Both the position numbers and the translations under genes were made by a program. Shown piece after piece: positions 1 through 44,306 of a stretch of DNA of 44,306 nt. Under the pieces are notes generated by a model, which saw nothing but the letters and a program-made list of their open reading frames with translations, did not search any database and was not told the DNA's origin. Within the stretch, counting starts at the first letter, position 1, and each line of letters opens with the position of its first letter. Source of the stretch: a delta proteobacterium ML8_F1 (GTDB taxonomy: Bacteria > Bacillota > Clostridia > Peptostreptococcales > Acidaminobacteraceae); contig LQBE01000054.1 of the NCBI GenBank assembly GCA_002029975.1, positions 1-44,306 on the forward strand, written 5' to 3'.

Positions 1-105
1 GAAACCTATATTACAGATGGACTAGTTCAACTTGCTATTGCAATTCTCGATTATTTTGCTTTTGAAAATACTACTATATTTTCGAAATATTTGAAAGGGT
101 TTTTT

Positions 106-134
106 AATCCATACCGGTCACTCCGTGCTATAAT
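106..134 (+). promoter_or_regulatory. Extended -10 promoter for lplA-lipA
   Basis: TATAAT lies at 129-134 and is preceded by TGC, giving an extended -10 (TGnTATAAT). The -35 region around 106-111 is poor. Transcription would begin near 141, leaving a leader of about 20 nt before the ribosome binding site AAGGAG and the lplA ATG at 160. Positions 1-105 hold nothing I recognise. Confidence 0.55.
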
Positions 135-159
135 ATTTAAAAACCCTAAGGAGACCGCC

Positions 160-1146
160 ATGAAAATCGTGATGAACGAACAGACAAGTCTTGCTTTCAA
201 TCTTGCCGCAGAGGAATATATGATCAGGAATTTCAAAGATGAAATCTTCATGCTGTGGCGTGCCGGTCCATCGGTACTTCTCGGCAAGAATCAGAACGCC
301 TATTCTGAAATGAATATGGATTATGTCAGGGAAAAGAATATTCAAGTGGTCAGAAGAATGTCCGGAGGCGGCGCCGTCTACAATGACCTGGGCAATACGA
401 ATTTCTGCTTTATCATGAATGACAACACAAAGGTGTTGACAGATTTTACCAGATTCACCACACCCATCATCCAGGTCTTGAAAAACCTGGGTGTCGATGC
501 CGCCTTTACAGGAAGAAATGACATGACCATTCAAGGCAAGAAATTCAGCGGCAATGCGCAATACCGCATCAAAAAGAGAATCCTGCACCACGGCACCCTG
601 CTGTTTTCAAGTGATATTTTCGATTTGAGCCAATCTTTGAATCCCAGCCCCACAAAATTCTCCGACAAGGCTGTGAAATCCGTCAAATCCCGGGTCACCA
701 ACATCAAGGATCATCTGAAAGACCCTGCCATGGATATCCACACTTTCAGGGAAATCATCAACCGGCATATCATGACACTCTATCCCGATGCCACCTATTA
801 TACCTTCACGGACCAGGATATTGAAGCCATTGAAACTCTGATGCAGGAGAAATATTTGTCCTGGGAATGGAATTTCGGAACTTCTCCCAGTTTCAACCTC
901 ATGAAGCAGCAAAAATTTCCTGGGGGAGTTGTCGAAGTCTATGCCGATATTAAGGACGCCAGAATCGCAAATATTCAATTTCACGGCGATTTTTTCGGCC
1001 ATCTCGAGGTGACCGACCTGGAAAAACTCCTGATTGGCAAGCCATATGACAAAAACACCCTGGAACTGATTCTGCGGGACCTGGATGTTGACGCATATTT
1101 TAAAAATATCAGTGCTGATGAAATTTTAAAAGTCATTTTCGAATAG
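160..1146 (+). CDS. lplA: Lipoate-protein ligase A
   Basis: Lipoate-protein ligase of 328 aa. The family activates lipoate with ATP and attaches it to a lysine of E2 or GcvH domains in the cytoplasm. The signature RRMSGGGAVYND is present, with Asn where many ligases have His (the family also contains this variant), and the ligase lysine lies in the GKKFSGNAQY segment. A C-terminal accessory domain follows from about residue 245. The ATG at 160 is chosen because AAGGAG (148-153) precedes it at good spacing; an in-frame ATG at 91 has no ribosome binding site and lies upstream of the promoter. lipA follows after 12 nt, so salvage and synthesis of lipoyl groups are probably co-transcribed. No lipoylated substrate gene is present in the window. 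Confidence 0.93.
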   Translation: MKIVMNEQTSLAFNLAAEEYMIRNFKDEIFMLWRAGPSVLLGKNQNAYSEMNMDYVREKNIQVVRRMSGGGAVYNDLGNTNFCFIMNDNTKVLTDFTRFTTPIIQVLKNLGVDAAFTGRNDMTIQGKKFSGNAQYRIKKRILHHGTLLFSSDIFDLSQSLNPSPTKFSDKAVKSVKSRVTNIKDHLKDPAMDIHTFREIINRHIMTLYPDATYYTFTDQDIEAIETLMQEKYLSWEWNFGTSPSFNLMKQQKFPGGVVEVYADIKDARIANIQFHGDFFGHLEVTDLEKLLIGKPYDKNTLELILRDLDVDAYFKNISADEILKVIFE

Positions 1147-1158
1147 GAGTTGACATAC

Positions 1159-2028
1159 ATGAGAAAGCCCGCCTGGATGAGAGTCAAGATCAATGACACC
1201 GCAAAATTCAACCGCGTCAACCGCATTCTGGAAACTTCAGGCCTCAACACGGTTTGTGTGGAAGCCAATTGTCCCAACCGCCTGGATTGTTTCAGTCGCA
1301 AAACCGCCACCTTTATGATTCTGGGAAGAACCTGTACTCGAAACTGCAGATTCTGCAACGTCACACCGGGACATCCCGACCAGGTTGATCCGGATGAGCC
1401 ATTCAAAGTCGCACGTGCCATCAGCACACTCGGCTTGAAACATGCGGTCATCACCTCAGTCACCAGGGACGACCTGTCAGACGGCGGAGCGGAACATTTC
1501 GCCAGGGTGGTGAAAGCCATCAGAGCCCTGAATCCTGAAACCACCATTGAGGTTCTTATTCCTGATTTTCAAGGTAATCCCTCTGCTATTCAAACCCTCG
1601 TGGCGACGAAGCCGGACATCGTCAATCACAATGTCGAAACTGTCCCCCGTCTGTATAAGGCCGTCCGTCCCCAGGCCGACTACCGGCAGAGCCTGGAGGT
1701 CCTGAAAAAAGTCAAAGACATGGATCCCGACATCCTGACAAAATCAGGCATCATGCTCGGTCTTGGCGAAACCCTGGAGGAGGTCACACAAGTCCTCGAT
1801 GATCTTTTGGCCCATCACTGTGAGATATTGACCATTGGCCAGTACCTGCAGCCTTCTGATTCCCATTATGAAATGGCAGCCTATATCGAGCCGGAGGTTT
1901 TCGAGGAATTGAAGGCAGTCGGTGAAAGCAAAGGATTCTTATACGTCGCTTCCGCCCCCATGGTAAGAAGCTCTTACAACGCCCAGGAAGCCCTGGAGTT
2001 TTCGCAGTCAAAAGAAAACCTTCGTTAA
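1159..2028 (+). CDS. lipA: Lipoyl synthase (radical SAM)
   Basis: Radical SAM enzyme of 289 aa that inserts two sulfurs into protein-bound octanoyl groups. The auxiliary [4Fe-4S] cluster motif has cysteines at about 33, 38 and 44 (CVEANCPNRLDC), and the radical SAM motif CTRNCRFC has cysteines at about 59, 63 and 66. The C-terminal RSSY motif, whose serine ligates the auxiliary cluster in the family, is present. The ATG at 1159 is preferred because AGGAG (1145-1149) sits 9 nt upstream; a TTG at 1150 directly abuts that site. LipA here can act with LplA on salvaged octanoate or on the products of other octanoyltransferases. No lipB-type gene is seen. A terminator hairpin overlaps the stop codon. 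Confidence 0.96.
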   Translation: MRKPAWMRVKINDTAKFNRVNRILETSGLNTVCVEANCPNRLDCFSRKTATFMILGRTCTRNCRFCNVTPGHPDQVDPDEPFKVARAISTLGLKHAVITSVTRDDLSDGGAEHFARVVKAIRALNPETTIEVLIPDFQGNPSAIQTLVATKPDIVNHNVETVPRLYKAVRPQADYRQSLEVLKKVKDMDPDILTKSGIMLGLGETLEEVTQVLDDLLAHHCEILTIGQYLQPSDSHYEMAAYIEPEVFEELKAVGESKGFLYVASAPMVRSSYNAQEALEFSQSKENLR

Positions 2029-2046
2029 TCGAGGGTTTTCTTATAT
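2014..2046. terminator. Bidirectional terminator between lipA and phzF-like gene
   Basis: An 11-bp stem (2014-2024 with 2030-2040, one G-U) with a 5-nt loop contains the lipA stop codon. The tail is T-rich on the plus strand and the stem starts with an A-run for the minus strand, so it can end both convergent transcripts. Confidence 0.75.
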
Positions 2047-2871
2047 TTCGAAAATCTTGTCGATTTTCGCCACCTCGCCACCAATGAATATCTTGTCAGC
2101 AAGAATCCTGAATCGGAGCAGACCCTTTAACGAGCCCTGACCCTGATGAATGATACCCTTTTCCCCGAGTCTACCCTCTTTTTCTCTGAGATAGGTGATA
2201 ACACTGTTGTTGGAGGTGCCCGTCGCAGACTCTTCGTCAATGCCATAAAGAGGAGCAAAATTTCTGACATGAATCACCCCCGGCTCCGCCATCGTGAAAA
2301 TGTGGCAACCCACCACGCCCAGCTTCCTGCTTATCCTTTTCATGCAATCTCTGTCGACTGTGATTCGATCCAGAATCTCCTTGGATCTGACAGGACAGAT
2401 GATGTCGCTGATTCCGGTGGCATAGATCCTGGGGGACATGCCCTCAAGAAAAAGGTCCTCCCACGGGACACCAAGAGCCTCATTGAGACCCTCCCCATCT
2501 ACAAGCTCTTTCACAAGGCGGGCCTTCCCAAGATGAATGTAAAAAAGTCCTTCTTCATGGACTGCTTCGACTGCTCCACCCTTCGTCTGGACCCTGTCGA
2601 GAACAATCCCCCAGTGTTCCTTGATAAAATGGAGCCCCGCCAGGGTCCCGTGGCCACAGAGGGCCACTTCCTCAACAGGAGTATAAAACTCCATGGAAAA
2701 TACGCCGTCATTTTTTTTGACAAAGACAGTTTCCGAAAGCTTTGCACCTGTTGCAATTTTTTGCTTGGCATCCCGGCTCAAGCCCTGGTCTTCGATTACG
2801 AGAGCGCCATTGCCACCGGTTCCCCTGGAACTGAACACATCATAGTACTGATAGCTGCAAGAATGTTCCAC
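2041..2871 (-). CDS. PhzF-family isomerase-like protein
   Basis: Protein of 276 aa related to the PhzF/diaminopimelate-epimerase fold. Visible family marks are the N-terminal YYDVF segment, SETVF near residue 53, the CGHGTL motif, and an ATGTSNNS segment where the family has a conserved ATG(S/T) loop. True PhzF acts in phenazine synthesis, but most family members have unknown substrates and nothing here suggests phenazine genes. GTG at 2871 is chosen because GGGGAGG precedes it at good spacing and the protein then begins where the family begins; an in-frame ATG at 2913 has no ribosome binding site. The gene follows parB by about 50 nt and is probably its cotranscript. Its start codon lies inside a parS-type palindrome. 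Confidence 0.8.
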   Translation of the reverse strand: MEHSCSYQYYDVFSSRGTGGNGALVIEDQGLSRDAKQKIATGAKLSETVFVKKNDGVFSMEFYTPVEEVALCGHGTLAGLHFIKEHWGIVLDRVQTKGGAVEAVHEEGLFYIHLGKARLVKELVDGEGLNEALGVPWEDLFLEGMSPRIYATGISDIICPVRSKEILDRITVDRDCMKRISRKLGVVGCHIFTMAEPGVIHVRNFAPLYGIDEESATGTSNNSVITYLREKEGRLGEKGIIHQGQGSLKGLLRFRILADKIFIGGEVAKIDKIFEI

Positions 2872-2879
2872 GTGGAACC
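2864..2879. promoter_or_regulatory. parS: parS-type centromere site
   Basis: TGTTCCACGTGGAACC contains the 14-bp perfect palindrome GTTCCACGTGGAAC. It fits the conserved bacterial parS pattern (TGTTnCACGTGnAACA), differing at the last base, and is close to variants known as ParB sites. It lies just downstream of parB and covers the GTG start of the phzF-like gene. No second copy was seen in this window when looking for CACGTG cores. Confidence 0.85.
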
Positions 2880-2922
2880 CTCCCCTTTCAAACACCTTCC
2901 TGGTGCCACCCATGGGTTTTGT

Positions 2923-3762
2923 CTATTTTAACAACAATTTGACGATTCTTTCAAGGTCTGATTCATCATAAAAATCAATTTGTATGTTTCCCTTTTTATT
3001 CTTCAACTTGATTTGAACCCTGGTTCCCAGCTGATCTTGTATCATTTCCTCCAGCTTCCTGACTTCTAGGTCAACTTTTTGGGGCTTGTTCTGTCTTTTT
3101 TCCGGTTTTTTTGCCTGGTTTTCCAGGCTTCTTACAGACCAGTTCTCCCTGGCCGCCCTTCGGGCCAGCCCAGTCTGCTTTTCCTTTGGGTAGGCAAGGA
3201 GTGCCTTGCCATGACCCGGGGTCAGCTCGCCGGATTTGATCATCTCCAGAATCTCCTCGTCAAGATCCAGCAAACGCACCATGTTGGTAATATAGGGTCG
3301 CGACTTCCCCACGGATTTTGACAGATCATTCTGAGTCAGCTGGTAGTTGGTCAGCAGCAATTTGTAGGCCAAGGCTTCTTCCACAGGATTGAGATTGTCC
3401 CGTTGGACATTTTCAATGATTGAGATTTCTGCTTTTTTGAGGTCATCATAGGTCCTCACAATGCAGGGAATTTCAGTCAATCCCGCCTTTCTCGCCGACC
3501 GCCACCGTCTTTCCCCGGCAATGATCTGGAACCCCTTGGACTCTCTGGTCACTATGATCGGCTGAATAACGCCGTTGACCTCGATGGAATCCTTCAGGGC
3601 CTCTAGCTTGCTTTCATCGAATGTTTTTCTTGGCTGATTTCTGTTGGGGTAAATGTCATCAATGCTGACTTGTAGAATCTGATCGCTTTCAAGAATCTGC
3701 TCTGAGATATCCCCATCCGGTATCAGGGCTCCCAATCCCTTGCCTAGTGCCCTTTTTTTCAC
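2923..3762 (-). CDS. parB: Chromosome partition protein ParB/Spo0J
   Basis: ParB of 279 aa, which binds parS, clamps DNA using CTP and loads SMC. The N-terminal MKKRALGKGLGALIPD is the usual ParA-contact region. It is followed by the ParB/Srx CTP-binding domain with GERRWRSAR (about residues 83-91), a helix-turn-helix region with a KSVGKSRPYITN segment, a Lys/Gln-rich linker, and a C-terminal dimerisation domain. The start is GTG, overlapping the parA stop by 4 nt (GTGA), with AAGGAG upstream, so translation is coupled to parA. The gene lies about 8 kb from dnaA, as is usual for parAB. A second ParB-family gene (noc-like) lies upstream of parA. Confidence 0.96.
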   Translation of the reverse strand: MKKRALGKGLGALIPDGDISEQILESDQILQVSIDDIYPNRNQPRKTFDESKLEALKDSIEVNGVIQPIIVTRESKGFQIIAGERRWRSARKAGLTEIPCIVRTYDDLKKAEISIIENVQRDNLNPVEEALAYKLLLTNYQLTQNDLSKSVGKSRPYITNMVRLLDLDEEILEMIKSGELTPGHGKALLAYPKEKQTGLARRAARENWSVRSLENQAKKPEKRQNKPQKVDLEVRKLEEMIQDQLGTRVQIKLKNKKGNIQIDFYDESDLERIVKLLLK

Positions 3763-4535
3763 TTCAGTTCATCTCCTTCAGCCCAGAGGAATTCCTCTGC
3801 CAGCTCCTTGTAGGCCAGAGCGCCCTTCGACCCCGGATCATAATCAAAAATGGAAAGACCGTAGCTTGGCGCTTCGGCCAGTCTCACATTTCTGGGAATA
3901 ATGGCATTGTAGACCTTTGCCTTGAAAAAATTTCTGACCTCTTCAGCCACCTGAATCGACAGGTTGTTTCTGGAATCGTACATATTCAGCACAATTCCCT
4001 GAATTTCAAGATTCTTGTTCAGATTCTTTTTCACCAGCCTGTAGGTATTCATCAACTGAGACACCCCTTCCAAGGCGTAAAACTCACACTGTATGGGGAT
4101 CACCACACTGTCCGCCGCCACCAGGGAATTGAGGGTCAGCAATCCCAGCGAAGGCGGGCAGTCAATGAAAATATAATCATATCTGTCCTTGACCCTGTCC
4201 GTGAGGTTCTTGAGCAAATACTCCCGATGCGCCATGGATGTCATTTCTATTTCAGCCCCCGCCAGGGAAATCGTAGAAGGAAGAATATCCAGTCCTTCTA
4301 TTTTCGTGGCAATAATACAGTCCGCTACATCTGCTTCCTCAAGTAGCGCTTCGTAGAGACTGTTGTCGATGGTGTGCTTGTCGATGCCAATGCCGCTGGT
4401 TGAGTTTCCCTGAGGGTCATTGTCGATCATTAGCACTTTTTTACCCAGTCCGGCAATAGCGACACTGAGATTAATCTGGGTGGTGGTCTTGCCTACGCCA
4501 CCCTTTTGATTGAATACCGAGATTACTTTACCCAA
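3759..4535 (-). CDS. parA: Chromosome partition ATPase ParA/Soj
   Basis: ParA/MinD-type ATPase of 258 aa. It begins GKVISVFNQ and continues with the deviant Walker A KGGVGKTT (about residues 10-17); Walker B is at DYIFIDCPPS. In the family it works with ParB on origin segregation and regulates DnaA. The start is TTG at 4535, because AAAGGAG lies 11 nt upstream and the protein then starts exactly at the conserved GKVI segment; a longer in-frame reading to 4592 would run through that ribosome binding site. It has its own likely -10 box at 4566-4571 and follows a terminator after noc, so parA-parB appears to be a separate transcription unit. Confidence 0.95.
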   Translation of the reverse strand: MGKVISVFNQKGGVGKTTTQINLSVAIAGLGKKVLMIDNDPQGNSTSGIGIDKHTIDNSLYEALLEEADVADCIIATKIEGLDILPSTISLAGAEIEMTSMAHREYLLKNLTDRVKDRYDYIFIDCPPSLGLLTLNSLVAADSVVIPIQCEFYALEGVSQLMNTYRLVKKNLNKNLEIQGIVLNMYDSRNNLSIQVAEEVRNFFKAKVYNAIIPRNVRLAEAPSYGLSIFDYDPGSKGALAYKELAEEFLWAEGDELK

Positions 4536-4565
4536 AATAATTTCAACTCCTTTAAAGATATTACT

Positions 4566-4571
4566 ATTATA
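4566..4571 (-). promoter_or_regulatory. Probable -10 box of parA-parB
   Basis: On the minus strand TATAAT lies about 30 nt before the parA TTG, downstream of the noc terminator. No good -35 hexamer is visible at the right distance, so this is tentative. Confidence 0.4.
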
Positions 4572-4657
4572 TCTGAATTCTTCCTCCTTCACAGGAATTT
4601 TTGCAATTATCCCTCATGATTGCCTTGAAAATAAAAAATACTTTTTGGCAATTCAGC

Positions 4658-4683
4658 AAAAAAAGTCCGGCCCCTGGCCGGTC
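4658..4683 (-). terminator. Terminator after noc-like gene
   Basis: On the minus strand a GC-rich stem (CCGGCC with GGCCGG, plus an outer G-C pair around one mismatch) with loop AGG is followed by a run of seven T. It separates the mnmE-mnmG-rsmG-noc unit from parA. Confidence 0.8.
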
Positions 4684-4716
4684 TTTTGCTCTGACAGAAT
4701 ACTTCCCCTGCAGACT

Positions 4717-5484
4717 TCATTTAATGATTCTTATCACAATGGTGTACTCTTTTTCGTCCTCAGTAAGATCATAGTAGGCTTTGACCCCATGTCCGAGTAT
4801 CTCTTCGTAGGCTTTTTTGACCGTATTGATAATAATCCGGTAATTGTTGAATACCCCTTTTACTTTTTTCCTTTTTTTACCATTTGCTTCACATCTCATA
4901 GCCACCAGTTTTTCCGTGTCCTTGACACTGAGCCCTGATTGACTCGCCGTGTCAATGACCTGCAGCTTGTCCTGTTCATCTTTAAGATCCAACAGTGCCC
5001 TGGCATGGCGTTCTGTCAGGCCCGAGTGCTGGAGAGCCTCAATGACCCGGGGAGAGTGATTGAGTATTCTCAGTTTATTGGCAATGGTACTCTGGGATTT
5101 GCCCATGAGTTTTGATATCTGACCCTGGGTCAGTTTATGGGAATGCATCAAGCGCCTGTAGCTATTGGCTTCATCGATAAAATTAAGATCTTCCCGCTGT
5201 ATATTCTCAATCAGTGCCAGGGCGGCACTTCCGATTTCATTCACTTCATAGACAATCACTGGAATTTCCTCCAGTCCCACAAGCTTGGCCGCCCTCAAAC
5301 GGCGCTCCCCTGCTATCAATTCATAACCGGCATCCACGGTTCTGACAACGAGGGGTTGAATCAGCCCCACCTCCTGTATGGATGAGGCCAGCTCCTTGAT
5401 TTTCTCATGGTCGAAGGCCATCCTGGGTTGGTGGGGATTGGGTTTGATCAAATGGGTCTTGACTAAGCGGGATTCCTGTTTCAT
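4717..5484 (-). CDS. noc: ParB-family nucleoid occlusion-like protein (Noc)
   Basis: ParB paralogue of 255 aa with the ParB/Srx domain (KPNPHQPR at about 15-22, AGERRLRAAK at about 58-67) and a helix-turn-helix segment LTQGQISKLMGKSQSTIANK. Its position between rsmG and parA is that of Bacillus noc, whose product binds its own sites and blocks division over the nucleoid. Unlike B. subtilis Noc, the conserved domain begins almost at the start codon, so no N-terminal amphipathic membrane-targeting helix is visible. The start is the second of two adjacent candidates (ATG 5484, with GTG 5487 just before it), with AGGTGA overlapping the rsmG stop. It could instead be a second ParB; the context favours Noc. 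Confidence 0.85.
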   Translation of the reverse strand: MKQESRLVKTHLIKPNPHQPRMAFDHEKIKELASSIQEVGLIQPLVVRTVDAGYELIAGERRLRAAKLVGLEEIPVIVYEVNEIGSAALALIENIQREDLNFIDEANSYRRLMHSHKLTQGQISKLMGKSQSTIANKLRILNHSPRVIEALQHSGLTERHARALLDLKDEQDKLQVIDTASQSGLSVKDTEKLVAMRCEANGKKRKKVKGVFNNYRIIINTVKKAYEEILGHGVKAYYDLTEDEKEYTIVIRIIK

Positions 5485-5492
5485 CACATCAC

Positions 5493-6206
5493 CTACAGGG
5501 GATTTTTTGAAGCCTTTCCCGGCTTCCTGGGATATCTAAAGGGGGTGTTCATGACCTTGCGGACCTGAATCAGCGCCCTGAAATCGTGATTCAAGGGGAG
5601 CTCGTACTCAAAGGTATTGAGGATTTCCCCACCCAGAAGTTCAAGGGCATTGTGGGAATTCTCCATTTCCTTGACATAGTGGCTTCCCTTGTAGGCCACA
5701 AAATCCCCCTCCTTCTTCACAAAGGGCAGGGCATATTCCAGCAGCACCGGCAACTCGGCGACGGCTCGTGACACCACCAGGTCAAAGTTCTCTCTGTATT
5801 CCTTGAGCTTGGCAAGATCCTCTGCCCGGCCATGAATCAAGGTCACATTCTTGATCTTCAGTTCATCGACTACCCTTTCCAGGAAAGTGATGCGTTTGGC
5901 CAGAGAATCCACCAAGGTAAATTCAGAATTCTTCCAGTACAGAGCAAGGGGGATTCCTGGAAACCCTGACCCTGTTCCCAGATCAAGGATTCTCTTCTTG
6001 CTGAGATTGATCCCTGTCTTCATTATCAGATAGCTGTCGATGAAGTGTTTGAGGTACATTTCCTCCTCACCGGTAATTGCCGTCAGATTGATTTTGTCAT
6101 TCCAATCCAATATCATTTCACGAAAACGAAACAGGGGTCCGGAAACCTGGTCCTCGACAATACCCATGTCCTCGAGCAATTCCTTCAATAAATCCTGCTT
6201 AAACAT
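5493..6206 (-). CDS. rsmG: 16S rRNA (guanine527-N7)-methyltransferase
   Basis: SAM-dependent methyltransferase of 237 aa (formerly GidB) that makes m7G527 in 16S rRNA. The SAM-binding [16 protein letters not shown] loop and the [15 protein letters not shown] segment typical of RsmG are visible. The ATG at 6206 is chosen because AGAAGG precedes it at about 7 nt; the in-frame TTG at 6212 nearly abuts that site. The gene overlaps the 3' end of mnmG by 8 nt and is followed by noc, the classic gidA-gidB order. Loss of RsmG gives low-level streptomycin resistance in several bacteria (family knowledge). Confidence 0.96.
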
Positions 6207-8076
6207 TCTCAACCCTTCTTCTCATCTGCTCAAGAAAGACCATGAGCACTGAAATATCCGCCGGACTCACACCGGAAATCCTCGATGCCTGTCCAATACT
6301 CAAAGGCTTGATGGCGGCAAGCTTCTGTCTCGCTTCAATTCTGAGTCCTTCAATAGTGCTGTACTCGAGGTTTTCTGGAATCCTCTTGTTTTCCAGTCCC
6401 TTGAATTTATTGATTTGAGCCAGCTGCTTTGTGATATAGCCACTGTATTTTACCGTTACCTCGCATTGTTTGATGACATTCGGGTCGAGGCTGGGTCTAA
6501 AAGGGTCTACCTCTGACAGTATATCATAATTTAATTCAGGCCGCTTCAACAAATCCTTCAGGGTGACGGAATTCCTGACCAGGGAAGATCCCCATTTTTC
6601 CAAAAAAGGATTGATTTCCTGAGGCTTGAAATGAAGGGTCTCGATGCGCCTGGATTCTTCCGCTATCGCCTGTTCCTTTTCCAGCAGCAGAGCCATTCTT
6701 TGCTCTGCGGCCAGCCCCAATTCGTATCCCCTGCGGGTCAACCTCAGATCGGCATTGTCCTGCCTGAGGACCAGCCGGTATTCGGCCCTCGAGGTCATCA
6801 TCCTGTAGGGTTCATTGGTCCCCTTTGTCACCAGATCATCAATCAAAACCCCGATGTAGGCTTCAGACCGGTCAAGAATCAGAGGATCCCCCTCCCTTAG
6901 GAACTGTACGGCATTGATTCCGGCTATGAGCCCCTGGGCTGCAGCTTCTTCATAACCGCTGCTGCCGTTGGACTGTCCCGCAGAAAAGAAACCCGCTATT
7001 TCCCTGAATTCCAGGGAAAGCTTGAGCTGGGTGGGATCGATGCAGTCGTATTCAATGGCATAGGCCGGCCGCATCATTTCAACATTTTGCAATCCAGGAA
7101 TGGTCCGCATGAACTCCACCTGGACATCCTCCGGAAGACTGGTGGACATCCCCTGAACATACATTTCGTCGGTGTATCGTCCCTCAGGCTCTATGAAAAG
7201 CTGGTGGCGGTCCTTGTCATTGAACCGTGTAATCTTGTCCTCAATTGAGGGACAGTACCGGGGTCCCACGCCTTCAATATTGCCACTGAACATGGCGGAC
7301 AGATGGATGTTGTCGTTGATAATCTCATGGGTCCTCGGATTCGTGTAGCCGAGCCAGCAGGGCTCCTGATCCATCTCAATGGATTCCGTCAAAAAAGAAA
7401 AGGGTTCGATTTTTTCATCACCAAGTTGGATTGTCATCTGGTCGAAATCCAGGCTGCGCCTGTTCACCCTGGCTGGCGTCCCCGTCTTGAATCTTCTGAC
7501 AGATATGCCATTGGCAATCAGACTCTGGGTCAACTTCTTCGCCGGGGCGAGACCGTTGGGACCGCTTTCAAAAACCGCGTCACCGATGAAGACCTTCCCA
7601 CCCAGATAAGTCCCGGAAGCCAGAATCGCAGTCCTGGCTTCAAAAACAGTGCCTGTAGCGATTTTAACGCCTTTGATACGGCCCTCTTCAACCAGGATAT
7701 CCGTAACCTCCGCCTGACGCAAATGGAGATTTTCCGTCTTTTCAATGACCTTTTTCATTTCAGTGTGATACAGCTGTTTGTCAGCCTGCGCCCTGAGGGA
7801 ATGCACCGCAGGACCCTTTCCCAGATTCAGCATTTTGCTTTGAATCATGGCACGGTCCGTATTAAGTCCCATCTCTCCACCCAGGGCATCGATTTCCCTG
7901 ACCAGGTGACCCTTCCCGGTGCCGCCGATAGAAGGATTGCAGGGCATCATGGCTACTGAATCGAGATTGATACTGAACAGGATGGTTTTCGCCCCCAGTC
8001 TCGCAGCGGCCAGGCCGGCCTCGACACCGGCGTGGCCGGCACCAATAACGGCCACATCATAAACATTGTTTTTCAT
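6199..8076 (-). CDS. mnmG: tRNA uridine-5-carboxymethylaminomethyl modification enzyme MnmG
   Basis: FAD-dependent enzyme of 625 aa (GidA). With MnmE it modifies U34 of certain tRNAs using methylene-THF and glycine or ammonium. The N-terminal dinucleotide fold [14 protein letters not shown] and the [21 protein letters not shown] segment are present, and so is the C-terminal helical MnmE-binding region. Length matches the family (about 620-630). The ATG at 8076 is chosen because it begins right at the FAD fold; upstream reading enters mnmE. Only 7 nt separate it from the mnmE stop. The junction is a near copy of the one before noc. Confidence 0.97.
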
Positions 8077-8083
8077 CACATCA

Positions 8084-9460
8084 CTACTTTCCCAAACAAA
8101 AATTGCTGAATATTTTTGAAATGACGTCTTCCTCGATGGTATCTCCGGAGATTTCCCCCAGGGCGTCATAAATATTTTTGATATCGACCTCTACAAAATC
8201 ATAGGGCAGCCCCTCGAGGACACTGGATTTCGCATCCCGGGCAAATCTCAAAGCTTTTTCTACGGCACTGATATGCCGGACATTCGAAATCAGGGGACTC
8301 TGTATCAACCCCTTCATCCGTCCCCCGTAAACCATATCGACAATTCGATCCTCCAAGGCATCAAGACCGTGTTCCCGGGTGATGGAAACCTTCAAGAGAC
8401 GGTCCTCGGGGACTTTCTCAAGAATCCTCTTTTCTTCAATAATCAGTGGCAGATCCGTTTTATTAATCAGTACCAGGGCATTTCTTTCCCTGATGAGTTC
8501 AAGAATATCCATTTCTTCTTCCGTAATGGTCTCAGCGCCGCTGAGGACCAGGATAATCAGATCGGCCCGGTTGAAATAATCCTTTGTGCGTTCCACTCCG
8601 ATTTTCTCGATGATATCCTCGGTTTCCCGGATGCCGGCGGTATCCACAATTTTCAAGGGAATTCCCCTGATATTGAGATGTTCCTCTATGATATCCCGGG
8701 TGGTCCCTGGAATATCTGTGACAATGGCTCGCGATTCCCGCAAAAGAGCATTCATCAAAGAGGATTTTCCGACATTGGGCTTGCCGACAATCACTGTCTG
8801 GAGTCCCTCTCTCAGCACCTTGCCCGTCTGGGAGTTTTCCAGAAGCCGGGTCAAATCCTGAACCACTTCATCGAGGAGCCGGTCGATTTCATGATAAGTG
8901 ATCTCGGTTATATCCTCTTCCGGATAATCAATGCCGACTTCTATTTGTGCCATGATTTCTGTGATTCGGTCCCTCAGCTGCTTCACTTTTTTCGAAAGAT
9001 AGCCCTCCAGCTGATTGAAAGCCACATCAAATCCCTGGGGTGTCTTGGCACTGACCATATCCATCACTGCCTCAGCCTGGGCCAGATCAAGCCTTCCACT
9101 GAGAAAAGCCCTCTGGGTGAATTCTCCGGGCTGGGCCATCCTTGCCCCTTCACTGAGCAGCAAAGCCAGAACCCTGTTCAAGGGTACAATTCCCCCGTGG
9201 CAGTTGATTTCCACCATATCCTCTCTGGTATAGGTTTTAGGCCCCCGCATATAGACGCCGAGGACCTCATCAATCACGGTATCCCCCTCTACAATATGAC
9301 CGTACACCATGGTTTTGGGTGGGTAATCCGTTAGCTTCCCTTTTACTTTTGGTTTAAAAACCCTATTGGCCAGATCGACGGAATCCTCTCCTGAAAGTCT
9401 GATTATTCCAATCGCCGACTCCCCTATGGGGGTTCCAATGGCCACAATGGTATCATTCAT
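8084..9460 (-). CDS. mnmE: tRNA modification GTPase MnmE
   Basis: GTPase of 458 aa (TrmE), partner of MnmG. It has an N-terminal folate-binding domain, a central helical domain, and an inserted G domain with Walker [10 protein letters not shown], the G2 segment [13 protein letters not shown] and NKTD. It ends in FCLGK, the family C-terminal motif carrying the conserved cysteine (FC(I/L)GK). The ATG at 9460 is preceded by AAAGGTGAT. A terminator hairpin lies only about 20 nt upstream of the start, between jag and mnmE, so expression from the upstream operon is probably partial. Confidence 0.97.
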
Positions 9461-9476
9461 TTTTCATCACCTTTAA

Positions 9477-9504
9477 AGCGTAAAAACCCAGTATCGACTG
9501 GGTT
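9477..9504 (-). terminator. Terminator/attenuator between jag and mnmE
   Basis: AAAACCCAG (9484-9492) pairs with CTGGGTTTT (9498-9506) around a short loop. On the minus strand it is followed by TTTTTA, and only about 20 nt remain to the mnmE ATG, including its ribosome binding site. It overlaps the end of jag. Confidence 0.7.
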
Positions 9505-9509
9505 TTTTA

Positions 9510-10130
9510 CTATCTCTTGAAGAATATGATTACGCGTCGGTTGGGATCGGCCCCATCACTCTTGGTTTCAACATGGGGATTTCCCTGCAAAGTGGAGTGT
9601 ATGATTCTTCTTTCATAGGGATTCATAGGCTCCAATATGATGTCTTTCCTCAATTTTCTAGATTTCTCAGCCATTTTTTGTGCCAGCCGTTCCAATGTTT
9701 TCCTGCGCTTGTTGCGGTAGTCCTCGGTGTCGAGAATGACACGCAGGTAATCCTCACGACCACGGTTGACCACAATGCTGACAAGATACTGAAGGGAATC
9801 CAGGGTCTGACCTCTTTTCCCAATCAATAACGCCATATTCTCCCCCGAAACATCCAGGTTCAGGATGCCTTCTTCCAGGGTGGCCTCTACCGCAGCCTTG
9901 ATTCCCATCTTTTCCAGAAGACCTTCAAGAAACTCCCTGGCCTTGAGATGGGCATTTTCCTTCACAGTGATTTTAACCTTGGCTTCCTTGGTCCCGAATA
10001 TGCCGAGAATTCCCTTTGAATCCTCTTCCAGGACTTCAATCTCGATTTCATCCCGCTGCTTGTCCAGTTCAATCAAAGCCAGCTCGACAACCTCATTGAC
10101 ATTTTTTCCGGTTCTGATGTAGGTATCCAT
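9510..10130 (-). CDS. khpB: RNA-binding protein Jag/KhpB (SpoIIIJ-associated)
   Basis: RNA-binding protein of 206 aa with three family domains: an N-terminal Jag domain (about 1-50), a KH domain with IGKRGQTLDSLQYLVS (about 103-118), and an R3H domain at the C terminus with RRIIHSTLQ (about 173-181). Family members bind many transcripts and affect cell elongation and envelope synthesis. The start lies 3 nt after the yidC stop, with AAGGAT as ribosome binding site inside the end of yidC. Cotranscription with yidC is the rule in Firmicutes and is seen here. Confidence 0.94.
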   Translation of the reverse strand: MDTYIRTGKNVNEVVELALIELDKQRDEIEIEVLEEDSKGILGIFGTKEAKVKITVKENAHLKAREFLEGLLEKMGIKAAVEATLEEGILNLDVSGENMALLIGKRGQTLDSLQYLVSIVVNRGREDYLRVILDTEDYRNKRRKTLERLAQKMAEKSRKLRKDIILEPMNPYERRIIHSTLQGNPHVETKSDGADPNRRVIIFFKR

Positions 10131-10133
10131 AAT

Positions 10134-10835
10134 CTAATCCTTTTTGTAGTGATTGTTAATCACATACTGTTGGCCCATCTGGAAAATATTGCTGACAGTC
10201 CAGTAAATCAAAAGGCCCGCCGCAAAGGTCTTCCCAAACCATAATATCATAATGGGCATGGTAATGGCCATGGTCTTGGTTGTGGAATTCTGCGCTGCTC
10301 CCGTGTTCATGGTTTTCATCTGGATATAAGTTGTAGCGGAGGACACAATCGGTAGAATTCCCGGCAGTCCCGTTATCATTTCTGGTCCATTGGGCCAGAT
10401 ATTTGAAATCAGGTCCGGTTGCGAAAGATCCTTCAACCATAAAAATCCCTTGCCCAGAATTTCAGAAGCCATTTCCATGGATCCACCAAAAACGTAGATT
10501 GTCGGCTCTCTCAAAACCGTAAAGAGACCGATAAGGATTGGCAGTTGTATCAACAGGGGCAGACAACCGCTCAAGGGATTGATCTTGTAATCCTTGTAGA
10601 GTTCCATGGTTTTGATATTCAGGGTCTCTTTGTCATTTTTATACTTTTTCTGCAATTCCTTGATTTTGGGTTGAACCTCGTTCATTTTCTTCGTGGATTG
10701 GATTTGGGAAATTGACAGGGGAAACAGTACGATTTTAATCAACAGAGTCAAAATAATTATGGCGATCGCATAACTGTTTGTAAAATTGAAAATAAAACCC
10801 AGAATACTTCCCAAGGGCGTCGCTATAAAACTCAA
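10134..10835 (-). CDS. yidC: Membrane protein insertase YidC/SpoIIIJ
   Basis: YidC/Oxa1 insertase of 233 aa with about five hydrophobic segments. The first lies at residues 20-42 and the TM2-TM3 part contains the NPLSGCLPLLIQLPILIGL stretch typical of the family. It is shorter than Bacillus SpoIIIJ and shows no lipoprotein signal peptide. In TM1 the groove position usually occupied by Arg is Lys34 (LTLLIKIVLFPL). The start is TTG at 10835, with AGGAGG 8 nt upstream. It lies between yidD and jag in the standard order. The protein should insert and fold inner-membrane proteins with or without Sec. Confidence 0.94.
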   Translation of the reverse strand: MSFIATPLGSILGFIFNFTNSYAIAIIILTLLIKIVLFPLSISQIQSTKKMNEVQPKIKELQKKYKNDKETLNIKTMELYKDYKINPLSGCLPLLIQLPILIGLFTVLREPTIYVFGGSMEMASEILGKGFLWLKDLSQPDLISNIWPNGPEMITGLPGILPIVSSATTYIQMKTMNTGAAQNSTTKTMAITMPIMILWFGKTFAAGLLIYWTVSNIFQMGQQYVINNHYKKD

Positions 10836-10855
10836 ATGGCACTCCTCCTAAACTA

Positions 10856-11065
10856 TTATTCTAAAGGATCATATCCTCCCGGATGAAAGGGATGACACTT
10901 TAATATTCTTTTTGCACTCAAATAGCTCCCTTTTAAAGCACCGTATTTTTCGAGGGCCTGCAGCGAGTATTCTGAACAGGTTGGATAAAAACGACAGGTT
11001 GGAGGCTTGATCGGAGAAATAAACCTTCTGTACAATCTCACCAGGGCAACCAGAAGCTGTTTCAT
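10856..11065 (-). CDS. yidD: Membrane protein insertion efficiency factor YidD
   Basis: Small protein of 69 aa with the family core [19 protein letters not shown] and a [12 protein letters not shown] tail. Family members have an amphipathic N-terminal helix and assist YidC-dependent insertion. The ATG overlaps the rnpA stop (ATGA), so it is translationally coupled. Confidence 0.95.
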
Positions 11066-11403
11066 GATTTCACCTGCTTTTTCAAGTATCCTTTGAGCAG
11101 TTCTTCCATATTTCTGCCAATTTTGTGATAGTCGGCCTTTGCAGCCGCTACCCGTGCTACTATAACAATATCATATCCCGGGGGGATTTGCTCTTCAAAT
11201 TTTCTTAAATTTTCCTTGATCAGTCGTCTGACCCGGCTCCGGATCACACTCTTGCCGACCTTCTTGCTGACAGTCACCCCGTAATGGTTTTGTGCGGTTT
11301 TATTCCTGAGGAAGTAGATCACCAGATAACGACCCACCACTGAGTGACCCTTCTTGTAGACTCTTTTGAATTCATAATGCTTTTTAAGAGACTCCGTTTT
11401 CAT
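11062..11403 (-). CDS. rnpA: Ribonuclease P protein component
   Basis: Basic protein of 113 aa, the protein subunit of RNase P, which matures tRNA 5' ends. The [11 protein letters not shown]-terminal motif and the basic helix [12 protein letters not shown] are visible. ATG 11403 has GGAGG 5 nt upstream; a longer in-frame start at 11433 is rejected because it lies in the terminator T-tract. The gene is separated from rpmH by an attenuator-like hairpin. Confidence 0.95.
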
Positions 11404-11417
11404 ACATCCTCCAGGAT

Positions 11418-11446
11418 TATAAAAAAAGACCACTCTACGCGGTCTT
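11418..11446 (-). terminator. Attenuator hairpin between rpmH and rnpA
   Basis: On the minus strand AAGACC (11446-11441) pairs with GGTCTT (11431-11426) around a 9-nt loop and is followed by a run of seven or more T. It overlaps the rpmH stop. The rnpA GGAGG begins about 10 nt after the T-run, so it probably lowers rnpA expression relative to rpmH. Confidence 0.75.
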
Positions 11447-11579
11447 AAGCACTAAGCTTCTTTCTGCCTTTTTTTCTTCTTGTTCTCAAGATTTTTCTAC
11501 CGGACGTTGTTCTGTTTCTCTTTCTAAAACCGTGTTCTTTACTTCTTTGTCTTTTTTTCGGCTGATAAGTTCTCTTCAT
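11445..11579 (-). CDS. rpmH: 50S ribosomal protein L34
   Basis: Very basic protein of 44 aa starting [18 protein letters not shown] and ending KKGRKKLSA, which is L34 of the large ribosomal subunit. ATG 11579 has AAGGAGGTG upstream. It is the first gene of the leftward operon, adjacent to oriC, as in most bacteria. Confidence 0.97.
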
Positions 11580-11661
11580 CGAAGCACACCTCCTTAAGTC
11601 GTTCCAGCTTATATAAAATTGCTTGATAATTCATCATATTTTACAAAAAGTCCGCTTAATT

Positions 11662-11690
11662 ATTATATCCACCCGCCCTTTGATTGTCAA
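11662..11690 (-). promoter_or_regulatory. Consensus sigma-A promoter of the rpmH operon
   Basis: On the minus strand TTGACA (11690-11685), a 17-bp spacer and TATAAT (11667-11662) match the sigma-A consensus at every base. The leader to rpmH is about 75 nt. The promoter sits about 30 bp from the first DnaA box of oriC. Confidence 0.92.
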
Positions 11691-11699
11691 TGATTTTAT

Positions 11700-12040
11700 C
11701 GTTTTTTTGTCTCCTGTCCTGTGGATAATTTCTTTCATTGGTGTTGTTTTTTGTGTATAATGTTGTTACTATAAAATTCTATTGTTGATAAGCTGATAAT
11801 TCAAATATTTCCTCCACATTTCAGAAAATTGTGGATAACACTGTGAATAACCCCTGTCTTATTCACAGATTTTGAGTTTTTCAAGCCTTTCGACTCTGAG
11901 GATACATCTTATCAACAATTTTGTAAACTGTTACCACTTTCAAAATCATCTATTGTTATCAACACCCCTTAACCCGTAACTGTGGATAATTCTCATACAG
12001 GATTTTTCCCACGGTTTGTGTATTATTCTGTTAGTAATTA
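11700..12040. other. oriC: oriC, rpmH-dnaA part: DnaA box cluster
   Basis: The intergenic region between rpmH and dnaA is AT-rich and carries DnaA boxes (TTATnCACA in either orientation). Minus-oriented boxes lie at 11720-11728, 11752-11760, 11830-11838, 11842-11850 and 11981-11989, and a plus-oriented TTATTCACA at 11859-11867. One-mismatch forms with TTATCAACA lie at 11783-11791 (minus), 11909-11917 and 11956-11964. The last boxes sit just before the dnaA leader, as expected for autoregulation. This is the upstream half of a bipartite Firmicutes-type origin. Confidence 0.92.
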
Positions 12041-12057
12041 TTAGGGAGGATTTTTTC

Positions 12058-13395
12058 ATGTCAGTTAAAGAAATTTGGGACAAAACCCTGGGCATCATTT
12101 CAAAAGAAATCACACCAGTCAGCTTCAACACCTGGATTAAAAATCTGGAGCCCATCACCATTGATGAGGATATTTTTGTTCTAAAAACCCCCAACACCTT
12201 CAATAAGGACATCCTTGAAACCCGTTACTATGATTTGATTGTAAATTCTCTTCATCAAACTTCGCCTGAAAAATTCACTGTCAGATTCATCACAGACCAG
12301 TACAATGACACCTCCTCCCAGAAACCCAAAAAAAGCAGAGAAAGAAACAACTACAGTGACTTTCAATCCTTTCCGCTTTTGAATCCCAAATATATTTTTG
12401 AAGAATTTGTCATAGGCAACAGCAACCGCTTTGCCCACGCCGCTTCACTGGCAGTTGCGGAATCCCCTGCAAAAGCCTACAATCCTCTCTTTATTTACGG
12501 AGGGGTGGGTCTTGGCAAGACCCACTTGATGCACGCCATCGGACATTATATTCTCGAGCACAATCCCGAATCAAAAATCCTCTATGTCTCCTCTGAAAAT
12601 TTCACCAACGACCTGATCAATTCCATCAAAGACGACAAGAATTCTGAATTCAGAAACAAATATCGCAATCTTGACGTGCTTTTAATTGACGATATCCAGT
12701 TCATTGCCGGCAAGGAAAGAACCCAGGAGGAATTTTTTCACACCTTCAATGCCCTTCATCAGTCCAATAAACAGATTATTATTTCCAGTGACAGGCCACC
12801 CAAGGAGATTAAAACCCTGGAGGACCGCCTGGTATCCAGATTTGAATGGGGACTTCTGGCGGACATCCAGGTTCCGGATTTTGAAACACGGATTGCTATT
12901 CTGAGAAAAAAAGCCGAATTGGAAGAAATGCCAATTCCCAGTGAAGTCTATGATTTTATCGCCAGAAAAATCAAATCCAATATCAGGGAGCTGGAGGGGG
13001 CCTTGACCCGGGTTGTTGCCTTTTCTTCACTGACCAACCAAACCATCAGTGTTCAACTTGCCGAGGAAGCCCTCAAAGAAATCATCAGCAACAACGGTCC
13101 TCTTAAAATAACACCTTCTCTGATCAAGGACATTGTCGCCAATGCCTACAACGTCTCCATCGAAGACCTGACTTCACCCAAGAGGATGAGAATCATTTCC
13201 CATCCCCGACAGATAGCCATGTATCTGTGTCGTGAACTGACCAGTCTTTCTCTTCCAAAAATTGGACAGGAGTTCGGCGGCAGGGACCATACCACTGTCA
13301 TGCACGCCTGTGAAAAGATTCTTCAGGATATGCATCAGAACAAGGATCTTTCCAATGAAATCAACAACCTTATCAATAAAATGAAGGCGGATTAA
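12058..13395 (+). CDS. dnaA: Chromosomal replication initiator DnaA
   Basis: DnaA of 445 aa. Domain I (about 1-80) contains the [11 protein letters not shown] segment. A short variable linker follows. The AAA+ domain has Walker A GGVGLGKT (about 148-155) and Walker B LLIDDIQF. The C-terminal DNA-binding domain has the signature [14 protein letters not shown] 12058 is chosen because GGGAGGA lies 7 nt upstream; a longer in-frame reading from 12016 lacks a site. DnaA boxes on both sides suggest autoregulation. Confidence 0.98.
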
Positions 13396-13429
13396 TCCAC
13401 AGCCATTCAGTGGATTAAATCAATTTTTT
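13392..13429. terminator. Inverted repeat after dnaA: hairpin and paired degenerate DnaA boxes
   Basis: TTAATCCAC (13392-13400) and GTGGATTAA (13410-13418) form a perfect 9-bp stem with a 9-nt loop overlapping the dnaA stop; a six-T run follows 5 nt later (13424-13429). Each arm also resembles a DnaA box with one mismatch. It may act as a weak terminator, as DnaA sites, or both. Confidence 0.5.
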
Positions 13430-13439
13430 CAGGCCTGTT

Positions 13440-13590
13440 TAAAACCTCATTTCAGACAGAGGATTAATTCACAGGCTTATACAGAATTATTCAAGTTGTT
13501 TAAAGGGTTTGCCTTCCTTTTCAACAATTCCACAGGGCCTACTACTACTACTATCTAAAGTTATTTAATTTAAATATTATTATGGGGGGA
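13440..13590 (+). other. oriC: oriC, dnaA-dnaN part: unwinding region with DnaA-trios
   Basis: Degenerate DnaA boxes lie at 13465-13473 (TAATTCACA), 13477-13485 (TTATACAGA) and 13526-13534 (AATTCCACA). Directly after the last comes a GC cluster GGGCC (13535-13539) and then CTACTACTACTACTATCT (13539-13556), whose complement reads 3'-GAT repeats, the DnaA-trio pattern of the B. subtilis basal unwinding system. An AT-rich stretch follows (13557-13583). Order and spacing match that system, so this is the likely site of strand opening. Confidence 0.85.
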
Positions 13591-13595
13591 TTCAA

Positions 13596-14696
13596 GTGAA
13601 ATTTTCATGCTATCAGAATGATCTGGTTGAAGGAATCAATACCGTACAAAAAGCCGTTTCATCAAAAACCAACCTGGATATTTTAAAAGGAATTCTTATG
13701 GAAACCAAAGACGATAAAATTGTCCTGACAGGCAATGATCTCAATCTGGCGATTTCCATCGCCATTGATGCCCAGATTCTGGAAGAGGGTGCGGCAGTGC
13801 TTGATTCAAGACTGCTTGGTGATATTGTCCGCAAACTCCCGGATGCGACCATTGACTTCACCATGGAACAAAGGCAAATGGATATTCAATGCCTTCATTC
13901 AAGATTCAAGCTCATGTCCTTTGATCCGGAGGAGTTTCCCCAGCTGCCTTTGATAGAAAATCCCCAGGAGATTGATTTAAACAAGGAAGTTTTAAAGAAT
14001 ATGATCAAACAGACAATTTTTTCGGTTTCCACAGATGAAACCAGACCGATTCTTACGGGGTCTCTACTGGAAATTAATGAGGAAAGACTCACCATGGTTG
14101 CGATTGACGGCTACAGACTGGCTATGAAAAGCATTGCCAGTACAGTGAAAAAATCTTCCAAGACGGTCATTCCAGGAAAAACCCTCGGTGAACTTCTTAA
14201 AATACTCAGCGGCGGCAGCGGTGAAAGCGTGACGGTTCAGATTACAGACAAATATATTGCCTTCAATATTGAAGAGATACAGGTGGTATCTAAGATACTT
14301 GAAGGGGAATTCATTAAATACGAGCAGATTATTCCCTCGGATTTCAAAACCCAGCTCGTGGTCAATACGACGGCCCTTTTAATGGCTATTGAAAGAGCCT
14401 CTCTCATGACCCGGGAATCAAAGTCAGGCACTGTCAAGATTGCTTTTGACAGTGAATATCTTGAGGTTTCCTCCGTCAGTGATATTGGCAGTGTCAGTGA
14501 CAGGGTGAGGGTTAAAACTGAAGGGGATGTTTTCGAGATTGGATTCAATCCCAGATATCTGACGGAAGCTCTCAGAGTGATTGATTCAGAAGAAGTGATA
14601 ATAAAAATGTCGTCAAGTCTCAGTCCCTGTATCATCAAGCCGGCTGACAATGACCAGTATACCTATCTGGTGCTGCCGGTCAGAATGTCGAGTTGA
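13596..14696 (+). CDS. dnaN: DNA polymerase III beta sliding clamp
   Basis: Beta clamp of 366 aa made of three repeated clamp domains. It starts MKFSCYQNDLVEGINTVQKA and ends YLVLPVRMSS, close to the usual family C terminus (M(P/L)xR). It forms the ring that tethers replicative polymerase. The start is GTG with GGGGGA 5 nt upstream. It follows dnaA across the unwinding region, the standard order. Confidence 0.97.
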   Translation: MKFSCYQNDLVEGINTVQKAVSSKTNLDILKGILMETKDDKIVLTGNDLNLAISIAIDAQILEEGAAVLDSRLLGDIVRKLPDATIDFTMEQRQMDIQCLHSRFKLMSFDPEEFPQLPLIENPQEIDLNKEVLKNMIKQTIFSVSTDETRPILTGSLLEINEERLTMVAIDGYRLAMKSIASTVKKSSKTVIPGKTLGELLKILSGGSGESVTVQITDKYIAFNIEEIQVVSKILEGEFIKYEQIIPSDFKTQLVVNTTALLMAIERASLMTRESKSGTVKIAFDSEYLEVSSVSDIGSVSDRVRVKTEGDVFEIGFNPRYLTEALRVIDSEEVIIKMSSSLSPCIIKPADNDQYTYLVLPVRMSS

Positions 14697-14702
14697 TGAG
14701 AG

Positions 14703-14726
14703 TCCTCTTGAAAGAGAGGATTTTTT
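14703..14726 (+). terminator. Attenuator hairpin between dnaN and yaaA
   Basis: TCCTCT (14703-14708) pairs with AGAGGA (14715-14720) around a 6-nt loop, followed by six T (14721-14726). The T-run merges directly into the yaaA ribosome binding site GGAGGA. Confidence 0.65.
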
Positions 14727-14737
14727 GGAGGAATGAA

Positions 14738-14968
14738 ATGAAGGAAATAGGGATTAAAGAGGATTTTATAAAACTGGATCAATTTTTGAAATATGTGGAT
14801 ATTGCTTCAAGTGGCGGACATTCCAAATTTTTAATCAGGTCCGGATGCGTCAGGGTCAATGGACACCACATAGTCGAAAGGGGAAAAAAAATAAGGCCTG
14901 GAGATATTGTCAAAGTGACAATTGAGGATGAGGATTTCAACAGGACCTTCAGGATTGTCAAAGAGTGA
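14738..14968 (+). CDS. yaaA: S4-domain RNA-binding protein YaaA
   Basis: Small S4 domain protein of 76 aa. The core is LDQFLKYVDIASSGGHSKFL followed by RVNGHHIVERGKKIRPGDIV, the RNA-binding S4 fold. YaaA homologues sit between dnaN and recF in Firmicutes; a role in ribosome assembly has been suggested. ATG 14738 has GGAGGA 5 nt upstream, which rules out the longer in-frame start at 14693. Confidence 0.92.
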   Translation: MKEIGIKEDFIKLDQFLKYVDIASSGGHSKFLIRSGCVRVNGHHIVERGKKIRPGDIVKVTIEDEDFNRTFRIVKE

Positions 14969-14982
14969 TGGAGTGAGATGGC

Positions 14983-18011
<3,029 letters not shown>

Positions 18012-18020
18012 GTGGAAAAA

Positions 18021-20459
18021 ATGACGGAAAACAACGATAGAATCATAGAAATCAATATCAACGATGAAATGAAAAAATCCTATATCGATTATGCCATGAG
18101 CGTAATTGTATCAAGGGCCCTTCCCGATGTGAGAGACGGTCTCAAACCGGTTCACAGAAGAATTCTATACTCCATGAAGGAGCAGAATTTCACCCATGAA
18201 AAGGCCCATCGCAAATCAGCCCGTATTGTCGGTGATGTTTTAGGAAAGTACCATCCCCACGGGGACCAGTCAGTCTACAATGCCATGGTAAGAATGGCAC
18301 AGGAATTTTCCATCCGCTATGAACTCATTGACGGCCATGGCAACTTCGGCTCTATTGACGGGGACAGTGCAGCGGCCATGAGGTATACGGAGGCGAGAAT
18401 GACACGGCTGGCCTCAGAGCTGCTTCGGGATATTGACAAAGAAACCGTTCCCTTCGTTCCAAATTTTGATGACACCTTGAAGGAACCCTCGGTTCTTCCG
18501 AGTCGCTTTCCCAATCTACTTGTCAATGGCTCCAACGGTATTGCCGTTGGCATGGCGACGAGCATTCCTCCCCATAATCTCCGGGAAATCATTGATGCTC
18601 TGATTTTCATGATAGACCATGATGATGCGGATACCGAGGACCTGCTTGAGATTGTCACTGGACCCGACTTTCCCACTGGAGCCGAGTTGATTGGCATAGA
18701 AGGGGTCAGGTCTGCCTATCGAACCGGCAGAGGCAAGGCTGTCGTCAGATCAAAAACAACGATTGAAGAAATGAAAAACGGCAAACACCAGATTATTGTG
18801 ACTGAGATTCCCTATCAGGTCAATAAATCCAAAATGCTTGAGGATATTGCCAATCTGGTCCGAAACAAGAAGATTGACGGTATCACTGACCTCAGGGACG
18901 AAAGTTCACGCGAAGGCATCCGGATTGTAATTGAGCTCAGACGGGACGTCAATCCGAATGTGATGCTCAACAAGCTATACAAGAACACACAGCTTCAATC
19001 CACTTTTTCCATGATCAGTATAGCCCTGGTGAACCAGGAGCCCAAGGTTTTGACGCTGTATCAGCTCCTGGATTATTACATCAAACACCAGAAGGAAATG
19101 GAAACCAAAAAAACCATCTTTGAGTTGAACCGCGCAAAGGACAGGGCCCACATTTTGGAGGGCTATCGGATAGCGCTGGACCATATCGATGAAATCATCC
19201 GGGTAATCAAAGCCTCTGATGATGCCTCCATAGCCCAGGAAAGACTGATGAGGGAATTCAATCTTTCGGAAATCCAGTCTAAATCAATCCTTGAAATGCG
19301 GCTGCAGCGTCTTACAGGGCTTGAAAGAGACAAAATAGAAAACGAGTACAAAGAAGTCCTTGATAGAATTCGCTGGTTTCAGGAGATTCTTTCCAGTGAA
19401 AAGATTTTGATGAAAATCATCAAGGATGACCTGCTTGAAATCAAAAATAAATACGGTGACAATAGAAGAACTGAGATTTCCTTGAGTGAAGAGGATTTTG
19501 AGATGGAGGATCTCATTGAAGAAAAAGAAGTCACCATCACCATGACACAAAGAGGGTATATCAAAAGAGTGCCCCAGGAAACCTATCAGGCCCAGAATAG
19601 AGGCGGTCGTGGAAAAACAGGACTGTCCACCCGGGATGAGGATATTGTGGTGAATATTTTCAACACTTCCACCCATTCAGATATTCTTTATTTCACCAAT
19701 TTCGGCCGGGTCTACAAAAAAAAGGCCTACAAGATTCCGGAAAGCACGCGGACTGCCAGGGGACTGGCCATTGTCAATCTCCTTGAACTCAATCCGGGGG
19801 AATATGTGACGGCAGTAAAGCCGGTAAAGGTTTTTGATGACAGATTCATTGTCCTGGTTACAAAAAAAGGCATTATTAAGCGACTGGCCCTCAAAACCCT
19901 GGACACCTCGAGAAAATCAGGAATATATGCCATTAATTTCAGGAATCCCGAGGATGAACTTATTGCTGTCCGCCTCACATCCGGACAGGATGAAATTCTG
20001 ATTGCCTCCAGGAAAGGGAAAGCGATTCGCTTCAGTGAAGACCAGGTCCGCTTGATGGGACGAACGGCCTATGGTGTTGTGGGAATCAATCTTGAGGATG
20101 AAGACGAAGTTATTGCCATGGTTCTGATTCGCAAGGATGAGAGTCTGCTGGCCGTTACTGAAAAAGGATATGGGAAACGCACCGCCGTTACAGAATACAG
20201 ATCTCAGATCCGGGGTGGCAAGGGAATATTGACCTACAATATCAGTGAAAAAACCGGGGATATTGTTGATGTCCTGTCCACCAAGGAAAGGGATGAAATT
20301 CTTGTGATCAATTCCGAGGGGATTGTCATTCGACTGAGGACGGATGAAATATCACTGATTGGCAGGAATACCTCCGGAGTGATTCTAATGAGGACAACTG
20401 AAAACACCAAGGTGGTTTCCATTACCAAGACAGCGGCTTCTGTGGAGGATTCTCTGTGA
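18021..20459 (+). CDS. gyrA: DNA gyrase subunit A
   Basis: GyrA of 812 aa. The breakage-reunion domain has catalytic Tyr122 in MRYTEARM, and the C-terminal beta-pinwheel has a GyrA box (QNRGGRG, first basic residue replaced by Asn). ATG 18021 is chosen because TAGGTGG lies 5 nt upstream; this numbering matches E. coli. In the quinolone-resistance segment the sequence reads [17 protein letters not shown], so position 83 is Gln and 87 is Asn instead of the common Ser/Thr and Asp/Glu. The codons are CAG at 18267 and AAT at 18279. A terminator follows. Confidence 0.97.
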
Positions 20460-20476
20460 TGTGACGGTTGTCACTT

Positions 20477-20519
20477 AAATAACTTGAATCAATTCATAAG
20501 GATTCAAGTTATTTTGCTG
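20477..20519 (+). terminator. Terminator after gyrA
   Basis: A 14-bp perfect AT-rich stem (20477-20490 with 20501-20514) and a 10-nt loop, followed by a short T-rich tail. A smaller inverted repeat GTGAC/GTCAC (20461-20474) precedes it. Confidence 0.7.
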
Positions 20520-20560
20520 TTCTGGCAATCGGCTTTTCTTCTATGCAATCCGGAGAAGTA

Positions 20561-20569
20561 TGTTAGAAT
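20561..20569 (+). promoter_or_regulatory. Probable extended -10 promoter of rsbV-rsbW-sigB
   Basis: TGTTAGAAT has the TGn plus TAGAAT form of an extended -10, about 33 nt before the rsbV ATG. No convincing -35 is seen. I also looked for a sigma-B type pair (GTTTAA and GGGTAT) here and found none. Confidence 0.45.
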
Positions 20570-20601
20570 GTTATTACTAAAGTATTGAAGGAGGATTCCC
20601 C

Positions 20602-20940
20602 ATGAGTTTAAGTATTGATGCTAAATACAATGAGACCAAAGAAAGCTGGGTAGTGAATCTGATTGGTGACCTGGATATCAACTCTTCCGTGACGCTGAAG
20701 GATAGACTCAATGACATTTTGGATCAGAAGGAATCTGACATAGAATTTCATATTAGTGAGCTGGCTTATATTGACTCTACGGGTTTGGGAGTCATGATCA
20801 GCCTTCTCAACAGACTGGATAAAAATGAAAATGCCATGGTAATCAACGATCCCCAGGAAAATGTCTATAAAATTTTTAAAATCACTGGTCTGAATAAAGT
20901 CATTACCATCAGAAAAGAAGGTGAACGGATTGACGGATAA
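20602..20940 (+). CDS. rsbV: Anti-sigma factor antagonist (RsbV-like)
   Basis: STAS-domain protein of 112 aa. The segment YIDSTGLGVMISL carries the serine (Ser59) that the partner kinase phosphorylates in this family. Unphosphorylated RsbV binds RsbW and frees the sigma factor. ATG 20602 has AAGGAGGA upstream. Order rsbV-rsbW-sigB is that of Clostridioides and Bacillus stress operons. SpoIIAA of the sporulation sigF operon is the alternative, but the sigma factor here is SigB-like. Confidence 0.9.
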   Translation: MSLSIDAKYNETKESWVVNLIGDLDINSSVTLKDRLNDILDQKESDIEFHISELAYIDSTGLGVMISLLNRLDKNENAMVINDPQENVYKIFKITGLNKVITIRKEGERIDG

Positions 20941-21328
20941 AATTTCCATGACCATACCGAATCAGGCGCAGTATGTCTCCATTGCCCGCCTGACAGCGAC
21001 GGTGATTGCCAATACCCTGGGTTTTGATATAGATGAAATTGAGGATATCAAGGTTGCTATTGGTGAAGCCTGCAATAATGCTGTGATGCACGGCAACAAG
21101 AGTTCAAACATCACCTTGGATTTTCAAATTCATGAGGGACGGTTTTTTGTAGAAATCACAGATGATGGAGAGGGTTTTGACTTTGAAGAATATGCCGAGC
21201 CGGTACTCGAAGAATACAAGGGTCGGGGACTGGGGCTTTTCATTATTAAAACGCTGATGGATGAAATGATTATAGACAGCGGTATGGGAAATGGCACCAG
21301 GATCACCTTGATCAAAAACAAGGAATAA
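20930..21328 (+). CDS. rsbW: Anti-sigma factor serine kinase (RsbW-like)
   Basis: GHKL-type kinase of about 132 aa. The N box is EACNNAVMH, the G1 box DDGEGFDF and the G2 box GRGLGLFII. It should bind and hold the sigma factor and phosphorylate RsbV. The TTG at 20930 is preferred: AGAAGGTG precedes it by 6 nt and the protein then begins TDKISMTIPNQAQY like its relatives. An in-frame GTG at 20921 lies inside that site. The start overlaps the rsbV end by 11 nt. Confidence 0.9.
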   Translation: MTDKISMTIPNQAQYVSIARLTATVIANTLGFDIDEIEDIKVAIGEACNNAVMHGNKSSNITLDFQIHEGRFFVEITDDGEGFDFEEYAEPVLEEYKGRGLGLFIIKTLMDEMIIDSGMGNGTRITLIKNKE

Positions 21329-21344
21329 GAGTTGGGGGCTGACC

Positions 21345-22115
21345 ATGACTAATGGCTTGAACTATAAAGAGATGGGATCGAGAGATTTGTTTGTCCTCTA
21401 TGAAGAAACAAAATCCCGCGAAATCCGAAATGAGATATTCAAGCGATATCAGTATATTGCTGAAATTCTTTCAAAAAAATTCATCAACAAGGGAATAGAC
21501 TATGAAGATATCTTTCAGGTGGCCTCCCTTGGACTGATTTATGCCATTGAACGCTATGACCTTTCGAGGGGTTTTGAATTCTCAAGTTTTGCAACACCGA
21601 CCATTATCGGTGAAATCAAAAAATATTTCCGGGACAAGGGCTGGTCTGTTCGGGTGCCCAGAAGAATCCAGGAGATGTCTAAAAAAATCAACATGGCTAA
21701 AAACAAGCTGCAGCAGGATTTGCAAAGAGCACCTCAAATCAGTGATATCGCCAGGTATCTTTCAGTCACTGAGGAAGAGGTCATAGAAGCCATGGAAGCC
21801 TCTCAGGTGTATACACCAAAATCCCTGGACATCACCTATGATACCAATACCGACGACAAGGATATTCAACTCATAGATATTATCGGTGACAATGACAAAT
21901 ATTTTGATGTGATTGAAAACAAGGATTTTATAAACCGATGCATGGACAAGCTTTCTCCAGTTGAGGTGAGAATCATTCATGAAAGATTTTTTGACAACAA
22001 GACCCAGGTCAGTGTTGCCGATGAATTGGGTGTTTCCCAGATGACGGTTTCCCGAATGGAGAAGAAAATTATCAAGAAGTTCAAGAAAGAACTGGACAAG
22101 ATCAGTGAGATTTAA
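21345..22115 (+). CDS. sigB: RNA polymerase sigma factor, SigB/SigF family
   Basis: Sigma factor of 256 aa. Region 2 reads DYEDIFQVASLGLIYAIERYD and is followed by SSFATPTIIGEIKKYFRDKGW and VRVPRRIQE, which are hallmarks of the SigB group rather than SigF. Regions 3 and 4 follow; region 4 has TQVSVADELGVSQMTVSRME. A G-rich site (GGGGG) precedes the ATG. It forms a partner-switch module with the two genes upstream, but no RsbU, RsbP or RsbX phosphatase gene is next to it. Confidence 0.91.
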   Translation: MTNGLNYKEMGSRDLFVLYEETKSREIRNEIFKRYQYIAEILSKKFINKGIDYEDIFQVASLGLIYAIERYDLSRGFEFSSFATPTIIGEIKKYFRDKGWSVRVPRRIQEMSKKINMAKNKLQQDLQRAPQISDIARYLSVTEEEVIEAMEASQVYTPKSLDITYDTNTDDKDIQLIDIIGDNDKYFDVIENKDFINRCMDKLSPVEVRIIHERFFDNKTQVSVADELGVSQMTVSRMEKKIIKKFKKELDKISEI

Positions 22116-22149
22116 AAAAATCACCCGGACAGACTCAGGGTGATTTTTC
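22114..22149. terminator. Bidirectional terminator between sigB and trpS
   Basis: AAAAATCACCC (22116-22126) pairs with GGGTGATTTTT (22138-22148). The A- and T-runs on both sides allow termination of both converging genes. Confidence 0.85.
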
Positions 22150-22160
22150 ATTTCACAAAT

Positions 22161-23147
22161 TTAGAATTGAACGAATCCCATTTTTTTCTTGACCCGTTTC
22201 AGGACTTCGGAAGAAATTTCGTCGGCGTGGGCGGCTCCCGCCATGAGAATTTCCTTGAGCTCCTGTGAGTTTCTCAGTTCACTGTACCTCTGTTTGATGG
22301 GTTTGAGGTATTCGATGATGACCTCCACCAGATCTTTTTTCAGTGTGCCATACCCCTGGGAAGTGTACTTTTTCTCCAATGCCTCAACCGTTGTATTGCC
22401 GAAAACCGAATATAGGGTAAGCAGGTTGCTGATACCGGGTTTGTTTTCCCAGTCAAGCCGAATTTCAGATTCAGAATCCGTGGTCGCCCGCATAATGCTC
22501 TTTTTAATCTGGGATTCAGAATCCAAAAGACCGATTTTGCTTAGGGCATTCTCATTGCTTTTACTCATTTTGGAAGTGGGATCGTCAAGGGACATGATTC
22601 TGGCGCCTACCTTGGGATAAAATCCTTCGGGGACAACGAAGGTATCCCCGTATTTGTTGTTGAATCTGAGAGCGATGTCCCGGGTCAATTCAATATGCTG
22701 TTGCTGGTCATTGCCTACTGGGACATAATGGGTGTCATAGGCCAGTATGTCCGCAGCCATTAAAATAGGGTAGGTGTAAAGTCCATTGGTTACGGAGACA
22801 AGTTTCTCTGATTTATCCTTGAACTGGGTCATCCGGTTGAGTTCACCCATGTAGGAATTGCACTGGAGCAGCCAGGCCAGCTCGGTGTGGGCAGGAACCT
22901 GGGACTGTAGAAACAGGGTGGATTTCATAGGATCCAGTCCGATGGCAATAAACAGGGCTGCCAGTTCCAGGGAGTGTTCATACAATGATTTCGGATCCTG
23001 GGGGACTGTCACAGAATGCAGATCCACAATACAATAAAAACAATCATTTTCTGGATTGTCCTGTAGCTTGACGAAATTCTTCATGGCGGAGTAATTGCCC
23101 AGGTGGATCATTCCAGAGGGCTGGACTCCAGAAAAAACTCTTTTCAT
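22161..23147 (-). CDS. trpS: Tryptophanyl-tRNA synthetase
   Basis: Class I synthetase of 328 aa. HIGH-like HLGN is at about residues 15-18 and KMSKS is in TSKMSKSNENA. The GNDQQQHIELTRDIA segment is typical of TrpRS. ATG 23147 has GGAGGT at good spacing; a TTG at 23162 lies in that site. It has its own promoter and no T-box leader: the region between -10 and ribosome binding site is only about 20 nt. Confidence 0.96.
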   Translation of the reverse strand: MKRVFSGVQPSGMIHLGNYSAMKNFVKLQDNPENDCFYCIVDLHSVTVPQDPKSLYEHSLELAALFIAIGLDPMKSTLFLQSQVPAHTELAWLLQCNSYMGELNRMTQFKDKSEKLVSVTNGLYTYPILMAADILAYDTHYVPVGNDQQQHIELTRDIALRFNNKYGDTFVVPEGFYPKVGARIMSLDDPTSKMSKSNENALSKIGLLDSESQIKKSIMRATTDSESEIRLDWENKPGISNLLTLYSVFGNTTVEALEKKYTSQGYGTLKKDLVEVIIEYLKPIKQRYSELRNSQELKEILMAGAAHADEISSEVLKRVKKKMGFVQF

Positions 23148-23174
23148 AGGTAGTACCTCCAATGATTTTAATAC

Positions 23175-23206
23175 ATTATATTATAGCATTCTTTTGATTT
23201 CAATGG
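23175..23206 (-). promoter_or_regulatory. Promoter of trpS
   Basis: On the minus strand TTGAAA, a 17-bp spacer and TATAAT lie just before trpS. The -10 overlaps a second TATAAT shifted by 5 bp and preceded by TGC. Confidence 0.75.
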
Positions 23207-23271
23207 TCGATTCTTGTTGACATTTATCCAAATGTGTTGTTAACTAGAAATGTTATGGAAAAGGAGATTAT

Positions 23272-24846
23272 ATGAATAAAACAATGAAATTCAACGAATT
23301 AGGATTATCACCGCGTCTATTGAAGGTAATTGATGAAAAGGGGTTTGAAGAAGCCACTCCGATACAAACCCAAATGATTCCTCTGCTTTTAGAGAAAAAT
23401 GCCGATGTCATTGCCAAGGCGCAAACCGGAACCGGAAAGACTGCGGCCTTTGGAATACCTCTTATGGATAAGATCAAATTTGATACCAAGGCCCCCAAGG
23501 TTTTAGTACTGACACCCACCAGGGAGCTTTCAATCCAGGTTTCTGAGGAACTGAATTCCCTGAGACCGGAAAAATCCATGAGAATCATGCCAATCTACGG
23601 CGGCTCATCCATGGACCGACAGCTCAAAGCCATCAGAAACGGACTCAGTATAGTGGTGGGAACGCCCGGACGGGTGATGGACCACATGAGAAGGAATAAA
23701 CGACTTTTTGAAGAGATTGAGTACCTGGTTCTTGATGAAGCCGACGAGATGCTGAGCATGGGTTTTATCGAGGACATTGAATTTGTCATTGCCAACAGCA
23801 ACCCGGAAAAAAATATTCTCTTGATGTCTGCGACCATGCCCAGGGAAATCATCGACCTGTCCCGCAAGTTCCTCAAAGATGCTGAAAAAATCGATATCAA
23901 GTCCAAGCAGATGACCACAGAGCTGACCAGACAAATATACTTTGAGGTCAAAAACGCCGACAAACTGGAAGCCATGTGCCGGATCATTGACATTGAAAAG
24001 GAATTCTATGCCATCATCTTCTGTCGAACCAAGAAGGACACCGATGAACTCAGCAGCCAGCTGGTGAACAGGGGATACGATGCAGAAGCTCTTCACGGGG
24101 ATATTTCACAGATCCAGCGGGAAAGAATCTTCAACAAATTCAAAAACAAGAATATCAATATTCTGGTGGCGACTGATGTCGCGGCGAGAGGAATTGATGT
24201 CTCAGGCCTGACCCACGTCATCAACTACTCAATTCCCCAGGACCCTGAAAGCTATGTACACCGCATCGGGCGTACCGGCAGGGCGGGACTTGAAGGGACA
24301 GCAATTACTTTTGTGACGCCCCAGGAGTACAAAAAACTCCATTTCATCACCCAGAAGACCAAGACGGCTATCGTCAAGGGCAAGGTGCCCCAGGTAAACG
24401 ATATCATCGGTACCAAGCTTGACCATATTCTTAACACTATCGATGTTTCCGTCGGAAATTATAAAGAAGACATCTACTATGAAACCGCCAAAGAACTGCA
24501 GGAGAAGTATGATCCGACGGAAGTACTAGCAACGGTCCTTAAGCTCAACTACAATGAGGAGCTCGACCCCAAACAGTACAAGCAAATCAGTGAAATTGTA
24601 CTGAACAAATCCGGAAAATCCCGTCTCTTCATCGCCAAGGGCAAGAAGGACAACTTCGACAATAACATGCTGATCAAGTACATTGTAAAAGAAGCCGGTA
24701 TCAAAGCCAGCAAAATCAAGGACGTTCAGGTTCTGGACAAGTTTTCTTTCATCACTGTGGATTTTGTAGAGGCGGAGATCATCCTCCATGCTTTCAAGAA
24801 CAAGAAAATCGGTCGCAGAAAAATTATTGAAATTGCAAAAAAATAG
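23272..24846 (+). CDS. DEAD-box RNA helicase with DbpA-type RNA-binding domain
   Basis: ATP-dependent RNA helicase of 524 aa. Motifs are the Q motif GFEEATPIQ, AQTGTGKT (about 50-57), PTREL, DEAD (155-158), SAT, and HRIGRTGRAG in the second RecA domain. The C-terminal 75 residues (RLFIAKGKKDNFDNNML onward) look like the DbpA RNA-binding domain, which in B. subtilis DbpA/YxiN binds 23S rRNA hairpin 92. A role in ribosome assembly or cold adaptation is therefore likely. TTGACA at 23217-23222 may be its -35, but no good -10 is visible. AAAGGAGA precedes the ATG. CsdA/DeaD-like is the broader alternative name. Confidence 0.92.
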   Translation: MNKTMKFNELGLSPRLLKVIDEKGFEEATPIQTQMIPLLLEKNADVIAKAQTGTGKTAAFGIPLMDKIKFDTKAPKVLVLTPTRELSIQVSEELNSLRPEKSMRIMPIYGGSSMDRQLKAIRNGLSIVVGTPGRVMDHMRRNKRLFEEIEYLVLDEADEMLSMGFIEDIEFVIANSNPEKNILLMSATMPREIIDLSRKFLKDAEKIDIKSKQMTTELTRQIYFEVKNADKLEAMCRIIDIEKEFYAIIFCRTKKDTDELSSQLVNRGYDAEALHGDISQIQRERIFNKFKNKNINILVATDVAARGIDVSGLTHVINYSIPQDPESYVHRIGRTGRAGLEGTAITFVTPQEYKKLHFITQKTKTAIVKGKVPQVNDIIGTKLDHILNTIDVSVGNYKEDIYYETAKELQEKYDPTEVLATVLKLNYNEELDPKQYKQISEIVLNKSGKSRLFIAKGKKDNFDNNMLIKYIVKEAGIKASKIKDVQVLDKFSFITVDFVEAEIILHAFKNKKIGRRKIIEIAKK

Positions 24847-24878
24847 GACCCACCACTTAAGTAGATGAGCACCTGTTT

Positions 24879-24918
24879 AAAAGCCCTCAGCCATATCATG
24901 GCCCAGGGCTTTTTTTCA
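24879..24918. terminator. Bidirectional terminator after helicase gene
   Basis: AAAAGCCCT (24879-24887) pairs with AGGGCTTTT (24905-24913), with an inner CCAT/ATGG stem. Seven or more T follow on the plus strand and an A-run precedes the stem for the converging minus-strand gene. Confidence 0.85.
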
Positions 24919-24921
24919 ATG

Positions 24922-25098
24922 TTATTTTGCTGTGTAATAGCATCTTTTGGGGGATTCGATTTTTTCTTCCTTTTTTAGCTGTTTGATGATTTTGTCAACT
25001 TCTCCCTTGTCCAGTTCTGCTCTTTCGGCAATTTCCCCCGCCTTCAAGGGTTCTTCAGAAGCTTCAAGGACATTTAGGACGACCTCAAGGTTTTCCAT
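24922..25098 (-). CDS. Small winged-helix protein
   Basis: Protein of 58 aa: a helix, then PLKAGEIAERAELDKGEVDKII as helix-turn-helix, then KKEEKIESPKRCYYTAK as a short wing. It resembles stand-alone winged-helix proteins common in clostridia and some archaea; target and role are not known to me. ATG 25098 is chosen for AGGAGGTG upstream; a longer in-frame start at 25125 has none. It is transcribed away from sdpR by a strong divergent promoter. Confidence 0.75.
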   Translation of the reverse strand: MENLEVVLNVLEASEEPLKAGEIAERAELDKGEVDKIIKQLKKEEKIESPKRCYYTAK

Positions 25099-25145
25099 GG
25101 GTTTCACCTCCTGTAATGAGTACAAATATGTAATATAGTAACACC

Positions 25146-25173
25146 ATTATAACGCACCTTTTTATTTTGTCAA
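25146..25173 (-). promoter_or_regulatory. Promoter of the small winged-helix gene
   Basis: On the minus strand TTGACA (25173-25168), a 16-bp spacer and TATAAT (25151-25146). Its -35 lies 6 bp from the -35 of the divergent sdpR promoter. Confidence 0.82.
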
Positions 25174-25179
25174 TAGGGG

Positions 25180-25230
25180 TTGCAATTTGACGGAAAAACC
25201 CTACAATATATTTAGACATATGTCTAAATA
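25180..25230 (+). promoter_or_regulatory. sdpR-sdpI promoter with 22-bp palindromic operator
   Basis: TTGCAA (25180-25185), a 16-bp spacer and TACAAT (25202-25207) form the promoter. Directly after it, 25209-25230 is a perfect palindrome (TATTTAGACAT followed by its reverse complement), covering the expected transcription start. This is the position of an autorepressor operator for the ArsR-type product of the next gene. Confidence 0.82.
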
Positions 25231-25247
25231 AAGGAGTGTGAAACCAT

Positions 25248-25529
25248 TTGAATGCCATATTCAAAGCTTTGTCAGATCCCACCCGGCGGAAAATTCTCGA
25301 AATGCTGACAGAGAGGGATTTGAAGGCGGGTGATATTGCGGACAATTTTTCAATCACCAAGGCTTCAATTTCCCATCATCTCAGTATCCTCAAAGAGGCA
25401 GAGCTGATTCAGAGTGAAAGGCAGGGACAAGCCATTGTCTATTCACTGAATACCACGGTGTTTCAGGAAACCCTGCGATGGTTTTATGATTTTATGAATA
25501 AAGGAAGTGACAGCAATGATGAAAAATAA
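25248..25529 (+). CDS. sdpR: ArsR-family autorepressor, SdpR-like
   Basis: ArsR winged-helix protein of 93 aa. It begins NAIFKALSDPTRRKILEML, with ITKASISHHLSILKEAEL as recognition helix. No metal-binding ELCVC motif is present, which fits the SdpR branch rather than metal sensors. The start is TTG at 25248 with AAGGAGTG 9 nt upstream. It overlaps sdpI by 14 nt. In B. subtilis SdpR is released from DNA when SdpI binds the toxin SdpC at the membrane (family knowledge). Confidence 0.88.
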   Translation: MNAIFKALSDPTRRKILEMLTERDLKAGDIADNFSITKASISHHLSILKEAELIQSERQGQAIVYSLNTTVFQETLRWFYDFMNKGSDSNDEK

Positions 25530-26148
25530 ATGGTTGTGGGGTTTGAGTATCCTTTCTTTTATTGGGACCCTTGGGATTTACAACCTCCTTCCCGAGACAA
25601 TTCCCACCCATTGGAACATCCAGGGGGAGGTGGACCGCTACAGTGGCCGTTATATGGCCTTGATTTTGGCAGCCCTGCCAGTGGTTCTGTATTACTTTAT
25701 GATTCTAATCCCCAAAATAGATCCCAGACGGGACAATTATGCCAGGCATGCCAGGGCCTACAGTATGATAAAGCAGGGAACAATTCTCTTTCTGATTCTT
25801 ATGGTGTGGCTCACCAATCTCTATTCCCTGGGCTGGGAAACAGATATCTCGAAAATTGTGATTATCGGTGTGGGGGTGCTCTTTGCCCTCATCGGGAATT
25901 ATCTGACTCAGATCAAGCATAATTACTTTGTGGGAATTCGGACACCCTGGACCCTTGCCAGTGAAACGGTCTGGAAAAAGACTCATCGACTGGGCGGAAT
26001 TCTCTTTGTCATATTTGGAATCATGATGATTGCCAGTGCCTTTATTTCCAATGTTTTCAGCGCTGTGGTCATAGGTTTTGCAGTCGTGGTCATCGTCATC
26101 GGTCTGTTCGGATACTCCTATTGGCTATTTAGGAAAATTGAAGGTTAG
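25516..26148 (+). CDS. sdpI: SdpI-family membrane immunity protein
   Basis: Membrane protein of 210 aa. The N-terminal DUF1648-type segment has LPETIPTHWNIQGEVDRY between the first helix and the second. About six hydrophobic helices follow, with the SdpI-type segment HNYFVGIRTPWTLASETVWKKTHR. In B. subtilis SdpI gives immunity to the SdpC toxin and sequesters SdpR. ATG 25516 is chosen with AAAGGA about 10 nt upstream; GTG 25507 abuts that site. No sdpA, sdpB or sdpC gene is near. Confidence 0.9.
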   Translation: MMKNKWLWGLSILSFIGTLGIYNLLPETIPTHWNIQGEVDRYSGRYMALILAALPVVLYYFMILIPKIDPRRDNYARHARAYSMIKQGTILFLILMVWLTNLYSLGWETDISKIVIIGVGVLFALIGNYLTQIKHNYFVGIRTPWTLASETVWKKTHRLGGILFVIFGIMMIASAFISNVFSAVVIGFAVVVIVIGLFGYSYWLFRKIEG

Positions 26149-26163
26149 AATAACTGTATTCAA

Positions 26164-26192
26164 TTGACTTTAAAATCAGGTTACTATATCAT
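26164..26192 (+). promoter_or_regulatory. Promoter of the GntR gene
   Basis: TTGACT (26164-26169), a 17-bp spacer and TATCAT (26187-26192), about 40 nt before the GTG start. Confidence 0.6.
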
Positions 26193-26230
26193 TGAGATGA
26201 AACCAACAAAGATTTTTGGAGGATGATGGC

Positions 26231-26896
26231 GTGGATTTATTAGACCAGAAAAGGGAAAACAAGTCCCTCACCACCCTGATTTTTGAAAAGATTCGGGAGG
26301 ATATTCTCAACGGTGAATATCGCAATGATGAAAAGATTGTCGAGGCAAAGGTCGCCGATGAACTCGGTGTATCCAGGACACCGGTCCGGGAAGCCTTAAA
26401 ACAGCTGGAGCTTGACGGCCTAGTGGAAAACATCCCTAACCGGGGGGTGGTTGTTCGGGGAATAACGCCCCAGGATGTGGATGATATTTATACCATGAGA
26501 ATCGCTGTTGAAGGTATTGTAGCCAGGTGGTCAGTTACCAGAATCAGTGAAGAAGCCCTGGCACAGATGAAGGAAGTCTATGAACTCATGGAGTTCTACA
26601 CCATGAAAAATGACATAGATAAGATTTTCGAACTCAACACCAAATTTCATGAAATCATTTACACGGCCGCCAGCAGTCGCTACCTCGAACACGTACTCAA
26701 GGATTTTCAGCAGTTTATCAAATCAACCCGAAAGAAATCCCTTGCCATGGAGGGTCGGGCCCAAAAGGCCCTGGAAGAGCATAAAAGGATAGTCGATGCG
26801 TTTTATGCCAGGGATGTGGACAAGGCGGTAGAGGCATTGACCTACCATATCGGACAATCCCAAAAGAATGCAGGAAAAGCAGTAAAAGGGCTATAA
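26231..26896 (+). CDS. GntR-family regulator, FCD (FadR) subfamily
   Basis: Regulator of 221 aa. The N-terminal winged helix has LTTLIFEKIREDILNGEY and VADELGVSRTPVREALKQLE (about residues 38-57). The C-terminal all-helical FCD ligand domain has the metal/ligand histidine pattern (FHEIIY and later EEHKRIVDAF and TYHIG). The start is GTG at 26231 because GGAGG lies about 8 nt upstream; a TTG at 26216 overlaps that site. It lies directly before nadABC, so control of NAD synthesis is possible but only inferred. A terminator follows before the nad promoter. Confidence 0.88.
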   Translation: MDLLDQKRENKSLTTLIFEKIREDILNGEYRNDEKIVEAKVADELGVSRTPVREALKQLELDGLVENIPNRGVVVRGITPQDVDDIYTMRIAVEGIVARWSVTRISEEALAQMKEVYELMEFYTMKNDIDKIFELNTKFHEIIYTAASSRYLEHVLKDFQQFIKSTRKKSLAMEGRAQKALEEHKRIVDAFYARDVDKAVEALTYHIGQSQKNAGKAVKGL

Positions 26897-26913
26897 GATG
26901 GCCTTTTTTTTCT
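26885..26913 (+). terminator. Terminator after the GntR gene
   Basis: An AAAAGG...CCTTTT stem with one inner mismatch overlaps the stop codon and is followed by eight or more T. Confidence 0.7.
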
Positions 26914-26919
26914 TTTAAG

Positions 26920-26928
26920 TGATATAAT
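26920..26928 (+). promoter_or_regulatory. Extended -10 promoter of nadABC
   Basis: TGATATAAT has TGn followed by TATAAT, about 36 nt before the nadA ATG. No clear -35 is visible. No second dyad operator is evident. Confidence 0.6.
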
Positions 26929-26963
26929 TTGTTTCAGCAGCAGAATATTCTAAGGAGTCGATT

Positions 26964-27872
26964 ATGGAAAGAAAAAAAATTATTGACAGTATCATCAGAC
27001 TGAAGAAAGAAAAACAGGCACTGGTTCTGGCCCATAACTATCAAATTGGTGAGATTCAGGATCTGGCGGACTATGTGGGGGATTCTCTTCAACTCGCAAG
27101 AAAAGCCATGGAAATCCAGGAAGACCTGATTGTCTTCTGCGGGGTCAGATTCATGGCTGAAAGCGCCAAACTACTCAATCCGGATAAAAAAGTGGTCTTG
27201 CCCAGACTCGATGCCGGCTGCCCCATGGCGGACATGGTGACGGCTCAAGGGATTCAATCCTACAGGGAGAGTCATCCAGATACCGTGGTGGTGACCTATG
27301 TCAATTCCTCAGCGGCTGTCAAAAGTGTCAGTGATATCTGCTGCACTTCTGCCAATGCGGTGGATATTGTCAGCAGGATTGAGAGCCGGGAAATCCTGTT
27401 TGCCCCGGACAGGAATCTCGGAGCCTTTGTTCAGGAAAGGTTGGCGGGAAAAGTCATCACCCGGTGGGAGGGCTTTTGTCCGGTCCATGACAGGGTGACC
27501 GCCAGTGAAGTCGAAGCCATGAAAAGAAGTCATCCGGGAATTGAAGTGCTGGTCCATCCGGAGTGTCGTCAAGAGGTTTTTCATCTGGCGGACTTTGTGG
27601 GAAGCACCTCACAAATCCTTGCGTATGTCAAAGAGAGTCCCGGGAAGCAGTTTATTATCGGGACAGAGAGGGGTATTCTGCATACTCTGGAAAAAGAAAA
27701 TCCCCATAAGGAATTTCATTTGCTCTCTGAAAAACTGGTCTGTGAGGACATGAAGAAAATCACCCTGGAGGATTTGTTGAGGGCCCTGGAAGATGAAGGA
27801 CCTGAGATTCTATTGGACCCGGCCGTGGCCCGGGGCGGGAAAAAGGCCCTTGAAAGGATGCTGGATCAATAA
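26964..27872 (+). CDS. nadA: Quinolinate synthase NadA
   Basis: Quinolinate synthase of 302 aa, which condenses iminoaspartate with dihydroxyacetone phosphate. Three cysteines fit the [4Fe-4S] ligands: Cys86 (GCPMADM), Cys172 (GFCPVH) and Cys260 (LVCEDMKKIT). AHNYQ near residue 24 and SSAAVK near 116 are conserved substrate-binding segments. AAGGAG precedes the ATG. It is followed without a gap by nadB. Confidence 0.97.
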   Translation: MERKKIIDSIIRLKKEKQALVLAHNYQIGEIQDLADYVGDSLQLARKAMEIQEDLIVFCGVRFMAESAKLLNPDKKVVLPRLDAGCPMADMVTAQGIQSYRESHPDTVVVTYVNSSAAVKSVSDICCTSANAVDIVSRIESREILFAPDRNLGAFVQERLAGKVITRWEGFCPVHDRVTASEVEAMKRSHPGIEVLVHPECRQEVFHLADFVGSTSQILAYVKESPGKQFIIGTERGILHTLEKENPHKEFHLLSEKLVCEDMKKITLEDLLRALEDEGPEILLDPAVARGGKKALERMLDQ

Positions 27873-29387
27873 ATGAGATACACTTTGAATTTTGATACCC
27901 GGAATCTGAAATCCACGACAACCGATGTCCTGGTCGTTGGCTCGGGGATTTCCGGTCTTTTTGCAGCCTTGAATCTGAAAGAAGAACTCAAGGTCATTCT
28001 GATCTCCAAGGAAGGCATGACCACCAACAATTCCTATCTCGCCCAGGGGGGGATAGCCATTGCCTTCGATGAGGAGGATATTCCAACCCATATCGAGGAT
28101 ACCCTGAAAGCGGGAAGCTACTACAACGACCCTCTGGCTGTGAAAATCCTGGTGGAAGAGGGGCGCAAGAATATTGAGCGACTGATGCGGTACGGGGTGA
28201 CCTTTGACCAGGTGAACGGCAGAATAGACCTCACCAGAGAGGGAGGCCATTCCACCAACCGCATCATGCACAAAAAGGACTATACAGGCAAGGCAATCCT
28301 TGAACAGTTGATTCGAACAGTGACCAACAGGGAAAATATTGAGATTTTTGAAAATGCCTATCTTGTGGATGTTCTTACCCGGGGTGAAAAAATTGTCGGG
28401 GCCCTCATGCTGCGGGGAGATGAGCTGGAGTGGGTGATTACAAATCACGTGATTCTAGCCACGGGAGGCATAGGGAAAATCTTTACCAGATCAACCAATT
28501 CCGCAGTCAGCACCGGGGACGGCATTGCTGTCGCCCATCGGGCAGGGGCCCTGGTGGAGGATATGGAATTCATTCAGTTTCATCCGACGCCTCTGAAGGG
28601 GGATGGAGAAGCCTTTTTAATATCGGAAGCCGTCAGGGGGGAGGGAGGCCGGCTCAGGAATGCCGCCGGGGAGACCTTTATGCACCGGTATCATCCCCTG
28701 GGTGATCTGGCACCGCGGGATATCGTTTCCAGAAGTATCCTGATGGAACAGGAGCTCCAGGGAAATGATGACATCTTCATCGATGTGACCCACTTTGAAA
28801 AGGGCGTATTTATGAAAAGATTTCCCAGTATTTACAAGGCCTGCATGAAGGCGGGAATTGACCCGGAAAAAGACCTTGTTCCCGTGAGTCCCTCAGAACA
28901 CTATCTGATGGGCGGCATAGTCACGGATCTTTGTGCCAAGACCACTATCAGGGGTCTGTACAGCTGTGGAGAGTCGGCAAGAACCGGTGTCCAGGGAGCC
29001 AACCGACTGGCCTCGAACTCTCTTTCTGAAGGGATTGTATTCGGTTACAGGGTGGCTCAGTATATTAACCAGTGCAGGGCATTCACACCGGACAAAAGCC
29101 ATCATCAGTTCAGCGGCCTTGCAATTCTGAATAAAGAGTATCTGCCGGCAGTTGAAGGTCTCAGGCAACTGATGGATTACTCGGCCAATATTCTGAGATC
29201 CCGTCAAAAGCTTCACAGAGCCCTGGAGGAAATCCAGAGGCTCCAGGCAGAATTTTGTGGGTTTTACTCCAGGGAGAGGTCATTTCTAGAGTTCAAGAAT
29301 ATGATAGCGGTATCAAAGCTTATTATTTCAATGGCTTTGCTCCGCAAATCCTCTATGGGGTCCCACTATATCGAGGAGGATCAATGA
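27873..29387 (+). CDS. nadB: L-aspartate oxidase NadB
   Basis: Flavoprotein of 504 aa that oxidises aspartate to iminoaspartate for NadA. The FAD-binding VVGSGISGLFAALN is at about 23-36, GGHSTNR and GEGGRLRNAAGE are active-site regions, and GANRLASNSLSEG is conserved. The C-terminal helical domain ends KSSMGSHYIEEDQ. The ATG directly follows the nadA stop. In anaerobes fumarate can serve as electron acceptor (family knowledge). Confidence 0.96.
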   Translation: MRYTLNFDTRNLKSTTTDVLVVGSGISGLFAALNLKEELKVILISKEGMTTNNSYLAQGGIAIAFDEEDIPTHIEDTLKAGSYYNDPLAVKILVEEGRKNIERLMRYGVTFDQVNGRIDLTREGGHSTNRIMHKKDYTGKAILEQLIRTVTNRENIEIFENAYLVDVLTRGEKIVGALMLRGDELEWVITNHVILATGGIGKIFTRSTNSAVSTGDGIAVAHRAGALVEDMEFIQFHPTPLKGDGEAFLISEAVRGEGGRLRNAAGETFMHRYHPLGDLAPRDIVSRSILMEQELQGNDDIFIDVTHFEKGVFMKRFPSIYKACMKAGIDPEKDLVPVSPSEHYLMGGIVTDLCAKTTIRGLYSCGESARTGVQGANRLASNSLSEGIVFGYRVAQYINQCRAFTPDKSHHQFSGLAILNKEYLPAVEGLRQLMDYSANILRSRQKLHRALEEIQRLQAEFCGFYSRERSFLEFKNMIAVSKLIISMALLRKSSMGSHYIEEDQ

Positions 29388-30214
29388 ATCAGATTATTAT
29401 CGACGAAATCATCAAAAGCGGGTTGAAAGAGGATATCAGCTATATGGACCTGGCTACCGATTTGCTCATACCGGCAGACCAGAGGTCACAGGCCTCTCTG
29501 TGGGCGAAGGAAACAGGAATCATTGCCGGAATTCCCGTATTTCAGAGGGTATTTCAAATGCTGGATTCCGGTTTTGAATTCAAAGTCTTTGTCAAAGAAG
29601 GCGATAAAGTGACAAAGGGACAGAAGATTCTCGAGCTTTGTGGGGCGACTTCCCCACTTCTCAAAGGGGAGCGCCTGGCCCTTAATCTGCTGCAGCGGAT
29701 GTCTGGTATCGCTACCACCGCCAATGCCTATGCCCGGCAGGTCAGGCAATACCCGGTCAAGGTGGTGGATACGAGAAAAACCACCCCGAATCTTCGAATC
29801 CTTGAAAAGTACGCTGTGAGAATGGGAGGCTGCTACAATCATCGTTTCAACCTCAGTGACACTATGATGATCAAGGACAATCACATTCAGGCGGTGGGCT
29901 CTGTTTCCGAGGCGCTCAGACTGGGCAGGCAGCATATCCCCCACACTTCAAAAATTGAGATTGAGGTGAAGAACCTCAGAGAGTTCACTGAGGCCCTCAA
30001 AGCCGGTGCGGATATCATTATGCTCGACAACATGTCGCTTGCAGAGATTGAAGAGGCTGTCCGAATCAACGCAGATTCAAGAATTCTTGAAGTATCCGGA
30101 GGCATCCATTTGGAAAATATTGAAGCCTATGCCAGGACAGGGATTCATATTATTTCCGTGGGGGCCCTGACTCATTCGAGCAAGTCACTGGACATTAGCC
30201 TCGTCATCGATTGA
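29384..30214 (+). CDS. nadC: Nicotinate-nucleotide pyrophosphorylase (carboxylating) NadC
   Basis: Quinolinate phosphoribosyltransferase of 276 aa, the last step to nicotinate mononucleotide. Visible motifs are ERLALNLLQRMSGIAT, the DTRKTTPNLR loop, GGCYNHRFNLSD and IEIEVKN. The ATG overlaps the nadB stop (ATGA), with GAGGAGG upstream, so the longer in-frame start at 29255 is rejected. It completes a de novo NAD operon. Confidence 0.96.
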   Translation: MNQIIIDEIIKSGLKEDISYMDLATDLLIPADQRSQASLWAKETGIIAGIPVFQRVFQMLDSGFEFKVFVKEGDKVTKGQKILELCGATSPLLKGERLALNLLQRMSGIATTANAYARQVRQYPVKVVDTRKTTPNLRILEKYAVRMGGCYNHRFNLSDTMMIKDNHIQAVGSVSEALRLGRQHIPHTSKIEIEVKNLREFTEALKAGADIIMLDNMSLAEIEEAVRINADSRILEVSGGIHLENIEAYARTGIHIISVGALTHSSKSLDISLVID

Positions 30215-30242
30215 TTTTTGAGGGTTTGCAGTCATGGAAGGC

Positions 30243-30270
30243 AAAAAAAAAGACCCGAAGGCCTTTATTT
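30243..30270. terminator. UUCG-type bidirectional terminator
   Basis: AAAGACC (30249-30255) pairs with GGCCTTT (30260-30266) around CGAA; on the minus strand this is a UUCG loop with a run of nine T after it. It ends the minus-strand omega-like gene and probably nadC too. Confidence 0.82.
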
Positions 30271-30447
30271 ATAATTGTGAAATCTGAGGGTGTCATCCAG
30301 GAGTTCGTCAATGGCCTGGTCAATGGCACTGGAAATCAGCCGGCTGCTGTCCTGTTGACGGATATCATTGGACCGTTTGGAGAGGATTTCAATTAGGGCG
30401 TAGGGATTGTCTACGACTTGATTCAGTTTTTCTAAGGGATACTTCAC
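30265..30447 (-). CDS. Small protein resembling RNA polymerase omega
   Basis: Protein of 60 aa. The N-terminal KLNQVVDNPYALIEILSKRS resembles the omega core (lysine/valine helix, a DN-Y-L turn, then a K-R helix), and SSAIDQAIDELL could be the second conserved helix. It lacks the longer tail of most omegas and does not sit beside gmk, the usual place of rpoZ. Start GTG has AGAGGTGG 6 nt upstream, and a TATAAT lies upstream (30469-30474 region). Function is unproven; an unrelated short helical protein is possible. Confidence 0.5.
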   Translation of the reverse strand: MKYPLEKLNQVVDNPYALIEILSKRSNDIRQQDSSRLISSAIDQAIDELLDDTLRFHNYK

Positions 30448-30494
30448 TGCAAACCACCTCTAACCCCATTATACTCTATTGGGATGATTAATGT

Positions 30495-30502
30495 GCTATA
30501 AT
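30495..30502 (+). promoter_or_regulatory. Extended -10 promoter of murI
   Basis: TGCTATAAT, the same extended form as before lplA, ends at 30502, about 30 nt before the murI ATG. The -35 region is poor. Confidence 0.6.
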
Positions 30503-30531
30503 AAAAAAAAACTATTGATTTGGTGGGAAAA

Positions 30532-31305
30532 ATGAAAAAATCAATTGGGGTATTCGATTCTGGCATGGGAGGCGTCACCCTTTTAGCCGACCTGGTCCGG
30601 GCCCTTCCTATGGAACACTTTATTTATTACGGAGACTCTGTCAATGCCCCCTATGGTGAAAAAACTCCCGGGGAGGTCACAGTCCTTACTCAAAGAGCCA
30701 TCGAGAAACTCCTCCAAGAAGGTGTGAAAATGGTGGTCATCGCCTGCAATACAGCGACGAGTGCCGCCGCGAAAAAACTTCGAGAGGAATACGAGATTCC
30801 GATTATTGGAATGGAGCCCGCCATCAAACCCGCCCTGGTCCATAACCGGGGAGGGCAGATTGCTGTGATGGCTACAGAGATGACCTTGAAACTGGATAAA
30901 TTCAACTTTCTAATCGAGGGTTTGAAGGGAAAGGGCAAAGTCTTGAAAATTCCGGCGCCGGAGCTTGTGAGGCTTGTTGAAGCCGGCATCACAGAGGGAC
31001 CCGAAGTCACAAAGGTCCTTCAGGAGGTCTTCAGGAGTTTTCCGATGGAAAAGATAGAGTCGGTTGTCCTGGGCTGTACCCATTTCCTGTACCTGAGAGA
31101 GGCCATAGAGGATTTTTTCACCCATGGGATTGAAATTTTCGACGGTCATAGCGGCACTGTCAACTACGTCAGGCAGACGCTCGAAGCGCTTGATATACTG
31201 GCGCAAGAGGGGTCCGGAGGCTACAGCATCCTCAATTCGAAGTCTTTGGCGATGAAGCATCAATCCCAGGAGTTGTTTGAGAGGTATCTGAATTTAAAGA
31301 GGTGA
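30532..31305 (+). CDS. murI: Glutamate racemase
   Basis: Racemase of 257 aa that supplies D-glutamate for peptidoglycan. FDSGMGGVTLL is at the N terminus. The two catalytic cysteines are Cys72 (ACNTATS) and Cys182 (GCTHF). ATG 30532 follows GGTGGG; an in-frame TTG at 30520 overlaps that site. The small sigma-4-like gene follows after 6 nt. Confidence 0.96.
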   Translation: MKKSIGVFDSGMGGVTLLADLVRALPMEHFIYYGDSVNAPYGEKTPGEVTVLTQRAIEKLLQEGVKMVVIACNTATSAAAKKLREEYEIPIIGMEPAIKPALVHNRGGQIAVMATEMTLKLDKFNFLIEGLKGKGKVLKIPAPELVRLVEAGITEGPEVTKVLQEVFRSFPMEKIESVVLGCTHFLYLREAIEDFFTHGIEIFDGHSGTVNYVRQTLEALDILAQEGSGGYSILNSKSLAMKHQSQELFERYLNLKR

Positions 31306-31311
31306 AGGGAT

Positions 31312-31557
31312 TTGAAACTGGAAGAGGAACGAATCAAAGAGGCGATTGAGACAGCGGATATCAGTCTGCGTCACAAGGATATGATTTTGATGCGCTACGG
31401 TATAGGAATGGACAGGCCGGTGGCGGCTGCCGATATCGGGAAAAAATACAAGATCAAGGGCAGGAAGCTGGTGGAGGAAATCACAAAAGTTGAGCGATTG
31501 GCTTTTAATATATTGAAAAACCAGGATTTATATGATATCATGATTCAAAATTCATAA
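31312..31557 (+). CDS. Small protein resembling sigma-70 region 4
   Basis: Protein of 81 aa. MILMRYGIGMDRPVAAAD followed by IGKKYKIKGRKLVEEITKVE aligns by eye with the sigma region 4.2 pattern (RYGL, a helix with an IG(K/R) turn, then R-x-R-(I/V)-x-x-I-E). The short N-terminal helix RIKEAIETADISLRHKDM could be the rest of region 4. The start is TTG with GAGGTGA upstream. It sits between murI and the serS T-box. It may be an orphan DNA-binding or RNA-polymerase-binding protein; no function is known to me. Confidence 0.55.
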   Translation: MKLEEERIKEAIETADISLRHKDMILMRYGIGMDRPVAAADIGKKYKIKGRKLVEEITKVERLAFNILKNQDLYDIMIQNS

Positions 31558-31764
31558 TCACTGGGAAGGGAATCAGTAAAAGGTCACTGTTTCTGCAGAG
31601 AGGCGATGGTTGGTGAAAATCGCTGGACACATCTTTGAATCTAGCCTGGAGTGATACGGCGGTTACCGATATAACCATAGAGCGGGTTTAAAAAACCAAT
31701 TAGGGTGGCAACGCGGGTGCTTCTCGTCCCTTACTTTTTGAGTAAGAGATGAGGGGCGTTTTTT
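31558..31764 (+). ncRNA. T-box leader of serS
   Basis: The leader contains the T-box sequence AGGGTGGCAACGCGGG (31702-31717), the stem I AGAGAG bulge region with GGTTGGTGAAAA, and a terminator stem (CTCGTC and CTTACT pairing with AGTAAG and GATGAG) ending in six T at 31759-31764. A stem I fold can be drawn: TCACT (31558-31562) with AGTGA (31650-31654), and AAAGGT with ATCTTT. This leaves the specifier strand GAATCTAG, so the specifier codon is most likely TCT (31640-31642), serine, followed by A. Uncharged tRNA-Ser should open the terminator. Confidence 0.92.
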
Positions 31765-31766
31765 AA

Positions 31767-33059
<1,293 letters not shown>

Positions 33060-33069
33060 GAGTCATGAG

Positions 33070-34764
33070 ATGAAATTCAGTGAAATTGAATACAAGAGAC
33101 CGGATATAGAACAACTTAAAGGCCAAATGACAAAGGCGATTTCAAGAATCGAAGGGGCCCGCAGTGCCCGGGAACAGAATGAGTGGATCACTCACATCAA
33201 CGAGCTCAGAAAAAGTTATGACACTATGGAAAACCTGTGCTATATCCGTCATTCCATTGATACACAAGAACCCTTCTATGACAAGGAGCAGGATTTTTTC
33301 GATGAGTCGGGACCTGAGATTGCCGCAGTGGTTCAGCGCTTCTATGAAGCTGTCCTGGCATCGGAGTTCCTTGATGAACTCAAAACCCTGAGACCCCCCC
33401 ATTTTTTCAACCTGGCTGAAGTCCGGGTAAAGACCTTCAGTGACACGGTCATGGGAGAAATGCAAAGAGAGAATCAACTCATCAGCAGCTATGATAAAAT
33501 CATTGCTTCGGCAGAAATTGACTACGACGGGAAGCAGTTGTCTCTGGCGCAGCTGGGCCCCTATTTGACCCACAGAGACAGGGAAATCAGAAAATCCTCC
33601 CATGAGGCACTGAATGATTTCATGGCTTCAAGGGAGGATGAATTCGATCAGATTTTTGATGAACTGGTTCACTTGAGACACGCAGTGGCGGTTAAACTGG
33701 GGTATCAAAATTATGTGGAACTGGGGTACAAGAGGCTTGCCAGGACGGACTACACCCAGGAAGAAATTGAAAAATTCAGAAATGCGGTGTACCGTGATAT
33801 CACACCTCTTGGCAATCGACTGATGAAAAGACAGCAGGAAAGAATCGGCGTGGATTCACTGTATTATTATGACCTTGGCTATTCTTTCAAGTCCGGAAAT
33901 CCCATTCCTTCGGGAGATGACCATGAGATTGTGCAAAGTGCCCTGGAGATGTATAATGAATTGTCTGTGGAAACGGGAGACTTTTTCCAGGAGATGAAAG
34001 GTGGCGGGTTCATGGACCTTGCTGCGAAAAAATCAAAGGCGGCGGGAGGGTACTGCACCTTTATCCAGGACTTCAGGATGCCGTTCATATTTTCTAATTT
34101 CAACGGGACTTATCATGATGTGACGGTACTGACCCATGAATTCGGCCACGCTTTCCAAGTCTACTCGGGGAGAGAGATTGAAGAAATCGAACTGATCTGG
34201 CCGACCTACGAGGCGGCAGAGATTTTTTCCATGGGTATGGAGTTTATCACCTGGCCGTGGATGGGAAAATTTTTTAACCAAGATGAGGAAAAATTCAAAT
34301 TCATGCATCTGAGCGATGGATTGAAGTTCATTCCCTATGGAACTGCCGTGGATGAATTTCAACACCGGATTTACGAGAACCCTGAGCTGTCCCCCGATCA
34401 AAGGAAAAAAATATGGCGGGCGATAGAGAAGAAATATATGCCCTATAGAAATTACAAGGGCAATGCATACCTCGAGGGCGGAGGATTCTGGCACAGGCAG
34501 GGACACATTTTTCAAGTGCCCTTTTATTACATTGATTACGCACTGGCTCAAATATCGGCCTTTGAACTGAAGAAAAAATTTCAAGACAATCCCGGTGAAA
34601 CCTGGCAGGACTATTTGAATATGTGTGCTGTTTCCGGGAGCAGACCCTATAGTGAAATTCTCAGGGCGGGGAAACTTTCAAATCCTTTTGAAACTGATAC
34701 CATCAAGGACATAATCCGGGATATCGAAATGAGTCTGGATCAGATTGACGATTCCGACTTTTAA
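33070..34764 (+). CDS. M3-family oligoendopeptidase (PepF-like)
   Basis: Zinc peptidase of 564 aa. The M3 motif HEFGH is at about 356-360, with the third ligand Glu in the following helix (YEAAEIFSMGME). GHIFQVPFYYIDYALAQ near the C terminus is typical of the PepF/oligoendopeptidase F branch. No signal peptide is visible, so it is cytoplasmic and likely degrades short peptides. It lies between serS and glnS, close enough to be cotranscribed with serS. Confidence 0.92.
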   Translation: MKFSEIEYKRPDIEQLKGQMTKAISRIEGARSAREQNEWITHINELRKSYDTMENLCYIRHSIDTQEPFYDKEQDFFDESGPEIAAVVQRFYEAVLASEFLDELKTLRPPHFFNLAEVRVKTFSDTVMGEMQRENQLISSYDKIIASAEIDYDGKQLSLAQLGPYLTHRDREIRKSSHEALNDFMASREDEFDQIFDELVHLRHAVAVKLGYQNYVELGYKRLARTDYTQEEIEKFRNAVYRDITPLGNRLMKRQQERIGVDSLYYYDLGYSFKSGNPIPSGDDHEIVQSALEMYNELSVETGDFFQEMKGGGFMDLAAKKSKAAGGYCTFIQDFRMPFIFSNFNGTYHDVTVLTHEFGHAFQVYSGREIEEIELIWPTYEAAEIFSMGMEFITWPWMGKFFNQDEEKFKFMHLSDGLKFIPYGTAVDEFQHRIYENPELSPDQRKKIWRAIEKKYMPYRNYKGNAYLEGGGFWHRQGHIFQVPFYYIDYALAQISAFELKKKFQDNPGETWQDYLNMCAVSGSRPYSEILRAGKLSNPFETDTIKDIIRDIEMSLDQIDDSDF

Positions 34765-34785
34765 ATAAGAAAGGCAGGTGTTTTT

Positions 34786-36435
34786 ATGGAGGACAGCAGG
34801 GCACCCTCGAATTTCATAAAAAAAATCATCACTGATGATATCAAGGAAGGGAAGCATTCGCAAATCGTGACGCGGTTTCCACCGGAGCCCAATGGCTATC
34901 TGCATATCGGTCATGCAAAGGCAATTGTCATCAATTTTGATTTGGCGGATGAATTTGGGGGCAGGACCAATCTCAGATTTGACGATACCAATCCGGAAAA
35001 AGAGGATGAAGAATATGTTGAATCCATAAAGAATGATATTTTGTGGCTGGGCTACAAGTGGGACCGGCTTTTGTATGCCTCGGATTATTTCGAAGAAATG
35101 TATCAGCGGGCAATGAAGCTTGTAGAAAAAGGGATGGCCTATGTGGATGATTCCGATGCCCAAACCATTTCCAGGCAGCGGGGGACCTTGACGGAACCGG
35201 GCATTGAAAACAGCTACAGAAAACGATCCGTGGAGGAGAACAAAGCTCTCTTTGAAGCCATGCGACGAGGGGATTTTGAGGATGGTGCCCGGGTTCTCAG
35301 GGCAAAGATTGATATGAACAGCCCCAATATGAACATGAGGGATCCTGTGATTTACCGAATTGCCCACAGGACTCATCATCAGACGGGGGACAAGTGGTGT
35401 ATTTACCCCATGTATGATTTTGCCCATCCCTTAGAGGATGCCATTGAAGGAATCACCCATTCCCTGTGCTCCCTGGAATTCGAAGACCACAGACCCCTCT
35501 ATGACTGGTTTGTCGAACACTGTGAAATGGAGGCGGTTCCCAGGCAGATAGAATTTGCCAGGCTTGAAATGACAAACACGGTGATGAGCAAGAGAAAATT
35601 GAAGCTTTTAGTGGACGAGGGTATTGTTGACGGATGGGACGACCCCAGACTCCCTACTATTTCAGGGCTCAGAAGAAGGGGATTCACGCCTGAAGCCATC
35701 AAGAATTTCGCCAGAGCCATCGGGGTCTCAAAGAGCAACAGCTTGATTGACTATCAGATGCTTGAATACTTTGTCCGGGAGGATTTGAAACTCAAGGCTC
35801 CCAGGACCATGGCGGTAATCAATCCCTTGAAGGTGACCATCACCAATTACCCTGTGGACCGCCTTGAGTGGCTGGAGGCAGAAAACAATCCTGAAAACGA
35901 AGGACTTGGGACCAGGGCCATCCCATTTTCGAAAGAAATTTACATTGAAAAAGAGGATTTTTCCGTAGCGCCTCCGTCAAAATGGAAGAGACTGGCCCCG
36001 GGGTTGGAGGTCAGGCTTCGCAATGCCTATTTCATCAAGTGTGTGGATATGGCACTCAATGACCAGGGAGAAGTCATCGAGCTTTTTTGCACCTACGATC
36101 CACAGACAAAAAGTGGCAGTGGCTTCAATGAAAGAAAACCCAATGGCACCATTCACTGGGTTGAAGCCACCCAGGGGCAGCCGGCTGAGTTCAGGATGTA
36201 TGAACCCATCATTCTCGATGATGAACAAGAGAAGGGAGACAGGGGTTTCCTTGAAAGGGTCAATGAGCACTCACTGAGGATATGCCTGGGCTTTGTTGAA
36301 TCGGGGATTGTGCAGGCACCGCCCCTTTCCCACTTTCAGTTTATCCGCAATGGCTATTTTTCCAGGGATCCCAATCAAGCCCAGAGACTGGTCTTCAATC
36401 AAACCGTTTCACTCAAGAGTTCCTTTAAACTTTGA
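34786..36435 (+). CDS. glnS: Glutaminyl-tRNA synthetase
   Basis: Class I synthetase of 549 aa. [16 protein letters not shown] carries the HIGH motif (40-43), [11 protein letters not shown] is the GlnRS/GluRS catalytic region, and VMSKRKL (266-272) is the KMSKS loop. PPEPNG and the C-terminal beta-barrel anticodon domain of about 200 residues mark GlnRS rather than bacterial GluRS. The ATG follows AGGCAGGTG. GlnRS is not universal in Firmicutes, many of which use GatCAB instead. Confidence 0.95.
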
Positions 36436-36440
36436 CTTTA

Positions 36441-36485
36441 AAAAGCGATGTTTCCATGGAAACATCGCTTTCATCGTGTTTTTGT
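36441..36485. terminator. Bidirectional terminator between glnS and aminotransferase gene
   Basis: A perfect 13-bp stem (36442-36454 with 36459-36471) closes a CATG loop. The minus strand has the better T-tract; the plus strand has a T-rich tail. Confidence 0.85.
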
Positions 36486-36531
36486 GACAACATTGTGCCA
36501 TTCTTTATCCGGTGGAATAGCCCTGGGAGGC

Positions 36532-37710
36532 TTAAAGGGAGTCCACGTAGTCCTTGAGGGCTTTGACCCCGGCTTCAATGGTGGCCATGTCTGTGGCATA
36601 GGACATTCTCATAAAATCGTCGTTGCCAAAGGCGATGCCAGGGACATAGGCGACGCGGTGTTTTTCCAGCAGATCATCACAGACCTTCAGTGAAAGACTC
36701 TTTTCAGTTGGGAATTTTTCCTTCAATCCACTGATGTCTATGAAAAAATAAAAGGCACCCTGAGGCTCTATGACTGAAATCTCTGGAATTTCCTTGAAGA
36801 GCTCCAGCAACCGATCCCTTCTTTGCCAGTAGACTTCAAGCATGGCAAGGGTTTCTTCGTCTGAATTTTCCAGGGCGGTTACGGCGGCCCACTGGGAAAT
36901 CGTGCTGGGGTGGGAGACCAGGTGGCCCTGAATACTGGTCATGGCCTTAGCCAGTTCGCGGTTGGTCGCGGTGTACCCGATGCGCCAGCCAGTCATGGAA
37001 GCTGATTTCGAAAGACCGTTGACAGTGATGGTGAGATCATAGGCCTCCTTGGAAATTGAGGCGATGGCTACAAATTCATGACCGAAATTGATTTTTTCAT
37101 AGATTTCATCCGCCAGTATATAGATGTCCTTTTCAACAGCGACCTTCACCAGCGCCTTGAGTTCCTCTGCTGTGTACATGGCGCCAGTGGGATTGGAGGG
37201 GTTGGTGATAAAAATCATTTTTGTCCTGGGTGTGATGGCCGCCGAGAATTCCTCAGGTGTTATTTTAAAATGATTTTCCTTTTTAGTCTCAACGGTCACA
37301 GGGATCCCGCCTACAAGCTTGACCATTTCAGGATAGCTCACCCAGTAAGGGATGGGGATAATCACTTCATCCAGGGGATTGAGAATAGCCATCAGGGCGT
37401 TGGTGATGGAATGCTTGGCACCGGATGATACCACAATCTGGTCTGCGTCATAATCCAGCTGGTTGTCCTTTTTAAGTTTTTTGACAATGGCTTCTCTTAG
37501 TTCAAGAACCCCGGCGGGGTTGTCGTATTTGGTTTTATTCTCGTGAATGGCCTTGATGGCGGCCTCCTTCACCTTGTCCGGGGTGGGAAAGTCGGGCTCA
37601 CCGACACCCAGGTTGATGACATCGATTCCCTGCCGCTTCAGAGCTTTGACTTTTGTGGTAATGCCGACGGTATAGGACGGTGTAATTTTAGAGATTCTTT
37701 CACAAAGCAT
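36532..37710 (-). CDS. Class I/II aminotransferase, aspartate-type
   Basis: PLP enzyme of 392 aa of fold type I. It starts with KITPSYTVGITTKVKAL, then GVGEPDFPTPD and NPSNPTGA. The PLP lysine is Lys235 in NGLSKSASMTGWRIGY. This is the 1-beta subgroup of aspartate aminotransferases, which in several bacteria also use prephenate; the substrate is not settled by sequence alone. ATG 37710 has GGAGGC 6 nt upstream. A short dyad (ATGGTT/AACCAT) lies in the leader. Confidence 0.92.
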   Translation of the reverse strand: MLCERISKITPSYTVGITTKVKALKRQGIDVINLGVGEPDFPTPDKVKEAAIKAIHENKTKYDNPAGVLELREAIVKKLKKDNQLDYDADQIVVSSGAKHSITNALMAILNPLDEVIIPIPYWVSYPEMVKLVGGIPVTVETKKENHFKITPEEFSAAITPRTKMIFITNPSNPTGAMYTAEELKALVKVAVEKDIYILADEIYEKINFGHEFVAIASISKEAYDLTITVNGLSKSASMTGWRIGYTATNRELAKAMTSIQGHLVSHPSTISQWAAVTALENSDEETLAMLEVYWQRRDRLLELFKEIPEISVIEPQGAFYFFIDISGLKEKFPTEKSLSLKVCDDLLEKHRVAYVPGIAFGNDDFMRMSYATDMATIEAGVKALKDYVDSL

Positions 37711-37793
37711 AAGATGCCTCCTCTATATATGGTTGAGAACCATTTTATGATAGAATAAGTACACTAGAAATTATATCAGATAAGAGGTTGAAA

Positions 37794-38294
37794 ATGGGAA
37801 AAACATCGAGAAAAAAATTTGGCTCTGAACGGGTCAGTTATCTCAAAGTGGGAGCGGTTTTGATACTGACGGTCTGGCTCATGAATTTCACTATCAGAGT
37901 CCTGCAGAATCATAACCCCTATATTGCAAGCTGGGCGGGTCTGGGGATTGTCTTGCTGGGGATGATTTATCTGTATTACATTATTTTTTATGCCATGGCC
38001 GAGTATGTCTACAAGATTATCTACAGTGATTTGATTGTTGAACGTGTTATCAGTAAAACCAATCACACCACCTATAGCATTGATTTCAAAAGCATCAAGA
38101 GATTTGTTCCCTACAAGCAGCGGGATGAAAAAATCAAAATCAAAAGAAGAAATTATTACGTCAAAAGCAGGGACAGGGACAAATGGTTCCTTTTGGAGTT
38201 CATCCACGACGGTGAACTGATTCGTCTGGTCATCCAGCCGGGAAACGGGATGGCAAAATCCATTGCGCAGAGGGTGAGTGATCATGCGGATTGA
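37794..38294 (+). CDS. Two-helix membrane protein of unknown function
   Basis: Protein of 166 aa. A basic N terminus (MGKTSRKKFG) is followed by hydrophobic segments at about 18-36 and 44-68. The C-terminal half is soluble and basic (IKIKRRNYYVKSRDRDKW), with a pattern that could be a small PH-like beta domain. I do not recognise a family. ATG 37794 has AAGAGG 6 nt upstream. It overlaps the next gene by 11 nt, so the two are probably cotranscribed. Confidence 0.7.
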   Translation: MGKTSRKKFGSERVSYLKVGAVLILTVWLMNFTIRVLQNHNPYIASWAGLGIVLLGMIYLYYIIFYAMAEYVYKIIYSDLIVERVISKTNHTTYSIDFKSIKRFVPYKQRDEKIKIKRRNYYVKSRDRDKWFLLEFIHDGELIRLVIQPGNGMAKSIAQRVSDHAD

Positions 38295-39690
38295 AGACGG
38301 ACTCAAGAAAATTGCCTCAGAGCGGCTCATATCCTTTCATATGCCGGGCCATAAAAACGGAAGGCTTGTGTCTTCCTTTTTTGCCAATCCCTTTTTATAT
38401 GACATTACAGAAATTCCCGGGGCGGACAATCTCCATGAACCGAGGGAGATTATCAAAAATACCCAGGAGGCCTTGAGAAGATACTATGGGAGTCAAAAAT
38501 CCTATATTCTGGTAAATGGTTCAACCAGTGGGATTTATGCGGCGGTCATGGCTTCGGCCAGCCCGGGTGAAACGTTGATTGTCTCAAGAGAAAGCCATCG
38601 GAGCATTTACAGCGCTCTGATGCTTGGGGGCATCCAGGCCTCTTATATATATCCCGAAAGTGATGACCATTCCGGCGCCAATCTGGAAGTCACCCTGGAA
38701 AAGGTCAAAGAGGCATTTGAAAAGACTCCCGGGGCCAAGGGCCTTGTGATTACAAGTCCGACGTTTTTGGGAATCCTGAGTCCTGTAAGGGAGATTGCCG
38801 ATTATCTTCATGGACTTGACAAGATTCTGATTGTCGACGAGGCCCATGGCGCCCACCTTAAAATGATGGGTCAGAATCATCAGGGCAGTCTTTGCCAAGG
38901 CGCTGATCTGGTGATTCATTCTCTTCACAAGACCCTGCCGGTGCTGACCCAGGGCTCGGCCCTTCATTTGAATTCCCACCGGGTGGATCAGGACAAACTG
39001 GAGAGCCTCCTCAATATCCACCAGACTTCCTCGCCCTCCTATGTGATTATGGCATCGCTGGACCTGGGACTGAAGCTGATGGAGGAAGAGGGAGATGTCC
39101 TGGGAAAGGCCCTCTTGAATCACATCGATGACTTTAAAACGGCAATGGCCGGGCATCCATACCTTCAGTTGCTGACCCATCCGTCCCAGGACCTGACCCG
39201 GCTGGTTCTCGTGAACCGCAGGGGGAAACGGACGGATTTCAATCGCCTGGAAACCCTGCTGAGAAAAGAATACCGCATCCAGGCAGAGTATTCCTATGAC
39301 AAGGGACTGGTGCTGATTACTGGTATCGCAAATACCCGGGAGGATTTCACAGCTCTCAGTGACGCTTTATGGGCGGTTGATTTTGAGAAACTGATAAATC
39401 CGAGGGATTATGGTACAATTAAGTATATCCGGCCTGACGGCAGGAAAAGTCTGCGGGAGGCTTTTTACTCCAGGCTGACGTGGGTTCCTCTTTCCAAGGC
39501 AGAGGGACTGGCATCGGCTCGAATGATAATTCCCTATCCTCCGGGGATTCCGCTGATTGTACCGGGAGAGGTTTTCTCCGGGGCGGTCATTGAAAGAATC
39601 CATCAGATGATTGCACTTGAGTACAATGTCCTGGGAATCAAAGAAAAAAATCGCCTTGTATCCGTAGCGGTGATTGAGGAGGAAAACTGA
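38284..39690 (+). CDS. Orn/Lys/Arg decarboxylase family protein (YaaO-like)
   Basis: PLP enzyme of 468 aa. SFHMPGHKNGR is the family start, NGSTSGIYAAVMA binds phosphate, VDEAHGAHL is the PLP aspartate region, and Lys216 lies in HSLHKTLPVLTQGSALH. It is the short YaaO/SpeA-like form without the N-terminal wing of the E. coli enzymes. Substrate (Arg, Lys or Orn) is not determined. It sits in the yaaO position before yaaQ-holB. ATG 38284 follows GAGGGTGA; GTG 38278 abuts it. Confidence 0.9.
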   Translation: MRIEDGLKKIASERLISFHMPGHKNGRLVSSFFANPFLYDITEIPGADNLHEPREIIKNTQEALRRYYGSQKSYILVNGSTSGIYAAVMASASPGETLIVSRESHRSIYSALMLGGIQASYIYPESDDHSGANLEVTLEKVKEAFEKTPGAKGLVITSPTFLGILSPVREIADYLHGLDKILIVDEAHGAHLKMMGQNHQGSLCQGADLVIHSLHKTLPVLTQGSALHLNSHRVDQDKLESLLNIHQTSSPSYVIMASLDLGLKLMEEEGDVLGKALLNHIDDFKTAMAGHPYLQLLTHPSQDLTRLVLVNRRGKRTDFNRLETLLRKEYRIQAEYSYDKGLVLITGIANTREDFTALSDALWAVDFEKLINPRDYGTIKYIRPDGRKSLREAFYSRLTWVPLSKAEGLASARMIIPYPPGIPLIVPGEVFSGAVIERIHQMIALEYNVLGIKEKNRLVSVAVIEEEN

Positions 39691-39691
39691 T

Positions 39692-40246
39692 TTGGCTAAA
39701 GAAATTTTCGAGTGGATCAAGTCCATTGTGTTTGCACTGGTCATCGTTCTGATTTTCAATCTGTTTTTTGGAATCACAACAGTTTATAATACGTCAATGG
39801 TTCCCACCCTTGTAGAGGGCGACATGGTGTTTGTCAGTAAAATTGCTGGAATATCCCATGGCGACATCATTACCTTTGAAACGGAAATAACCCTCTCCCA
39901 GGCAGATTTGAATACCCTGAGCCCCATCAAGAGAATTTTTGTCAGTGACGACACCCATAAGAATTTAATTAAAAGAATTATCGGGATGCCTGGAGACAAG
40001 GTGGATATCATTGACGGCAAGGTATTTGTCAATGACCAGCTCATGATTGAGGATTATATCGACTCCGGAACCAACGGCAATACGCATATTGAAGCGGTTC
40101 CTGAGGACAAATTTTTTGTGATGGGCGACAACCGTCTGGTCAGTCTGGATTCCCGAAGTGAAATTATCGGACTCATCGACAAGGAAAAGATTATCGGGGT
40201 TGCAGTATTCAGATTCTGGCCGCTTCTTGAATTCACACTTTTATAG
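39692..40246 (+). CDS. lepB: Type I signal peptidase
   Basis: Signal peptidase of 184 aa with one N-terminal membrane helix (about 9-28). Catalytic Ser35 is in NTSMVPTL and Lys94 in LIKRIIGMPGD; the box MGDNRLVSLDSR is present. The active site faces outside. The start is TTG 39692, with GAGGAGGA about 8 nt upstream; longer in-frame reading enters that site. It lies 1 nt after the decarboxylase gene and occupies the place where tmk is found in B. subtilis. Confidence 0.94.
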   Translation: MAKEIFEWIKSIVFALVIVLIFNLFFGITTVYNTSMVPTLVEGDMVFVSKIAGISHGDIITFETEITLSQADLNTLSPIKRIFVSDDTHKNLIKRIIGMPGDKVDIIDGKVFVNDQLMIEDYIDSGTNGNTHIEAVPEDKFFVMGDNRLVSLDSRSEIIGLIDKEKIIGVAVFRFWPLLEFTLL

Positions 40247-40259
40247 GAGGAGATTTCAA

Positions 40260-40583
40260 ATGAAAATGATTCTGGTAATTGTCCACGACGAAGATTCCCA
40301 TAATTTGATCAGGGAACTCTCCGAGAAGGATTATGGGGTCACGAAACTTTCTTCAACGGGGGGATTTCTGAAAATGGGCAATACAACCCTTTTGATTGGC
40401 GTCCCATCCGAAGAGGTTCAAGGGGTGCTCGACATCATTGAAAAAACCTGCAAAACCCACAAGGAAATGGTCTCGCCGACGCCGATCATGGGGGATACGG
40501 GTTACGTGCCGATTCCCATGGAGGTCAATGTGGGAGGGGCCACTGTGTTTGTTTTGGATGTTTCACAACACCACAAATTCTGA
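40260..40583 (+). CDS. darA: Cyclic di-AMP receptor protein (DarA/PstA, YaaQ)
   Basis: PII-like protein of 107 aa. MKMILVIVHDEDSHNL, then SSTGGFLKMGNTTLLIG, matches the YaaQ/DarA family, which binds cyclic di-AMP. AGGAGGAG overlaps the lepB stop. Neighbour holB begins 11 nt after the stop. Confidence 0.92.
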   Translation: MKMILVIVHDEDSHNLIRELSEKDYGVTKLSSTGGFLKMGNTTLLIGVPSEEVQGVLDIIEKTCKTHKEMVSPTPIMGDTGYVPIPMEVNVGGATVFVLDVSQHHKF

Positions 40584-40594
40584 TGAGGCAAAGG

Positions 40595-41581
40595 ATGTTT
40601 GAGGGAATTTTGGGCCATGAGGCGCAAAAAAATGAGATACTGAAACAAATGGAGGAGCACAAAATCTCCCACGCCTACATTTTCGAGGGGATTTCCGGAA
40701 TTGGGAAGAGTCTTGTAGCAAAATCCTTCGCCAGGGGGATTCTGTGTGATGCTTCCGTGTATGCCTGTGGAGAGTGCCGTTCCTGTCGATTGTACAAGGC
40801 ACAGACCCATCCGGACTACCTGGAAGTCATCGACGAGAAGTCCGTCAAGGTAAAAGATATCCTGGAAGTTTCCGAATTTCTCAGGACGAAACCAATTTTG
40901 AGCCGCTACAAGGTCGTACTGATCAGGGATGCCCATAAAATGACCACGGGAGCCCAGAACAAGCTTCTAAAAATTTTTGAGAATCCTCCGGCATACGTTG
41001 TCATCATTCTTGTAGTGGATAACATGGACCTTGTCCTTGATACGGTCCAGTCCCGGGGATACAGAATATACTTCAAAGAGTTGACCGAAAAAAACATCCA
41101 GGATTTTTTGCAAGTTCACTATCAACTGAGCCAGGAGGAAATGCTTTATAGTGTGAGATTTTCCCAGGGTTCAGTCGCCAGAGCCGCTGCTATTGCCGGG
41201 GCCATGGATACTCAAAACCTGATTGGTTATCCGGAGCGGATATTCAACGCTATTGTCGGGAATGACCCCTATCAGAGCCTGAAACTGCTTCAAGAGGTAT
41301 CCTCCGCCCCTGAATTGATTGAATATTTGTTGACTTGGATTAGAGATATCAGTATATTAAAGGAAAGTCCGGATACTGGGGTTTTCAATGAGAGTCGCCT
41401 GAATGCATTGAGAAGTCATGCTGTTGAATTTGACACCCCGGTTTTGATGAATTTTGCTGAAATTCTTGAGAAGGGAAAACGCATGATAGCCGGAAATATC
41501 AATCCAGTAGTCAGCTTGAACTACTGTTTATTGAAGATACAGGAGGAATATTATGAGTTTAGTCGTAGGCGTGAGATTTAA
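40595..41581 (+). CDS. holB: DNA polymerase III subunit delta'
   Basis: Clamp-loader subunit of 328 aa. Walker-like EGISGIGKS is at about 31-39, a zinc module has Cys51, Cys58, Cys61 and Cys64, and the region LKIFENPP with SRGYR follows (the SRC-type arginine is kept). ATG 40595 is preferred because GAGG precedes it and the protein then starts at MFEGILGHEAQ, like its relatives; the ATG at 40583 overlaps the darA stop (TGATG) and is the alternative. It overlaps ricT by 29 nt. Confidence 0.93.
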   Translation: MFEGILGHEAQKNEILKQMEEHKISHAYIFEGISGIGKSLVAKSFARGILCDASVYACGECRSCRLYKAQTHPDYLEVIDEKSVKVKDILEVSEFLRTKPILSRYKVVLIRDAHKMTTGAQNKLLKIFENPPAYVVIILVVDNMDLVLDTVQSRGYRIYFKELTEKNIQDFLQVHYQLSQEEMLYSVRFSQGSVARAAAIAGAMDTQNLIGYPERIFNAIVGNDPYQSLKLLQEVSSAPELIEYLLTWIRDISILKESPDTGVFNESRLNALRSHAVEFDTPVLMNFAEILEKGKRMIAGNINPVVSLNYCLLKIQEEYYEFSRRREI

Positions 41582-42374
41582 AAAAGCAGGAAAAATCTAT
41601 TATTTTGATCCCAAGGGATTGGATATAAAACCAGATGACCCGGTAATCGTTGAGACTTCCAGAGGTCTCGAGTATGGCAAGGCTGTTATTCCGATAAGGG
41701 AAATTGACGATTCGGATATCATACAGCCCCTCAAAAAAGTCATCCGGAAAAGTACACCGGATGATGACTTGAAAAATACAGAGAACCAGTACAAGCAAAA
41801 GGAAGCCTTTGGAATCTGCCAGGAGAAAATAAAAAAACACCGGCTGGAAATGAAGCTGATTGATGTGGAATATACCTTCGACAACAACAAAATCATCTTT
41901 TATTTCACGGCGGATGGCAGGATTGACTTTAGAGAGCTTGTCAAGGATCTGGCGGGTATTTTCAGGACGCGGATAGAACTCAGACAAATCGGCGTCAGAG
42001 ATGAAGCAAAGATTGTCAATGGCATCGGGCAGTGCGGACTTCCCCTTTGCTGCGCCAACTGGCTGGGCGACTTTCAACCGGTTTCCATAAAAATGGCGAA
42101 GGACCAGAATCTTTCATTGAGTCCGACCAAGATTTCAGGCATCTGCGGTAGGTTGATGTGCTGTTTGAAGTATGAGCATGAAACCTATGTGGAACTCAAG
42201 AAGGGCCTGCCTGAGAAAGGGAAATTCATCAACACGAAAAAAGGCAAGGGAAAAGTCATCGATGTCGATATTTTTTCCCAGAGAGTTCAGATATTATATG
42301 TTTCAGACCAGGACAATGTGGACAATGAGGTTGTGTGGTACTCAAAGGATGAAATCAAAAAGATTAGAAAATAG
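41553..42374 (+). CDS. ricT: RicT/YaaT, PSP1-domain regulatory protein
   Basis: PSP1-domain protein of 273 aa. Six cysteines in two similar clusters (Cys161, 166, 167 in GQCGLPLCCANW and Cys198, 203, 204 in GICGRLMCCLKYE) match YaaT, which in B. subtilis forms the Fe-S containing YaaT-YmcA-YlbF (RicTAF) complex that controls RNase Y. AGGAGG precedes the ATG inside the end of holB. Confidence 0.93.
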   Translation: MSLVVGVRFKKAGKIYYFDPKGLDIKPDDPVIVETSRGLEYGKAVIPIREIDDSDIIQPLKKVIRKSTPDDDLKNTENQYKQKEAFGICQEKIKKHRLEMKLIDVEYTFDNNKIIFYFTADGRIDFRELVKDLAGIFRTRIELRQIGVRDEAKIVNGIGQCGLPLCCANWLGDFQPVSIKMAKDQNLSLSPTKISGICGRLMCCLKYEHETYVELKKGLPEKGKFINTKKGKGKVIDVDIFSQRVQILYVSDQDNVDNEVVWYSKDEIKKIRK

Positions 42375-42401
42375 AGCTTCTCACTGTAGAAGCTTTTTTT
42401 T
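42374..42401 (+). terminator. Attenuator hairpin between ricT and trmN6
   Basis: AGCTTCT (42375-42381) pairs with AGAAGCT (42388-42394) around a 6-nt loop, followed by eight T that run straight into the trmN6 ribosome binding site GGAGG (42402-42406). Confidence 0.75.
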
Positions 42402-42412
42402 GGAGGCATTCA

Positions 42413-43168
42413 ATGACAGAAATTTTCGAGGGTGAGGTTGTCGATGACCTGCAAAGGGACGGCCTTAAAATCATCCAGAATCAGGAGTATTTCAAATTCG
42501 GTATCGACGCCGTACTTTTAAGTTATTTCTTCAGAATCAAAAAAGGTGGCGTTGCAGTGGATTTTGGAACCGGTACGGGAATACTGCCCTTGCTGCTGAG
42601 TGCCAAAACCCAAGCCGGAAAAATTATCGGCGTAGAAATTGACCCGGTCATGGCTGATATGGCCACCCGGAGCGTAGAGATGAACCGCCTTGAAAACCGC
42701 ATCCTCATAAAAAACTGCGATATAAAGACTGTTTCCCTTGAGCTGGGGAGGCATACGGTGGACGCCGTGGTGTGCAATCCCCCCTATTTTAAAATCAGTG
42801 AGGGGATTCAAAACCCCAATCCAAACAAAGCCCTGGCCAGACACGAGGTGCGGGTCACCCTCGAGGATATCATCCGGGAGGCTCAGTTGATTCTAAAGCC
42901 AGGTGGCAACCTCTATATGATTCATCGACCCGGCCGACTGGCAGAGATGATCACCCTTCTCCATGAGTATGGTCTTGAACCCAAGGAGATTCAAATGATC
43001 AGTCCGAAGGTCCACAAGCCACCGAATATGTTTCTGATACGCGCCAACAAGGGAGGCGCCAGGGAACTGAGATTCCTTCCCCACCTTGTTGTCTACAATG
43101 ACCAGGGGGAATTCACCAGGGAAATTCATCAAATCTATAAAGAGGTCAACATAACGGTTTTTAAATAA
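42413..43168 (+). CDS. trmN6: tRNA1(Val) A37 N6-methyltransferase-like (YabB/TrmN6)
   Basis: SAM methyltransferase of 251 aa. VDFGTGTGILPLLLS binds SAM and VCNPPYFK is the N6-adenine NPPY motif. Its place between ricT and rsmI is that of yabB in Bacillus. Substrate assignment rests on family homology to E. coli YfiC. GGAGG lies 6 nt before the ATG. Confidence 0.9.
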   Translation: MTEIFEGEVVDDLQRDGLKIIQNQEYFKFGIDAVLLSYFFRIKKGGVAVDFGTGTGILPLLLSAKTQAGKIIGVEIDPVMADMATRSVEMNRLENRILIKNCDIKTVSLELGRHTVDAVVCNPPYFKISEGIQNPNPNKALARHEVRVTLEDIIREAQLILKPGGNLYMIHRPGRLAEMITLLHEYGLEPKEIQMISPKVHKPPNMFLIRANKGGARELRFLPHLVVYNDQGEFTREIHQIYKEVNITVFK

Positions 43169-43183
43169 TAAGGAGATGGACCA

Positions 43184-44017
43184 ATGGGAAAACTGATACT
43201 CATTCCTACCCCCATCGGCAATTTGCAGGATATCACCTTGAGGGCCCTGAAAACCCTTGAAGAGGTAGACTTGATTGCGGCTGAAGATACGAGACACAGT
43301 CTCAAATTACTCAATCACTTCGGCATTAAAAAGCCGATGATCAGTTATCATCAACATAACCAAAAAAGTGCCGGCGAAAAAATTCTGGCCCTGATAGCCG
43401 AGGGAAAGACCGTGGGTCTTGTCACAGATGCAGGCATGCCCGGGATATCAGATCCCGGGAGTGAAATTGTATCCCAGGGCATTGCTGCAGGAATTGCAAT
43501 CGAGGTGCTTCCCGGACCCTCCGCATTTATCCTGGGACTGGTTCTTTCTGGATTCGATACCAGGGAATTTCACTTCATCGGATTTCTGGAAAGAAAAAAA
43601 AAGGCCAGAGAATCCCAACTCACAGCCATCAAGGCCTTTCCTTTTACCACGGTGCTTTATGAAGCACCCCATCGAATCATGCAGTTGCTGGAGGAACTCC
43701 ATTTTCATATGGGGTCCAGGGAAGTCACCCTGGCCAGAGAACTGACTAAAAAATTCGAGCAGGTGATACGGGGTCCCCTGGATGAAGTTATCAAGAAGAT
43801 GAAGGAGCAGTCTCCAAAGGGTGAATTTGTGGTGGTGATTGCCGGTACTCCCGAAGCCGGGCCTGAGGAATCAGGAATTTCAATCAAGGCAGAGCTCGAA
43901 CTGGAGATGGCATCAGGATATTCGAAAAAGGAAGCCATTGAAAGGGTGGCGGGTCATCGTGGAATTCCCAAAAAAGAGGTCTACAAAGAGGCCATCAAAA
44001 TAAATAAAACCTTGTGA
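43184..44017 (+). CDS. rsmI: 16S rRNA (cytidine1402-2'-O)-methyltransferase
   Basis: Tetrapyrrole-methylase fold enzyme of 277 aa. PTPIGNLQDITLRALK is at the N terminus, EDTRHSLKLL and TDAGMPGISDPG follow, and LPGPSAF is the conserved loop. RsmI with RsmH makes m4Cm1402 in 16S rRNA. AAGGAGATGG precedes the ATG. Last gene of the rightward cluster; a hairpin after the stop is shared with abrB. Confidence 0.96.
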   Translation: MGKLILIPTPIGNLQDITLRALKTLEEVDLIAAEDTRHSLKLLNHFGIKKPMISYHQHNQKSAGEKILALIAEGKTVGLVTDAGMPGISDPGSEIVSQGIAAGIAIEVLPGPSAFILGLVLSGFDTREFHFIGFLERKKKARESQLTAIKAFPFTTVLYEAPHRIMQLLEELHFHMGSREVTLARELTKKFEQVIRGPLDEVIKKMKEQSPKGEFVVVIAGTPEAGPEESGISIKAELELEMASGYSKKEAIERVAGHRGIPKKEVYKEAIKINKTL

Positions 44018-44035
44018 TATGATTCCACAAGGTTT
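44007..44035. terminator. Terminator between rsmI and abrB
   Basis: AAACCTTGTG (44007-44016) pairs with CACAAGGTTT (44026-44035). The T-rich tail is better on the minus strand, so it mainly ends abrB. Confidence 0.75.
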
Positions 44036-44041
44036 GAGTCC

Positions 44042-44287
44042 CTATTTCATGGCTGAAATTTCGGCGAGACAATCAGGACAAATGTTTTTTCCCTTTATAT
44101 TTCTGACACCCTTTGCCTGGCCACAGAAGATACATGCTGGTTCATATTTTTTTAAAATGATGGTGTCTGAATCAACATAAATCTCAAGTGCATCTTTCTC
44201 CCCAATTGAAAGATTTCTTCTGAGTTCGATGGGTAAAACTACCCGACCCAACTCGTCAACTTTTCTGACGATACCGGTTGATTTCAT
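44042..44287 (-). CDS. abrB: AbrB-family transition-state regulator with Cys4 tail
   Basis: Regulator of 81 aa. The N-terminal swapped-hairpin DNA-binding domain is nearly that of Bacillus AbrB (MKSTGIVRKVDELGRVV, then ELRRNLSIGEKDALEIY). The C-terminal part differs: Cys52, Cys55, Cys70 and Cys73 form two CxxC pairs, a likely zinc knuckle seen in clostridial forms. AAGGAGG precedes the ATG. Its promoter lies outside the window. Confidence 0.93.
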   Translation of the reverse strand: MKSTGIVRKVDELGRVVLPIELRRNLSIGEKDALEIYVDSDTIILKKYEPACIFCGQAKGVRNIKGKNICPDCLAEISAMK

Positions 44288-44306
44288 GTGGACCTCCTTT
44301 TTTTTT

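Follow-up and report, generated by a model that had tools for sequence, protein, structure and literature searches.

A chromosomal parS site, apparently the only one in its genome, lies on the probable start codon of a phzF-like gene behind parB

The stretch of DNA analysed here (the window; 44,306 nucleotides) contains, at 2864-2879, what is very probably a genuine chromosomal parS, apparently the sole copy in its genome and, judged by its sequence, a likely binding site for the ParB protein encoded alongside. The following phzF-like gene very probably starts at the GTG at 2871-2869, on the minus strand and within the CACGTG core of this site. A chromosomal parS is an element of a known kind; the unusual part is a start-codon overlap that is conserved and recurrent. 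We consider it likely that an ordinary ParB loading site has been packed into the initiation region of the next gene, apparently with no dedicated regulatory role.

The site reads TGTTCCACGTGGAACC at 2864-2879. Scored against TGTTNCACGTGNAACA, which we take to be the parS consensus, the match reported in a preliminary description of this DNA stands: the single mismatch is the final, outer base, and the inner 14 bp, GTTCCACGTGGAAC, form an intact and perfect palindrome, flanked on the plus strand by T and C. In the window, the exact 16-mer was matched twice at up to three mismatches, the two matches being the two strands of this one site (0.24 expected), and shuffled sequence reached two matches in 3 of 100 trials. 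The degenerate consensus at the same tolerance also gave two matches, the other at 33665, with a mean of 1.44 by chance and thus no excess; because this count is at chance level, the case for parS depends on the near-perfect match. A genome-wide search for further CACGTG-core sites, which the same description had proposed, returned 2864-2879 alone at one mismatch or fewer, with none for a reversed-pattern control, in an assembly of 2.38 Mb that is 98.8% complete. At two mismatches or fewer there are four places, including this one (ten for the reversed pattern), and intact CACGTG is absent from the other three. The assembly consists of 58 contigs, and a further parS may lie in one of the gaps between them. 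The consensus match with its intact inner palindrome, the position close to oriC and parAB (43 bp from the parB stop, with a cluster of DnaA boxes and dnaA about 9 kb away) and the retention of the site in relatives are those of a chromosomal parS.

The start of the window is a normal origin-proximal region. A minus-strand run of a noc-like parB paralogue (4717-5487), parA (soj; 3759-4532; AAA_31, 2.9e-71), parB (chromosomal ParB/Spo0J type; 2923-3762) and the PhzF-family gene is followed by convergent lipA and lplA; the genes preceding noc are presumably rsmG, mnmG and mnmE, named from their protein sequences, and nine DnaA-box-like 9-mers (at most one mismatch) at 11720-11989, upstream of dnaA, mark the presumed oriC. 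ParB carries ParB_N, HTH_ParB and ParB_C domains, all over the gathering cut-off, and ParB_C is found in it and not in the noc-like paralogue. ParB scores 184.5 bits with the NCBIfam model TIGR00180 (cut-off 58.45); its top score, 217.8 bits, is with the Noc model TIGR04285 and lies under that model's cut-off of 315, as does the 290.7 bits of the noc-like paralogue.

Aligned to 6t1f, in Caulobacter numbering, ParB has R173 and G201, the residues of the parS-specific type, and the paralogue has Q173, K179, N184 and R201, the Noc type being Q173, K179, K184 and R201. At position 204 ParB has K, not the R whose contact is conserved in both ParB and Noc; the change is conservative and lowers certainty about affinity, not about family. 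NBS-like sites, counted with what we take to be the Noc consensus, number 16 in the genome at one mismatch or fewer (four of them perfect; control 0). As the residues split in the published way, and with 16 NBS-like sites against none in the control, the DNA specificities of ParB and the noc-like paralogue look separate. Site 2864-2879 itself was rejected as a Noc site: the 16 NBS-like sites are distinct from it, and none was found within two mismatches anywhere in the 44 kb of the origin-proximal window (0.58 expected by chance). A search of plasmids with the phzF-parB-parA region gave 45 records; among the 20 listed, coverage of the query does not exceed 16% and falls in parA.

The gene behind parB occupies 2041-2871 on the minus strand, and its start region is interleaved with the site. 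The minus strand reads AAAGGGGAGG-GTTCCAC-GTG-GAA-CAT, in which the Shine-Dalgarno GGAGG (2883-2879, inside AAAGGGGAGGG at 2888-2878) is separated from GTG by the 7-nt spacer GTTCCAC. GGAGG and parS share one base, the last of the former and the first of the latter, and from there parS runs through the entire spacer, the GTG and codon 2 to the second base of codon 3. The preliminary description had called this GTG the best start of a phzF-like gene lying about 50 bp behind parB, and the analysis agrees on each count: 51 nt separate the parB stop (2925-2923) from GTG, the GGAGG is suitably placed, the register is common to two related genomes, and the 276-aa frame opened by GTG matches PF02567 (PhzC-PhzF) with E 6.4e-32, at 111.6 bits against a gathering cut-off of 27 (TIGR00654, 111.4 against 76.2). 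The ribosome-binding-site spacing it gave, 3-5 nt, has to be corrected to 7 nt. A contig search with the PhzF protein yielded one distant match, from Cloacimonadota, 27% identical. Two other frames were set aside: an in-frame upstream ATG (2913-2911) has no visible Shine-Dalgarno and no counterpart in the congener described below, and a plus-strand frame crossing parS (2146-2931) is best read as a shadow of phzF.

The GGAGG-spacer-parS-GTG layout of the window's own genome (G000) is also present in a congener (G001), and its GTG register in a genome of a second genus (G004); their PhzF proteins are respectively 71% and about 45% identical to that of G000. Counted from GTG, the VF conserved in the first strand falls at residues 12-13 in each of the three, and GGAGG is invariant. 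In the three-genome alignment from the parB stop to GTG, only GGAGG and the left arm of parS stay invariant over more than two consecutive columns. The sole difference within the inner site, in G004, pairs a C/T change in the left arm with a G/A change in the right and so keeps the palindrome, a covariation that amounts to one pair of changes in an overlap with phzF common to only three genomes of two genera. The start codon and Shine-Dalgarno by themselves could account for some of this conservation.

In G004 the distance from GGAGG to parS is 27 nt longer, and these extra nucleotides form a perfect inverted repeat of 10 bp around a 7-nt loop, lying between Shine-Dalgarno and parS/GTG (L082:9170-9216, equivalent to L017:1501-1547, minus strand). 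Fold prediction gives this hairpin -12.2 kcal/mol, and a comparable inverted repeat appeared, at any position, in 31 of 20,000 mononucleotide shuffles of the 130-nt stretch. With the hairpin looped out the spacing is 7 nt, as in G000, and the predicted structure thereby supports GTG as a real start. Part of the G004 GGAGG is weakly paired in the same predicted fold, and a non-standard ATA near the Shine-Dalgarno may serve as an alternative start. In starts of the T4 gene 38 type, an mRNA hairpin brings a distant Shine-Dalgarno near the start codon. G004 is possibly another natural hairpin-bridged ribosome site, alike in that it may use a looped-out hairpin and different in that its start codon also lies within parS.

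Sites with at most one mismatch occur in 34 of 41 genomes, our own included, some of them lacking CACGTG. Among 29 loci around such sites in relatives, 19 are 3' of parB, four are just upstream of parA and six have no detected par gene. A survey of the order covered 130 of the 186 genomes in which parB was matched (30 loci returned in full and 100 more taken from the further matches listed); members of one genus are not independent in these counts, and three of the 130 stretches end early at contig ends (L135, L151, L174). Between -100 and +700 of the parB stop, a CACGTG-core parS is present in 51 of the 130 loci and absent from 79, and 37 of the 69 sites recorded start 0-24 bp beyond the stop. 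A parS just 3' of parB is thus a common habit of the order.

A phzF-like gene follows parB on the same strand in 13 of the 130 loci (families f1, f2, f5 and f11), similarity beginning 2-433 nt past the stop, and parB-adjacent phzF is also found in three genomes of family f6 (G029, G092, G040). The f6 genomes have their parS, TGTTTCACGTGAAACC, within the phzF coding frame near codon 100, where it encodes F-H-V-K-Q (L080:6222-6237, L081:5549-5564, L086:5484-5499). In G115, G105 and G095 parS stands ahead of phzF's own ATG. A tree of 35 PhzF proteins (the rows of G105 and G022 were poorly filled after the trimming rule) groups the 12 parB-adjacent proteins of f2, f5, f6 and f11 in a single supported clade (99/96), suggesting an old and unexplained parB-phzF neighbourhood. 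The proteins of G000, G001 and G004 form another clade, on a branch so long that their relation to the rest, and with it the choice between one and two origins of the neighbourhood, is uncertain.

The overlap itself was searched for as GGAGG followed by a parS-like GTG, found in 10 of 393 genomes of the order and 6 of 391 of the class, at 14 distinct loci. A full parS, a long frame from GTG and a parB neighbourhood come together only in G000, G001 and G295; L088, L089 and L091 lack a full parS but are likely gene starts, and at the other loci the frame from GTG is short. In G295 the gene behind parB starts at the GTG of parS with GGAGG 6 nt upstream (TAGGAGG-TTTCAC-GTG), and this gene, examined by eye, looks like a lipoprotein gene. 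The parB stop, Shine-Dalgarno, parS and GTG start of G295 all fall within about 20 bp (L097:1499-1519). The order survey holds ten loci with a frame of at least 60 codons open from the parS GTG. Five of these were rejected as parS starts because a methionine follows in frame no more than 11 residues on (G105, G095, G007, G213, G044); G012 and G046 have no Shine-Dalgarno match at the GTG, and in G012 an ATG directly abuts the site (ATG-TTT-CAC-GTG). Start-codon overlap is therefore rare, yet it recurs with at least two different genes.

ParB proteins load at parS as CTP-dependent clamps and slide outward. Here ParB made from the adjacent gene would load in this way at 2864-2879 and slide outward to build a partition complex near oriC. 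The same bases would serve the ribosome, the left half-site as the spacer between Shine-Dalgarno and start, the core as GTG, and the right half-site as the second codon and part of the third. The position of parS within the initiation region of the parA-parB-phzF run was presumably inherited, and the overlap may have begun as an economy of space, later fixed, parS offering GTG on both strands just where the next gene must begin. From then on the site would be held by two constraints, ParB binding and translation start; as both act on the same bases, its conservation can be explained without a regulatory role. ParB reads double-stranded DNA, and a start codon as such should be meaningless to it for that reason, whereas position relative to a promoter would matter.

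The preliminary description had raised the possibility that ParB bound here represses phzF and feeds back on its own neighbour. In one version of this, ParB on parS would block or dim transcription into phzF, and phzF expression would report ParB occupancy. We think this unlikely. A regulatory role requires a promoter whose transcript crosses parS, and the candidate is weak: TTGAAA-18-TAAAAT at the 3' end of parB (2925-2954, minus strand), the only match of the scan near the parB-phzF gap; G001 has a like one. If the match is real, parS would lie about 40-55 bp downstream of the start point, the position of a roadblock. The scan found three such matches in 2.7 kb, however, where shuffles give 2.6, so that the match is no commoner than by chance, and it lies within parB codons; in G004 the match there reaches only 9 of 12, and of such matches the stretch has 12 where 14.0 are expected. 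The GTG register kept across two genera and the repeated presence of phzF-like genes behind parB (the 13 of 130 loci and the three f6 genomes) speak for regulation, but exact placement of parS is not a rule, given the upstream sites of G115, G105 and G095 with their own ATG and the in-gene sites of f6.

Precedent is similarly divided. According to two reports, P. aeruginosa ParB represses promoters beside intergenic but not intragenic parS: the intergenic parS3 and parS4, upstream of PA0011 and PA0013, lower expression of the adjacent genes, and intragenic parS1/2 leave their neighbours unaffected at native ParB level (PMC5521831, PMC7022226). The same reports describe parS-adjacent genes of B. 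subtilis as unaffected by loss of Spo0J, and effects on parS neighbours in V. cholerae and S. pneumoniae as small or limited (PMC7022226, PMC5521831). ParB regulation of phzF is thus possible, by analogy, because of the Pseudomonas precedent. The fullest form of the idea makes the single centromere double as an operator: ParB that loads there would gate phzF as a transcription roadblock (possibly together with an mRNA hairpin), in a feedback between assembly of the partition complex and a metabolic enzyme, with the arrangement kept since the ancestor of the two genera and arisen separately with another gene in G295. It seems to us equally unlikely.

It is more improbable still that the palindrome acts in mRNA, GUUCC-ACGU-GGAAC folding over the start codon to lower phzF translation independently of ParB. 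The 22-nt piece around parS is predicted to form a 5-bp stem with an ACGU loop at -6.5 kcal/mol in G000 (where the fold includes three extra flanking pairs), -6.1 in G001 and -3.8 in G004, and covarying arms would also keep an RNA stem; a hairpin at the start codon may, on such folds, lower translation. Any parS would yield this hairpin, however, the sequence fits parS rather than an arbitrary stem, and the best predicted fold of the wider region in G001 lacks it. That a Shine-Dalgarno-GTG start merely resembles parS is very improbable, for even though a Shine-Dalgarno with TTYCACGTGRAA occurs at the likely gene starts L088, L089 and L091, without full parS or any par gene in the locus, the site here is unique in its genome, stands beside parB where relatives have parS and has both arms kept in three genomes.

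Taken as an ordinary parS within an initiation region, the 16 bp would act in DNA partition and as a protein start at once, a compact merger of centromere and translation signal. A parS can be a start codon because it gives GTG on both strands, and it apparently is one for at least two different genes. As things stand, the finding is mainly a caution for gene-start annotation around parB; should ParB prove to affect phzF, a genome whose single parS lies on a start codon would be a clean natural setting in which to ask whether partition complexes regulate the genes beside them.

Among known systems, P. aeruginosa parS3 and parS4 are alike in lying near the start of a neighbouring gene; in the parts of those reports available, they are intergenic rather than on a start codon, and it is for those sites that regulation was measured. 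The ten sites of C. glutamicum (parS1-10), nine intergenic and parS1 within a coding sequence, show likewise that parS can sit in coding DNA, and the accessible text describes none on a start codon (PMC7083940). None of the titles and abstracts listed in literature searches, which took in few subscription journals, reports a parS so placed. There is also a likeness to the B. subtilis Spo0J and C. crescentus ParB type, with its 16-bp CACGTG-core palindrome near oriC and parAB and a ParB bearing R173 and G201. The present site differs from that type in being a single clear copy, and in sharing bases with the Shine-Dalgarno, the GTG start and codons 2-3 of parB's downstream neighbour.
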